Positions 1 to 49,488 of a stretch of 49,488 nt of DNA are shown in pieces; position 1 is the stretch's first letter; each line of letters opens with the position of its first letter. The DNA is taken from the NCBI GenBank assembly GCA_023258975.1, contig JAHFRD010000021.1, positions 1 to 49,488 on the forward strand, given 5' to 3'. The translations under genes and the position numbers were made by a program. The notes under the pieces are model-generated. The model was not told where the DNA came from. It was given only the letters and a program-made list of their open reading frames with translations, and did not search any database. This stretch comes from Hydrogenophilales bacterium. Its GTDB lineage: Bacteria > Pseudomonadota > Gammaproteobacteria > Burkholderiales > Thiobacillaceae.

Positions 1-112
1 CGCCAAATATCATTGGCGTGCCTTCAAATCCTGGTCCAAGGACGTCTTGGTCGATGAGGTTAGCTCCCTCCTGGCCGGCTTTGGTAATAAATTCCATATC
101 CGTTATGCGTGA
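1..112 (+). CDS. 3' end of an unidentified protein (partial)
   Basis: An open frame enters from the left edge (frame of base 2) and ends in TGA at 110-112. It gives about 36 C-terminal residues ending in GFGNKFHIRYA, rich in Trp, Lys and Phe (AKYHWRAFKSWSKDV at the start). The composition looks like real protein, but no family is recognisable from so short a tail. A weak inverted repeat (TCCCAC at 123-128, GTGGGA at 140-145) lies just after the stop and could serve as a terminator. It could also be a chance open frame. Confidence 0.45.
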   Translation, partial: AKYHWRAFKSWSKDVLVDEVSSLLAGFGNKFHIRYA

Positions 113-478
113 TTACTTATCATCCCACGAGACTTTGAAGTGGGACAATTTGCATGTTCAATGAGAAGGCGGCTGGCTGTGTAAGCGCTGCCTGAGCTGG
201 CTGCGTAACAGCTGATTAACTTCGGGCTCATGGGGGTGGGGGTAACTGAGTTCCGTCAACAAGTCCGACAAGAACAGGAAGTCTGATATTGCCTGTATCA
301 ACTGAATTGCATCGTCCAGATCTGGATTCGAGGAATCTGTCTGCGCATTTCATTGCCGGATGAGCATGACAATTTCGACTGATGAACCACTGCATTACTG
401 CAGTGCCAGCGGGACATGACCGAGTGATCACGTACTTACCAGACGGTGTCGAGTTTCTGATCAGCCGAAGATAGCGCG
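113..478. promoter_or_regulatory. leader region upstream of the ankyrin-sigma operon
   Basis: These 366 bases hold no convincing gene; a 67-codon minus-strand frame (228-431) has no recognisable content. The region is less GC-rich than the operon, as expected for a regulatory leader, and contains the imperfect direct repeat listed separately. I could not pick out a confident -35/-10 pair. The sigma gene's own start has only a weak Shine-Dalgarno (GAAG about 9 bases before the ATG). The promoter of the whole defence operon presumably lies here (inference). Confidence 0.4.
173..214. repeat. two tandem 18-base direct repeats in the operon leader
   Basis: Positions 173-190 (CTGGCTGTGTAAGCGCTG) and 197-214 (CTGGCTGCGTAACAGCTG) match at 15 of 18 bases with a 24-base period. 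They lie in the non-coding leader, about 270 bases before the sigma start. Such spaced direct repeats can be binding sites for a regulator, possibly on the same DNA face at about two helical turns. No function is shown. Confidence 0.35.
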
Positions 479-2884
479 ATGGGTACTACGGATCATCCTT
501 TCGGAAAACCACTCAACAGTCTGCTCAGGATGGCCGTCCTTGCGGGAGTGGCCGTTGCGGTGCGCCTGCACATACGCCGGGGTGACGATCTGAACGCGCG
601 GGACGGGGGTGGCATGACGCCGCTCATGCTCGCAGCCTCCAGGAACAAGGGGGAAATCTGCTCACTGCTGCTGTCGTCCGGCGCAGACCCAACGCTCACC
701 GATCCGGGTGGAAGGAACGCACTGGCCTTCGCGCGTGCGGCCGGGGCGGTCGACGCCGAGGCGATTCTGGAACCGTTTGAGTGCACGCGAGTAAATGAGG
801 TGTCTTCAGAAACCGAAATGGTTCCTGAAGTCGGACCCGTGGCAACCACTGGAGCCGACATTCCGGATCCAGATGCTCTTCCGAAACCATATCCGGACGA
901 TGAGGGCGACTCTTTCGATCTATCCGGTTGGGAAGCTGAAGAGGACGGTCCCGCGCCCGAGGACGACGGCGCGCTGGCCGAAGCAGCCCGCGTGGTCCAC
1001 AGCGCCATCTCCGCGCACGTTCCGATTGACACCTCGGAAGACTGGGGGGATTTTGATGCCTTCCTTCCAAAAATGGCCGCACCTCTTCCGAAAGCACGTG
1101 ACGAGGAAGGGCGAGAGGGGATCCTTCGAGTACTGCGCAGAGCCCTGCGCGAGGGCAGTGTGCCTGACCATGAGATCGCCAAGCTATCTGAAAACGAAGA
1201 CGGATCGCCAAACGAGGCCGGGGAAGTGCTATTGCGACTGGTACTCGGGGATATGGGTGCCGAGACCGACGAGCGGCTCGAACCGGAGGGCTCTGAAAAT
1301 GCATGGGAAGAACGGGAGGCCGATGAAGATGAGGTCTCCGAAGCCCTGGCCTATCTGGAAGAAACCAGTTCCGGTCGCAATGAACCCATGCGGCTATATG
1401 GCAGGGATGTGCGTCTTGGAAAACTCCTGACCGCCGAGGAGGAGATCACCCTCGGACAGAACATGGAGGAAGGGCTGTCCTCGGCGCTCGACGCGCTGGC
1501 GTCCTGGCCGGACGGCATTGCAGTTTTCCTGTCGGCCCTGGAGAGAGTCAGGTCGGGCGAAATCGAGGTGGAATCCATTTCGGATGGGCGAAGTGTGGAA
1601 GGGGAGGATGTTGCGCAGGAGGAAGTCCCGCTCCCCTTCGACGATCTCGAGGACGAGGATGACGGCCGGGTCGTGCAATCGCCGGCAGCGCGGGAGTTTC
1701 TGGACAGGGCTGGTGCCGTGAAGGCGCTGGCAGGCTGCGCCGGCCGGGGCGCGGCCGACGAAATGGCGCTGAGGGCAAGTCTTGCAGCCGCCCGCTTGTC
1801 TTCGTCCTTCCTCGCCGGGCTTGCCAGCGATTCGATCAAGAACACTTCGATGGAGTCGGAACGCTTCCGTCTGGCCGTCGACAGATATTCTGCCGCGAGG
1901 AGGCGCATGACCGTCTCGAATCTCCGGCTGGTGCTTTCGGTGGTCAAGCGCTACCAGGGCCTGGGCCTGCCGTTTGAGGATCTTGCTCAGGAAGGCAACA
2001 TCGGTCTGATGAAGGCCGTGGATCGATACGACTGGCACAGGGGATTTCGCTTTTCCACTTATGCGACATGGTGGATTCGTCAACAGGTCACTCGGGCGGT
2101 GGCCGACAAGGGTAAAACGATCAGAACGCCCGTGCATGTCCACAACACCATGCTGAGAATCAGGCGCGAGGCGGATGATTTGGAACGCAATGCGGGGTGC
2201 GCCCCTACGATGGATGTTCTGGCGGAAAGAGTTCCAATGACCACCACAAGGCTTTCAGCCCTGATGGCGCGCATGGAGGAACCCGTTCCATTTCATTTGC
2301 CCGATTCTTCGGGCAATGCCCCCGGCGACTGCCTGGTCGATGATTCGGTGGCCACGGATCCTTCAGCACAGGCTGAGAGAGCCGCACTGGTATCGATTCT
2401 GGAAAAAATGCTGGCCGAACTTGGCCCTCGAGAGGCAGAGGTGCTCACCCTCCGGTTCGGGTTGGAAGATGGTGACCCGCATACACTGGAAGAGACCGGT
2501 GTGCGTTACGGTGTGACCCGCGAGCGGATACGACAAGTGGAAGCCACTGCCCTCCGGAAACTGGCGCATCCGGTCCGCGCCAGCATTCTCAGGGAGTTCC
2601 TGGGGGCACCGAAGGAAAAACCTCGCAAGTCCGACGTGGCAAGCCACGACACCGAATCATGCCCGACCACCAACAGTAAAGACCAGGACGATGCCGATTG
2701 CGGACGCACCGAAGAGATGATTGCCAGACTTCGGGTGTGTGGGGCAGAGGTGGTCGATGGTCGCGCGGGCGGTGGGCAAATCGTGGTGAGAAATGTCTGG
2801 CATGGGCCGCAGACAAAAATGCTCATCCGCTCCCTGCTGGAAGACGGATTCAGGCCGTATCCGGGGATGGAGTACAGGAAATGA
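479..2884 (+). CDS. ankyrin-repeat sigma-70 family RNA polymerase sigma factor heading a defence operon
   Basis: This 801-residue protein would recruit RNA polymerase to promoters. Residues about 10-100 form ankyrin-like repeats (GGMTPLMLAASRNKGEICSL). A long acidic linker (about 100-300) follows, then sigma region 1.2 (MRLYGRDVRLGKLLTAEEE, about 304-322), region 2 (LVLSVVKRYQGLGLPFEDLA, then FSTYATWWIRQQVTRAV, about 484-541), region 3 and region 4 with an intact helix-turn-helix (GVTRERIRQVEATALRKL, about 678-695). About 90 residues after region 4 are not part of a standard sigma factor. Housekeeping sigma factors lack ankyrins. The stop overlaps the next gene's start by four bases (ATGA at 2881-2884), so translation is probably coupled. 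I infer that it controls the operon itself or senses a partner through the ankyrins; neither is shown. The start has a weak Shine-Dalgarno, so a slightly different start is possible. Confidence 0.85.
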   Translation: MGTTDHPFGKPLNSLLRMAVLAGVAVAVRLHIRRGDDLNARDGGGMTPLMLAASRNKGEICSLLLSSGADPTLTDPGGRNALAFARAAGAVDAEAILEPFECTRVNEVSSETEMVPEVGPVATTGADIPDPDALPKPYPDDEGDSFDLSGWEAEEDGPAPEDDGALAEAARVVHSAISAHVPIDTSEDWGDFDAFLPKMAAPLPKARDEEGREGILRVLRRALREGSVPDHEIAKLSENEDGSPNEAGEVLLRLVLGDMGAETDERLEPEGSENAWEEREADEDEVSEALAYLEETSSGRNEPMRLYGRDVRLGKLLTAEEEITLGQNMEEGLSSALDALASWPDGIAVFLSALERVRSGEIEVESISDGRSVEGEDVAQEEVPLPFDDLEDEDDGRVVQSPAAREFLDRAGAVKALAGCAGRGAADEMALRASLAAARLSSSFLAGLASDSIKNTSMESERFRLAVDRYSAARRRMTVSNLRLVLSVVKRYQGLGLPFEDLAQEGNIGLMKAVDRYDWHRGFRFSTYATWWIRQQVTRAVADKGKTIRTPVHVHNTMLRIRREADDLERNAGCAPTMDVLAERVPMTTTRLSALMARMEEPVPFHLPDSSGNAPGDCLVDDSVATDPSAQAERAALVSILEKMLAELGPREAEVLTLRFGLEDGDPHTLEETGVRYGVTRERIRQVEATALRKLAHPVRASILREFLGAPKEKPRKSDVASHDTESCPTTNSKDQDDADCGRTEEMIARLRVCGAEVVDGRAGGGQIVVRNVWHGPQTKMLIRSLLEDGFRPYPGMEYRK

Positions 2885-4395
2885 CCGAACGGACGCGAAA
2901 CGCCCCACCAAGGGCCGGGGCAATGATGGAGGCCCTCAGGGGGCTTGGGTACACGACGGCCGCGGCGCTGGCCGATCTCGTCGACAACAGCATCTCGGCC
3001 GGGGCTCGTGAAGCCAGGATCGGTTTCAGGTGGGAAGGCGCGCACAGCCGAATCTCTGTGCTTGACGATGGTCGGGGCTTGGACGACGCCGAACTGGAGA
3101 GCGCCATGCGGCTGGGGGATCGAAGCCCGCTGGATGAACGAGCCCCGGATGATCTCGGCCGTTTCGGTATGGGCCTCAAAACCGCCTCATTCTCACAATG
3201 CAGACGGCTGACCGTGGCTTCGGTGAAAAAGGATGGACCGGTCTGCTGCCTTCGGTGGGATCTGGACGCCCTCGCTGCACAGCCCGACGACGGATGGATA
3301 CTTTTCGAGGGGCCGGCCAAAGGCTCCGGGGATTACCTCTCGGTGATGAGCGGAATGGAGTCTGGAACGCTGGTGCTTTGGGAGGTACTCGACAGGATCG
3401 TGACGGCGCACTACACCCCGGACCATTTCGTGGATCTCATCGACGACGTCGAACGGCGGCTCGCCATGGTGTTCCACCGCCTGCTTCAGGGGCCGGGAGC
3501 GAAACTGCGGCTTTTCATCAATGATCGGCCGGTCGCCCCCTGGGATCCGTTCATGTCTGGCCATCCTTCCAAGCCCTGGAACTCGCCGGTCGAGCGGAAG
3601 GCTACAGCTTCCGGAATCGTGGAGGTGGAATGCCACGTGCTCCCTCACCGGGATCGGCTGACACCGGATGAGATTGAGGCCGCCGGAGGGCCCGAGGGCT
3701 GGACTGCCCAGCAGGGTTTCTATGTCTACCGGAATGCCCGTCTGCTCCTGGCGGGAGGATGGCTCGGCCTGGGACAGGGGCGCGCATGGAACCGCGAGGA
3801 GGCCCAGCGCCTTGCGCGCATCCGTCTCGACATTCCGAACACGGCCGATGCCGACTGGAAGATCGACATCCGGAAATCGACGGCCCGAATCCCGGTCTAC
3901 CTGCGTCCGTGGCTCACAAAGCTGGCCGAGGACACACGGGAGCGGGCGAGAAAGGTTTTCGCCTTTCGGGGGGCGCCGACACCTGGACCGGGAGGCGCCC
4001 CCGTCGAGCAGGCCTGGTGCGCGGAACATTCGAGGGCCGGCGTGCGTTACCGTATCGACGAGAGCCATCCGGCCGTCGCGGCCGCGCTCGACGCCGCCGG
4101 TCCGGCCCTGCCGCTGCTGAAGGCCATGCTCCGGATCATCGAGGAGACGGTGCCAGTCCAGCGCATCTGGCTCGACACGGCCGAACACAGGGAAACGCCC
4201 CGCAACGGATTTGCCGGGGAGCCCCCCGAGAACGTGAGGGAAGTGCTCCTGACGCTCTATGAGGACATGATCGCGCGCCGGGGCATGTCCCCAGCCCTGG
4301 CCAGGCGGACTCTGGCCTCCACCGACCCCTTCCAGAACTACCCGGATCTCGTCGCATCGCTGCCGGATGATCCGGCGGCGAACATCCAGCCATGA
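2881..4395 (+). CDS. GHKL (MORC/MutL-like) ATP-binding protein
   Basis: A 504-residue protein with an N-terminal GHKL ATPase domain. The N box is ADLVDNSISAGA (residues 31-42), followed by VLDDGRGL (60-67) and the ATP lid GRFGMGLKTASFSQC (93-107). This arrangement matches MORC and MutL-type ATPases, which clamp DNA in an ATP-dependent way, rather than sensor kinases: there is no phospho-acceptor domain. The C-terminal half is unassigned. The start at 2881 overlaps the sigma stop; an earlier in-frame start at 2698 would lie deep inside the sigma gene and is rejected. MORC-type ATPases are known from comparative genomics to sit beside Z1 helicases and nucleases in predicted restriction systems. 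A role as the ATP-driven clamp of the complex is inferred. Confidence 0.85.
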   Translation: MTERTRNAPPRAGAMMEALRGLGYTTAAALADLVDNSISAGAREARIGFRWEGAHSRISVLDDGRGLDDAELESAMRLGDRSPLDERAPDDLGRFGMGLKTASFSQCRRLTVASVKKDGPVCCLRWDLDALAAQPDDGWILFEGPAKGSGDYLSVMSGMESGTLVLWEVLDRIVTAHYTPDHFVDLIDDVERRLAMVFHRLLQGPGAKLRLFINDRPVAPWDPFMSGHPSKPWNSPVERKATASGIVEVECHVLPHRDRLTPDEIEAAGGPEGWTAQQGFYVYRNARLLLAGGWLGLGQGRAWNREEAQRLARIRLDIPNTADADWKIDIRKSTARIPVYLRPWLTKLAEDTRERARKVFAFRGAPTPGPGGAPVEQAWCAEHSRAGVRYRIDESHPAVAAALDAAGPALPLLKAMLRIIEETVPVQRIWLDTAEHRETPRNGFAGEPPENVREVLLTLYEDMIARRGMSPALARRTLASTDPFQNYPDLVASLPDDPAANIQP

Positions 4396-4408
4396 CAAGG
4401 GACCATCC

Positions 4409-7279
4409 ATGCCACAGGACGACAACAATCTGCAGGGACTCATAAGCATCGCCCAGACGCTACTGCGAAAGGAGATGGACAAGGGCGAATCCATCACCCC
4501 GGCGATCATCACCGCGAAGGTCGATGTGGCCGCCCCCATTGTCGATCTGGATGGAACTACGGACAGGTCGGCTGCGGTGGCTGAACTGATTCGGCGGTTC
4601 AGCCACTGGATCGGGCAGGACTCGACCCTGGTCGACAACGAGGGCCACGTTCCGTGGCTGGTTTCCGGGCGCAAGCGGGATTGGCGCTACTGGCAGCGCT
4701 ACCAGGGAATGATCGAGCGGAAGATGTCTTCGGCTGCTGTCGACGCTCTGGACAAGTCGACCAACGAGATTCTCGGCCTCCTCGAAGACCCTGCGCGCGA
4801 AGGGTCGTGGGATCGGCGCGGGCTGGTGGTCGGGCACGTGCAGTCGGGAAAAACCGGCAACTACTCGGGGCTGGTTTGCAAGGCGGCCGACGCTGGCTAC
4901 AAGATCATCATCGTCCTGGCCGGCCTGCACAACAATCTCCGCTCGCAGACCCAGATTCGCCTCGAGGAGAGTTTCCTCGGCTATGAGACGTCTGCCGCCA
5001 ATGAGAGCGTGAAACTCATTGGCGTGGGCGAGATCGACAGCGATCCGGAAATCCGCCCCAATTGCGCCACCAATCGCTCCAACAACGGCGATTTCAGCAC
5101 CAAGGTGGCCCAGCACTACGCCATCTCACCGGAGCAGAGGCCCTGGCTGTTCGTCGTCAAGAAAAACAAGACGGTACTCGAACGCCTCCTCAAATGGATA
5201 CGCAACCACGTGGCCGACGCCACGGATGCGGCGACGGGCCGGCGCTTCGTCACCAATCTCCCCCTGTTGCTCATCGACGACGAAGCCGATCACGCCTCGG
5301 TGGACACGGGGGAGCAGCTGTTCAACGAAGACGGCACGCCGGACAGCGAGCATGAGCCCAAGGCCATCAACAGCCGCATCCGGAAAATCCTCAACGCTTT
5401 CGCCAGGTCGGCCTACGTCGGCTACACGGCAACGCCTTTCGCCAACATCTTCATCCACCGCCGGAATGCCACGCCTGACGAGGGCCCCGATCTGTTCCCC
5501 CAATCATTCATCATCAACCTCGCCGCCCCTTCCAACTACGTCGGCCCGGCCCGCGTTTTCGGGCTGCGTTCGCCCGAGGGGCGGGTCGGCGGCCTGCCGT
5601 TGACCAGGGACGTCTCCGACCACACCGACCGGGAGGGCATCGGTGGCTGGATGCCGCCCAGACACAACAAGGAGCACGTCCCGCTACACGGCGGTCTGGA
5701 CGCCGTCCCGCCGTCCCTGAAGGAGGCTGTGGAGGCCTTCGTGCTCGCCTGTGCCGTGAGGGAAATCCGCGGGCAGGGTGGGCAACACTCGTCAATGCTG
5801 GTCCACGTCACGCGTTTCAACCTGGTACAGAGGGAGGTTCACAGGCAGGTCAACGAGATCGTCAGTCGAATGCGCCAGAGAATTTCCCGGCATATCGACC
5901 ACGAGGAAGTTCTCGCGGGTCTCGAACGCCTCTGGAAGGATGACTTCCTGCCGACCTGCGCCGAAATCGCCGCACAGGTCCAGGAGCCGGTTGGTCCGCT
6001 GGATGTTCCTGCGTGGGAGCAGATCGTCGAGGTTTTGCCGGACGTGCTGTCCGACATCGACGTCCGCATGATCAACGGTACGGCAAAGGACGCGCTCGAC
6101 TATGCCGAGCAGCGTGCCAAGGGACTCAAGGTCATCGCGATAGGCGGCGACAAGCTCGCACGGGGGCTGACCCTCGAGGGGCTGTGCGTCAGCTACTTTG
6201 TCCGGACCTCGAAGATGTATGACACCCTCATGCAGATGGGACGCTGGTTTGGCTACCGCCCTGGATACCTCGACCTGTGTCGCCTCTACACGACCGATGA
6301 TCTGGTGGAGTGGTTCGGCCACATCGCCGATGCGTCCGAGGAACTGCGCGAGGAGTTCGACGCGATGGCCCAAAGCGGGGCGACACCAAGGGAATACGGC
6401 CTCAAGGTGCAGTCGCACCCGGTCCTCATGGTCACTTCACCACTCAAGATGCGCTCGGCCAGGAACCTGCAACTCTCCTTCAGCGGGGAGTCGGTGGAAA
6501 CGGTCGCGCTGTACCGGGATCCACAAATATTGCGGCGCAACCTGGCGACGACCAACAGGCTCGTTGTAGCCATGGGTGAGCCATCCGAGAGCGATCCGAA
6601 GCGCATCCGGGCCGGCTCGAACCAGGAGTGGCGCGGCTCACACCTGTGGAATGGAGTGCCGGCAGAAACCATCGCCGAGTTCTTCTCTGCTTATGTCACC
6701 CATCCCAAGGCCAGGAAGGTTAACAGCGCGCTGCTGACCGATTTTGTCCGGAAGATGGCGTCCGGAGGCGAGCTGGTTTCCTGGACAGTTGTCCTTCTCG
6801 GAGGCGGCGACGGCGGAGAACACGAATTTCCCGGAGGGGTAAGGATCGGGAAAATGCCGACCCGGACGCCTGACAAGGACATTCCCGACCGGTATTCCAT
6901 CGGCCGTCTGCTATCCCCGCGCGACGAGGCGATCGATCTCGACGAGAACGCCTGGAAAGCGGCACTGGACATGTCGGTGAAGGCCTGGAAGCCGGATCCC
7001 GCACGCCAGAAGGACGACGCCCAGCCAACACCACCAACCATTCCCGGCGGGCCGTCCATCCGGCGCGTTCGTGGTGATGGGGCCGATGGTGTTCCGCCCG
7101 CGAGGGAACGCGGGCTCCTGCTTGTCTATCCACTCGACCCGAAGGCTGCGGGCCTTGAGGATGAGACCATGCCGGTCATCGCGTTCGGGGTGAGTTTTCC
7201 GACGAGCCGCTCCGGGACCGTTGTCGAATACCGGGTTGACCACCTGATCTGGGAGAACGAGTATGGCCCGGCCGATTGA
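4409..7279 (+). CDS. Z1 domain superfamily II helicase/ATPase
   Basis: A 956-residue protein with Walker A GHVQSGKT (142-149), Walker B LLLIDDEADHAS (about 288-299), motif III-like VGYTATPFANI (about 338-348), a motif V-like GGDKLARGLTLEGL (about 578-591) and an arginine-finger motif QMGRWFGYR (about 609-617). Together these are the Z1 helicase signature. The likely role is ATP-driven translocation or remodelling of DNA for the associated nuclease. The start at 4409 lies 13 bases after the ATPase stop with AAGGG upstream; the in-frame ATG at 4367 inside the ATPase gene is less likely. The last 17 bases overlap the next gene. Confidence 0.88.
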   Translation: MPQDDNNLQGLISIAQTLLRKEMDKGESITPAIITAKVDVAAPIVDLDGTTDRSAAVAELIRRFSHWIGQDSTLVDNEGHVPWLVSGRKRDWRYWQRYQGMIERKMSSAAVDALDKSTNEILGLLEDPAREGSWDRRGLVVGHVQSGKTGNYSGLVCKAADAGYKIIIVLAGLHNNLRSQTQIRLEESFLGYETSAANESVKLIGVGEIDSDPEIRPNCATNRSNNGDFSTKVAQHYAISPEQRPWLFVVKKNKTVLERLLKWIRNHVADATDAATGRRFVTNLPLLLIDDEADHASVDTGEQLFNEDGTPDSEHEPKAINSRIRKILNAFARSAYVGYTATPFANIFIHRRNATPDEGPDLFPQSFIINLAAPSNYVGPARVFGLRSPEGRVGGLPLTRDVSDHTDREGIGGWMPPRHNKEHVPLHGGLDAVPPSLKEAVEAFVLACAVREIRGQGGQHSSMLVHVTRFNLVQREVHRQVNEIVSRMRQRISRHIDHEEVLAGLERLWKDDFLPTCAEIAAQVQEPVGPLDVPAWEQIVEVLPDVLSDIDVRMINGTAKDALDYAEQRAKGLKVIAIGGDKLARGLTLEGLCVSYFVRTSKMYDTLMQMGRWFGYRPGYLDLCRLYTTDDLVEWFGHIADASEELREEFDAMAQSGATPREYGLKVQSHPVLMVTSPLKMRSARNLQLSFSGESVETVALYRDPQILRRNLATTNRLVVAMGEPSESDPKRIRAGSNQEWRGSHLWNGVPAETIAEFFSAYVTHPKARKVNSALLTDFVRKMASGGELVSWTVVLLGGGDGGEHEFPGGVRIGKMPTRTPDKDIPDRYSIGRLLSPRDEAIDLDENAWKAALDMSVKAWKPDPARQKDDAQPTPPTIPGGPSIRRVRGDGADGVPPARERGLLLVYPLDPKAAGLEDETMPVIAFGVSFPTSRSGTVVEYRVDHLIWENEYGPAD

Positions 7280-8267
7280 TGAATTCGTGATGGCCTGGGC
7301 CGCCCTCTCCGGCGATTCCAGCGAGGAAGGATGGAGAAGCATCCAGGTCACGCCGGCCGGCTCCTGCTCCCTGATGGCCGGTCGCAGATTTCCCGGAAAC
7401 GAGGAGGCGCTCCTCGCGGGGTTCTCGTCGGCCCGGTTGCCGCCCGCCGAGAAACTGCCCGAGGGGCAGGGCTTTGAAGTGTCGAGGGCTGACCCGCACG
7501 GTGACGGGAATACCTGGATTGCCCTGACCCGCAAGGAAACTGGAAGCCAGGAACTGTTCGCCGAAATGGTCGGAGACGTCGCCGGGGCCATGGATGCGGT
7601 GGCGACCGAAGGGGAGGAACGGCTGCTGCGCACGCTGCTTACGCGCGTCCGTTCCTGGCAGGAGTTCATGCGCAAAGGCGCGCAGGCCCTGTCCCCCGAG
7701 GCCGAAATTGGCCTCGTCGGCGAACTCGCCTTCCTCAAGGCCGTGGTCGAGTCCGGGGTTCCGGCGTCGCTGGCGGTAGAGGCATGGGTCGGGCCACTCG
7801 AAGGGATTCAGGACTTCGAACTGGGAACGGGCGCTGTGGAGGTCAAGGCGACGCTATCCTCGCAGGGTTTCCCGGCGAAGATAGGATCCCTCGAGCAGCT
7901 GGACGACACGCCGAGGAGCCCCCTTTTTGTGGCCGGCGCGCGTTTTTCACAGAGGGAATCCGGCTCGAACCTGCCAGAGTTCGCCGAGGCCGTCAGAGAG
8001 TCTCTTGCGGGCGACGGGGAGGCTCTGCGGATGTTCACCGACAGGTTGCTGGCGGCCGGCCTCCACGAGACGCACGCCGACCGCTACCCCCGGCGCTTCG
8101 TTCTCGACCGGATGCGGATCGTCGAGGTCGGTGAGGGTTTCCCACGCATGGTTCCGGGGATGGTCCCTGCGGGGATCAGGCGGGCGGTTTACGAAATTGA
8201 TCTTGACCGGGCGCCGGGCCCCGAGGTCGGGCTGGTCGAGACATTAAAAAGGCTTGGAGCGTTATGA
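7263..8267 (+). CDS. PD-(D/E)XK nuclease-like protein (DUF4420 type)
   Basis: A 334-residue protein. The conserved EIGLVGELAFLKAVV stretch (about 147-161) is followed by GIQDFELGTGAVEVKAT (about 181-197), where the Asp of QDF and the Glu and Lys of EVK would form the PD-(D/E)XK metal site. This is the pattern of the 'PD-(D/E)XK motif protein' family regularly found next to Z1 helicases. It is the best candidate for the DNA-cutting subunit. It starts inside the helicase gene (17-base overlap) and its stop overlaps the next start (TTATGA at 8262-8267), showing tight co-translation. Nuclease activity is inferred from the motif only. Confidence 0.8.
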   Translation: MARPIDEFVMAWAALSGDSSEEGWRSIQVTPAGSCSLMAGRRFPGNEEALLAGFSSARLPPAEKLPEGQGFEVSRADPHGDGNTWIALTRKETGSQELFAEMVGDVAGAMDAVATEGEERLLRTLLTRVRSWQEFMRKGAQALSPEAEIGLVGELAFLKAVVESGVPASLAVEAWVGPLEGIQDFELGTGAVEVKATLSSQGFPAKIGSLEQLDDTPRSPLFVAGARFSQRESGSNLPEFAEAVRESLAGDGEALRMFTDRLLAAGLHETHADRYPRRFVLDRMRIVEVGEGFPRMVPGMVPAGIRRAVYEIDLDRAPGPEVGLVETLKRLGAL

Positions 8268-10045
8268 GCACTGATCTGGCGGATTTTCTGAGGGAAACGC
8301 AGGCTGAGGTCAGAGCCCAGATGAAAGACGGTTCCCCCTATGCGGAGTTGCTCTTCTCCGAGGTGGTCATGCAGCACATGGCAGAGATCGGGATGACATT
8401 CGAGCCGGTCGTCGTCTGCCATTTCAAAGGGAAGGTCGGGAACGCCAACCTGCGACTGAGCGGCTATGCCATGTCCGATGACGCCGATCAGCTGGATCTG
8501 TTCGTGAGTCTCTATGAAGGCGTCGACGAGCCGACCCCCATCCCGGACGCGGACAATCTGACAGCACTTCAGCAATGCCTCAGATTCCTTACCCTGTGCG
8601 CCGAGGGGAGTATGGCACCGAAACTGGAGCCGTCCAGCGACGAGTATTCGCTGGCACTCACCATCCAGAGTATTTACGACGATCTGGAACAGGTCAGGGT
8701 GTTCGTGCTGACCGACAGGGTGGCCAGATCGAAAAGTTTCAGGACCAGGGAAATAGCGGGGAAGTCGGTCCGCCTCGAGGTGATGGACATCGAGCGGCTG
8801 TTCCGCCACTGGTCCGAGGGCAAACCACGGGACGAACTCGTGGTCGACTTCGCGGACGTCTCCGGCTCGCCACTTCCCTGCGTGTTCGTTCCGGGAACGG
8901 ATGACGAATATGATTACGCACTGACGGCCATTCCCGGTGAGGCCATGAGATATCTCTACGAACGCTTCGGTGCGCGCCTGCTGGAAGCCAACGTGCGCTC
9001 CTTCCTCAGCGTCAAGGCCAAGGGCGTCAATGCCGGGATACAGAGCACCCTTCGCACGGCCCCTGGCAGGTTCATGGCCTACAACAACGGGGTCGTTCTG
9101 GTGGCCGACGAGATGAAACTGGGACTCGCGGCTGACGGTTCACCGGGCGTGGCGTGGCTCAGGGGGATGCAGATCGTCAACGGCGGGCAGACCACGGCCT
9201 CAATCTACTTTGCGAAGAAGAAGTTCCCGGAGACTGATCTTTCAAAGGTCCGCGTACCGGCCAAGATCATTGTCATGAAGGAGCTGGACCCGGCCAGGGA
9301 GGAGGCGTTGATCTCGGACATATCGAGGTTCGCGAACACGCAGAACGTCGTGCGGCAGTCAGACCTGTCGGCCAACAAGCCCTTCCACGTGGACGTTGAA
9401 CGCCTGTCCCTGAGCGTGTTCTGTCCCGACGGTGTGGGACACTGGTTCTACGAACGGGCTGCCGGCAGTTACAACACGATGCTGGCGCGCGAGGGTACGA
9501 CGCCCGCGAAGCTGCGCACCCTCAGGGAGGCGATCCCGACCAGCCGGAAAATCACCAAGACCGATCTGTCCAAATATCTGATGGCATGGGATGGACAGCC
9601 CGACGTGGTCAGCCTGGGGTCGCAGAAATGCTTTGGCAGGTTCATGTCCTCGATGACCGTCGAGGAAGGGCAGACGCCTCCACCAGCGCCAGATGTTGCG
9701 GCTTTCAAGGCGATGGTCGCCAAGGCCATCCTGTTCAAGAAGACACAGAGCCTCGTCCGCCCGATGTTCCAGGCGTTCCAGGCGAACGTGGCTGCATACA
9801 CGGTCGCGGTGCTCTCGCGCAAACACGGAGACAGCTTCGATCTGGTCCGCGTGTGGGACCGGCAGTCGGTTTCGCCGGAATTGCTCGCACAGCTGGGCAT
9901 ATGGGCCAGGGAAGTAAACGACGTACTTCACCGTACTGCAGCCGGACGCATGGTCTCGGAGTGGGCCAAGAAGAGCGAGTGCCGGGACGCGGTGTTTGCC
10001 GCTCGCTACTCGGACCCCGAGCCGGGGATTCCTGAAATCCGCTGA
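8264..10045 (+). CDS. AIPR family (abortive infection phage resistance) protein
   Basis: A 593-residue protein carrying the AIPR hallmarks: NVRSFLSVKAKGVNAGIQST (about 243-262), a PGRFMAYNNGVVLVAD stretch just after, and MQIVNGGQTTASI (about 302-314). AIPR proteins recur in phage-resistance loci and in restriction-like operons; their biochemical activity is not well defined. It follows the nuclease-like gene with a four-base overlap, and Vsr starts nine bases after it. It could act as an effector or as an extra specificity subunit; the sequence does not decide between these. Confidence 0.85.
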   Translation: MSTDLADFLRETQAEVRAQMKDGSPYAELLFSEVVMQHMAEIGMTFEPVVVCHFKGKVGNANLRLSGYAMSDDADQLDLFVSLYEGVDEPTPIPDADNLTALQQCLRFLTLCAEGSMAPKLEPSSDEYSLALTIQSIYDDLEQVRVFVLTDRVARSKSFRTREIAGKSVRLEVMDIERLFRHWSEGKPRDELVVDFADVSGSPLPCVFVPGTDDEYDYALTAIPGEAMRYLYERFGARLLEANVRSFLSVKAKGVNAGIQSTLRTAPGRFMAYNNGVVLVADEMKLGLAADGSPGVAWLRGMQIVNGGQTTASIYFAKKKFPETDLSKVRVPAKIIVMKELDPAREEALISDISRFANTQNVVRQSDLSANKPFHVDVERLSLSVFCPDGVGHWFYERAAGSYNTMLAREGTTPAKLRTLREAIPTSRKITKTDLSKYLMAWDGQPDVVSLGSQKCFGRFMSSMTVEEGQTPPPAPDVAAFKAMVAKAILFKKTQSLVRPMFQAFQANVAAYTVAVLSRKHGDSFDLVRVWDRQSVSPELLAQLGIWAREVNDVLHRTAAGRMVSEWAKKSECRDAVFAARYSDPEPGIPEIR

Positions 10046-10054
10046 GTCCGAAAC

Positions 10055-10513
10055 GTGACCGACGTGGTGGACGCCAGCACCCGGAGTCGGATGATGTCCG
10101 GCATCCGGGGCAGGAACACCCGTCCCGAGATGGTGGTCAGGCGAGCCCTCTTCGCGGCGGGCTTCCGCTACCGGCTGCACCGCCGGGATTTGCCCGGCGC
10201 TCCTGATGTGGCACTGGGTGGGCGGAAGGTTGCGGTATTCGTGCATGGCTGTTTCTGGCACCGGCACAAGGGGTGCAGGTACGCGAAGCTGCCCGCCACC
10301 CGGCCGGAGTTCTGGAAGTCGAAACTGGAAGGAAATGCCGAACGGGACGTGCGGGCCATCGAGGGGCTGCGGGCCTTGGGCTGGCGAGTGCTGGTCGTCT
10401 GGGAATGCGCAATCCGGGACAGGGGAACGCTGTCGATCCTGCCCGAGATACTGGCGGACTGGATCAGGGGCGATGCCACCTTTGGAGAGGTCGCTGGCGG
10501 CGCGAGGCCGTGA
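10055..10513 (+). CDS. vsr: very short patch repair (Vsr) mismatch endonuclease
   Basis: A 152-residue protein, close to the 156 of E. coli Vsr. It contains TRSRMMSGIRGRNTRPEMVV near the N terminus, LPGAPDVALGGRKVAVFVHG with the catalytic Asp, and GCFWHRHKGC with His and Cys residues of the active and zinc sites. Vsr nicks 5' of the T in T:G mismatches made when 5-methylcytosine deaminates, and so travels with cytosine-5 methyltransferases; one lies next door. It starts at GTG 10055. Its last 50 bases overlap the 3' end of the convergent methyltransferase gene. Confidence 0.93.
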   Translation: MTDVVDASTRSRMMSGIRGRNTRPEMVVRRALFAAGFRYRLHRRDLPGAPDVALGGRKVAVFVHGCFWHRHKGCRYAKLPATRPEFWKSKLEGNAERDVRAIEGLRALGWRVLVVWECAIRDRGTLSILPEILADWIRGDATFGEVAGGARP

Positions 10514-12050
10514 GGAAGTCGAGGACGACTGTGGCGATTTTTCTGGCAAGCCACGGAGGAACCGCGTTCCCGACCTGAGTGTATTGTTCCGTGCGGTTTC
10601 CCTCGAAGTAGTAATCGTCCGGGAACGTCTGAAGGCGGGCGGCCTCTCGCACAGTCAGGCTGCGGCACTGGGACGGGTCATGATGGATGAAGTAATGCCC
10701 GTCCTTGGCGATGTGGGCGACAACCGTGGACGACGGCAGTCCGGCAACCTGGACTCTGAAGCGATCCTTGAAGGGGACGTCTTCATCGGCCACGTTGCCG
10801 TGGTCTGGCAGAAGGCAGGGCGGGAACTCGGCCAGCTTCGGAGAGAACTTGAAAGCCTTCGCATAGGATGACGCGAACAGATAGCGGTGGATGTCCGTGC
10901 GCATGTGGCTGCGCGTCTCGTGTTGAAGGAATCCATTGAGGCGCCGATTCAGATACCAGGCTTCGTGTTTCCTCGACAACAGGCATTCACCACCGGTCTC
11001 CTCCACGAATCGGCCTCCGCAGAACAGGTGTTTCGAGGCAGATTCTGCAGCTGCCGTCATCATCTCGGCGACTTGCGCTCTACCAACACATTTCCAGCCG
11101 GACAGCGATCTGGCCGCTTCGCGAACAGCTGAAAGCCAGGCGTCGGTTGAGTCGGGTTCCCTCGAAAGGTGGCTGCGCAGGGGGGGCAGGTCGTTGAGAA
11201 CCTGTGCGACGGTCACCAGGTTCTGCGAAGGTTGTATGACAAACCGATGAGGCTTTTCCCGGAGTTCAGGGGTTTTTCCGGCCAGGTCGGAACGGATGCC
11301 GAACAGAATCACGCGGTGCCTGCTCTGTGGCACGCCGAATCGCTCGGACTCGATCACGAAATCCATCGGCTTGAGGGTGTCGCCTTCTCCGGGCACGACG
11401 AAGGAGCGTATCTGGTAGGAAAGGCCATCGGCGGGCGCCGACAGGTCGGAGAGGATACGATCGAATATCCGGGTGCCGCCGTGCCGGGAGGAAAGCATGC
11501 CCTTGACGTTCTCCATGACAAACACGGACGGCCTGAACTGCTGAATGATGCGCAGGTATTCCCTGTAGAGAAAATGCTTCTCGTCCTTCTCGAAATCAAC
11601 GAGGGCCTCCCTGGTGCGCCTTGAGCGTCCAACGATCGAGTACGCCTGGCACGGCGGACCACCGATGAGTACCCATTCGTCGGCACCCTCCAGAGCACTC
11701 TCTATCCAGCCATCGACCTCTTCGGGTGGAATCTTCCCAAGCTCCGCGTTCCTGGCTTCCGATGCGGCCTTTCGGGCCTCCTCCGGCACATCGGGATGTT
11801 CGAAAAGCTGTTGCCGGGTGATCCTGCCGCGTGCGTAATCGTAGTAACAGTCCGGAACCCTTCCCTTTGGAAAGGCGCGAAACAGCGCGCGCAGCGACAG
11901 CGTTCTGTGGGCTACCGGATCCTTCTCGATGGAAGTTCGCAGGTCGAAGCGGCGTTCGCCATTCTCATTGATCAGGGACGAAAACCCCTCGCCGAGCCCT
12001 CCCGGCCCAGCGAACAGATCGATCACCGGAACGGGTTTCTGTTTTGCCAT
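10464..12050 (-). CDS. DNA cytosine-5 methyltransferase (Dcm-type)
   Basis: A 528-residue protein with the standard motif order: I DLFAGPGGLGEGF (about 11-23), IV GGPPCQAYS with the catalytic Cys (about 131-139), VI FVMENVKGM (about 177-185), VIII PQSRHRVILFG (about 241-251) and X QVGNAVPPWLARKIA near the C terminus. It transfers methyl groups to C5 of cytosine and presumably protects host DNA from the neighbouring nuclease operon. The variable region between VIII and X is long, and target specificity cannot be read. An in-frame ATG at 12155 would add 35 residues but lies upstream of the start point predicted from the -10-like box, so 12050 is preferred. It is convergent with the operon. Confidence 0.93.
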   Translation of the reverse strand: MAKQKPVPVIDLFAGPGGLGEGFSSLINENGERRFDLRTSIEKDPVAHRTLSLRALFRAFPKGRVPDCYYDYARGRITRQQLFEHPDVPEEARKAASEARNAELGKIPPEEVDGWIESALEGADEWVLIGGPPCQAYSIVGRSRRTREALVDFEKDEKHFLYREYLRIIQQFRPSVFVMENVKGMLSSRHGGTRIFDRILSDLSAPADGLSYQIRSFVVPGEGDTLKPMDFVIESERFGVPQSRHRVILFGIRSDLAGKTPELREKPHRFVIQPSQNLVTVAQVLNDLPPLRSHLSREPDSTDAWLSAVREAARSLSGWKCVGRAQVAEMMTAAAESASKHLFCGGRFVEETGGECLLSRKHEAWYLNRRLNGFLQHETRSHMRTDIHRYLFASSYAKAFKFSPKLAEFPPCLLPDHGNVADEDVPFKDRFRVQVAGLPSSTVVAHIAKDGHYFIHHDPSQCRSLTVREAARLQTFPDDYYFEGNRTEQYTQVGNAVPPWLARKIATVVLDFLTASRRQRPLQRWHRP

Positions 12051-12158
12051 TTCATCTTGTCGTTGTCTTGTAAACGCTGTGCCCGGAACGGTCAGGCTGG
12101 CAGCATCCGCAACTTCACCAGACAATTCGATATGGTTCTGAGAAATACTCAACATATC

Positions 12159-12188
12159 ATTATATCTTCACGCCAATAGGTTCCTGAC
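12159..12188 (-). promoter_or_regulatory. possible promoter of the methyltransferase gene
   Basis: On the minus strand a perfect TATAAT lies at 12164-12159. The -35 position at 17-18 bases spacing (around 12182-12188) is weak (TCAGGA or GTCAGG). A start of transcription near 12152 would give a leader of about 100 bases to the ATG at 12050. Only the -10 box is convincing. Confidence 0.35.
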
Positions 12189-12315
12189 TGTCTGTCGATT
12201 CGAGAGTCGGGATTCAGTGCTCGAAAACATCAGGCGGGACTGCCGTGTCTATGCTGGTGGGCGCCATGAACACGCTGGTCAGCCTCGTCGGCAAGGTCTT
12301 TCCATCGGTAATTTC

Positions 12316-12789
12316 TCATGTGTGGCAAAGGAGTAGCCCAGCCTCCACCTCACGGCGTACCACCAGCCCTGACAAGACCTTTCCACCACCATGGATCCAT
12401 CGCCGTAGCTCTGCCCCTGCGCCCACCCAGTCCATCTGGTTGACCCGTCGCCGAAGGGTCGAGGTCTGCAGCCGCCCGACCCCCAGGTTGAAGGTGAAGT
12501 CGGCGATGGCAGCCAGCCGCCCCTCCGGCTCTGTGGCCAGCACCGGGCAGAAGCGCAGCGTGGCATTGAGCGCCGTCACCAGATCCTGTGCGAGATACGC
12601 CTCGGCCTCATCCTCCGTAATCGGCGGATGCTTCGGATCGCAGAGATGTCCGAACCCAATGGTCCAGTATCCCGCCGGACACACATAGGGATGTGCCCGC
12701 CGCAACGGATCCGCCTTCGGTACCCGATGGAACCCCTCGAATCGCTTGGCTAGATCGATGGCTGCCTGGGGAACTACAAGTGTGCCCAT
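12316..12789 (-). CDS. phage lysozyme/endolysin (glycoside hydrolase 24)
   Basis: A 157-residue protein. The catalytic Glu is in KRFEGFH (E18), and the conserved YVCPAGYWTIGFGHL segment supplies the Cys/Thr positions of the E-C/D-T triad used by T4- and P22-type muramidases. A conserved FTFNLGVG follows. It would cut the glycan strands of peptidoglycan at the end of the lytic cycle. No signal peptide is visible, so export would need the holin-like neighbours. A GGGGGGAACG run just before the ATG acts as ribosome binding site. The upstream HNH gene overlaps its first 16 bases. It is the last recognisable prophage gene on this side. Confidence 0.9.
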   Translation of the reverse strand: MGTLVVPQAAIDLAKRFEGFHRVPKADPLRRAHPYVCPAGYWTIGFGHLCDPKHPPITEDEAEAYLAQDLVTALNATLRFCPVLATEPEGRLAAIADFTFNLGVGRLQTSTLRRRVNQMDWVGAGAELRRWIHGGGKVLSGLVVRREVEAGLLLCHT

Positions 12790-13247
12790 CGTTCCCCCCG
12801 CTTGATGAGTCCGACGGCGGACGCGCAGATTCCGAATCGTTCCGCGATGTCTCGATAACAGCCATCGGATTGGCGTATGACCACGACGTCGGATGCTTGG
12901 AGTCGGGCGGAGCCGTTGCGGCTACCGCACAGCCGCGCTGCCCGCCCCTTGGTGACCATGTCAGCCATGTTGTCGGCGTGAGAGCCAAGGAAAAGATGGC
13001 TCGGTCGCACACAACCGGGATTATCACAGCGGTGGCAGATGAAGGCTCCTTCCGGAATCGGGCCATACATCAATTCGTAAGCCGCACGATGTGCTCGTAG
13101 CTGCGCGCCGTCCTTTCGTTTGATGAATCCGTAGCCTTGGGGATGATGGGCGCCTCCCCACACCCAGCAGCCCCGCTGGTCCCCGAAAACCAGTTTGGCC
13201 AACAGACGAAATCGCAAAGGTGTTTCAGGTCGTCCGGTCCGAGCCAT
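12774..13247 (-). CDS. HNH endonuclease with C-terminal helix-turn-helix
   Basis: A 157-residue protein. The HNH core has LRAHRAAYELMYG, GAFICHRCDNPGCVRPSHLF and GSHADNMADMVTKGR (about 50-101). The C-terminal part (ARLQASDVVVIRQSDGCYR, then IAERFGICASAVGLIKRG) reads as a DNA-binding helix-turn-helix. This is the layout of free-standing homing endonucleases of phages. The start at 13247 shares one base with the stop of the membrane-protein gene (TGATG), and its end runs 16 bases into the lysozyme gene, so it is wedged into a lysis cassette. It has a paralogue at 48233-48745. Confidence 0.85.
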   Translation of the reverse strand: MARTGRPETPLRFRLLAKLVFGDQRGCWVWGGAHHPQGYGFIKRKDGAQLRAHRAAYELMYGPIPEGAFICHRCDNPGCVRPSHLFLGSHADNMADMVTKGRAARLCGSRNGSARLQASDVVVIRQSDGCYRDIAERFGICASAVGLIKRGERWAHL

Positions 13248-13729
13248 CAGTGCCCCCGGTTCATCTTGTCGAGGGTTCGGCCGAGGAACCAAAAATTCAG
13301 CACCCCGGCCCACAGCGCCTGATCGGCCTCGGTCCAGGCATGGACCACCGGCACGCTCCAAAGCGCCCCACCGTTGATGGCCGCCACGAACGCCGCCGAC
13401 TTGGCCGCGCAGTACAGCGCCATGAACCAGTAGGTGATGACCGGCCGCACACTGCTTGAGAGCGCATCCACCCAGCGCACACCGGTTTTCTCGCCCTGGC
13501 TGCGCACCGCTTCCTTCAACGCCTCGATGGCCCCGGTGTCCCAGGCCGCCTCGGCGCTCGCCCCGATTTCGGCCATGCGCTGCGCGCCGCGCACCTTCTC
13601 GAACTCCAGCGCCTTGTCCTGCATCGCCAGTTCGTGGCCACGCTCGCCTTTGCGATCCAGCCACTTCAGCACCTCGGGGGCCAGCCTGAAGGCCCCGCCC
13701 AGCAATCCTCCCAGCAAGGTCTCGATCAT
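13247..13729 (-). CDS. putative holin-like membrane protein
   Basis: A 160-residue protein. It begins with a Gly/Leu-rich amphipathic stretch (MIETLLGGLLGGAFRLAPEV), followed by a charged, probably helical middle (DKALEFEKVRGAQRMAEIGA). Two hydrophobic segments follow: RPVITYWFMALYCAAKSAAF (about 94-113) and ALWAGVLNFWFLG near the C terminus. The arrangement resembles 3-TM holins of gene transfer agents and siphophages. Its place two genes before the lysozyme supports a lysis role. The ATGA overlap with the preceding gene couples them. The family assignment is tentative. Confidence 0.55.
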   Translation of the reverse strand: MIETLLGGLLGGAFRLAPEVLKWLDRKGERGHELAMQDKALEFEKVRGAQRMAEIGASAEAAWDTGAIEALKEAVRSQGEKTGVRWVDALSSSVRPVITYWFMALYCAAKSAAFVAAINGGALWSVPVVHAWTEADQALWAGVLNFWFLGRTLDKMNRGH

Positions 13730-14019
13730 TGCCCACCCCCGAACAGCTTCAGTTTCAGGACGGTGCCGGCGACGACCACCAGGACCAGGCCGGTGACCAG
13801 CATCTTGATGATGGTCAGGCCCGCCGTCTTCTTGGCCTCGTTGAAGGCATCCAACAGGTTGCGCAGCTCGCGGATGTCATGGGCGGCGTCCTCGCCGTCC
13901 AGGCCGACACCGTGCAGGGCGGTTTTCGCGCCCTTGGTGGCGGCACATTCCAGGAGCCGCTCCAGTTCCTCTTGGGGTAGCGTCACCGCCTTGCGGCGCT
14001 CGATGGTTTGTTCAGTCAT
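13726..14019 (-). CDS. small membrane protein of the lysis cassette (DUF6127-like)
   Basis: A 97-residue protein with a soluble N-terminal part containing GLDGEDAAHDIRELRNLLDA, a positively charged AFNEAKKTA, and a single transmembrane helix near the C terminus (IIKMLVTGLVLVVVAGTVL, about 70-88). The HDIRELRNLL block resembles DUF6127 phage proteins, which often sit beside holins. A GGAGG lies about nine bases before the ATG. It probably assists lysis, but no mechanism can be read. Confidence 0.6.
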   Translation of the reverse strand: MTEQTIERRKAVTLPQEELERLLECAATKGAKTALHGVGLDGEDAAHDIRELRNLLDAFNEAKKTAGLTIIKMLVTGLVLVVVAGTVLKLKLFGGGQ

Positions 14020-14041
14020 GGTTTCAGACCTCCATAAACAC

Positions 14042-14066
14042 GAAACCCGCCACGAGGGCGGGTTTC
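14042..14066 (-). terminator. intergenic hairpin, possible terminator
   Basis: GAAACCCGCC (14042-14051) and GGCGGGTTTC (14057-14066) form a perfect 10-base stem with a 5-base loop. It stands between the 72-residue gene and the lysis cassette. On the minus strand it is followed by only a short T-rich run (GTGTTTATGG), so it may attenuate transcription or protect mRNA rather than stop transcription fully. Confidence 0.55.
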
Positions 14067-14100
14067 AGGGTTGAGTTCGTGGTTGCGGGTAATACGGGTT

Positions 14101-14319
14101 TCAAACGGGATAGGACTGCCTGGCCACCGGCGCTCGCGTTGCGATGCCGTTTCGGATCAGCACGCGGTCGCCGACGGCGAGCACATCCAGCGACCGGGCC
14201 AGCACCGCGCCGCGCTCGGTGGCCACACGGATCGTTGTCCCCTCGACACCGACCACCGATCCGAGCAGGGCGACGTTCGGCGCCAGCAGTCGCGCCAGTT
14301 CCTTCAAGGGGAAGGTCAT
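14101..14319 (-). CDS. small tail-region protein, function unknown
   Basis: A 72-residue protein, mostly predicted beta structure (GSVVGVEGTTIRVATERGAV, then VGDRVLIRNG). This reads like a small oligosaccharide-binding-fold or SH3-like barrel; the pattern resembles phage hub or tail-accessory modules, but I do not recognise a family. It is the last gene of the tail module, and its ATG overlaps the stop of the preceding gene. Confidence 0.6.
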   Translation of the reverse strand: MTFPLKELARLLAPNVALLGSVVGVEGTTIRVATERGAVLARSLDVLAVGDRVLIRNGIATRAPVARQSYPV

Positions 14320-14612
14320 CGTGGCTGCTCCAGATTGAGGGTGGTCTCGATGGACGCCTCGGACACCGTAATCTGAATGCCGGTCACCTTGGCGCGATAG
14401 GGTCTGGCCGTGGACGGGTCGGTGGCCTCGACGATCTGGCCCAGGCGCAGTCCCGGCCGGAAGACCAATTCCATCTCGACCTGGTTGAACGGATGGGCAT
14501 GGGCATCCATCTCGGCCACGCCCCGATGGACCAGCGCGTCGTCGGCAAGCAGCGGCTCGACGATGGGCGTGCCTTCCCGCGCCCCATCCCCGCGATAGAC
14601 CGCGAGGATCAT
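14316..14612 (-). CDS. tail-region protein, function unknown
   Basis: A 98-residue protein. It contains LRLGQIVEATDPSTARPYRA followed by KVTGIQITVSEASIETTLNL, suggesting a small beta-rich fold like those of tail hub or baseplate accessory proteins. Both ends overlap neighbours by four bases (ATGA), so it belongs to the same translational chain. No family is recognised. Confidence 0.6.
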   Translation of the reverse strand: MILAVYRGDGAREGTPIVEPLLADDALVHRGVAEMDAHAHPFNQVEMELVFRPGLRLGQIVEATDPSTARPYRAKVTGIQITVSEASIETTLNLEQPR

Positions 14613-15118
14613 GTCGCGCTCCCCTTGATCAGTGCCAGGATGGAGAAGTCGGCCTCGCCATTGAGGCTGGCGGGCGAGGCCAGGGCATAGACCAGGGCCA
14701 GGGCCTCGAAACTCACCTTGGCCACGCCCACCCCCTTGGCTTGAGCTTTCACCGTCACCTTGTCCGACTGGAGCGTAAGTGTTCCCAGGTCACGCCCATA
14801 CCAGACCGAGGTGGCCAGCCCCGCCCGGGCCGGCACGCTGAGGCTGGCGCTATCGGTGTCCTCGAACATCAGTTCGTTGGTGACCGTCACCGTGGCCGTG
14901 CCCTGGGCGGACAGCGAGCCCGCCGAGCAGGTGGTCTCGGTGATGCCGACGTTGTCCGACTTGTAGACGAGGATGTAGACCGTCTCTCCGGGCTGGAAGG
15001 CGGTCTTGCCGCCGTTGAGCCCGGTTGGCCGAGCATCCACTTCGGCGGACAAATGCCCACTTGCACTGCCCTGGCCATCAGGACTGCCGAACTGCACGCG
15101 GATGGTGGCATTCGCCAT
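14609..15118 (-). CDS. tail-region structural protein, function unknown
   Basis: A 169-residue protein rich in Val, Thr, Ser and Gly (TETTCSAGSLSAQGTATVTV, then DKVTVKAQAKGVGVAKVSFE), typical of an immunoglobulin-like beta sandwich in virion proteins. It starts at 15118 (MANATIRVQF). The gene sits between the 525-residue tail protein and two small tail genes. A virion role is inferred from position and composition. Confidence 0.6.
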   Translation of the reverse strand: MANATIRVQFGSPDGQGSASGHLSAEVDARPTGLNGGKTAFQPGETVYILVYKSDNVGITETTCSAGSLSAQGTATVTVTNELMFEDTDSASLSVPARAGLATSVWYGRDLGTLTLQSDKVTVKAQAKGVGVAKVSFEALALVYALASPASLNGEADFSILALIKGSAT

Positions 15119-15137
15119 GAGTCACTCCTTCAAGCCT

Positions 15138-16715
15138 TCATACGTCGACCAGCACGAACTGGACTTCCTCGTCGGCGGCCAGGGCTACGCGCCAGTTCAG
15201 CGAGGTGGTGGTGTAGGTCAGGTCGAGCAGGCTGTAGCCGGGGACCGCCGCCGTCAGGGTCTGGCCCGCTGCCGCCACGGTCCCGAGATCCGCATACCGC
15301 CAGATGGCCGCCGTGATGGCCATGACCGGGTAGCGAGTGCTCGCCCGGCCTTCCACGAACTCGACGACCTCGGATTCCGTCCGGGTCACTGCACCCAGGG
15401 CGGCGATGACCGTCGCCGGGTGTCCGGTGTGGACGAGCAGCACGGGCCGGACGGTGCTGAGGTAGGCCCGCACCGTGCCCCGGTTGGCGTCCTCCGGATC
15501 GGCGACATACTCGATGCGATCGGCGGTACTCCCACCGGCACCCTCCTCGTTCGCCAGGGTGACCCGGTTGTAACCCCGATCCGGGGCGATCCGGGCGCGG
15601 CTGGCCAGGACATCGGCGTCGAACAGCTGGTGGGTTACCTCGGCCTGCCCATAGTCCGGGATGCTCACCGGATGCCGGCGCCGGCAAACCACGGTGCCGT
15701 CCGGATCGCTCTCAACGATCCCGCCGATGGCGGCGGCGATGCTGCGGGCGGCAGCCAGCGGCGTCACCCCTTCCATCAGCAGGCGGCCGGCGGGGACGAT
15801 CCAGTCCGGCAATTGCCAGTCCACTTCACCGATCAGATTCTCGACCGCCGTACGCGCCAGCACCGCTTCCGGCTGGTAATAGCGGATGCTCGCCGCGAAG
15901 GGGGCGTCCAGCAGCGCCAGCGGCGAGATGGCGGCCACCTCGCAGCGCTGGCTGGTCTGGGATTCCCGCGACAGGGTCTTGCCATCCACCACCAGCTCGA
16001 AGGTTTCCAGGCCCAGGACCAGGGTGATCGGGTCACCGATGACGATGGCGGCGAAATCCGCCAGGGCCGCGATCTCCACCGTCGCGATCCACACCGGACT
16101 ATCCTCGTCGCAACTCAGGGTCGCCTGGTGGATGCGGATCGTCCTGTCCTGCCAAACCAACTCCGGCGTGTTCACCACCGCCTGCAAGCGCTGGTCGGCC
16201 AGTAGCGACCAGGACGCCGTGAATCGCCTGGAAACGGGATTCACCTCGCTCAAGGCGTAGGCCAGTTCGTGGCGAACAGCGACCGACTGGGTCATCCAGT
16301 AGGGGAAGGCCATGGACTTCCGGCAGGTACCGAGTTCGGAATACGCCACCACATGCCGTCCACGCAGCAGGCGCACCTCGCCATAGGGCAAGTTCAGCCG
16401 AACCCGGTAGGCCCTGGCGTCCCCATAAGGCATGGCCATGGGCCGACGATGCTGGCGCAGGTCGCCGTAAGGTGTGCGAAAGACCGCCTCCAGACGCAAT
16501 CCATAAGGAAACCGGGATGCCCCGGCGAAATGCAGCGCCCAGTGCGTCGTATGGCGCCAGGCCCGCACCCGGTTGATATCCCAGTAAGTCGCATGGGCCA
16601 CGAAGACTTCGGTCCTGCCCCAAGCCGCGACGAACCCGCGCCGCAGCACCACCGGCCCGCCCTGGACGTGCAGTCCCGCCCCCAGCGTGAGGGCGAGCGA
16701 AATCCCGAGGGTCAT
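15138..16715 (-). CDS. distal tail protein with 14-residue tandem repeats (putative hub)
   Basis: A 525-residue protein. Residues about 70-165 carry a periodic motif with (P/A)Y at 82, 96, 110, 124, 138 and 152 (exact 14-residue period) plus a first copy at 70. Four copies read PYG followed by L, D or E. The central and C-terminal parts (IVIGDPITLVLGLETFELVV; PAGRLLMEGVTPLAAARSI) look like a tail hub or baseplate-type protein. Its place after the tape measure and middle tail genes fits a distal tail component that may carry receptor contacts. The start overlaps the upstream stop (ATGA). Confidence 0.6.
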   Translation of the reverse strand: MTLGISLALTLGAGLHVQGGPVVLRRGFVAAWGRTEVFVAHATYWDINRVRAWRHTTHWALHFAGASRFPYGLRLEAVFRTPYGDLRQHRRPMAMPYGDARAYRVRLNLPYGEVRLLRGRHVVAYSELGTCRKSMAFPYWMTQSVAVRHELAYALSEVNPVSRRFTASWSLLADQRLQAVVNTPELVWQDRTIRIHQATLSCDEDSPVWIATVEIAALADFAAIVIGDPITLVLGLETFELVVDGKTLSRESQTSQRCEVAAISPLALLDAPFAASIRYYQPEAVLARTAVENLIGEVDWQLPDWIVPAGRLLMEGVTPLAAARSIAAAIGGIVESDPDGTVVCRRRHPVSIPDYGQAEVTHQLFDADVLASRARIAPDRGYNRVTLANEEGAGGSTADRIEYVADPEDANRGTVRAYLSTVRPVLLVHTGHPATVIAALGAVTRTESEVVEFVEGRASTRYPVMAITAAIWRYADLGTVAAAGQTLTAAVPGYSLLDLTYTTTSLNWRVALAADEEVQFVLVDV

Positions 16716-17554
16716 TTCAGGGCGAAGCTGGCCGGCGCCGGCACCGCATAGGGCTGATCCCAGTCACTGCCGACGAAACCGATCCATCCCGGTACGACCT
16801 CGTCCAGGTTGGCATACCCGTCGGTCATGACCAGAACATGGTCCAGTTCGCCCATGACCAGGGCGGTCAGCCAGCCACCCGGCGAAGGGAAGACCGGCAC
16901 CGCCATGCGCGGCAGGGGCGAGCCGGGATGGCGCCGGCCCACCGTGGTGCCCGCCCCCAGGGGCGACCAGGTCGGCATGGACTGCGGGGAGCGGATGCCG
17001 CCCGGATTGACGCTGTAGGGCACGTAAAAACTGCCCCAGACATCGCGCAAGCCATAGCGGGCGCACAGGCCCGAGTAGCGGTCCGTGGTATAGCGCCGGG
17101 ATTTCGTGGCGGCCACACCGACCCGGTACGCCAGGCCGGAGGGACTGGTCGGATCGACGATGGCCCCATGCAGCCACCACCAGCCCTCCCGCCCGTCGGC
17201 GGCGAACCAGATAGTGAACTCGTAAGGGAGATTGAAGACCGCGTAGGAATCGATGAGCCAGACGTTGTTGGTGAGCGCCACCTGTTCGGTCTGGCTTGCC
17301 CCATGGACGACCCGCGCATACAGGGACGGATTGCTGCCCTGGGTGTCCAGATGCAAGGCCCAGTGGGGTGTTTCGTCATCGGCCGTGCCGGCGGCCACGC
17401 CGATCGGAATCGCTTCGAAGTCCGTCGCCGTATCAGTGAGCACGGTGAAGCCGGCCTCGGCCAGCCCGGCCTTGAGCAGGGCGAAGAGCCCCGGCAATGT
17501 GGCCTGGCCGAACTCGCCCGGGGCATAGACCTTCTTGAAGCCGATCCTGGGCAT
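16712..17554 (-). CDS. tail structural protein, function unknown
   Basis: A 280-residue protein beginning MPRIGFKKVYAPGEFGQATL. It has a helical LFALLKAGLAEAGFTVLTD segment and then beta-rich, Trp-rich sequence (EFTIWFAADGREGWWWLHGA). The ATG at 17554 shares one base with the upstream stop (TGATG) and has GGGGAGAG upstream; a GTG one codon earlier is possible. It sits in an unbroken chain of tail genes. The family is not recognised. Confidence 0.6.
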   Translation of the reverse strand: MPRIGFKKVYAPGEFGQATLPGLFALLKAGLAEAGFTVLTDTATDFEAIPIGVAAGTADDETPHWALHLDTQGSNPSLYARVVHGASQTEQVALTNNVWLIDSYAVFNLPYEFTIWFAADGREGWWWLHGAIVDPTSPSGLAYRVGVAATKSRRYTTDRYSGLCARYGLRDVWGSFYVPYSVNPGGIRSPQSMPTWSPLGAGTTVGRRHPGSPLPRMAVPVFPSPGGWLTALVMGELDHVLVMTDGYANLDEVVPGWIGFVGSDWDQPYAVPAPASFALK

Positions 17555-18561
17555 CACGCGCTCTCCCCATGAATCGCCAGGGACGCGAAATCGTTGGCCA
17601 GGCTGGAACTGCCGGCCGGCACCTGGCGGCGGTACCAGACCGGGATCGCCGCCGGATGGGTGTCGAAGCGAAGGCTGTCGTTGACCTGGAAGGCCCTGCC
17701 CCAGGCGGCGGCCTTGGCCGTGAAATACGGCGTGCCGGTGGCCGGGTTTACCGGCGCGAAGTCGGCGCTGGTGGAACCCATCGAGGGCAGCGCGCCCACC
17801 GTATTGCCCGACACGTTGAAGCCCTGCCCGGTGAAGGTCAGGGTCCAGGACTGCTCGATGGCGCCCTTGTTGTGGGCGATGAGATTACCCACGGTCGCCG
17901 TGTCGCAAGTGCCGGTGGCGCTGGTGATAACCGGATTCGACCAGGCCCCGGCGACACTGGCCTGCTGGTAGACCGCGCTCACCAGGGTGGCCTGGGTGCC
18001 ATAGGCATTGGCCAGCGCCGGTGAGAAATCCAGCGTGGCATAGTCGGCGCCATAGCTGACCCCGGTCAGCGTCACCCATTCCTCGTTGCCGATACCGCCC
18101 GTGCTCGGTCGATCCGCCACCCGCACCAGGTCGCCCACCCGGAACGGCTGCAGGCTGGTGTACTCGCCGTTGTGCTCGCACACCACTCGGATCTGGCTCG
18201 CCCCGCCCGCCACCGGCGCGAACAGCGTGCCGATGCCATAGGGGCGCCCGGTGATCTGGTCCTGGGTATCGGTGGCCGTGCCCGGCTGGAACAGCACGAA
18301 ATCCCCGGCCGGTGTCAGCGCATCGAGGAACAGGCGCACGTTGAGGAGGGCCGCGTCTTGGGCGCTGTTGAGGTGGATGAAGGCCTTGCGCCATTTCACC
18401 GCGCCCGCCAGGCGCTCGGCCTGGGAGACATCCGGGAAGAGATTGTTCTTCACCCCGGAGACCAGTTGCGAGAAAGCCATGCGGCCGCCGTTCTGGGCGG
18501 GGATGGCATCCGACATCAGGGTGGCGGGGCGCCAGAGGATTTCGTTGTCGAGGATGGGCAT
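17554..18561 (-). CDS. tail structural protein, function unknown
   Basis: A 335-residue protein. Its N-terminal third holds KWRKAFIHLNSAQDAALLNV and RLFLDALTPAGDFVLFQPG, followed by a mainly beta-rich part with many Gly, Thr and Asn (GVSYGADYATLDFSPALANA). Composition and location between other tail genes suggest a virion component, perhaps of the tail tip. It is preceded by a short gap after the 126-residue gene. I recognise no family. Confidence 0.6.
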   Translation of the reverse strand: MPILDNEILWRPATLMSDAIPAQNGGRMAFSQLVSGVKNNLFPDVSQAERLAGAVKWRKAFIHLNSAQDAALLNVRLFLDALTPAGDFVLFQPGTATDTQDQITGRPYGIGTLFAPVAGGASQIRVVCEHNGEYTSLQPFRVGDLVRVADRPSTGGIGNEEWVTLTGVSYGADYATLDFSPALANAYGTQATLVSAVYQQASVAGAWSNPVITSATGTCDTATVGNLIAHNKGAIEQSWTLTFTGQGFNVSGNTVGALPSMGSTSADFAPVNPATGTPYFTAKAAAWGRAFQVNDSLRFDTHPAAIPVWYRRQVPAGSSSLANDFASLAIHGESA

Positions 18562-18569
18562 GGGCAGTC

Positions 18570-18950
18570 CTACACGGTCATGAGTTTCAGGGTGGCGAGG
18601 TAGAAGTCGCCGGGATTGGGATATGCGAGTGCCACCAGGGGCTTCGCCTCGAAGGCGGGCGGCTCGTGGTGGCGGAACAGGACTGGAAAGGCCTGGTCGC
18701 GCAGTTCCAGGGTGTAGATCCCGCCCGGGCTGTCGGCCCGCATGCTCAATTCCTCGACCAAGGCTCGCGTGAGCCAGCCGGCGTCCGGTTCCGATTCCAG
18801 GGTGATGGGCAGGCCGCCGCGTTGCTGGCCGTAGAACACCACCAGTCCACCGTCCAGGGTGCGGCGCGCGGTCTGGGCCACGGACTGGGCGGCGAATTCG
18901 TCGGTCCAGACCAGGCCATCTGGCAGGAGCAAACCATCGAGACGGATCAT
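18570..18950 (-). CDS. small tail protein, function unknown
   Basis: A 126-residue protein beginning MIRLDGLLLPDGLVWTDEF and continuing with beta-rich sequence (RRTLDGGLVVFYGQQRGGLP). The size, the opening with its 'define a direction and a default' style, and the position after the tape measure resemble small distal-tail proteins of siphophages, but this is weak evidence. Its ATG overlaps the stop of the 607-residue gene by four bases. A longer frame starting at 19418 overlaps that gene entirely and is rejected. Confidence 0.55.
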   Translation of the reverse strand: MIRLDGLLLPDGLVWTDEFAAQSVAQTARRTLDGGLVVFYGQQRGGLPITLESEPDAGWLTRALVEELSMRADSPGGIYTLELRDQAFPVLFRHHEPPAFEAKPLVALAYPNPGDFYLATLKLMTV

Positions 18951-20770
18951 GGGGTCAGGGTCTGGTGGATCACGGCGGGGCCGGGCACGGCGAGATAGTC
19001 GAAGCCATTCCCGTCCGCGCGGCGGCGCCGGTTGCTGGCTTCGTAGTGGAGTTCGAGTTCGACAGAAACCGTCGGCGCCAAGCCGACTGCCATCTGCAGC
19101 GTGAATTCGCGCGGGGCGTCGATGTCCCCCGGAATGCACATGATCTGCTGGGTCTGCCGCGTGCCGTCTGGCCAGGTCACGCGCATGGAACCCCAGACAC
19201 AGTCGAAGGCCTCGCAGGGCGCCGCATGGTCCACCACGCGAAGAGTCAGGCTGTGCAGCCATTGCGCTGGCGAGAGTAGCGGGCCATCCGGATACCAGTG
19301 GCGCAGGGCGAGCGCCGTCCAGCCCTGCACGACGACCCGCGCCCGGCAGTCGCGAACCGGCTGGAATGCGTCGCAGCCGTTCCAGGACACCGGCACCCGC
19401 AGGATGACGTGGGGCCACCAGCCCTGCGGCGGATAGCCCACATCCACCCCACCCTGCGGGATGAGGCGAATGTCCACGTCCCGGTCCCAGTGGTAGACCG
19501 GGCGCAGGAGGGTCAGCCGCAACTTGATGGTGCCGGGGGCGGTGCCAGGCGCGGCCGACACATCGATGACGCCATCCTGCTGGAACAGGCTGAAGTCCTG
19601 AATGTTGTCCGGGGCGAGGTCCACCTTGCCGGCGATACAGGACGGCAGGGCCACGACGATGTCCTGGGTCACGCCCGGTGTTGCCGGCCCCGCGTTCACC
19701 ACCGGCAACACGGACTGCGGCGTGCCGGGGCTGTTAAAGATGCGGTGTTGGGCGACGACGGGCCTTGAGTCAATCGTGCCGGCGTTGCTGTTCGAGAGGG
19801 TCAGCGTGCCCAGAGATTCCCCGCTGCCAGCGCTCACCCGGACCTGGGTGATGGCCGTGGGTAGTGCCCGGAAGACCAGATCCTCGATGCAACCCGGGGG
19901 GACGAGCGCCCAGTCGAACACCGGTGGCGGCGATGCCCACCAGGAACAGCCGAAGTAATAGCAGTTGAAATCCATATAGGCCGCACTGGTACTGACCGCC
20001 GGCCATTCGTTCAGGACCGCCCCGTTGTTCGCCCACTCGGCGGAGAAATCGAGGCGGATGGAGACCACCTCCAGGTCCGTGCGCAGATCGTCGTTGACCC
20101 GGACCCGGGCCGGAATCGGCAGGTAGCCATGCCCCGTGATGCGCACCGCCCCCTTCACTCCGTCGGCGCTCAGGCGCAGATCCCGTAGCGACAGGGGGTT
20201 GGCCTGATTCAGGGTGCCGTTCACTGGCTGCATCGCCTGCTCCAGGGCGTCCAGGTCATAGGTGGCACTCGCGGATTGCCAGAATACCGAGTGCGGCACG
20301 GTGACCACCGGCGCATCGGGGTCGGCCGGATAGCTGGGGTGCTCGGGATCGAAGTTCGGGTCGAAGGGATCGCACCGTGGCCGTGTGGAACTCGATGGGC
20401 TGAAACGCACATTGACCTGAGCCGCCATCCCGACGGTGGCGGCGGTCCCGTTGCTGGATGAGCGTGCCTCCAGGGCGGCGGCGACGTGCAGGTGCAGCCC
20501 ACTTGGCTTGTCACCGGCCGGTGGTTGCTCCGCACCGCCCAACAGGCAATCCTGGTATTCCCTCTCGGCGGTTTCCAGGGCGGCGCGATAGGGCTCCTCC
20601 CATTTGTCGAGGAGCCAGTTGCGCCCGTAGTCCGTCATCTGGCCGCCGTACTGGCCGAGGTAGCCGGGAATCCACTCGAAGCCGGGCGGTGTGCAGGCGC
20701 GCGGGTTCGGCACACGCCCGACACAGCGTTTCAAGGGAATGCGCACGCTGGTGTGTGGGTCGTCCCGCAT
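18947..20770 (-). CDS. large tail protein downstream of the tape measure, function unknown
   Basis: A 607-residue protein. The N terminus (IPLKRCVGRVPNPRACTPPG) and a charged helical segment (LLDKWEEPYRAALETAEREY) are followed by a long beta-rich body with many Pro, Asp and Trp residues. It contains cysteines in a DFNCYYFGCSWW context and near the C terminus. The start at ATG 20770 shares one base with the tape measure stop; the GTG one codon earlier is possible. The position suggests a distal tail or tail-tip protein. The family is not recognised. Confidence 0.6.
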   Translation of the reverse strand: MRDDPHTSVRIPLKRCVGRVPNPRACTPPGFEWIPGYLGQYGGQMTDYGRNWLLDKWEEPYRAALETAEREYQDCLLGGAEQPPAGDKPSGLHLHVAAALEARSSSNGTAATVGMAAQVNVRFSPSSSTRPRCDPFDPNFDPEHPSYPADPDAPVVTVPHSVFWQSASATYDLDALEQAMQPVNGTLNQANPLSLRDLRLSADGVKGAVRITGHGYLPIPARVRVNDDLRTDLEVVSIRLDFSAEWANNGAVLNEWPAVSTSAAYMDFNCYYFGCSWWASPPPVFDWALVPPGCIEDLVFRALPTAITQVRVSAGSGESLGTLTLSNSNAGTIDSRPVVAQHRIFNSPGTPQSVLPVVNAGPATPGVTQDIVVALPSCIAGKVDLAPDNIQDFSLFQQDGVIDVSAAPGTAPGTIKLRLTLLRPVYHWDRDVDIRLIPQGGVDVGYPPQGWWPHVILRVPVSWNGCDAFQPVRDCRARVVVQGWTALALRHWYPDGPLLSPAQWLHSLTLRVVDHAAPCEAFDCVWGSMRVTWPDGTRQTQQIMCIPGDIDAPREFTLQMAVGLAPTVSVELELHYEASNRRRRADGNGFDYLAVPGPAVIHQTLTP

Positions 20771-23754
20771 CACGATCCCCGCGACAGTTCCCGCAGCGCA
20801 TTTGCCAACTGCATCGCGGTGTCCCGCGAGGACTGGACAGTGTGCGGCTTGCCGCCGATGTGGAAGCGAAGATCGACCACGTCATGGGCGGGCACGGTGG
20901 AAGTGCTGCCCCCCATCGTTGCCTGCCCCACGGCGTTGGATACCGCACCACCCGCAGCAAAGCGCGGAGTGTTGGGAAATGCGTGGGGCAGGAATCCGGC
21001 ATTGAGCGCCGCAAAGAAGCCCTCGCCGAACTTGCGCACACTGCCCGCCCGCACCACGAACTCGCCGTGGGACAGCAGCGCCGGCACCGAATCGGAAGTT
21101 TCCGTACCCGGCCCCAGGATGCGGCCGGTTACTCTGGCAAACCCGCGCTTGAATCCCTCTGCAATGGCCTGGCCACCTTCGGCGAATCGCTGGATCAGGC
21201 CGCCCTGGGCATTGGTCTGCACCCGCTGCACATAGATGGTGTGGACGCTGCTGGTGGGGCGCAGCAGTTCCGACAGCGCCGCGTGGAAGGCGGACAGGTT
21301 CATCTGCGGGGTATGGGTCGCCGTGGTCGGCGCGTCCAGCACCGTGCGCGCGTCCTGGGCGAAGGCGGCCAGTTGGCTCCGGGGCTGGTCGAAGGACACC
21401 AGTGCCGGAATGGTCACGCCGCTGCCGGCGAGGGTGGATTTCAGCTTGTCGATGTCGGCCATGACCTTGGCCGTATCCGCTTCCACCTTGGCCACCAGGG
21501 TGAGGTTGCTGGTGTCAGCCTTGAGTTCGTCCAGGGCGGCTTTGGCCACCTTGGTGTCGGCCTGGATCGTCGCCACCCACTGCTGGGCCGCCATCAGCGC
21601 CTGCAGCTTGTCGAGGCCGGCTTGCGCGCCCGAGAGGTCGACATCCAGCTTCAGTTTGTCCTGGGTGAGCAATTGCTGTCGCAGCTTGTCGAGTTCCTCG
21701 GATACCGAGGCCAGTGCGCGTTTGGCCTCATCGGCACCCGCCCCGGCGGCACTGGCCGCCTGCTTGTGGGCATCGCCCAACCCCTTCAGCGCCGCATCGG
21801 CGATGCCGGCCGATTCCTTGATCTGGCCGATGGCGGTGGCGGCGGCCTGGCTTTCGGTCACCAGGGTGAGGGTTACCGACTTGCCGTTCTGTTCGACCTG
21901 CCGGGTGACGGCGGAGGCGGAGCGCTCGGCCAGGGCGATGGATTCTTCGGCCAATTTCCTGGCCTGCTCATAGTTGCCAGCGGCCAGGGCTGCTTGTGCC
22001 TGGGCCTGCTTCTCGTCGATCTGGCGCAACCGGTCCTGATAGGCGGAGTAGTCGTCGACGCCTTTACGGCCCAACTCGCGGATGCGGTCTTCGACCGAGA
22101 GCTTGAGGTTGAGCCGTGCCTCCTCAGCCGCCTTGGCGGCATTGAGATGCCGTTGCTCCTCGGCGATCAGACGATCCACCGTGGCACGGTAGGCGGTTTC
22201 CAGTTGGCCATAGAGATTGACCCGGGCATCCACCGCCTGGCGTTCGATGGCGGCGACGTCCTGGCCGGCAGTGCGCGCCAGGGCGACGGCCTGGCCGTAA
22301 GTCCTCTGCCAGGCCGCCTCCATCTGCGTCGCACCCGCTGTGACAGCGGCGAGTTTCTCCCGCTCGGCGGCCAGCAGGATCTGGGCTGAATCCCGGATGG
22401 CGGCCGACTCGGAATGCGCCGCCGTTTGCGCGGCCGCTTCCTGGCGCTTGTAGTTCGACTCGACCTCGGCGATGCGGCCATCCCAGATCGCCTTGATATC
22501 AGCAGCAACCTGCTTGTAGCTGTCCCCCAATTGTTTGACCGTCTCGGTGGCCTTCTTCGTCTCGGCTTCCAGGGCCGTTTTGATAGTTTCACCGGCCTGC
22601 GTGGCCGCCCCATTGATGGCGCGCAGGGCTTCAGCCGTACCGGGCAGTGCCGCCTTCAATCGCTCGGCGGCCAGCGCCGCCAGCGCCATCTGGGTCTTCA
22701 CGCTCACCGTGCCGGTCGCCGCCAACTCCTGCAGGGCCACATCGAGTTGGTCGATTTGCGCGTTCTGCCGGGCCAGGTCGTCGAAGGCGCGATTGGTTTC
22801 CCGTACCCCTTGCACCAGGTTGACGATGCCGCGTCCCATCTCCCAGGCGGCGACCGCCGCCAGTACCGGCAGGAAGCGGGTGAAGGTTGCCTTGAGCAGG
22901 CCCACGGATTCGATGAGTTTGGCTACCGCCGCCACGCCCTTGACCGCCAGCACGCTGACCAGGATCTCGCCCAGCACCCGCACCCCGTCCATGATCACCT
23001 CGCCGTGGCTGGCCAGCGCCACCAGGGCATCGGCCAGTTGCTGCAGGGTCGGCAGCGCCGCTTCGGCGACCTTCATGGCCACCCCGTGCAGCGCCTGCTT
23101 CACGGTGTCCAGGGTGTCGTTGAACTTCTCGGCGGCCTTCGCCGTGTCGCCGCTGATCTCCAGGCCCAGGGCCTTGAACTGCTGCTTGAGTTGCTCGATG
23201 CCGGCGCGGCCCTGGTTCAGGAAAGGGATCAACTCCACCCCGTTCTTGCCGAAGAGCTTCACCGCCAGGGCGGATTTCTCGGCGCCATCCGGCATGGCGG
23301 CGAAGGCGTCGGCCAGATCCATCAGCACCGCTTCGGTGGGCCGGATCTGCCCGGCGGCATCCTTGACCGACACCCCGAGCCGGGCGAAGACATCCGCCTG
23401 TTCCTGGGAACCACCCGCCGCCGCGACCATCGCGGTGGCAAGTTTCTTGAGGCCGTTGGCCAGGCCCTCCAGCGACGTGCCCGACTGCTCGGCGATGGGC
23501 TTCAGCAGCGACAGGGATTCGACGGAAATGCCGGTCTTCTGCGACAGCTTGGAGAGATCGTCGGCGGTTTCCAGCGCCGCCTTGCCGGCGGCGACCAATC
23601 CGGCAACCGACAGGGCGGCACCCAGACCGGCCAGGACGGCGTTGACCTTGCTGGCCGCCCCGGACAGTCCTTCCAGGTTGCCCTTCACCGAGGCGAACGC
23701 GGCCTTGGTCTGGTCGATGGCGGCGATCAGGATCTGGGCGCGGTCAGAGGCCAT
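20770..23754 (-). CDS. tail tape measure protein
   Basis: A 994-residue protein. Its N terminus (LIAAIDQTKAAFASVKGNLE, then GLSGAASKVNAVLAGLGAAL) is typical of tape measures. Long Ala/Lys/Glu/Gln-rich helical segments follow, then hydrophobic patches (VLGEILVSVLAVKGVAAVAK), and a C-terminal region with GGLIQRFAEGGQAIAEGFKR and FHIGGKPHTVQSSRDTAMQL. It scaffolds tail assembly and sets tail length; at roughly 0.15 nm per residue the tail would be about 150 nm (rule of thumb). A direct DUF6441-like neighbour and the frameshifting chaperone just upstream support the call. Confidence 0.92.
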   Translation of the reverse strand: MASDRAQILIAAIDQTKAAFASVKGNLEGLSGAASKVNAVLAGLGAALSVAGLVAAGKAALETADDLSKLSQKTGISVESLSLLKPIAEQSGTSLEGLANGLKKLATAMVAAAGGSQEQADVFARLGVSVKDAAGQIRPTEAVLMDLADAFAAMPDGAEKSALAVKLFGKNGVELIPFLNQGRAGIEQLKQQFKALGLEISGDTAKAAEKFNDTLDTVKQALHGVAMKVAEAALPTLQQLADALVALASHGEVIMDGVRVLGEILVSVLAVKGVAAVAKLIESVGLLKATFTRFLPVLAAVAAWEMGRGIVNLVQGVRETNRAFDDLARQNAQIDQLDVALQELAATGTVSVKTQMALAALAAERLKAALPGTAEALRAINGAATQAGETIKTALEAETKKATETVKQLGDSYKQVAADIKAIWDGRIAEVESNYKRQEAAAQTAAHSESAAIRDSAQILLAAEREKLAAVTAGATQMEAAWQRTYGQAVALARTAGQDVAAIERQAVDARVNLYGQLETAYRATVDRLIAEEQRHLNAAKAAEEARLNLKLSVEDRIRELGRKGVDDYSAYQDRLRQIDEKQAQAQAALAAGNYEQARKLAEESIALAERSASAVTRQVEQNGKSVTLTLVTESQAAATAIGQIKESAGIADAALKGLGDAHKQAASAAGAGADEAKRALASVSEELDKLRQQLLTQDKLKLDVDLSGAQAGLDKLQALMAAQQWVATIQADTKVAKAALDELKADTSNLTLVAKVEADTAKVMADIDKLKSTLAGSGVTIPALVSFDQPRSQLAAFAQDARTVLDAPTTATHTPQMNLSAFHAALSELLRPTSSVHTIYVQRVQTNAQGGLIQRFAEGGQAIAEGFKRGFARVTGRILGPGTETSDSVPALLSHGEFVVRAGSVRKFGEGFFAALNAGFLPHAFPNTPRFAAGGAVSNAVGQATMGGSTSTVPAHDVVDLRFHIGGKPHTVQSSRDTAMQLANALRELSRGS

Positions 23755-23760
23755 GCGGAT

Positions 23761-24414
23761 TCACAGTCCTTGCAGAGACATCTGCTTCACGATGGCGGCC
23801 GAGAGCCGGGGCAGGTTTGAACGCACCACGCCCGGGAAATCGAAGCGCCCACGCTGGGTCACGGCCGGCACCAGCATGGCAATGGGAATCTCCTGGCCGC
23901 GCTTGATGGACTTCGCCCCGGTGCGTGACCTCTCTGCACGCTTGAAGCGGCGCAGTTCGCTGGCGTTGTCCTTGATGTTCTCGGCCATCAGGATGACCTT
24001 GCCGTTCTTCTCGATGAAGAAGGCGTTGCCGGTGCGCAGCAAACCGTCGACCACGCGCTTGAAGGCCTTGCGGCCGATGCGCTGGTACTCGGGCAGAAGC
24101 GGAATCAGCATCTTGCCGTTGATCGTGCCGCCCCTGACGTGCAGTCCTAGCCAGGGAATCTTCGATCCCACCAGCAGCGCCGGGAACCGCTCGGGGTTGC
24201 CGGCATAGACCTTGAAGCGCATGGATTTGAGGAAGCCGGCCTTGCGCACCTTGAAGGCCGACTGCATCCGGGCCTGCGCGGCATTGGCCATCTCCTTGCC
24301 GGTGGCCTTCATGCCGGCTTCGACCGCCTTGCGGATGGCGAGCCGTTTCTCCGGCACCCAGCTGTCGAGCCGCTTGGGATCGAGCAGGCCGGAGGTGGTC
24401 AGGGACAGCTTCAT
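23761..24414 (-). CDS. minor tail protein (DUF6441-like)
   Basis: A 217-residue basic protein starting MKLSLTTSGLLDPKRLDSWV. Its middle (ARMQSAFKVRKAGFLKSMRF, then GGTINGKMLIPLLPEYQRIG) resembles the DUF6441 phage family found between the tail chaperone and tape measure. The ATG at 24414 overlaps the stop of the frameshift-extended chaperone by four bases (ATGA), which fixes the start and indirectly confirms that the -1 frame is translated. A longer in-frame start at 24618 lies inside the chaperone and is rejected. Confidence 0.75.
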   Translation of the reverse strand: MKLSLTTSGLLDPKRLDSWVPEKRLAIRKAVEAGMKATGKEMANAAQARMQSAFKVRKAGFLKSMRFKVYAGNPERFPALLVGSKIPWLGLHVRGGTINGKMLIPLLPEYQRIGRKAFKRVVDGLLRTGNAFFIEKNGKVILMAENIKDNASELRRFKRAERSRTGAKSIKRGQEIPIAMLVPAVTQRGRFDFPGVVRSNLPRLSAAIVKQMSLQGL

Positions 24415-24976
24415 GGTTGAAGTTCGCGAAGAAGGGATTTGATTTCGGCGGGACCGCCGCGTTGTGCGGTCACCAGCAGCGCGAACCGGGCGGCGAGTTC
24501 CTGGCGCTCCCCTCGATCGATGGCGGCGAGAAAGGCCCGCACCTGGGCCACCGTGTAGTTCAGGACGTCGGGGTAGCAGTGCCCGTGTTCGACGAGGCGC
24601 TGGAGAAGCGCGCCCCAATCGTTTCCACTCGATTCGCCACCCGGGCCAGGACTGGGGCCAGGCGCTGGATAAAAAAATCGGCGTTGACCTCGAACACCGC
24701 CTCGGCCAACCGGATGGCCTCGTCCAGTTCTCGCGCTGCTACCCAGTCGCGCGGCTTGCGGATGGCCACGGACAGAGCCGATACCAGATCCTCGCCGCGC
24801 TCACCGAAGAGGTCGAGCCAGTCCACCTCGGTGGCGAGATGCTGGGCGAAGGGACGGATGGCGCGGATGAAGGTTGGAAGTTCGCCTACCTTCAAGGGGG
24901 CGATTTCCAGTGTTTCACCGGCGATCTCGACAACGACCGGCTGGGGTACGAAGGTTTCCAGGTTCATGGTATTCAC
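24411..24976 (-). CDS. tail assembly chaperone, -1 frameshift product (GT-like)
   Basis: In the -1 frame the chaperone reading continues without a stop from the slippery site to TGA at 24413-24411. This adds 86 residues to the first 102, about 188 in total. The extension starts with a Pro/Gly linker (YPAPGPSPGPGGESSGNDWG) and continues in a helical domain (LNYTVAQVRAFLAAIDRGER) ending KSLLRELQP. A short chaperone plus a rarer extended form made by -1 frameshifting is the rule in long-tailed phages (lambda G and GT). The extension has no start of its own with a Shine-Dalgarno. The frameshift itself is inferred. Confidence 0.78.
24560..24976 (-). CDS. tail assembly chaperone, unshifted product (G-like)
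   Basis: A 138-residue protein beginning MNTMNLETFVPQPVVVEIAG, then LEIAPLKVGELPTFIRAIRP, a pattern seen in tail assembly chaperones that bind the tape measure. It lies between the tail tube gene and the DUF6441-like gene, as expected. After residue 102 the frame continues for only 36 low-complexity residues (Ser/Thr/Ala-rich end SSASSNTGTATPTS), which fits a frame read only when no slip occurs. Confidence 0.85.
   Translation of the reverse strand: MNTMNLETFVPQPVVVEIAGETLEIAPLKVGELPTFIRAIRPFAQHLATEVDWLDLFGERGEDLVSALSVAIRKPRDWVAARELDEAIRLAEAVFEVNADFFIQRLAPVLARVANRVETIGARFSSASSNTGTATPTS
24671..24677 (-). other. -1 programmed frameshift site (T TTT TTT)
   Basis: On the minus strand codons 100-103 of the chaperone read GAT TTT TTT ATC. 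The heptamer T TTT TTT fits the X XXY YYZ slippery pattern exactly in frame, so both tRNA-Phe can re-pair after slipping back one base. The -1 frame is then open for 86 codons and ends in an ATGA overlap with the next gene. No downstream pseudoknot was worked out. Confidence 0.75.
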
Positions 24977-24986
24977 CCGCTCTGTT

Positions 24987-25751
24987 TTAGATTTGGACCA
25001 AGCGGCCGTACTGGCCGAGCACCGCGTCGTAAGGTTTGGTGGAATCCGCCAGCAACGCCCCCTCCAACTCGAATTTGTTGTACTCGTTCGAAATCAGCGC
25101 CAGTTCCTTCAGGGGATCGAAGGCCACCCGATAGAGTTCGACCAGCACCTTGGCATTGCCCTGGGCGGTGTTGAGTCCTTCCAGGCGCAGATACCGCTCC
25201 GGCAGCGGCTGCGTGAAGATGCCGATCTCGGAGACGTCACCAAAGGCGTAGCTGGCCTTGAACGGCGGGGTGAAGCCGGTGGCATCCAGAAACTGGAGGG
25301 CACCGAAATCGACATCGGCGGTGTAATGGGTGCCCAGGACCAGGGTTGCCGGGGTGGTGGCGGAATCCTTCAGCACCAGGGTGGACACTTTGGGATGGGC
25401 CAGGAAGTAGCGGTCCCCGATCGTTGGCAAACTCGCTGGCGCCTCGCCGCCGACCGGCTCGTCGGTGACCGTGCCGCCCGCCGTGGTGACGTGGGTGCCG
25501 TAGAGGGCGAGCGCCAGGTTCTCCTTGGTGAATTCCTCGATGGCGAGGTTGATCGTGGCCGACTTGGTCTTGACCATGCGGTGGTCGAGGGAACGCTGGC
25601 CGGACTGCGATTCGTAGTGCTCCAGCACCTCGGTCTTGAGGGAGAGTTTCAGATCGGCGACGTTGCCGGGACTGCGTACCTCGGTGGGCAGACCGTTCGG
25701 GTCGCGTTTGCCGAGATAGACCCGGCCCTGGAAGGATGCGTAGTAGCTCAT
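24987..25751 (-). CDS. major tail tube protein
   Basis: A 254-residue protein beginning MSYYASFQGRVYLGKRDPNG. It has beta-rich sequence with an inserted Gly/Thr-rich part (YGTHVTTAGGTVTDEPVGGE) and a C-terminal strand region (LVELYRVAFDPLKELALISN). Size, position directly before the chaperone, and the strand-loop pattern fit the siphovirus tail tube protein (gpV-like), which polymerises around the tape measure. The first bases overlap the stop of the preceding small gene (ATGA). Confidence 0.8.
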   Translation of the reverse strand: MSYYASFQGRVYLGKRDPNGLPTEVRSPGNVADLKLSLKTEVLEHYESQSGQRSLDHRMVKTKSATINLAIEEFTKENLALALYGTHVTTAGGTVTDEPVGGEAPASLPTIGDRYFLAHPKVSTLVLKDSATTPATLVLGTHYTADVDFGALQFLDATGFTPPFKASYAFGDVSEIGIFTQPLPERYLRLEGLNTAQGNAKVLVELYRVAFDPLKELALISNEYNKFELEGALLADSTKPYDAVLGQYGRLVQI

Positions 25752-25933
25752 TCGGATATCTCCTCATTGCGGGAAAGGGGTTTCGGGGTGGGCGGTACCA
25801 ACTGGCGGGCAACGCCGGTCTTCACCAGCCAGCGCGCCAGATCGCCGTCGAGGGCGATCACCGCACCTGGTGGATAGGCGATGCCGGCATGGGTGTGGGT
25901 TTTGAGGAGTTCGATACGGCTGACAGTGGGCAT
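25748..25933 (-). CDS. small protein of the head-tail region (DUF7210-like)
   Basis: A 61-residue protein containing AGIAYPPGAVIALDGDLARW followed by LVKTGVARQLV. The 'PG-V-x-hydrophobic, then WL-x-x-GVA' pattern is common in small phage proteins found between capsid and tail genes and resembles DUF7210. Its ATG at 25933 follows the tail terminator gene closely, and its stop overlaps the tail tube start. The role is unknown. Confidence 0.6.
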   Translation of the reverse strand: MPTVSRIELLKTHTHAGIAYPPGAVIALDGDLARWLVKTGVARQLVPPTPKPLSRNEEISE

Positions 25934-25937
25934 GGGG

Positions 25938-26378
25938 TCATCCTTGGCTGGAAATGTCGTGGGCCAGCGTGCGGTAGGTGATCTGGTAGCGGGCGGGGAT
26001 CAACGCCGCCGTGGCATCGGCGTCTTCCACGTTCCATTCGCAGTCCAGTTCCTTGATGCCGAGGGCGAGGCCGCCGAGATTGGCGTCGGCGAACAGCGCC
26101 GCGTGGGCCGCCACCAGCAGGCGGTCGGCCAGGTCTTCGGCGGCCACCCCTCCGTGTTCCCGGGCCAGGGCATCGATGCGCACGACCAGTTGCCGCACGA
26201 CCCGGTCGTTGGCGCGCTCGACGATGCCGTCGGATTCAGGAAACAGCAGCAGCGCCGGGGACTGCTCGCGGGGGATGCCAGTGGTCGGCGAGCGGCGGAA
26301 TTGCGCGCCCTGGGCCTGGGCGACGGGCGCGAGCAATCCCGCTACTGCCTGCAGGCAGCGTTCACGGAGGGAGTTCAA
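25938..26378 (-). CDS. putative tail completion/terminator protein
   Basis: A 146-residue protein (LRERCLQAVAGLLAPVAQAQ, then PALLLFPESDGIVERANDRV and RQLVVRIDALAREHG) ending with a beta strand (ARYQITYRTLAHDISSQG). The helix-strand pattern, length and place between the head-tail joining gene and the tail tube gene fit the tail terminator/completion group (gpU or gpZ-like). The only start that keeps the full domain is a TTG at 26378 without a clear Shine-Dalgarno, so translation may be coupled to the upstream gene ten bases away. Confidence 0.6.
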   Translation of the reverse strand: MNSLRERCLQAVAGLLAPVAQAQGAQFRRSPTTGIPREQSPALLLFPESDGIVERANDRVVRQLVVRIDALAREHGGVAAEDLADRLLVAAHAALFADANLGGLALGIKELDCEWNVEDADATAALIPARYQITYRTLAHDISSQG

Positions 26379-26387
26379 GGAGACCGC

Positions 26388-26687
26388 CTACAACCGGGCC
26401 AGCGTTGCGCGGGACTCGGAACCATCCCCCACCGCCCGCACTTCCCGCACCCGATAGGTGATGCCGCCGATGTCCACCGTATCGCCCTGGACCAGCCCCA
26501 CCAGGCGGGAAGCGGGATAGCGGATCGTGTAGTCGGTGGACACCCCGAGGCCGTCCAAGATGCTCTCGTCCGGTGCGCGGAATTCCACCCAAGTGGTCAT
26601 CCTCGGCGCCCGGTCGGGTGCCCAGGTGGCCTTCTGGAGCAGCCCGGATCGGGCCGCCGCGTCATACAGGGATTCGATGGCTATCAT
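26388..26687 (-). CDS. head-tail joining protein (FII-like)
   Basis: A 99-residue protein (MIAIESLYDAAARSGLLQKA, then TTWVEFRAPDESILDGLGVS) ending in a small beta barrel (LVGLVQGDTVDIGGITYRVR). That C-terminal 'GD-x-hydrophobic, G-x-x-Y-x-V' barrel is typical of lambda FII-like head-tail attachment proteins. It directly follows the capsid gene in phage order, although a plus-strand gene has been inserted between them. No strong Shine-Dalgarno precedes the ATG. Confidence 0.65.
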   Translation of the reverse strand: MIAIESLYDAAARSGLLQKATWAPDRAPRMTTWVEFRAPDESILDGLGVSTDYTIRYPASRLVGLVQGDTVDIGGITYRVREVRAVGDGSESRATLARL

Positions 26688-26725
26688 GGCGATCGGTTTG
26701 AAGGATTGAGGGAGGAAACGACGAG

Positions 26726-27034
26726 ATGAAGAAAGCGAAGACCGCAGCGGAGGCCGAAGCCAGAGGCATGGAGTCCATCCCCAACATCGGCCCGGCCGTG
26801 GCTGGATACCTGCGTGAGGTCGGCATCCAGCAACCCGCCGACCTCAAGGGACAAGATCCCTATGTGCTGTTTCAGCAGTTGTGCGCTCAGACCGGGGTGG
26901 ACTACGACCCCTGTTTGCTCGACACCTTCATCGCCGCCACCCGCTTCATGGGTGGAGAACCGCCGCAGCCCTGGTACCGCTACACCAGGGAGCGCAAACG
27001 CACACTCCAGGAGATCGCGCTCAGTTCATCGTGA
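26726..27034 (+). CDS. Cdd1-like helix-hairpin-helix protein (moron)
   Basis: A 102-residue protein. MESIPNIGPAVAGYLREVGI is a helix-hairpin-helix, followed by QPADLKGQDPYVLFQQLCAQ and TGVDYDPCLLDTFIAATRFM. This matches the 'pathogenicity locus' (Cdd1) family of small DNA-binding-like proteins. It is read against the surrounding minus-strand structural genes, has its own GGAGG ten bases before the ATG, and its 3' end overlaps the capsid gene's 3' end by 14 bases. This is the layout of a moron, an extra gene expressed independently of the lytic operon. Its function is not established. Confidence 0.8.
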   Translation: MKKAKTAAEAEARGMESIPNIGPAVAGYLREVGIQQPADLKGQDPYVLFQQLCAQTGVDYDPCLLDTFIAATRFMGGEPPQPWYRYTRERKRTLQEIALSSS

Positions 27035-28049
27035 GCTTCACCAGCACCCCCGGCCGGTGGCACATCGGCAGCGGATTGGACTGAGTGTGCAGGTCGGTGC
27101 CGCGATCGAACTTGCGCGGCTCCTGCTTGGCGTAGAGCGGCTGGCCCAGGGTGTTGGCCGTCTCGTTGAAGTCGGCCGGGGCGAAGTAGGTGGCGAAGGT
27201 GTCCACCGTGCCCAGCGGGAAGCAGTGCGCCTCACCCGGCGCGATGAAACGGCGCGTCGTGCCATTCATGTCCGTGGCCTGGCCCCGGTATTCGGAGAAG
27301 GTGATGCCGCCGAAGGTGAAGCCCGCCCGGACATCGTTGATCAGCATCACGCCCTGCTGGTAATACTTGTAAGCGTCCTTGACGGTGTTCTGGCCCACCA
27401 GGGCGTCGAAGAACTCGGGCGAACACAGGCAGTGCAGCCCGGTCATGAATTCACCCATCAAATGGTCTTCGACGTAGCGCAGGGCCGCCGCGCATTTCGT
27501 GCGCACTTCCGTTTCAGTGCTGACCAGCTTGCCGCCGACCGTCTTGGCCAGGTCGAAGTTGACGCTCTCCTGATCGATCCGGAACTCCTGGTAGAGGTCG
27601 TAGATCACCGAGCCGTCGGCATCGAGGATGACGCCCTTCAAGGCACCCATGCGCAGATGCTCCAGGGTGATGGCGTGCTTGTTACGCATCGTCTCCAGAT
27701 GCCGCGCCATGACGCCGGCGACGGTCTCCATCTCGGTCTCCGAGCCGAAGGCGCGGATGCCCTGGACTTCCTCGGGCAGCACCACGTCATCGTGGGGAAT
27801 GTGCGGGATGACGAAGGAGCGCACGGTGCGTTTGCCGCGCGTACCCACCGTGCCGGGCGAACCGGGCGGTAGCGTGGGCAACAGGTTGAGCACGCCGTTC
27901 TGCTCCTCGACGATGATCTGCCGGGTGCGCACGGGCCTGCCCGGGAAGAGATTGAGTTCCTCCATGCGGCCATAGCGGTTGGGGAGGAGGTTGATCGCGG
28001 CAGTCAACGCGGCCATCGAGAACGCCGGCATATTGAACGGATTGTTCAT
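27021..28049 (-). CDS. major capsid protein (lambda gpE-like)
   Basis: A 342-residue protein starting MNNPFNMPAFSMAALTAAIN, with RMEELNLFPGRPVRTRQIIV, GKRTVRSFVIPHIPHDDVVL, and the hallmark EVQGIRAFGSETEMETV followed by LKGVILDADGSVIYDLYQEF. These are strong features of the E-type (lambda gpE) capsid family, close to its usual 341 residues. GAAGGAC precedes the ATG. A longer in-frame start at 28265 lies inside the decoration protein gene and is rejected. It sits right after the decoration protein, as in lambda D-E. Confidence 0.95.
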   Translation of the reverse strand: MNNPFNMPAFSMAALTAAINLLPNRYGRMEELNLFPGRPVRTRQIIVEEQNGVLNLLPTLPPGSPGTVGTRGKRTVRSFVIPHIPHDDVVLPEEVQGIRAFGSETEMETVAGVMARHLETMRNKHAITLEHLRMGALKGVILDADGSVIYDLYQEFRIDQESVNFDLAKTVGGKLVSTETEVRTKCAAALRYVEDHLMGEFMTGLHCLCSPEFFDALVGQNTVKDAYKYYQQGVMLINDVRAGFTFGGITFSEYRGQATDMNGTTRRFIAPGEAHCFPLGTVDTFATYFAPADFNETANTLGQPLYAKQEPRKFDRGTDLHTQSNPLPMCHRPGVLVKLTMN

Positions 28050-28062
28050 GGTGGAATGTCCT

Positions 28063-28455
28063 TCAGGCGGATTGACGGATGAGGATGCCGCGCGCCTCCA
28101 GCGCGGCGACGGCGGCGGCCTGCTGTTCGGCGGTGATGCCGGCCGGCCAGACCACGGCGTGGGAGGCGACGATGCCGTGGCGAGCCAGCAGCAGGCCGTC
28201 GTCCCGGTCGGCCAGACTGGTGTCATAGGCACCGAGCAGGATGCCGGCGGCAGATTCGGTGCCATCCGTGGCTGCGGGGTCGAGGCGCTTTACCTTGCCG
28301 GTGGCGCTGACGCGGCCGACCACGGCGCCCAGTTCGAGGACTTGGCCGGCGGCGACGGTCACCTGATCGCGCGAGTAGAAGAGGCAATTCTCCTCGTACT
28401 TGAGCAGGTCGCCGAGGTTGATGGGTTCGCTCAGTGGGGTAAATCGAGTGGTCAT
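28063..28455 (-). CDS. capsid decoration protein (lambda gpD-like)
   Basis: A 130-residue protein: YEENCLFYSRDQVTVAAGQV, LELGAVVGRVSATGKVKRLD and GILLGAYDTSLADRDDGLLL form the beta-tulip-like decoration domain that caps capsid three-fold sites in lambda. The C-terminal helix has ITAEQQAAAVAALEARGILI. It lies between the protease-scaffold gene and the major capsid gene, the same order as lambda C-D-E. Confidence 0.92.
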   Translation of the reverse strand: MTTRFTPLSEPINLGDLLKYEENCLFYSRDQVTVAAGQVLELGAVVGRVSATGKVKRLDPAATDGTESAAGILLGAYDTSLADRDDGLLLARHGIVASHAVVWPAGITAEQQAAAVAALEARGILIRQSA

Positions 28456-28458
28456 GGC

Positions 28459-28833
28459 TTAGTCCTTTCCGGTGAGTTTCCTGACGGCTTTCAGGAGGGG
28501 GTTGTGCTGGAGAGAGGCCACTCCGCTCGACTGCGCGGCGGCATCGGGGTGAATCGCCGAGGCGATATCGGGGCTCTCCGCCCGCGCCGCCAGCAGAGTC
28601 CGGCGCACCTGGGATTCGCTGGCGCCCTCGGCCAGGAAGGCCGCGATGCGCTGGGGTTGCCCCGCCAACTGGCACAGTTCGGCGATGGCCAGGGCATCGG
28701 CGCGGGCGGCTGCCACCGCCTTCAAGGTCTCGTCGTCGGGCGACGGCTGCGGATCGGCGGGTTCCGGGACCACTGCCGGGGCGGCAGGGTCCGCTGGTTC
28801 GGGGAGGGAGGGTGTCTCGGTGGGTTGGGTCAT
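28459..28833 (-). CDS. nested in-frame scaffold protein (Nu3-like)
   Basis: An internal ATG at 28833, in frame with the protease, is preceded by AGGAG with six bases spacing, a strong ribosome binding site that the protease itself does not need. It would make a 124-residue protein starting MTQPTETPSLPEPADPAAPA, then acidic and helical sequence (DDETLKAVAAARADALAIAE) to the shared stop. Lambda makes its scaffold Nu3 from an internal start in gene C in the same way. Production here is inferred. Confidence 0.7.
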   Translation of the reverse strand: MTQPTETPSLPEPADPAAPAVVPEPADPQPSPDDETLKAVAAARADALAIAELCQLAGQPQRIAAFLAEGASESQVRRTLLAARAESPDIASAIHPDAAAQSSGVASLQHNPLLKAVRKLTGKD

Positions 28834-29745
28834 GCGGATCTCCTGTGGAGCGATGGAATGGCTCGCCGCCAGGCGGCTGGCCGCAAGTGGCAAAGACGAA
28901 TGCGTACTCGGTGTCATGCGTTTCTCGGCAAGGAAGGCGGTGAAGTCGGCGAGTGCCGTGGCGGTGCTGCCCTCGGCATCGGCCAGCCCGGCCGCCACGG
29001 CCTCCGGCCCGAAATAGAGCCCGGCCTGGGTGGAGCGCACGAAGCGCGGCTCCAGCGTGCGCATGGCGGCGACGTGGTCGACGAAGATCCCGTAGAGGCG
29101 GTCGACCTCCGCCTGCAGGCGCGCCGACGCTTCCTTGTCCAGGGGCTGGTGCGGCGAGAAGTCGTTCTTCTGGTCGCCTGCCGTGATCGCCGTGTAGCGA
29201 TAGCCCTCCTGGGCATCTCGCGCCGACTGGTCGACGTGCATGGCGATGACGCCGATGGAGCCCACCCCGCCGGTCTGGGTGACGTAGACGCGCGAGGCGG
29301 CGCAGGCAATGGCGTAAGCCGCCGAGAAGGCGGAGTCGGAGGCGATGGCCCAGACCGGCTTCCGGGCATCGGCGGCGCGGATCTGTTTCGCCAGTTCGAA
29401 GACGCCGCCCGCCTCGCCGCCGGGCGAATCGATGTCGAGCAGGATGCCAGCCACGGCCGGGTCGGCCAGGGCGGCATCGAGCATCGCGCCGATCTCGCCG
29501 TAGGAGGTCAGGCCAGAGGCGGCATCGAGGCCCAGGGCCCGGCGCACCAGGGTGCCGTGGACCGGGATCATGGCGATGCCGGCTGGTCCATCTGGCTGGG
29601 CGCGCGGCGGAGGCAACGGCAATCCCGCTTGTTGCTCCGGCCAGTGGACGCGCTCGCCCAGCACGGCCAGGATGATGTCCAGTTTCGAGCGCGCGATGAG
29701 GAGCGGCGTCCCGTACAGGCGGGACGCCAGGTGCGGCAACGGCAT
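28459..29745 (-). CDS. S49 family prohead protease with C-terminal scaffold (gpC-like)
   Basis: A 428-residue protein. The N-terminal 300 residues form an SppA/ClpP-fold protease: GIAMIPVHGTLVRR, GILLDIDSPGGEAGG, the nucleophile Ser in SDSAFSAAYAIACAASRVYV, then TGGVGSIGVIAMHVDQS and AGDQKNDFSPHQPL with the candidate general-base Lys. It would cleave scaffold and prohead proteins during maturation. The C-terminal 125 residues are acidic, Ala/Pro-rich scaffold (see nested gene). The ATG at 29745 overlaps nothing but follows the portal stop by two bases; upstream in-frame codons lie within the portal gene. Confidence 0.92.
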   Translation of the reverse strand: MPLPHLASRLYGTPLLIARSKLDIILAVLGERVHWPEQQAGLPLPPPRAQPDGPAGIAMIPVHGTLVRRALGLDAASGLTSYGEIGAMLDAALADPAVAGILLDIDSPGGEAGGVFELAKQIRAADARKPVWAIASDSAFSAAYAIACAASRVYVTQTGGVGSIGVIAMHVDQSARDAQEGYRYTAITAGDQKNDFSPHQPLDKEASARLQAEVDRLYGIFVDHVAAMRTLEPRFVRSTQAGLYFGPEAVAAGLADAEGSTATALADFTAFLAEKRMTPSTHSSLPLAASRLAASHSIAPQEIRMTQPTETPSLPEPADPAAPAVVPEPADPQPSPDDETLKAVAAARADALAIAELCQLAGQPQRIAAFLAEGASESQVRRTLLAARAESPDIASAIHPDAAAQSSGVASLQHNPLLKAVRKLTGKD

Positions 29746-29746
29746 G

Positions 29747-31252
29747 TCAGTTTCCTTGGGGAGGGGTGTCGGGAGGAACTGCGGGCGCCGGAGAGGCGGT
29801 GGGTAGTTCGTGGCGCGGGTCGGAGTCGAAGACCAGGCCCAGTGCATCGGCACGGGCGTTGTCGGCGGCGATCTCGCGGTCCACGTCCTCGGCGTCGTAG
29901 CCATTGGCGGAGATCGCTTCCGAGCGGCTCATCAGGCCGGAACGGATCGCCGCCTTCATGGCGTCGGCCTCCTTGAGCGGGTCGACCCACTGCCAGCCCT
30001 GGGGAATCCACTTCACGGCCAGGTACTGTCGCTGGCGGGCGGTACCTCCCCGGGCGAAACCGGGCAGGACCAGCGCGCCTTCGAGAACGGCCTGAGCCAT
30101 CCAGGCCTGCCAGATGGGCCGGCACAACTGGTGCACGATCACGCCATGCTGCAGGGCCTCGACCCGGCGCCTGAACTCCAGGAGGCCGGCGCGGATCGAG
30201 GAGTAATTGACCTGGGTGAGGTCGCCGGTCAGTTGTTCATAAGTGACGCCCATGGCGGCAGCCACAGCGCGGAACTGCATGCGCAGGAATTCCGAGTAGG
30301 AGCCGCCGACGTCGGCCGGCTGCGAGAACTTGATGTCCTCGCCCGGCTCCAGGATCTGCATGGTGCCGGGCTCCAGGCCCGCGAGCGCCACGCCGTTGGG
30401 ATCGGAATTGCCTTCCCCCAACAGGTTGTCTTCCGGGGAGAGGCGGGTAACGAAGCCGGCGAACATGGCGGCGGTCTTCTTGCGCACCAGTTCGGCGTCG
30501 TCGTACTGGTCCAGTTCGTTCAACTTCACCAGCGCCCGCGCGAGCCACGGCTCGCCCCGGATCTGGCCAGGGCGGAGCGGACGGAAGAGATGCATGACCT
30601 CGGCGGCATCGACGCGCACGGTGCTGAGGCCACCGTTGCTAGACATCGGCGCCAACATGCCGTCCTCGGGATGGGTGCGGTACAGGTGGTAGGCCACCCG
30701 CCGCCCGAGCGCGTCGAATTCGATGCCGGCGCGGATCACGTTGCCGTTCGGGGCAAGGGTGTTCAGCGTCACCGGCAAATGCTCGGGTTCGAGCACCTGA
30801 ACCTGCAGCGCCACCGGCAGCCCATCCTCGGGCCGGCGGTAGCGCAGGCGTACCAGGGTCTCGCCGCCTTCCAGCATCGCCCGGCAGGCCAGGGCCTGCA
30901 GACCGTAGAAGTCGGTGAGTCCGGCTGCGTCGGCCTCGATGGTCCAGTCGCGCCAGAGTGACTGGATGGCTTCCCGGGCCGCGGCATCTTGCACCATCGA
31001 CTGCGGCTTGATGCCGGTGCCGATGGCATTGGCCACATAGGACTCCAGCGCCGCGTTGGCCCAGGCGTTGCGGCGCACCAGGTCGCGGCTTTTTGCTCTC
31101 AACTCCGACTGGGTATAGAGCAGCGCCGCCACGGCGCCGGGATTGCCGACCGACCAAGCGAGGGAGCGGCGGCCGCCGCCCACACCATCATAGGTGGGGC
31201 TGCCGCCGAAGAGCTTGCGGCCCATCGTGCGCATCGTTCTGAAGAAGCCCAT
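29747..31252 (-). CDS. portal protein (lambda gpB-like)
   Basis: A 501-residue protein beginning MGFFRTMRTMGRKLFGG. Typical portal signatures include SELRAKSRDLVRRNAWANAA, then LESYVANAIGTGIKPQSMVQ, GEPWLARALVKLNELDQYDD and AELVRKKTAAMFAGFVTRLS. The C-terminal DREIAADNARADALGLVFDS is also characteristic of the lambda-type portal family. It forms the twelve-part ring through which DNA enters. The ATG at 31252 overlaps the gpW-like stop (ATGA), so the longer in-frame start at 31303 is rejected. Confidence 0.95.
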   Translation of the reverse strand: MGFFRTMRTMGRKLFGGSPTYDGVGGGRRSLAWSVGNPGAVAALLYTQSELRAKSRDLVRRNAWANAALESYVANAIGTGIKPQSMVQDAAAREAIQSLWRDWTIEADAAGLTDFYGLQALACRAMLEGGETLVRLRYRRPEDGLPVALQVQVLEPEHLPVTLNTLAPNGNVIRAGIEFDALGRRVAYHLYRTHPEDGMLAPMSSNGGLSTVRVDAAEVMHLFRPLRPGQIRGEPWLARALVKLNELDQYDDAELVRKKTAAMFAGFVTRLSPEDNLLGEGNSDPNGVALAGLEPGTMQILEPGEDIKFSQPADVGGSYSEFLRMQFRAVAAAMGVTYEQLTGDLTQVNYSSIRAGLLEFRRRVEALQHGVIVHQLCRPIWQAWMAQAVLEGALVLPGFARGGTARQRQYLAVKWIPQGWQWVDPLKEADAMKAAIRSGLMSRSEAISANGYDAEDVDREIAADNARADALGLVFDSDPRHELPTASPAPAVPPDTPPQGN

Positions 31253-31473
31253 CAGAATCCCTTGCTGGTGGTCACCCGGATCTGCCGGGGCGCCGGGGGC
31301 CACAGGCCGGTGTCCACCGATTGGCGGTACAGGTCAGCTTGCACCTCGCGGATCGCCACCCGAAGTTCCTCCACCGTGCGGTATTCCACGGTCTTGTCGG
31401 CGAAGGTGACGCGCTTCTCGCCTTTGGCCAGGGCGGCCTGCAGGGCGTCGAGTTGTTCTTGCGTGTAGGCCAT
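31252..31473 (-). CDS. gpW-like head-tail joining protein
   Basis: A 73-residue protein starting MAYTQEQLDALQAALAKGEK, then RVTFADKTVEYRTVEELRVA. This is the gpW fold pattern (helix, beta hairpin around VTFADKTVEYR, helix) at the normal family length of about 70. gpW completes the head before tail joining and sits directly upstream of the portal gene, as in lambda. ATGA overlaps bracket both ends. The 292-codon frame in which it lies is otherwise spurious. Confidence 0.88.
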   Translation of the reverse strand: MAYTQEQLDALQAALAKGEKRVTFADKTVEYRTVEELRVAIREVQADLYRQSVDTGLWPPAPRQIRVTTSKGF

Positions 31474-31862
31474 CAGCGGTAGACCACCACGTTGATCTCG
31501 CCGGAGTCGGCCAGGGTGCCCGAGGGCGTGGCGCAGACCAGTTCCACGTCGTCGGTCGTCTTGTCGTCGCAACTGACCCGGGCGGCGGCCATCTTCATGG
31601 ACTTGTCGCCGTTGCGCGCGAAGGCCAGCCAGCAGTAATGGGCGTCGGGTAGGGATTCGTCGAAGACCACCCGGTACTTGCCGGGGGCGAGACGCAGCAC
31701 CTTGCGCACGTTGTGCCCGGCGTGAATCACCATATGACCATCCACCCACCCGAAGCTGACCCAGGCGCGGGCCAGACCGGGATGCGCAGGCGTCACCCGA
31801 GCCTTCAACTCCAGGCCGATGCGCGTGGCCAGGTCGGCGATGTGCTGCGCCAGAGTCAGCAT
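31473..31862 (-). CDS. protein of unknown function in the head module
   Basis: A 129-residue protein starting MLTLAQHIADLATRIGLELK, followed by beta-rich sequence (LARAWVSFGWVDGHMVIHAG, then RKVLRLAPGKYRVVFDESLP). The helical start resembles a virion-anchoring segment; similar openings (a short coiled N-terminal helix followed by a beta domain) are seen in phage fibre and decoration proteins. It overlaps both neighbours by four bases or fewer and lies in an insertion between terminase and gpW. The role is unknown. Confidence 0.6.
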   Translation of the reverse strand: MLTLAQHIADLATRIGLELKARVTPAHPGLARAWVSFGWVDGHMVIHAGHNVRKVLRLAPGKYRVVFDESLPDAHYCWLAFARNGDKSMKMAAARVSCDDKTTDDVELVCATPSGTLADSGEINVVVYR

Positions 31863-32635
31863 CACAGGCGCACCGTGGCGGTGAGCAGGCGGCGCTCGGC
31901 AGCCAGACGCTTGATGCGGGTGCGGTCGGCCAGGTACTCGATCTGGTAGTCCGTGGAGGCGGGCACCAGGATGCGCTGTGTGGCCGGTGCGTAGAACTGC
32001 ACTTCCGCCAGTGCCAGGGGGGCCGCGTAGTCCGGGCGGGCAGTCGCCGTGATGTTGATCTCCCAGCAGGCGAAGGTGGCGGGCTGCGCCAGGCTGAACT
32101 GGCGCCGCTGGCCGTCGACCCAGGCGACACCCACTCCGCTGTCGAGCACGGTCCAGTTCACGCCATCGTTGGAACCACGCAGGGTCCAGTCCTTCGGGCT
32201 GCTGTCGCCGTAGGGTGCGGTGGCCATGATGGAGTAACCCGTCGCGGTCACGGGTGCCGTGAAGCAGCAGCGCCACCAACCGGTGGTCTTCCCCGCGCCG
32301 CCAGACCAATGGCTGCCGGCCTGCCCATCGGCGGCATACCAAGCCGCCCTCACGTCGCTGTAGGAGGACGACGCCGAGATGGCACACAGGGCGTTGCTCG
32401 GCCCCGCCATCACCGGAATCAGGCTGGCGCCCGGGTCGAAGATCTGTTCGGTGAGCGAGGCCAGGCGCCGGTAATCGGGATCGCTCGCGTGGACGATCTC
32501 CAGGGTTTCGCCGGGGCCGATGTCCAGGGTCTGCCGATTGGCGGGCAGGATGAGGGGCGCTGGACTGGCATTGCCCAGCCGCATCTGGGTGATCCAGTCG
32601 CGAACCGTGCCCAGGCCGGTGTCGAGTGTGCTCAT
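31862..32635 (-). CDS. discoidin/F5-8C-like carbohydrate-binding virion protein
   Basis: A 257-residue protein. Its second half shows a discoidin (F5/8 type C) pattern: AWYAADGQAGSHWSGGAGKT, then GYSIMATAPYGDSSPKDWTL followed by RGSNDGVNWTVLDSG and ACWEINITATARPDYAAPLA, LAEVQFY. These domains bind glycans and are used by phages for surface attachment. It is placed in the head gene cluster, not the tail, so it may decorate the capsid (inference). The stop overlaps the next gene's start (ATGA). Confidence 0.75.
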   Translation of the reverse strand: MSTLDTGLGTVRDWITQMRLGNASPAPLILPANRQTLDIGPGETLEIVHASDPDYRRLASLTEQIFDPGASLIPVMAGPSNALCAISASSSYSDVRAAWYAADGQAGSHWSGGAGKTTGWWRCCFTAPVTATGYSIMATAPYGDSSPKDWTLRGSNDGVNWTVLDSGVGVAWVDGQRRQFSLAQPATFACWEINITATARPDYAAPLALAEVQFYAPATQRILVPASTDYQIEYLADRTRIKRLAAERRLLTATVRL

Positions 32636-32713
32636 GGGGAACCTCGATCAGGAGTGTGGGAACCAACAGGGAGCCCGGCCCCGCCCGAGAGCAGGAAGCC
32701 GGGCAAGGGGTGC

Positions 32714-33205
32714 TTAGACCAGGGCAGCCTCGAAGGCGGCGACGAAGTTGAAGTTGGTGTCGCCCACGTCGGCACTGGCCACCGCGCCGATGTTGCTGCG
32801 GGCCTGGGCTTGTTCGGGGGCGGTCAGTGCCTGGGCGGCGTCGTAGCGCACCCGCTTGTTGACGGCGTCGAGCAATGCGCCGGCAGCGGTCTCACCGGTC
32901 TGAATCGCCTGCTGGATTTCCAGCAGGGTGTCGTAGGCGGCGTCCGCGCCACCCAGGATCTCGCCCTTCAGCGCGTCGAGCAGGCCGACGATCTTGGAAG
33001 ACGAGTAGGTGGTGCTGGTAGTGATCGCGCCGTCATCGATGCTGGTGGAGGCGTTGACCGCGCTCTTCAGTTCGTTGATGGCCGCCACCAGACTGGTCTT
33101 GTCGGTGGTGGACAGGGAGGCCAGCGAGCCGATCTTGGTATAGACCGCGTTGAATTCCTGGGCGGCGCGGAGGACGAAGCTTTGGATTTGGGTTTGCAGA
33201 CTCAT
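32714..33205 (-). CDS. fibre-like protein in the head module
   Basis: A 163-residue protein starting MSLQTQIQSFVLRAAQEFNA. It has a coiled-coil or trimeric-fibre pattern: IGSLASLSTTDKTSLVAAIN, then ELKSAVNASTSIDDGAITTS and TTYSSSKIVGLLDALKGEIL. Such TT/SSSK and DKTSLVAAINE motifs are common in phage fibres and head fibres. It lies right after the terminase large subunit in transcription order. A 78-base gap with a 7-base GC-rich inverted repeat separates it from the discoidin-like gene. Confidence 0.65.
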   Translation of the reverse strand: MSLQTQIQSFVLRAAQEFNAVYTKIGSLASLSTTDKTSLVAAINELKSAVNASTSIDDGAITTSTTYSSSKIVGLLDALKGEILGGADAAYDTLLEIQQAIQTGETAAGALLDAVNKRVRYDAAQALTAPEQAQARSNIGAVASADVGDTNFNFVAAFEAALV

Positions 33206-33252
33206 GGTGCGTTTCCTTTATGGAAGGTTGGGGTTCGGGCAGGCTGCCCAGA

Positions 33253-35238
33253 TCACCCGAACCAGCGGCTACGGATCACGCGGCGCGCGGGTTTCGGGGC
33301 TCCAGAAGCACTAAGGCCACCGCGATGGGTGGCCTCAGGGCGTGGATCGGTTGGTGTTGCAGTTGGAACAACGTCGGGCGGGTCGGTTGACGGCGGCGAC
33401 ATGCCCAACTGCCTTTCCAGTTCCCGCCAGTGGCGCTCCTCGAAGCGGTCGAGGCCGGCTGCAGCGGCGGCCGCGCGGGCGTAGACGTAGCAGTCCAAAC
33501 CCTCATTCCGTTCCCGGACCTTCTGCCACTCCCGCACCGGGAAGCCGTTGCGGTTACGGCGGGTGATCAATTGCTCGGCGCAGAGTTGCTGGATGAATTC
33601 GGCATCCACCTTGGGCAGATGCACGAAACCGGCTGGGTAGCTCGCGGTGACACCGTCCGCGTCCACCTCGGCGGCCTTGCGCAGCGCGTTGTAGAACTCC
33701 AACTTGGCGATTCCCACCGCCACCGAGTAGACCTTGATGCCCCGGCGCAGCTTCTTGCCGCCTTGGGTCACGTCCACCGCCGTCGGCGTGCCGATCAGGG
33801 CCGCGCCCCGGGGTACGCCCTTCACCGCCATCAGCCGGGGATCCTTCGCCACCCGCACGAAGGCATAAGCCTCCTGGGTGGCGAAGCCGGTATCCAGGGC
33901 GAAGCGGGCCAGCGGCAGTTGTGCGCCCGATTCGTGGGACCAGGTTTCAGCCAACAGCCCGGCCAACTGACGCCATACAGTGTCACGCGCGGTGTCGCCC
34001 ATCAGTACCCGGTGCTCAACCAGCCACGCCTCCTTGCCGCGCCCGAAGGCCCAGATCGAGGACTCGATGCGGTCCTTCTGCACATCGGCGCCGCCGACCA
34101 GGAGCAGGCCGCCGGTGGGGATGCTGCCGATCCGATAATCCTCACGCCGTTCCAGCAGGCGCTGCCAGTCCGGTGCCTCGCCTTCCTCGACCCAGGTCTC
34201 GCCCAGTTCCGTGTTCTTGAAGGTCTTGATGGCGCTTGCCGAGCCGGTTTCCTTGTTCACGGCGGCCTCCCAGGCGGCGGCGATGTCGCGCCAGGAGCGC
34301 CAGCCGATCGGGCTATAGAGACTGGAGAGGTGGAAACCCGCCGTCCTGCCGATGCCATCGGCCATGGCCCGCCACTCGCCCGCCGCCAGCATCGCGGTCT
34401 TGTGATGCTCGGCGATGGCAGTGTCGCAGGCCTCGCAGATATAGGCCGCCGTCTCCGGGTGGCCACCGCTCTTGTCACGATCCCATCTGAGTTGCTCGAA
34501 GCGCAGCCACTGCCGGTGCCCACAGTGAGGGCAGGACACGAAGTAGCGGCGCTGGTCGGACGCCTCGTATTCCCGCTCGATGGCCGACGCCCCGGCGATG
34601 GTCGGGGTCGAGACGATGAAGATCTTGCGCCGCGCGAAGGTGCGGGTGCGGGCTTCGGCCAGGCTGATGGCATCGCCCTCGCCATCCACATCCAGGGGAT
34701 ACCCATCCACCTCATCCAGGAACAGGTAGCGCACCGGCATCGAGCGCAGGCCGACGGCGCTGTTGGCCCCGGTCATCACCAGCACGCCGCCCCGGAACTC
34801 CTTGGCCAGGATGGTGTTGCCCGAATCGCGGCTGCGGGCAGGGGCGATCAGTTCCTTGAGGGTCGGCGACTCCTCGATTAGCGGGTCGATGCGCTGTTTG
34901 GAGTTGCGCTTGGCCATCTCCACCGTGGGCGAGACCGCCATCATCGGGCCGGGGGCGTGGTGGATGACGTAGCCGATCCAGTTGTTGCCGCATTCCGTTT
35001 TACCCAACTGCCCGCCGGCCATGAACACCACCCGCTCGACCGGCGACGTCGGCGACAGGCAGTCCATGATGGCCTTGAGATACGGCGTGCGGCTGGTGCG
35101 CCAGCGCCCCGGCTCCGACGAGGACTTGCTGGACAGCACCCGGTGGCGGTCGGCCCACTCCGAGAGCGTCAGCATTGGATCCGGGGTCAGCCCCTCGCGC
35201 CAGGCGCGTTCGATCTCCAGGGCACCTTCGTAGTCCAT
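33253..35238 (-). CDS. terminase large subunit (lambda gpA-like)
   Basis: A 661-residue protein. It has Walker A-like AGGQLGKTE (74-82), Walker B YLFLDEVDGYP (171-181), a zinc ribbon formed by CPHCGHRQ (236-243) and CEAC (268-271), and in the nuclease half GGADVQKDRIESSIWAFGRG. This is the gpA family that cuts and packages concatemeric DNA. The ATG at 35238 shares a base with the small-subunit stop (TGATG); a TTG one codon earlier is unlikely. It ends within a Gly/Ala/Pro-rich tail. Confidence 0.95.
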   Translation of the reverse strand: MDYEGALEIERAWREGLTPDPMLTLSEWADRHRVLSSKSSSEPGRWRTSRTPYLKAIMDCLSPTSPVERVVFMAGGQLGKTECGNNWIGYVIHHAPGPMMAVSPTVEMAKRNSKQRIDPLIEESPTLKELIAPARSRDSGNTILAKEFRGGVLVMTGANSAVGLRSMPVRYLFLDEVDGYPLDVDGEGDAISLAEARTRTFARRKIFIVSTPTIAGASAIEREYEASDQRRYFVSCPHCGHRQWLRFEQLRWDRDKSGGHPETAAYICEACDTAIAEHHKTAMLAAGEWRAMADGIGRTAGFHLSSLYSPIGWRSWRDIAAAWEAAVNKETGSASAIKTFKNTELGETWVEEGEAPDWQRLLERREDYRIGSIPTGGLLLVGGADVQKDRIESSIWAFGRGKEAWLVEHRVLMGDTARDTVWRQLAGLLAETWSHESGAQLPLARFALDTGFATQEAYAFVRVAKDPRLMAVKGVPRGAALIGTPTAVDVTQGGKKLRRGIKVYSVAVGIAKLEFYNALRKAAEVDADGVTASYPAGFVHLPKVDAEFIQQLCAEQLITRRNRNGFPVREWQKVRERNEGLDCYVYARAAAAAAGLDRFEERHWRELERQLGMSPPSTDPPDVVPTATPTDPRPEATHRGGLSASGAPKPARRVIRSRWFG

Positions 35239-35762
35239 CAATCCACCTTCGGACGCAGTTCGCCCAGTTCCATCAGGTGCGTGCGCACCGCCTGGTCGAG
35301 GGCGATGTGCAGGGTGTGGGCGTCCGTCCCGAGGGTTGCCGCCATCTGTGCCGAGATCCGCGCCGGCCAGTTGAGCCAGGCGTCGCGCTCGTTGCGCGCC
35401 AACTGGAAGACATGGGCGATGGCTTGGGAACGGTCCACCAGGTCGCCCTTCAACCGGGCCAGACGCACCTTGTTGGTCTGCGCCTTGACTACCTCGTTGA
35501 CCGTGCGCGCCTGCAAGAGCGAGGTGCCGCCGGTGCTCAGCGCAGGGGCGGCGGGCTCACTTGCAGGTTCCCGGACGACGGCCGGCTCAGCCCGGCGCGG
35601 GGCAACCTGGGGCTCAGTGTTCCGGTTCCACTCCCGGTCGGCCCGGGCCGCGTCCACGGTGCCATCTGCTTCCGGCGTGATGCGGCCGGCCTTGATGGCC
35701 TTGCGCACGGCGGCGTCGGATACCCCCCGATGGCGGGCGTAGGCACGAATCGAAATCCCCAT
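35238..35762 (-). CDS. terminase small subunit (Nu1-like)
   Basis: A 174-residue protein with an N-terminal DNA-recognition helix-turn-helix (MGISIRAYARHRGVSDAAVR, then KAIKAGRI), a Pro/Ala-rich linker and a C-terminal helical part (NEVVKAQTNKVRLARLKGDL, then DRSQAIAHVFQLARNERDAW) for contact with the large subunit. It binds the packaging site. A GTG start at 35822 would add 20 residues but lies inside repeat element 1; neither start has a clear Shine-Dalgarno, and 35762 is where the conserved domain begins. Confidence 0.88.
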   Translation of the reverse strand: MGISIRAYARHRGVSDAAVRKAIKAGRITPEADGTVDAARADREWNRNTEPQVAPRRAEPAVVREPASEPAAPALSTGGTSLLQARTVNEVVKAQTNKVRLARLKGDLVDRSQAIAHVFQLARNERDAWLNWPARISAQMAATLGTDAHTLHIALDQAVRTHLMELGELRPKVD

Positions 35763-35802
35763 TGAGTCCAGCGCAGAAAGTGGTGGTTTTGCTTGAGATC
35801 GA

Positions 35803-35833
35803 GCTTGGCTTGTCTCCGGCACAGCGCGTTCAT
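35803..35833 (+). promoter_or_regulatory. 31-base repeated element, copy 1
   Basis: Begins GCTTGGCT (TTGGCT at 35805-35810) and ends with AGCGCGTTCAT (GTTCAT at 35828-35833), with exactly 17 bases between TTGGCT and GTTCAT. It lies in the divergent gap between the terminase small subunit and the first plus-strand gene, whose ATG is 34 bases further on. The geometry suits a -35/-10 promoter pair, though both hexamers are far from consensus. Confidence 0.7.
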
Positions 35834-35867
35834 GACATCACCATCAACGACGTCCACGGAGACGACC

Positions 35868-36131
35868 ATGACCACGCAAACCCCCGAAAAACGCCAGGAA
35901 ATCGCCGACGAACTGCGCGAACTTCAGGCCCAGATGCTGGAGTGCCTGGACCAGGCCAAGCGGCTGATCGAGCAGAGCGGCCAGCACACCACCCTGCAGC
36001 GGGCCGAGGCCTACTGGCTGGCCCACGCGCGCATCGCCCTGACCAACAACCACGGCTACCTGGGCGGCTCCATGTGCTCGATGGAGGACACCATCGACGA
36101 GTTCGCCGGGAGCGAGGACGACGAGGACTGA
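35868..36131 (+). CDS. small hypothetical protein of the plus-strand island
   Basis: An 87-residue, acidic protein starting MTTQTPEKRQEIADELREL. It is mainly helical (QAQMLECLDQAKRLIEQSGQ) with an acidic end (EFAGSEDDED). A GGAG lies eight bases before the ATG. It is the first gene of the plus-strand island between terminase and the methyltransferase genes. It is not recognised; a small helical acidic protein could be a DNA mimic, but that is only a guess. Confidence 0.65.
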   Translation: MTTQTPEKRQEIADELRELQAQMLECLDQAKRLIEQSGQHTTLQRAEAYWLAHARIALTNNHGYLGGSMCSMEDTIDEFAGSEDDED

Positions 36132-36157
36132 CCGGCAGGGGAAGCCAAGCAGAAAGC

Positions 36158-36188
36158 GCTTGGCTTCACTCCGCCACAGCGCGTTCAT
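36158..36188 (+). promoter_or_regulatory. 31-base repeated element, copy 2
   Basis: TTGGCT at 36160-36165 and GTTCAT at 36183-36188, again 17 bases apart, in the gap between the 87-residue and DUF3489-like genes. The following ATG is 34 bases downstream. GCGCT before the element and AGCGC inside it could also pair, but the other copies do not keep this. Confidence 0.7.
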
Positions 36189-36222
36189 GAACACGCCATC
36201 AACCACCCCGAAGGAGCAGCAC

Positions 36223-36750
36223 ATGACCACCACCAACCAACTCACCAACACCCAGACCACCATCCTGACCCAGGCCACCTACCGGCCCGACGGCAACATT
36301 GAACCCCTGCCGCCTGCTCTCAGGGGTGGGGTGCGGACCAAGGTGATCGACGGGCTACTCGCCCGCGACCTGATCACCAAGTTCCACTACCCCGACCACG
36401 TCGAGTACTACCTGACCGACGCCGGCTACGCCGCCGTGGGTCGCACTCGCCCGGCGCCGGAACCGGAGCCGGCCCATGAGGCCGATGCCGATTTCGAGGC
36501 GGAGATGGCCGCCGCCGAATCGACTTGGCAGGATGCGCCCCGCCGCACCCGCGACAACAGCAAGCAGGCCCAGGTAGTCGCGATGCTGAAGCGGCCCGAG
36601 GGGGCGACGGTGGCCCAGATCATGGGCGCCACCAGCTGGCAGGCGCACACGGTGCGGGGCACCTTCGCCGGGGCGTTCAAGAAGAAGCTCGGTCTCACCA
36701 TCACATCGGAGAAACCCGAGGGTGGCGAGCGCGTCTACCACGCGGCCTGA
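36223..36750 (+). CDS. DUF3489 domain protein
   Basis: A 175-residue protein. The C-terminal part (KQAQVVAMLKRPEGATVAQI, then MGATSWQAHTVRGTFAGAFK and KKLGLTITSEKPEGGERVY) is a close match to DUF3489, a winged-helix-like domain found in phages and mobile elements. The N-terminal 100 residues are unassigned and contain a Pro/Glu-rich linker (PAPEPEPAHEADADFEAEM). AAGGAG precedes the ATG. It may be a DNA-binding regulator. The following gene starts 15 bases later without a repeat element. Confidence 0.8.
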   Translation: MTTTNQLTNTQTTILTQATYRPDGNIEPLPPALRGGVRTKVIDGLLARDLITKFHYPDHVEYYLTDAGYAAVGRTRPAPEPEPAHEADADFEAEMAAAESTWQDAPRRTRDNSKQAQVVAMLKRPEGATVAQIMGATSWQAHTVRGTFAGAFKKKLGLTITSEKPEGGERVYHAA

Positions 36751-36765
36751 GCGGGAGCGCCGACC

Positions 36766-37002
36766 ATGATGAACCTGATCTCCATCATCGAAAGCCTCAA
36801 GGCCAGGCCGCGCCGCCTGACCAACGAGGAGAACCTGTATCTCGACCACCTCGCCGACGAGATGCGCCGGGCGGAAAGTGATGCCGCCCAGTGGCGCATT
36901 CTGCAACGCGAGGGGCTGGACCAGATCGACATCGAGCACTACGGTTTCGATACCGATCTCTTGGAACATGTCCTGTCGCTACGCCGCGAGTCGATGAACT
37001 GA
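36766..37002 (+). CDS. small hypothetical protein of the plus-strand island
   Basis: A 78-residue protein starting MMNLISIIESLKARPRRLTN, helical and charged (ENLYLDHLADEMRRAESDAA). It is separated from the DUF3489-like gene by 15 bases and shares its transcript. No family is recognised. Repeat copy 3 begins three bases after its stop. Confidence 0.6.
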   Translation: MMNLISIIESLKARPRRLTNEENLYLDHLADEMRRAESDAAQWRILQREGLDQIDIEHYGFDTDLLEHVLSLRRESMN

Positions 37003-37005
37003 ATC

Positions 37006-37036
37006 GCTTGGCTTCTCAATCACACAGCGCGTTCAT
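37006..37036 (+). promoter_or_regulatory. 31-base repeated element, copy 3
   Basis: TTGGCT at 37008-37013 and GTTCAT at 37031-37036, 17 bases apart. A perfect 9-base hairpin (GGGGGTGTC at 37037-37045, GACACCCCC at 37050-37058, 4-base loop) follows immediately, so a transcript starting here would carry it just before the Shine-Dalgarno. Confidence 0.7.
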
Positions 37037-37078
37037 GGGGGTGTCGATGGACACCCCCAACTCACCAGGAGAACCCGC

Positions 37079-37387
37079 ATGCAAACCGAAACCCTCCGCG
37101 TCCGATTCACCCGCAAGCCCTGCGATCTCAACGAAGTGCTGCACAACGCCGATCCGGACAAAACGGCCAACACCGTCGTGGTCGAGAAGCATATCGAACT
37201 GAACGATGCCGAGTACGACGAGTTCGCCGAGAACCTGCTGGCCGACCGGGCTTGGCTCAAAAGGCTCGGCGGCTGGTTGAACAGGGACGTGCGCAGCGCC
37301 GTCATGGTCACAGCACCCGAGCGCACGACGCTCTACGTCGACCCCTCGGGCAGCGCCTACGGACGCTACGTCGGCGTGGCGGTTTGA
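37079..37387 (+). CDS. small hypothetical protein of the plus-strand island
   Basis: A 102-residue protein starting MQTETLRVRFTRKPCDLNEV, with a helical acidic middle (ELNDAEYDEFAENLLADRAW) and a beta-strand end (ERTTLYVDPSGSAYGRYVGV). CCAGGAG precedes the ATG. The pattern looks like a folded single domain and is found in phage genomes, but I cannot name a family with confidence. Confidence 0.65.
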   Translation: MQTETLRVRFTRKPCDLNEVLHNADPDKTANTVVVEKHIELNDAEYDEFAENLLADRAWLKRLGGWLNRDVRSAVMVTAPERTTLYVDPSGSAYGRYVGVAV

Positions 37388-37432
37388 TGCAGCGGGCCGG
37401 GATTTCCCGGCCTGAATACAGCGGCGGATTCA

Positions 37433-37463
37433 GCTTGGCTTCAATCCATCACAGCGCGTTCAT
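37433..37463 (+). promoter_or_regulatory. 31-base repeated element, copy 4
   Basis: TTGGCT at 37435-37440 and GTTCAT at 37458-37463, 17 bases apart; the next ATG is 33 bases downstream. It occupies the gap between the 102-residue gene and a 46-residue gene. Confidence 0.7.
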
Positions 37464-37496
37464 GGGGACGTCACCAACCAACCCCTGGAGCACCCC

Positions 37497-37637
37497 ATGG
37501 ACCCCTTGAGCTTCCACCTCTACAAAGCCATCCGCGCCGACGGCACGGTCTACTTCTTCCACCACCGCAGCCTGGAGGAGGCGAAGGTCTTCGCCAGCGA
37601 CGCGGTCGAGGTCATCGACTGCAACGGAGGCGCGTAA
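37497..37637 (+). CDS. 46-residue hypothetical protein
   Basis: A 46-residue protein: MDPLSFHLYKAIRADGTVYF, then FHHRSLEEAKVFASDAVEVI and DCNGGA. A CTGGAG lies about seven bases before the ATG, and the stop shares one base with the next start (TAATG), both typical of a real translated gene. It is too short for a family call. Confidence 0.6.
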   Translation: MDPLSFHLYKAIRADGTVYFFHHRSLEEAKVFASDAVEVIDCNGGA

Positions 37638-37894
37638 TGAAAGCCATCGATACCCTGGGTCAACGCCTCGGCACCGCCGCCCTGACCGCCCTGGTGCGGC
37701 TGTGCCCCGAAATCCGGACTGCCACCCCGGCGCGCCAGGAGGCCGCGTGTGCGGCGATGCGCGCCAAGTCCGGAGTGGCCATCGACGAACTCCTCGACGA
37801 CGCGAAGGCCGCGCCCTGGCTGGCCGAGGTGGCGTTTGCCAGCGCGGTGCTGACCCTCGCCAACGAGGGTATCCGGGTGCTGCGCGGCGGCTGA
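37637..37894 (+). CDS. small hypothetical protein of the plus-strand island
   Basis: An 85-residue protein, helical and Ala-rich (MKAIDTLGQRLGTAALTALV, then ACAAMRAKSGVAIDELLDDA). It is coupled to the 46-residue gene by a one-base stop/start overlap, with GGAGG seven bases upstream of the ATG. It is not recognised. Confidence 0.65.
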   Translation: MKAIDTLGQRLGTAALTALVRLCPEIRTATPARQEAACAAMRAKSGVAIDELLDDAKAAPWLAEVAFASAVLTLANEGIRVLRGG

Positions 37895-37921
37895 TTCGAA
37901 GCGCGGAAAGCGGGTGAATGC

Positions 37922-37952
37922 GCTTGGCTTCTCAATCCCATAGCGCGTTCAT
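37922..37952 (+). promoter_or_regulatory. 31-base repeated element, copy 5
   Basis: TTGGCT at 37924-37929 and GTTCAT at 37947-37952, 17 bases apart, 34 bases before the next ATG. Confidence 0.7.
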
Positions 37953-37986
37953 CCAGTCATCGCCATGACCCCACCAGGAGCACCCG

Positions 37987-38361
37987 ATGAGCATCACCCT
38001 CCAGATCGACCGTCAGCCCGACCAGAACCTCAACTACAGCAATCGCAACGCCGCCATCGTGCTGGGCCTGCTCGGCATCGATACCGAAGCGGGTTATGGG
38101 CAGATCGCCCGAGCGGAAATCCCCGCCGCCCGCCGCGCCATCCTCATGGCGCTCAATGGCGCATCGCCGCTGCCCACCGTCGAGGAGGAAGTGGCGTATG
38201 CCACCACTGTGATCGATCAGGGTGGCCTGCCGACCATCACCCGCTCGCTGCGCTACCTGGATCCCGGCCTCGACCAGGAGGGCGTCGAGCGCCGCCTGCG
38301 CGAGGTGGGCGTCCTGCTGGCACGGGCCAGCGAACTGCAATCCGATGTTTCCTGGTACTGA
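37987..38361 (+). CDS. small hypothetical protein of the plus-strand island
   Basis: A 124-residue protein starting MSITLQIDRQPDQNLNYSNR, then NAAIVLGLLGIDTEAGYGQI and a helical second half (RSLRYLDPGLDQEGVERRLR). CAGGAG precedes the ATG by seven bases. It looks like a folded phage protein of unknown family. It carries its own upstream element (copy 5). Confidence 0.65.
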   Translation: MSITLQIDRQPDQNLNYSNRNAAIVLGLLGIDTEAGYGQIARAEIPAARRAILMALNGASPLPTVEEEVAYATTVIDQGGLPTITRSLRYLDPGLDQEGVERRLREVGVLLARASELQSDVSWY

Positions 38362-38377
38362 AATTCAAGCGAAAGAA

Positions 38378-38408
38378 GCTTGGCTTCTCAATCACGCAGC
38401 GCGTTCAT
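38378..38408 (+). promoter_or_regulatory. 31-base repeated element, copy 6
   Basis: TTGGCT at 38380-38385 and GTTCAT at 38403-38408, 17 bases apart. A 6-base inverted repeat (CGGGTG and CACCCG) follows in the leader of the next gene, whose ATG is 37 bases downstream. Confidence 0.7.
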
Positions 38409-38445
38409 ACGGGTGTCGAAACGATCCACCCGAAGGAGAAACGAG

Positions 38446-38640
38446 ATGACCACCGACCGCCGCACGCAGATCGCCCTCGCCAACACCCGACGCTACAGCA
38501 ACCTGGCTATGGCCAACGATGTCGCCATGCGCCAGACCTACTGGACGCCGGTCCTCCTGGGCGATGACGGGCGGTTCTGGGTTCCCGCCACCAACCGCGA
38601 GGCCGGGCTCCTGATCAAGGCGGGCTACGAGGCCGCCTGA
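38446..38640 (+). CDS. small hypothetical protein, last of the plus-strand island
   Basis: A 64-residue protein starting MTTDRRTQIALANTRRYSNL and ending GRFWVPATNREAGLLIKAGY. GAAGGAGA precedes the ATG. Its 3' end overlaps the convergent methyltransferase gene by 16 bases. It is not recognised. Confidence 0.6.
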   Translation: MTTDRRTQIALANTRRYSNLAMANDVAMRQTYWTPVLLGDDGRFWVPATNREAGLLIKAGYEAA

Positions 38641-39872
38641 TCAAACGCCAGGCCATCCGAAGTACGTGTGGCCTGCTTGCCAGTCCGCTCCTGCCAGCGG
38701 CGCACGATCACATCCACATACTTCGGGTCCAGTTCGATGAGCCGGGCGCGGCGCCCTGACTTCTCGGCGGCGATCAGCGTCGTGCCGGAACCCCCAAAAG
38801 CATCCAGCACCACATCGCTTGGGCGGCTGGAATTGCGGATCGCCCGCTCCACCAGTTCCACCGGCTTCATGGTCGGATGGAGATCGTTCTTCGCCGGCTT
38901 CTTGATCTGCCAGACGTCGCCCTGGTCGCGGTCGCCGCACCAGTGGCGCTTGCTGCCTTCCGGCCAGCCGTACAGGATCGGCTCGAACTGGCGCTGGTAG
39001 TCGGCGTGGCCCAGCGTGAACGTGTTCTTGGCCCAAATGATGAAGGTCGACCACTTGCCACCAGCGGCGCGGAAGGCGGCTTGCAGGGTGTCGAGTTCGC
39101 TGGAGGACATCGCGATGTAGACCGCACCCCGGCAGTGCGCTAGGGCTGGCGTCAGCGCCGCCAGCAGGAAATCGTAGAAACCCTCGCCGAGGTTGTCGTT
39201 CAGGATCGCCCGATCCTTGCCGCGCTGCCGGTCCTTGGCCGTGTTGGCATAGTTGACGTTGTAAGGCGGGTCTTGCCAGACCATGTCGGCCACCGCATCG
39301 CCCAGCACCGTGGCGTAGGCATCGGCATCGGTGGCGTCACCGCACAGCACCCGGTGATCCCCACAGATCCAGAGATCGCCCGGCCGGGACACCGGGGTTT
39401 CCGGCGCCTCGGGGGCTGCGTCATCATCGGTCAGCCCCTCGCTGGTCGACTCCTCGCCCGCCATCAGATCGGCCAGTGCGTCGGCGTCGAAACCGGTGAG
39501 GGACAGATCGAAGTCTTCATCCTGTAGCGCGGCCAGTTCCACTTGGAGCATGGCCTCATCCCATCCGGCGTTCTCGGCAATGCGGTTGTCCGCGATCACC
39601 AGCGCCCGGCGCTGGGTGGGGGTGAGATGGTCGAGCACCACCACCGGCACGGTGGGCAGGCCCAGCTTCTGCGCGGCAGCCAACCGGCCATGCCCGGCAA
39701 CGATGATGCCGTCGCCCCCGGCGAGGATGGGATTGGTAAATCCAAATTCCGCGATCGATGCGGCGATCTGCGCGACCTGGGCGTCGGTGTGGGTGCGGGC
39801 GTTTCTTGCGTAGGGCAGCAGTTTGCCGGTCGGCCACTGCTCGATCTTGTCGGCGAGCCAGGAGATGCTCAT
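38625..39872 (-). CDS. ParB-domain DNA methyltransferase (DPPY, beta class)
   Basis: A 415-residue protein. The N-terminal ParB/Srx-like domain has NARTHTDAQVAQIAASIAEF and the catalytic-type IIVAGHGRLAAAQKLGL (about 57-73). The methyltransferase domain has WQDPPYNVNY (199-208) before the SAM motif DAFGGSGTTLIAAE (357-370), which is the beta-class order of amino-methyltransferases making N6-methyladenine or N4-methylcytosine. Phages use such orphan enzymes to modify their own DNA against host restriction. The start at 39872 overlaps the stop of the second methyltransferase by four bases. The target site cannot be read. Confidence 0.92.
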   Translation of the reverse strand: MSISWLADKIEQWPTGKLLPYARNARTHTDAQVAQIAASIAEFGFTNPILAGGDGIIVAGHGRLAAAQKLGLPTVPVVVLDHLTPTQRRALVIADNRIAENAGWDEAMLQVELAALQDEDFDLSLTGFDADALADLMAGEESTSEGLTDDDAAPEAPETPVSRPGDLWICGDHRVLCGDATDADAYATVLGDAVADMVWQDPPYNVNYANTAKDRQRGKDRAILNDNLGEGFYDFLLAALTPALAHCRGAVYIAMSSSELDTLQAAFRAAGGKWSTFIIWAKNTFTLGHADYQRQFEPILYGWPEGSKRHWCGDRDQGDVWQIKKPAKNDLHPTMKPVELVERAIRNSSRPSDVVLDAFGGSGTTLIAAEKSGRRARLIELDPKYVDVIVRRWQERTGKQATRTSDGLAFDQAAS

Positions 39873-41260
39873 GCCGGTGCTCCCAGCCGTTCGGCGGCGA
39901 CGGCGTCGAACGGCTGGCCGCTGGCCACAAGCGTCACCGGCACGCCGGGATGGTTCTGCTGGAATCGCTTGATGGCCACGTCGACGTACTCCGGCGCGAT
40001 CTCCACCGCCCGCACCTTACGGCCAGTCCGCTGCCCCGCGAGGAGCGAGGTGCCCGAGCCGCCAAAGGGTTCGAACACGATCCCGCCCACGTCGGTGAAG
40101 GCATCCATGATGTGCGCCGGCAGGTCGACCGGGAACACGGCCGGGTGGTCGATGTCCTGACCGATTTTGCTCTTGTGCCGCATGATGCGGATCACGCTGT
40201 CGGGGATGCGGTATTCCTGGGTGGGGGTGCCACTGTGGTGCCAGCTTTCTACCGTGCCGTCTTTTTTGCGCATGGCGGTAGAACTGCCATCCTGGCGCAG
40301 ATGCGACTCCTGCCCCGCGAACTTGCAGGGCACGATCTTGTTGGCTTTGCGGCTCTGGCGGTTGAAGTGGAAGACGAACTCGAAACTCGGGGCCAGCCGT
40401 CCCGACCAGTTGCCAGGTAATCCCGGCCCCTGGTCCCAGACATACCAGGCGAAACGCCGCCAGCCCTGGGACCGCATCCAGTCGAGCCAGCCATTCCAGT
40501 AGGGAACGACTTCATTGTCGCGGTGGATCAGGCCGAGGTTGACCAGCACCTGGCCTTCGGGAGCCATGGGCAGGCGGGCGAAGACGCCGCACATCAGGTC
40601 GTCCCAGTCGATGATGGCGTTGGTGTAGTCCCTCTGGTTGCCATAGGGCGGCGAGGTGAAGCACAGGTCGGCGGACTCGCCGGCCATCAGCGCGGCCACC
40701 ACCTCGGGATCGGCGGCGTCGCCGCAGATCAGGCGATGGGCGCCCAACTGCCAGACGTCGCCCGGACGGGAGACGGGGTTGGCCGGGACGTCGGGCACCT
40801 CATCGGCGGCATCCGTCGCATCCGGGGCCGGTTCGGTTTCCTCGTCGCCGGCAACATCGGCCAGCAGCCGTTCAATCTCGGTATCGTCGAAGCCGGTGAG
40901 TGCGAGGTCGTAGCCGGCTTCCTGCAACTCGGCCAGTTCGAGTGCCAGCAGTTCTTCGTCCCAACCGGCCTGCAGGGCGAGTTGGTTGTCGCCGATCACA
41001 TAGGCCCGCTTCTGGGTGGGCGACAGGTGGCCCAACTCGATCACCGGCACTTCGGCCAGTCCCAACTTGCGGGCGGCGGCCAGGCGGCCGTGCCCGGCGA
41101 TGAGGCCGTTGCCGCCATCCACCAGGAGGGGATTGGTCCAGCCGTATTCCACGATGCTGGCGGCGATCTTGGCCACCTGCGCCTCGGAATGCGTCCTGGG
41201 ATTGCGGACAAAGGGGATGAGCGTCTCGACCTTGCGGTACTCGACGGCGAGCGTGTTCAG
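39869..41260 (-). CDS. second ParB-domain DNA methyltransferase (TSPPYG)
   Basis: A 463-residue protein with the same design: the ParB-like part includes AQVAKIAASIVEYGWTNPLL and LIAGHGRLAAARKLGL, then a methyltransferase with CFTSPPYGNQRDY (about 200-212) and PFGGSGTSLLAG near the C terminus. TSPPY suggests N4-cytosine or N6-adenine modification. The conserved N terminus (VRNPRTHSEAQVA) extends upstream of the first ATG/GTG. The only fitting start is a CTG at 41260 with GGAG seven bases upstream; a shorter protein starting at GTG 41176 would lose part of the domain. It follows a terminator and an operator-like region, so it probably begins its own transcript. Confidence 0.85.
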   Translation of the reverse strand: MNTLAVEYRKVETLIPFVRNPRTHSEAQVAKIAASIVEYGWTNPLLVDGGNGLIAGHGRLAAARKLGLAEVPVIELGHLSPTQKRAYVIGDNQLALQAGWDEELLALELAELQEAGYDLALTGFDDTEIERLLADVAGDEETEPAPDATDAADEVPDVPANPVSRPGDVWQLGAHRLICGDAADPEVVAALMAGESADLCFTSPPYGNQRDYTNAIIDWDDLMCGVFARLPMAPEGQVLVNLGLIHRDNEVVPYWNGWLDWMRSQGWRRFAWYVWDQGPGLPGNWSGRLAPSFEFVFHFNRQSRKANKIVPCKFAGQESHLRQDGSSTAMRKKDGTVESWHHSGTPTQEYRIPDSVIRIMRHKSKIGQDIDHPAVFPVDLPAHIMDAFTDVGGIVFEPFGGSGTSLLAGQRTGRKVRAVEIAPEYVDVAIKRFQQNHPGVPVTLVASGQPFDAVAAERLGAPA

Positions 41261-41287
41261 GGCAGGACTCCGAAGTGGTGGTTTAGT

Positions 41288-41430
41288 GGTTCGCAGGTGC
41301 GAACCTGTCCACTGCGAACCAGCAGGTTCGCACCGGGATGGCGAGATCAGGAAAGGCGAAGCCCGCGACGGGCGCGGGCTTCAGGGGTATTCAATAGGGA
41401 GTGGTGCGAACCGCGAACCAGGTGCGAACC
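41288..41430. repeat. seven-fold TGCGAACC/GGTTCGCA half-site array
   Basis: GGTTCGCA at 41288-41295 and TGCGAACC at 41298-41305 form a perfect palindrome with a 2-base centre. Further copies: TGCGAACC 41313-41320, GGTTCGCA 41325-41332, TGCGAACC 41405-41412, CGCGAACC 41412-41419 (one mismatch) and TGCGAACC 41423-41430. Such clustered 8-base half-sites in an intergenic region are typical of operators or replication iterons. The binding protein is unknown. Confidence 0.75.
41359..41381 (-). terminator. hairpin within the operator region
   Basis: AAGCCCGCG (41359-41367) and CGCGGGCTT (41373-41381) form a perfect 9-base stem with a 5-base loop. No T run follows on either strand, so it may be a second terminator of a Rho-dependent type or just an mRNA structure. 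It resembles the hairpin at 14042-14066. Confidence 0.4.
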
Positions 41431-41538
41431 CCGTTTCATGGCCTGGCACTATCGAAGCGCCGCGCTTCTCCCTCCCGCATGGGAAGGTCGCCAGGAAGGA
41501 CCCGTTGAATTTCTGCCGACCGTTCGACACCGAAAAAG

Positions 41539-41558
41539 AGACCGCCCGGAGGCGGTCT
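41539..41558 (-). terminator. rho-independent terminator of the replication operon
   Basis: AGACCGCC (41539-41546) and GGCGGTCT (41551-41558) form a perfect 8-base stem with a 4-base loop. On the minus strand it is followed by CTCTTTTTC, a proper U-rich tail (A run at 41533-41537 on the plus strand). It lies about 150 bases past the DUF6362-like stop and would end the replication transcript. Confidence 0.85.
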
Positions 41559-41710
41559 GCAAAACCTTCCATTGCGGAAGGTCAGGGAGGTCGGTCAACT
41601 GGTCGACGATGACGAAATCCTACGGCAAATCCGCCCGGGATGTTGCACGGCGGAAAAGCGCTCATCCGCTCCCGTAGTCGCTCTATTGCTCGCATTTGCG
41701 CTAATCCACG

Positions 41711-42109
41711 TCAAATTGCTATGGCATGACCGATGGTGCGGTTCAGCCGATCTGCAACCACCTGCAGCGCCCGCTGCCAGCGCCGCCAAGCCGTCGTGCG
41801 CTCGCAGCCGAAACGCCGGCAGATGTCCTTCCACTCGTATTGCTTGGCCCGCATCCAGACGAGGTGCCGCTGTTCTTCCTCCAGCCATTGCACCCAGCGC
41901 ATGGCCTCCATCATCCGGGCGATGGCCTCGGGCGTGGGCGGCAAGGGCCGGTATTCATATTCATCGGCGGACATGGCTTCCCACTCCTGGCGGGCGAAGG
42001 CAGGCCAGACGTTGAAGTAGCCCTGCACCCTGACCTGGGGCAGCCGCCGACCCGTCTCGGCCGCCTCCGAGAAACGCGCCGCCACGTCATCCACGGTCCA
42101 ATCAGCCAT
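41711..42109 (-). CDS. DUF6362-like helix-turn-helix protein
   Basis: A 132-residue protein. MADWTVDDVAARFSEAAETG opens it, EAMRWVQWLEEEQRHLVWMR follows, then a C-terminal helix-turn-helix (YEWKDICRRFGCERTTAWRR, then WQRALQVVADRLN). This is the layout of DUF6362 phage proteins, with a sigma-region-4-like DNA-binding end. It may be a late-gene activator, since it closes the early operon (inference). It overlaps the upstream gene by eight bases. Confidence 0.75.
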   Translation of the reverse strand: MADWTVDDVAARFSEAAETGRRLPQVRVQGYFNVWPAFARQEWEAMSADEYEYRPLPPTPEAIARMMEAMRWVQWLEEEQRHLVWMRAKQYEWKDICRRFGCERTTAWRRWQRALQVVADRLNRTIGHAIAI

Positions 42110-42305
42110 GACGTTGCCCTCCGTAGAGCCGTTCGCCGATGCGGCGGATGAACTCGCGCTCGACGAAGTCCAGGCGGTCGTCGGTTTCCGCGACCACCAG
42201 GATGTGCTGGCCGCGCCAGCCGTCCCGCTTTACGGCTTCCAGGTCGGTGGACTCGGGCAGGTGTCGGGCCAGGGGGCTCCGATAGGGGTGTGCGGGGATT
42301 TTCAT
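42102..42305 (-). CDS. small hypothetical phage protein
   Basis: A 67-residue protein starting MKIPAHPYRSPLARHLPEST, with GWRGQHILVVAETDDRLDFV and EREFIRRIGERLYGGQRHG. It links the resolvase and DUF6362-like genes, overlapping both (four and eight bases). It has no recognised family. Confidence 0.6.
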   Translation of the reverse strand: MKIPAHPYRSPLARHLPESTDLEAVKRDGWRGQHILVVAETDDRLDFVEREFIRRIGERLYGGQRHG

Positions 42306-42772
42306 GCGCTCTCCCCTTGCGTCTCGATGGCCCAGTGCAGCAACGCCAGGGCATCCGCCTCGTTGTCGTCAGTCGGGGTGTGGCCGCGCGCACGGACGGC
42401 TGCGATCACTTCGTCCTTGCCGGCGTTGCCACGGCCGGTCGCGTGCTTCTTGATCGTGCCCACCGGCACGCCCTGGTAGGGGATGGCGTGGTGCTCGCAC
42501 CAGGACGTCAGCGTGGCCATGAAGCCGCCGTAGGCATGGGCGGCGTCCACCCCGACGTGGCGGCGCACTTCCTCGAAGTACACGGCGTCGAGGCCGTCGG
42601 CGCACTGCTTGACCTCGGTGAGCCAGCGCTTGAACCGCAGGTAGCGCATGCCGCCGCCTTCGAAGCGTTGCGGTTTGAAGTGCTCGGTGCCGCTGGTGAT
42701 GATGCTGTCGCGGCTGGACAGCGCCCAGCCGGTGTTCGTGCCCAGGTCCAGGGCCAGAATCGTTGTGTTCAT
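42302..42772 (-). CDS. RuvC-like Holliday junction resolvase
   Basis: A 156-residue protein of the RNase H-fold RuvC group. The first acidic residue is in ILALDLGTNTGWAL, the second in VYFEEVRRH, and the last pair in PTDDNEADALALLHW. VPVGTIKKHATGRGNAGKDE precedes the last motif. It would cut four-way junctions made during replication and recombination before packaging. The ATG at 42772 has GGAG seven bases upstream; the ATG four codons earlier lacks one. Confidence 0.88.
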   Translation of the reverse strand: MNTTILALDLGTNTGWALSSRDSIITSGTEHFKPQRFEGGGMRYLRFKRWLTEVKQCADGLDAVYFEEVRRHVGVDAAHAYGGFMATLTSWCEHHAIPYQGVPVGTIKKHATGRGNAGKDEVIAAVRARGHTPTDDNEADALALLHWAIETQGESA

Positions 42773-42791
42773 ATCTCGCTCCATTTCGAGC

Positions 42792-42878
42792 GGTGACCGA
42801 TGGTGACTGACCTGACTGTTAACCTTTCACACCCGCACGTGTAGGCGTCAATCAGCAGACGAGTCACCATCGGTCACC
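42792..42878. repeat. perfect 17-base inverted repeat with doubled GGTGAC sites
   Basis: Arms at 42792-42808 (GGTGACCGATGGTGACT) and 42862-42878 (its exact reverse complement) are separated by 53 bases. Each arm holds two GGTGAC units ten bases apart, so the gap carries four copies in mirrored order. It sits between the primase-helicase stop (42887) and the resolvase start (42772). It may be a replication origin, operator or long hairpin. Confidence 0.7.
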
Positions 42879-42886
42879 AGAGGTTA

Positions 42887-45175
42887 TTAATCGGGGTCGG
42901 TGTAGTGCTGGTTGCACGCTTTGGGCTTCAACATCAGGCCCCTGAACGCCTTCGCGCCACCATGCATCCGGGTCTTTTCGAAGCCGCGGGCGATGAGCAA
43001 TTCAGCGAATCGCTTGATGGAGCCGACGAATTCGCCTGTCTGTTCCGCCCACTCGCGCCAGTCGCCGAACAGGTCCGCGGTCAGCGTTCTGGCCTCCGGG
43101 TACAGACTGCAGCGTTCGTCCAGCCACTGGCCCAGGGCATCCTCGGCCTCGAAATACTCCTCGGTGGCGGACACCACACTGGCTGGCCGCTTGAGCCCCT
43201 GCCGTTGCCAACGCAGACAGCCTTCCACCGCCCAGGCCAGGATGCCGTCGCGTTCCTTCAGTAGTTTCTCGGTGAGCCGGCCGTCGCGCTTCTCGGGCGG
43301 GATGGTCACCGTGAACGGGATGAGGTGCAGCCGGCGCTTCATGGCCTCATCCACGTTGCGAATGGACGGCTTGTGGTTGCCGGCGATCACCACCTTGTAA
43401 TGCGGCGGGTATGTGAAGAAGTCCTGACGCATGAAACGGGCAGTAACGGGGTCGCCGCCGGTGATGGCCTTGATCTTCGATTCGTTCCAGCGTCGGCCCT
43501 GCTCGGTTTCCGTCGCCGCCACGAAACGCGCTCCGCGCAAGCCGGCCAAATCGGTGGGGTGCCGATCCGTGCGGGTTTCCATGAAGGTGTCCATGGGCGC
43601 GTTGGCCGCGTAGTCCCCCAGGATCGTGAAGAGGGTGTTCACGAAGACGCTCTTGCCGTTGGCGCCCGTGCCATAGAGGAAAAACAGGGCGTGCTCCTGG
43701 GTGCTGCCGGTCAGCCAGTAACCGACGGCGAGCTGCAGGTAGGCAGCCAGGTCGGCATCCTGGCCGGTCACATCGCCGAGGAATGTCCGCCAGGTCGGGC
43801 AATCTCCCTTCGGTGTGGCCGTGGTGATCTTGGTCATCCGGTCCCGGCGATCGTGGGGCCGCATCCGACCCGTGCGCAGATCCACCACCCCGCCCGGGGT
43901 GTTGAGCAGCCAGATGTCCGCATCCCACTCATCGGTGGTGGCAGCATGCTTGCGGTCGGTGCGCGCCAGGCGTTCCACGCCACCCACGGTGCTGGCGCCG
44001 GCCAGCTTGGCCGCGACCTTGGGGTTCGTCGCCCGGACCGAGGCATGCCGACACACCTGGCGAATGAGATGGGTAGCTTCCAGCGTTTCCTCAGCCCGCC
44101 AGCGCTGTCCGTCCCACATCAGCCACTTGCCCCATGCAGCGATGTAGCGCCAGTCGCGCTGATAGCGGCGGGTAAAAGACAGCGCCAGGGCGTCCTCGGT
44201 GCCCCACACTGTCTGCTCGTCTTCGGGGTCGGGATCCGATCCTGTGGGTTCGACCTCCGCCAAAGACTGGACGGTCATACTGGGGGCGGTAGCCAGGAAG
44301 GCCGCTACCCCGAAGCCCTCGGCAATAGCATCCGCCGCGTCCCATCCCTCCGGCTTGTCCTCCGGGGGAAAGAGGATGCGACAGGACGTCGCGCCCGCCG
44401 CTAGGATGGCTTGGGACGCCGCCTCGGCGTAGGCCCAGCCGGGCTTGTCCTTGTCCGGCCAGATCAGCGCCGCCTTGCCGGCCAGCGGCGACCAGTCGGT
44501 CTTGTCTACCGGCGCGTTGGCGCCGTGCATGGCGGTGGTGGCGCAGTGGCCGGCGCCGATCAGCGCCTGCGCACACTTCTCACCCTCGACCAACACCACG
44601 GTGTCGGCGGCAACCATGCCCGGCTGGTTGTAGAGCGGGCGGGGTTCCGGCGGCACCAGCTTGCGCCGCTTGGCGTCCCAGGGCCGGAACTCCTTGCGCC
44701 GACCGGGCGGGTCATAGCGGTAGACGCAGGCAATGAGATTGCCCAGGCTGTCGAGGTAGTCCCACTTGGCGGTGGCGGGGCCGAGGTCATCCTCCGGCAT
44801 CTGCTTGCGTGGCTTGCGCATCGGTTGGCTCTGCGTGCGGCCGAGCAGATCACGTGCGATGGTCAGCACCCGAGGGAAATCGGCGCGGGCGTCGAAGCCG
44901 TGGTGGAGCGCGACGAGGTCGAATTCGTCGCCGCCGTCGCCGTTGGCGCGGTCGGTCCAGAGCCCGGCCTTCTCGCCAATGAGCACCACCTCCAGGCTGT
45001 CGCCCGGACTGCCCAGGATGTCGCCGATGTGGAACTTGCCGCGCCGCTTCCTACCGGCGGGGAACAGAGTGAAGAGCGCCGATTCCAGGCTGGCGAGCAG
45101 CGCGGCACGAATCTCCTCGCGCTCTGCATCGAGATGGCGCTCGACTGGTTCGGGGATTTCGTTGAAATCGATCAC
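42887..45175 (-). CDS. Toprim-D5 primase-helicase (P4 alpha-like)
   Basis: A 762-residue protein. The N-terminal primase part includes GLWTDRANGDGGDEFDLVAL. The Toprim domain has TVVLVEGEKC (about 192-201) and ALIWPDKDKPG (about 236-246). The superfamily III helicase has Walker A YGTGANGKS (about 501-509), Walker B FVAATETEQGRRW and motif C YKVVIAGNHKPSI. It would prime and unwind DNA at a phage origin. The start is GTG 45175, overlapping the AlpA-like stop (GTGA), with AGGGAG upstream; the earlier in-frame start at 45472 overlaps two genes and is rejected. Confidence 0.92.
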   Translation of the reverse strand: MIDFNEIPEPVERHLDAEREEIRAALLASLESALFTLFPAGRKRRGKFHIGDILGSPGDSLEVVLIGEKAGLWTDRANGDGGDEFDLVALHHGFDARADFPRVLTIARDLLGRTQSQPMRKPRKQMPEDDLGPATAKWDYLDSLGNLIACVYRYDPPGRRKEFRPWDAKRRKLVPPEPRPLYNQPGMVAADTVVLVEGEKCAQALIGAGHCATTAMHGANAPVDKTDWSPLAGKAALIWPDKDKPGWAYAEAASQAILAAGATSCRILFPPEDKPEGWDAADAIAEGFGVAAFLATAPSMTVQSLAEVEPTGSDPDPEDEQTVWGTEDALALSFTRRYQRDWRYIAAWGKWLMWDGQRWRAEETLEATHLIRQVCRHASVRATNPKVAAKLAGASTVGGVERLARTDRKHAATTDEWDADIWLLNTPGGVVDLRTGRMRPHDRRDRMTKITTATPKGDCPTWRTFLGDVTGQDADLAAYLQLAVGYWLTGSTQEHALFFLYGTGANGKSVFVNTLFTILGDYAANAPMDTFMETRTDRHPTDLAGLRGARFVAATETEQGRRWNESKIKAITGGDPVTARFMRQDFFTYPPHYKVVIAGNHKPSIRNVDEAMKRRLHLIPFTVTIPPEKRDGRLTEKLLKERDGILAWAVEGCLRWQRQGLKRPASVVSATEEYFEAEDALGQWLDERCSLYPEARTLTADLFGDWREWAEQTGEFVGSIKRFAELLIARGFEKTRMHGGAKAFRGLMLKPKACNQHYTDPD

Positions 45176-45423
45176 TCGCCATCTCCCTGCTCGCTTCCTG
45201 GTCCACCATGCCGCGTGGCGTTCTGCCGATGCCACGCCGCCAGTTCGGAGAGACGGAAACGCACCAGACGCGAGATCTGATAGTGCGGAATCCGTTTGTC
45301 CGAACGCATCTTCGGATTGGCGAACCAGTAGTAGGGAAGTCGCAGGGCGTAGCTCGCCTGGCGGGCGTCGATCATGGGTTCTTCGGCGTTTTCCATCGCC
45401 GGTGATGCCTGTTTTTCGTTCAT
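45172..45423 (-). CDS. AlpA/excisionase-like small helix-turn-helix protein
   Basis: An 83-residue protein: MIDARQASYALRLPYYWFAN (winged HTH start), then PKMRSDKRIPHYQISRLVRF and RLSELAAWHRQNAT. The 'IPHYQISRLVRF...ELAAW' pattern is the AlpA/MerR-like HTH-17 family, which in phages acts as excisionase or transcription factor. Four-base overlaps on both sides show co-translation with the nuclease and primase genes. Confidence 0.8.
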   Translation of the reverse strand: MNEKQASPAMENAEEPMIDARQASYALRLPYYWFANPKMRSDKRIPHYQISRLVRFRLSELAAWHRQNATRHGGPGSEQGDGE

Positions 45424-46154
45424 GGTTGTCTCCAACAACGGTCCGACCAGGCGCACATTCGGCATTCGACATGGGCCGGATCGGTGGTCATACGGGGGAG
45501 TTGGTCGGCGGCCTCGGTCGCGGTGATCACCTTTACCGCCCGATCCGACATGCGTTGCGCCAGCGCGGCATCGAAGGGCACCCACTCGGCGTAGATATCC
45601 ATCGTGTCGGCGTTCACGGCCGTGAATAGCGCCGGGTGCTCGTGCAGGTCCAGATAGGCCTGGTAGAGCGCAACCTGGGCGGCGTAGACGGGTTTGGCGA
45701 CGGCCAACTGGCGCTTCTCCAACTCCCGCCAGGATTTGCCCCCCAGGCACTTCATTTCCCAAAGACATGGATACGCATAACCCTCGGGGCCGCCGACGAT
45801 GACGCCGTCGACGTGTCCCTGGAGCCGGCCATCGAGCACGCTGAAGCCGAACTGCTGCCCATCCTTGCCGTGGGTGCGCAGTTCGAAGCCGGCGAGATGC
45901 AGCCAGTCCACCATCAGCGCCTCGGTGGTGTGGCCACGCTCGAAGATGCGCAGGATGCGGCCAGAGAAGTCCTTGCCCGGATCCACTGGTGCGGCGGCGT
46001 ACTCGAACTGCAGGGCGCGCTCGCAGGCCACCCCGAGGCGCGAGGCGCCGAGGTAGGCGCGGCGTTCCTGCTGCCGGGCCTTGGCCTGCATGCCGGCGTC
46101 CACCAGGGCGGTGATCTGCCCGGAGGCAGAGGAAGACGAATTGAAGTCGAGCAT
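45420..46154 (-). CDS. Cas4-like PD-(D/E)XK exonuclease
   Basis: A 244-residue protein. GHVDGVIVGGPEGYAYPCLW and EMKC give the D...E-x-K catalytic site, and the Cys in RLGVACERALQFEY together with CRMCAWSDRC near the C terminus form a four-cysteine iron-sulfur site as in Cas4 and AddB. It probably resects DNA ends for recombination with the Sak4-type ATPase. The ATG at 46154 overlaps the upstream stop (ATGA). CRISPR adaptation is unlikely, as no Cas1 or array is present. Confidence 0.85.
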   Translation of the reverse strand: MLDFNSSSSASGQITALVDAGMQAKARQQERRAYLGASRLGVACERALQFEYAAAPVDPGKDFSGRILRIFERGHTTEALMVDWLHLAGFELRTHGKDGQQFGFSVLDGRLQGHVDGVIVGGPEGYAYPCLWEMKCLGGKSWRELEKRQLAVAKPVYAAQVALYQAYLDLHEHPALFTAVNADTMDIYAEWVPFDAALAQRMSDRAVKVITATEAADQLPRMTTDPAHVECRMCAWSDRCWRQP

Positions 46155-46597
46155 CACTTCGTCTCCCACGGCAGGTCATCAACCAGTTCCGCGAACGGAC
46201 TGGCCCCCTGGCCACTGGCATTGACGCGGGCCTGGGCCTGGTTGATCACCTCCTGGTAGGTGGTGACGATGGCGTTGATGACCTGGAGCGCCTCGGCTTC
46301 CGAGTACGCGCCCAGGGGTTTGTCGAAGCCGATTTCGCCGGCCGCTTCCCCGAAGGGACGCAGGCAGGCCTTCATGGCGGCCGTTTCCATTGCGGTCGGG
46401 TCAACCATGAATGCCTCCTCCCGCCCGGGCTCCTTGTCTTTCCAGGACCCATAGAGCGCATGGAAGGCGGCCTGACAGCGGCGTGAGCAGAACACCCAGT
46501 CGAGCGGAACGGACCGGGGATCGCCGGGCTTGAACCGGCTGTCGAGGTGGCCGAAGCCCCGTGCGGTGCGATTGCATACCCAGCATTTGCCGCTCAT
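46154..46597 (-). CDS. DUF6511-like phage protein with zinc-binding N terminus
   Basis: A 147-residue protein. MSGKCWVCNRTARGFGHLDS and LDWVFCSRRCQAAFHALYGS carry two CxxC-type pairs that suggest a zinc site. The C-terminal part (CLRPFGEAAGEIGFDKPLGA, then YSEAEALQVINAIVTTYQEV) is a conserved helical block. The combination matches DUF6511 phage proteins of early regions. The ATG at 46597 overlaps the upstream stop (ATGA) and has GGGGAGG nine bases upstream. Confidence 0.75.
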   Translation of the reverse strand: MSGKCWVCNRTARGFGHLDSRFKPGDPRSVPLDWVFCSRRCQAAFHALYGSWKDKEPGREEAFMVDPTAMETAAMKACLRPFGEAAGEIGFDKPLGAYSEAEALQVINAIVTTYQEVINQAQARVNASGQGASPFAELVDDLPWETK

Positions 46598-46806
46598 GCA
46601 TGGCATCCTCCCCGACGGTTGGCGTTCCGATCGCGAACGGCATGCATGGCGCAGCCGGCATCCAGCTCGACGTAGTCGTTGTGGATAGCGGTCGTGCCGA
46701 TGCGCACGCCCTTCGGATGGCGGCAGCGGGCGATGCGCAGGCCGCCGATGTCGCTGGCGCTGGACGGATCGAGGTGGCGGCAGTTGCCGCAGCGTTTCCT
46801 GATCAT
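46594..46806 (-). CDS. small cysteine-rich zinc-binding protein
   Basis: A 70-residue protein starting MIRKRCGNCRHLDPSSASDI. It has CGNC, then ARCRHPKGVRIGTTAIHND and DAGCAMHAV, giving four or five Cys/His ligands of a small zinc finger. It is encoded between the DNA-binding-like gene and the DUF6511-like gene in the same transcript. No family is named. Confidence 0.65.
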   Translation of the reverse strand: MIRKRCGNCRHLDPSSASDIGGLRIARCRHPKGVRIGTTAIHNDYVELDAGCAMHAVRDRNANRRGGCHA

Positions 46807-46816
46807 GGCCGCGCTC

Positions 46817-47434
46817 CTATTGCGCCCAGGCGGGCTTGGAGACGGGAGCCTGCGCCCGCTGCGGGGACTGGGCGGCCGGCTGGGCCGGTGTGGCCGAGGC
46901 CTTCGGCGCGGGCGGGGCCGCGTAATTGGGGCGCCCCATCACTGCCCCATAGTCGCGGTGGTCCGGCTCGATGGCCTGCTTGATGACGTTCTTGTGCTCG
47001 CCCTTGGAGTCCTTCTCGACGTCCACCCGGGCGACGAACTCGATGCCGTCCAGATCGCTGAAGTCACGGATGCGGCGGGCGGCCGCCGCCTGGGGCGAAT
47101 TGTCCTGGGGGGAAACGCCGCGTGCGGAGTTGAGTACGGCGCGGATGAAGCTGCGGCCCATGTTGCCCCAGGCCGGCCCCTTGTTGGAGTGCAGACCGAT
47201 GTTCGACCACAGCTTGCGCTTGGCGTACTCGCCCTCCAGCACCACGAATTCGCAGGCCAGGTAGACGCTGCCGGTGTCGAAGCTCTCGCTGGCGTAGCCG
47301 CCGGTCCAGCCCATCTCGGGGTTATCGTGGCCACCTGGTTTGATGGTCATGCGCAGCTTGACCACCGTGCCCTTCGGGATCAAATCGAAGGAAGGCTGCT
47401 GTTCGGCGTCGTTGAAATCGTTCCAGTTGCTCAT
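46817..47434 (-). CDS. putative single-strand DNA-binding or recombination partner protein
   Basis: A 205-residue protein. The N-terminal 150 residues are beta-rich (PKGTVVKLRMTIKPGGHDNP, SVYLACEFVVLEGEYAKRKL, then WSNIGLHSNKGPAWGNMGRS), and the rest is a disordered Ala/Pro/Gln tail ending KPAWAQ. An OB-like domain with a flexible tail directly after a Sak4-type ATPase gene fits a phage SSB-like partner, but the acidic tip typical of SSB is absent. The ATG at 47434 is internal to a longer spurious frame. Confidence 0.6.
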   Translation of the reverse strand: MSNWNDFNDAEQQPSFDLIPKGTVVKLRMTIKPGGHDNPEMGWTGGYASESFDTGSVYLACEFVVLEGEYAKRKLWSNIGLHSNKGPAWGNMGRSFIRAVLNSARGVSPQDNSPQAAAARRIRDFSDLDGIEFVARVDVEKDSKGEHKNVIKQAIEPDHRDYGAVMGRPNYAAPPAPKASATPAQPAAQSPQRAQAPVSKPAWAQ

Positions 47435-47445
47435 GATGGTGTCCT

Positions 47446-48255
47446 TTACTGATGGATGGCGGCGGTGGCGCCGGCGCACTTGCGGATGAGTTTCAGCAGG
47501 TCGGGCTCCTCGACCACGTCGAGGCGACCCGAGCGGTCCTTGGCTGGGAAGCCCCAGGGGTTGACGGTCTGGCAGACGAAGGCGCGGTACGAACTGCCGT
47601 CCTCGGTCTTGAGCTCGGAGAGCGTGACCACCTGGTCGACGATGCCCGGCAGTTCCAGGGCGGTCTTGCTGCCCTCGATCTGGGGCACGAAGACCTTGCG
47701 GTTGAAGTCGTCGATGCGCTCGTCGAGGATGGCCACGAACACCACGTTCTTGCCCCGTGCGTGCTGTAAGTGGGTGAGCGCGGTGATCATTTCCTGCCCC
47801 AGCAATCCATAAGCCCCTCGGCTGTCCGGCTTGCCGGTGCGCTCCGAGAAGGCGGCCGGCTGCACGCGCGCCCAAGTCAGCGCCAGGCGGGAGAGCACCG
47901 TGATGGAGTCGACGAAGTAGGTGTCGTAGCGGTCCAGTTGTTTGGGATCGCCGTATTGCGCGCAGACGTGGTCGAAATGGGCCTGGGAGAATGGCTGTTC
48001 GCTCACCAGGGCGGGGTTGGGACCGGCCAGGAATACGACCAGGTCGCGGAACTCCGGCCAGGTCTTGGGCCGCAGGGTGTCGCCGTGCCAGTCCTGCACC
48101 GAGAGGTCGCCGCTCTCGCAGTCGACGAACAGGGTCGATTGCTCTGGCAGCGTCTTGAGTTGGGTTGTTTTCCCAATTCCACTTTTTCCCAGGAGCACAA
48201 GTTTGACCCCACGCATTTCGGCTAGGCGCTGCTCAGCGGTGATGATGGGTAACAT
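47446..48255 (-). CDS. Sak4-type RecA-like ATPase (phage recombinase)
   Basis: A 269-residue protein with Walker A LGKSGIGKTTQL (22-33), Walker B DTYFVDSITVLSRLAL, and FVAILDERIDDFNRKVFVP followed by the QIEGSKTALELPGIVD region. The compact RecA-like core without extra domains matches Sak4 single-strand annealing/ATPase recombinases of phages. A GGAGG lies seven bases before the ATG at 48255. The HNH gene upstream overlaps its first 23 bases. Confidence 0.85.
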   Translation of the reverse strand: MLPIITAEQRLAEMRGVKLVLLGKSGIGKTTQLKTLPEQSTLFVDCESGDLSVQDWHGDTLRPKTWPEFRDLVVFLAGPNPALVSEQPFSQAHFDHVCAQYGDPKQLDRYDTYFVDSITVLSRLALTWARVQPAAFSERTGKPDSRGAYGLLGQEMITALTHLQHARGKNVVFVAILDERIDDFNRKVFVPQIEGSKTALELPGIVDQVVTLSELKTEDGSSYRAFVCQTVNPWGFPAKDRSGRLDVVEEPDLLKLIRKCAGATAAIHQ

Positions 48256-48745
48256 CAATATGCCTCCAAGTTGTGCGGTTGAGAACGAATCCAATGGCGG
48301 TGCGGCTAACACCGAAGGTTGTTGCGATTCGGCGGTGAGTCAGGCCAAGTGCGCGCAGACGAAACACTTCATGGATGCTTGATTCGTCTAGCTTGGCCAT
48401 CGAATTGCGAGCACCTTGAAAGCGTGGGGGCGGTGAATCTCGCCGCTTACTGCGCATGTCGGACAGGTTGTCCTGCTGGCTGCCTGCAAAGAGATGGGCG
48501 GGATTGACACACCTGGGGTTGTCGCAGTGGTGGCACACCACGATCTTTGGATCCAAGTGGACATCGTGGACAAGTTCATAGGCGACGCGATGCGCCTTGG
48601 CACAGCCACTGCCGCGTCGTCCTCTGCCGATCACGCCGTAGCCATGCTCATTCACTGCGCCTTGCCACTCCCAGCATCCATTGGCAGTGGGCTGTACTCG
48701 GCGCCAGAAGCGGTGAACTAAGGGTGTGAGATCGCGGGGCTTCAT
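48233..48745 (-). CDS. HNH endonuclease with C-terminal helix-turn-helix (second copy)
   Basis: A 170-residue protein with AKAHRVAYELVHDVHLDPK, then KIVVCHHCDNPRCVNPAHLF and AGSQQDNLSDMRSKR as the HNH core, and a C-terminal helix-turn-helix (ESSIHEVFRLRALGLTHRRI, then ATTFGVSRTAIGFVLNR). It is clearly related to the HNH gene at 12774-13247 (same order, CDNP-CV-P-HLF). It overlaps the recombinase gene by 23 bases and the upstream gene by four. Homing-endonuclease behaviour is likely. Confidence 0.88.
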   Translation of the reverse strand: MKPRDLTPLVHRFWRRVQPTANGCWEWQGAVNEHGYGVIGRGRRGSGCAKAHRVAYELVHDVHLDPKIVVCHHCDNPRCVNPAHLFAGSQQDNLSDMRSKRRDSPPPRFQGARNSMAKLDESSIHEVFRLRALGLTHRRIATTFGVSRTAIGFVLNRTTWRHIDVTHHHR

Positions 48746-49224
48746 ACGACCTCCGAGATCAGCGCCAGGCGGTAGCTGGTTTTGCCCGGCTTGACGGTGC
48801 GCGCGGCCTGGAACTGCTCGCGCAGGACGGGCGGCCAGTTGCTGTAGCGGGCCTCGGGGATGGCGTACTCGATGTCGAGGTAGTCCTCGACGCGCTCGCC
48901 GGAAGCGGCGATGCGCCGCGCGGTTTCGGCGAGTTGCGCCTGGTTCCAGGACACGCGCTTGGGACTGTCGACGGTGACCCGGACGCCGGCGTCATCCAGG
49001 TGGACGACACCGAAGTCCTTGCCGGCGGCCAGACGCGCTTGCTGCGCCTGCTCGGCATAGCGCTGTTCCAGGGCTGCGTGGTAGCGCTGCCGAACCTGTT
49101 TGAGCGAGGTTTCCAGCGAGTCGAGGAACGCGCCCAGTTCGAACAGCGGTTGCTGCGCCAGGGAGGCCATCTGGCCGACGGACATCTCGGTCAGGTCAGC
49201 GGGGAGGGTGATGAGATCGCTCAT
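48742..49224 (-). CDS. phage early protein, function unknown
   Basis: A 160-residue protein starting MSDLITLPADLTEMSVGQMA. It is helical in the first half (SLETSLKQVRQRYHAALEQR, then YAEQAQQARLAAGKDFGVVH), then has beta strands (DDAGVRVTVDSPKRVSWNQA) and SGERVEDYLDIEYAIPEARY before the C terminus. GAGGGGGCGG precedes the ATG. The pattern is common in phage early regions, but I do not recognise a named family. Confidence 0.65.
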   Translation of the reverse strand: MSDLITLPADLTEMSVGQMASLAQQPLFELGAFLDSLETSLKQVRQRYHAALEQRYAEQAQQARLAAGKDFGVVHLDDAGVRVTVDSPKRVSWNQAQLAETARRIAASGERVEDYLDIEYAIPEARYSNWPPVLREQFQAARTVKPGKTSYRLALISEVV

Positions 49225-49234
49225 GGCCGCCCCC

Positions 49235-49488
49235 TCATGCGTAGGCCCGAACCGAAGTCGAGTGGCGCGCATTGCGCTGCTCGAAGGCTTCGATTTCGGA
49301 GATGAGGTAGGTGACGCGGGCGCCAAGCTTGCAGAACACCGGTCCGAGGTGTTCCTGCCGCCACCGGCGGATGGTGCGCACGCTCAAGCCCCAGCGGGCG
49401 GCGAGCTCATATTCGTCGAGGGCGAGTCGTTCTACGGAAACGCCACGCTGCGTGGCGCGCCCTCCTGCATGACGGCCTTGAATGGATT
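49235..49488 (-). CDS. helix-turn-helix protein, N terminus outside the window
   Basis: An open minus-strand frame runs from the right edge to TGA at 49237-49235. It encodes ERLALDEYELAARWGLSVRT followed by IRRWRQEHLGPVFCKLGARV and TYLISEIEAFEQRNARHST. This is the AlpA/excisionase-type HTH ('ELAARWG-x-S-x-RT-x-RRWR' then 'Y-x-x-x-E-x-E-x-F'). No ATG or GTG fits before the domain inside the window, so it is partial or begins just outside. It heads the visible early operon. Confidence 0.75.
   Translation of the reverse strand, partial: SIQGRHAGGRATQRGVSVERLALDEYELAARWGLSVRTIRRWRQEHLGPVFCKLGARVTYLISEIEAFEQRNARHSTSVRAYA

What the first reader, a model, noticed from the sequence alone, without database searches (positions are those of the whole stretch)
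479..12050. A dedicated ankyrin-sigma factor heads a MORC-ATPase/Z1/nuclease/AIPR restriction-like operon
Five coupled plus-strand genes (sigma, GHKL ATPase, Z1 helicase, PD-(D/E)XK, AIPR), then Vsr and a convergent C5 methyltransferase, form one unit. MORC ATPase plus Z1 systems are known as predicted restriction modules, but a full-length sigma factor with ankyrin repeats as the first gene, joined by a four-base overlap, is not part of any such system I know. It may gate defence-gene expression, or act as a sensor that hands RNA polymerase to defence promoters.
Basis: partly seen in the sequence, partly recalled or inferred. Interest (0 to 1): 0.82.

Follow-up and report, generated by a model that had tools for sequence, protein, structure and literature searches.

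The report
Mza phage-defence operon with sigma-factor subunit
This is a member of a known bacterial anti-phage operon (Mza) whose first gene is a copy of the cell's main transcription sigma factor fused to ankyrin repeats, and comparison of relatives suggests that this sigma part has been re-copied from the host's own sigma gene on several separate occasions.

Summary

New here: MzaA has two modules. An ankyrin arm with acidic linker and region-1.1-like domain stays with the operon. The rest (1.2 to 4) is RpoD-type; four -35-reading residues are kept in 69 of 69. In some relatives, not in the window, this part comes from rpoD of the host's own lineage, more than once; the lineage signal lies mainly in the non-conserved region. 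So MzaA most likely docks on RNA polymerase and ordinary promoters, tying Mza effectors to host transcription, rather than choosing special defence promoters. Whether it targets, senses, baits or only regulates is untested.

The parts
479..2884 (+). mzaA: ankyrin + linker + region-1.1-like domain + sigma-70 regions 1.2-4 + C-terminal extension (801 aa)
   Evidence: PADLOC MzaA 4.4e-72; Pfam; AlphaFold2 mean pLDDT 81.9, pTM 0.55; Foldseek's best matches are RpoD/SigA chains, E from 5e-20, TM by query length at most 0.29
530..754 (+). ankyrin repeats of MzaA (residues 18-92)
   Evidence: Pfam Ank_2 1.2e-7; Ank_2 in 49 of 54 MzaA scanned at E <= 0.1
950..1378 (+). acidic linker with invariant W and LPE motif, then region-1.1-like domain (residues 158-300)
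   Evidence: alignment A3, 45 rows; hhalign to RpoD region 1.1, P 3.5e-5, probability 71.7; Pfam Sigma70_r1_1 in only 2 of 45, best E 0.0056; Foldseek of this piece alone: nothing at E <= 0.001
1385..2602 (+). sigma part, regions 1.2-4 (residues 303-708)
   Evidence: Pfam r1.2, r2, r3, r4; profile of 54 MzaA aligns 215-711 to RpoD 6-616; residue counts
2696..2881 (+). C-terminal extension (residues 740-801), shared with part of the family, function unknown
   Evidence: helix/strand content of the model; extensions listed
2881..4395 (+). mzaB: MORC/MutL-like GHKL ATPase
   Evidence: PADLOC MzaB 1.1e-194; HATPase_c_3 4.5e-28; MORC2 chains at E 0.0018
7263..8267 (+). mzaD: DUF4420, putative PD-(D/E)XK nuclease
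   Evidence: PADLOC MzaD 2.7e-60, DUF4420 1.2e-76
8264..10045 (+). mzaE: AIPR protein
   Evidence: PADLOC MzaE 1.5e-216, AIPR 2e-87
10055..10513 (+). Vsr-type nicking endonuclease
   Evidence: Pfam Vsr 4.1e-29; a Vsr match (phmmer E <= 1e-3, anywhere in the locus) in 42 of 47 well-covered relatives
10464..12155 (-). C5 cytosine DNA methyltransferase
   Evidence: Pfam DNA_methylase 1.4e-44; a match (phmmer E <= 1e-3, anywhere in the locus) in 43 of 47 well-covered relatives

Best explanation
[not shown]
For: Sigma gene upstream of MORC in 62 of 67 relatives with room and 44 of 47 loci with 8 kb or more on both sides. R584, E585, R588, Q589 (E. coli numbering, roles recalled) kept in 69 of 69 MzaA; W434 68, Q437 67, R441 68 of 69. 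RpoD-type sequence of host lineage: on 515 columns (E. coli 94-608) L025 pairs with its own genome's RpoD, L063 with a Rhodocyclales RpoD, L010/L011 fall within Gallionellaceae, L036/L038 within Competibacteraceae. One origin of all 13 MzaA with RpoD-length middle region, a group named by length and not by tree, is rejected (p 1.3e-72); the non-conserved region alone rejects one origin of seven (p 3.1e-4). In L063, L010 and L011 every segment from 1.2 to 4 is closer to RpoD than to any of the MzaA outside the eight RpoD-like ones, while the arm stays Mza-type. So RpoD sequence is enough for that half. Pairwise distances of the arm track MzaB/MzaE/MzaC (r 0.78/0.83/0.47) better than those of the core (0.57/0.51/0.35), 43 loci.
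Against: No biochemistry. Five Pseudomonas/Stutzerimonas loci do without mzaA, and their genomes gave only partial matches to the arm profile, the widest 86-237 of 285 at E 4.1e-6, so it is dispensable there. Without the non-conserved region (266 columns) the evidence for several origins is weak: p 0.034 for seven rows, 0.056 for five, 0.24 for L063 with L010/L011, and a single clade of all 68 MzaA rows used is not rejected (p 0.686). So outside L063, L010 and L011 the exchange is shown firmly only for the non-conserved region. Three of 13 (L031, L056, L079) do not fall beside their host's lineage. Co-inheritance of the arm is expected for any part with no homolog elsewhere, so it does not prove contact. 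Some promoter-region residues differ in the window: Y425F, E458N, K593T, R599A. The sigma finger is degenerate (RpoD consensus 0.18), but own RpoS (0.24) and RpoH (0.29) are similar, so this says nothing either way.
Confidence: 0.4

Rival explanations
1. Plain regulator: MzaA is a sigma-70/sigma-S-class factor that only transcribes the Mza operon (and perhaps other genes), with the ankyrin arm as a built-in brake that is released on infection.
For: First gene of a tightly coupled operon; promoter-reading residues kept; per-region divergence from RpoD is of the same order as that of the genome's own RpoS, a working alternative sigma; mzaA can be lost (5 of 67).
Against: Predicted specificity is close to that of RpoD, so it would add little as a dedicated switch; no sigma-70-like consensus promoter was found in window 1-520 (a crude scan); the arm is conserved with the operon although a brake for a general sigma need not be.
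Confidence: 0.3
2. Integrated decoy or guard: the sigma part is a bait copy of host RpoD. Phage anti-sigma or RNA-polymerase-modifying proteins bind it and trigger the effectors.
For: A bait would be a copy of the host target and be refreshed from it, as seen in some relatives. PMC10924106 (passages) lists mzaA among high-mutation-frequency defence genes irrespective of environment, with positive selection noted in its PF04546 part. Sensing of phage interference with host transcription is a known principle (PMC12409349, passages).
Against: Host rpoD is also the obvious homologous template in the cell, so host origin is expected without selection for mimicry. DNA-contact residues stay invariant, which a protein bait does not obviously need. 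Own RpoD scores as high on PADLOC's MzaA model as the window protein (256 vs 241 bits), so published mzaA counts may be affected if a similar model was used.
Confidence: 0.2
3. Passenger: a duplicated rpoD fused to ankyrin that hitch-hikes in the operon without a role in defence.
Against: Kept upstream of MORC in 62 of 67 and in 7 of 7 loci with a full Mza-type MORC, with invariant promoter-contact residues across proteins 21-48% identical to the window's.
Confidence: 0.05

Closest known systems
Mza (MzaABCDE), Gao et al. 2020 (recalled; paper not held), as modelled in PADLOC
   Same: All five proteins, in order, on one strand; MzaA is called a sigma factor in PMC9523054 (passage)
   Different: The ankyrin arm, 1.1-like domain and RpoD exchange are not mentioned in the passages I saw; Vsr and a C5 methyltransferase lie beside it
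MORC/paraMORC restriction-modification operons of Iyer, Abhiman and Aravind 2008 (PMC2292703, passages)
   Same: MORC-type GHKL ATPase, SF2 helicase, nuclease, AIPR, DNA methylase and Vsr genes are named in the passages
   Different: No occurrence of 'sigma' or 'ankyrin' in that text
Type II system of PMC9523054 (passage)
   Same: Core proteins plus AIPR, reminiscent of Mza; about 20% identity to MzaBCDE
   Different: mzaA 'present only in a few of the systems'; the sigma-less loci L128-L138 and L140-L144 may belong here (my inference)
Group-1 sigma factor RpoD
   Same: Regions 1.2-4, promoter-contact residues, 1.1-like domain
   Different: Ankyrin arm and acidic linker; non-conserved region short in 56 of 69 MzaA (median 122 residues among them, RpoD 215-266); exists beside the genome's own RpoD
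CglI/NgoAVII restriction-modification systems (PMC4267653, passages)
   Different: Three genes only: no MORC, AIPR or sigma gene; PLD/B3 nuclease

Membership tests
Mza system | MzaA-B-C-D-E homologs in order on one strand | tested here: met
   order
Mza system | first gene is a sigma factor of the MzaA clade, not just any sigma | tested here: met
   PADLOC's MzaA model does not separate MzaA from RpoD, but the window arm matches the MzaA N-terminal profile over 3-285 of 285; of 369 genomes searched only the window's and G220, the two with MzaC over 1200 bits, show such a full match in the list, which is sorted by E-value and cut at the weak end; the other listed matches are mostly ankyrin-length. 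The window itself is among the 45 rows of that profile.
Mza system | protects against phage | not testable with these tools
   no experiment possible
Functional sigma-70 factor | regions 2 and 4 with core-binding and promoter-contact residues | tested here: met
Functional sigma-70 factor | binds RNA polymerase and starts transcription | not testable with these tools
   inferred from residues only
Alternative sigma with its own promoter class | promoter-contact residues different from RpoD | tested here: not met
   four -35 residues identical in 69 of 69; the window keeps ten of eleven -10 positions looked at (Y425F); K593T and E458N are outside these
Integrated decoy | carries a copy of the host target, repeatedly acquired | tested here: met
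   for some relatives, with the limits; the window's own copy is an old one (0.45 identity to own RpoD)
Integrated decoy | bound by a pathogen protein, which triggers the effector | not testable with these tools
   no data
Type II restriction-modification | cognate methyltransferase and endonuclease | tested here: inconclusive
   C5 methyltransferase, Vsr and DUF4420 present; cognacy not shown

The most novel reading that the evidence does not exclude
Mza is a transcription-coupled immune system: MzaA is an immune adaptor whose bait or docking half is a copy of the cell's own housekeeping sigma factor, refreshed by recombination with the host's rpoD, while the ankyrin/1.1-like half stays with the effectors. 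This would be a bacterial counterpart of integrated-decoy receptors, watching RNA polymerase itself.
Probability: 0.27. Interest if true: 0.87.

Novelty: new member of a known kind. Interest (0 to 1): 0.55.

Why it matters
In the listings of my literature searches I saw no mechanism for Mza, and why a defence operon should carry a sigma factor is open. The two-module reading, with a half exchangeable for host RpoD and an arm that is not, turns this into direct experiments: swap or delete the sigma part, mutate the -35 helix, pull down RNA polymerase, express phage anti-sigma proteins. If right, a defence system found in many proteobacteria watches or uses host transcription.

Tried and rejected
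Rejected or weakened: (1) a new, unnamed system: Mza by PADLOC and by text. (2) A sigma with a private promoter class. (3) Degenerate sigma finger as a sign of a non-initiating sigma: own RpoS and RpoH are about as different from RpoD there. (4) PADLOC's MzaA score as proof of identity: own RpoD scores 256 bits, window MzaA 241. (5) Promoter scan upstream of mzaA: nothing found. (6) Foldseek on the linker/1.1 piece alone: nothing at E <= 0.001; hhalign gave P 3.5e-5. (7) Where the exchange signal lies: on 266 columns without the non-conserved region, one MzaA clade is not rejected for 68 MzaA (p 0.686), and for seven chosen rows p is only 0.034 (five rows 0.056, three rows 0.24). On 515 columns one origin is rejected (RpoD as one clade p 5e-8; seven MzaA 1.5e-51 and five 4e-39; all 13 with RpoD-length middle region 1.3e-72); on the non-conserved region alone p 3.1e-4. 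The seven rows were chosen, so their p-values are not strict; six were left out (L017, L021, L031, L035, L056, L079, branches 0.8 or longer), while L062 (1.34) was kept; L030_rpoD was also left out there. The row L081 was dropped from the tree for gaps. (8) A first RpoD set picked wrong frames in seven genomes and was redone. (9) Literature: the listings (40 of 63 shown; 25 of 86 shown) showed no paper on MzaA function or on ankyrin-sigma fusions; Gao 2020 is not held.

Full report

Architecture of MzaA. At E <= 0.1 Pfam finds sigma regions 2 and 4 in 54 of 54 MzaA scanned (54 of the 69 in hand), ankyrin repeats in 49, region 1.2 in 28, and the RpoD non-essential region in 14. AlphaFold2 on the 54-row alignment gives mean pLDDT 81.9 and pTM 0.55; Foldseek's best matches are RpoD and SigA chains. 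The family profile aligns to RpoD from residue 6 on, that is including region 1.1; profile-profile comparison of the linker piece with RpoD falls on region 1.1 (probability 71.7, P 3.5e-5). Pfam's own r1.1 model is weak (2 of 45) and Foldseek of the piece alone found nothing, so I call it 1.1-like. Between ankyrin and 1.1 lies an acidic linker with an invariant tryptophan (W189 in 54 of 54) and an LPE motif.

Promoter reading. In E. coli numbering (residue roles recalled) R584, E585, R588 and Q589 are kept in 69 of 69 MzaA; W434 in 68, Q437 in 67, R441 in 68; W433 in 51 and T429 in 52. Of eleven -10 positions looked at, the window differs from its own RpoD at Y425F only; elsewhere it has E458N, K593T and R599A. 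This predicts RpoD-like specificity. Region by region the window's MzaA has diverged from RpoD about as much as the genome's own RpoS.

RpoD sequence in MzaA. I fetched RpoD from 21 of 23 relative genomes asked for (two not held). Eight MzaA have sigma parts 61-81% identical to the window genome's RpoD; the median of the 68 relatives is 45%. Clearest case, L063: from residue 373 to its end it is 73% identical to a Rhodocyclales RpoD, while its arm is nearest to L022 (0.55), as is its MORC (81%), and the core of L022 is only 0.44 identical to its own host's RpoD. L010 is 71% identical to its own genome's RpoD from residue 311 on. By segment, in L063, L010 and L011 each of 1.2, the non-conserved region, r2, r3 and r4 is closer to RpoD than to any MzaA outside the eight, while 1.1 is not (RpoD 0.14-0.19, MzaA 0.51-0.63). 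In the other five (L035, L036, L038, L025, L062) the non-conserved region and r2 are RpoD-like, the rest only partly.

How often, and from whom. On 515 columns, 13 MzaA with an RpoD-length middle region and 25 RpoD: RpoD as one clade is rejected (p 5e-8) and starred branches force at least 4 changes; all 13 as one clade are rejected (p 1.3e-72). Ten of 13 fall beside RpoD of their host's own genome, family, order or class; L031, L056 and L079, on long branches, do not. With seven of the 13: at least 5 forced changes; L025 with its own RpoD (99), L063 with a Rhodocyclales RpoD (99; its own is not held), L010/L011 within Gallionellaceae (99), L036/L038 within Competibacteraceae (100); L062 is with its own RpoD (87/75) but unresolved. 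L010, L025 and L062 are not titled as MAGs. The limit of this evidence: the lineage signal sits mainly in the non-conserved region. Alone it rejects one origin of seven (p 3.1e-4); without it p is 0.034, and 0.056 or 0.24 for smaller sets, and one clade of 68 MzaA is not rejected (p 0.686). So several separate entries of host-lineage RpoD sequence are shown, at least of the non-conserved region; whole 1.2-4 replacement is supported for L063 and for L010/L011. The window's own sigma part is an old, diverged one (0.45).

What it says. The simplest inference is that RpoD sequence suffices for that half of MzaA and that what is special to Mza is the arm. The arm's pairwise distances follow MzaB, MzaE and MzaC (r 0.78, 0.83, 0.47; MzaB-MzaE 0.74) better than the core's do (0.57, 0.51, 0.35; without seven captured loci 0.67, 0.64, 0.42), in 43 of 45 loci. 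It does not prove that the arm touches MzaB or MzaE: a part without a homolog elsewhere cannot be converted. Nor does host origin prove mimicry, since rpoD is the obvious template at hand.

Verdict. Observation confirmed, novelty claim about the gene not confirmed, mechanism partly supported. New member of a known kind, with a new and testable observation about its family.

Noticed in passing
window 12316-48312: A prophage-like block on the minus strand begins right after the methyltransferase: of 12 ORFs scanned, matches to endolysin, HNH, tail, tape measure, major head, head-tail adaptor, terminase, ParB/methyltransferase, primase and Sak4. Mza may be prophage cargo.
   Followed up: partly
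L147 121-13359; L145: Viral contig L147 has the same layout as the window: MzaA-E, Vsr, convergent methyltransferase, then an endolysin; L145 has Mza genes near a tail fibre gene.
   Followed up: partly
L073 5965-8478; L087 5194-8514: Two alphaproteobacterial MzaA carry GcrA DNA-binding domains, one match in L073 and three in L087. GcrA is a sigma-70 partner at methylated promoters (recalled), which would fit a methylation-aware sigma.
   Followed up: no
PADLOC model PDLC02203: The MzaA model scores the genome's own RpoD (256 bits) above the window's MzaA (241 bits), so it cannot tell them apart by itself.
   Followed up: yes
L041, L043, L044, L045, L049: Pseudomonas and Stutzerimonas Mza loci lack mzaA and have a C5 methyltransferase directly before MORC.
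   Followed up: partly
window 2696-2881: C-terminal extension of MzaA with a conserved pattern of glycines, a WV-like pair and a PGKGYW-like end in several relatives; no Pfam match in the window protein there.
   Followed up: no
L033, L040, L046, L051: These Mza loci have a second AIPR-like gene directly after mzaE.
   Followed up: no
L112, L113: The two Duganella genomes G020 and G018 have a second full-length RpoD.
   Followed up: no
MzaA region 3.2 (sigma finger): The sigma finger has lost the RpoD consensus in most MzaA (mean 0.18 against 0.95 within RpoD), but RpoS and RpoH of the same genome are similar.
   Followed up: partly
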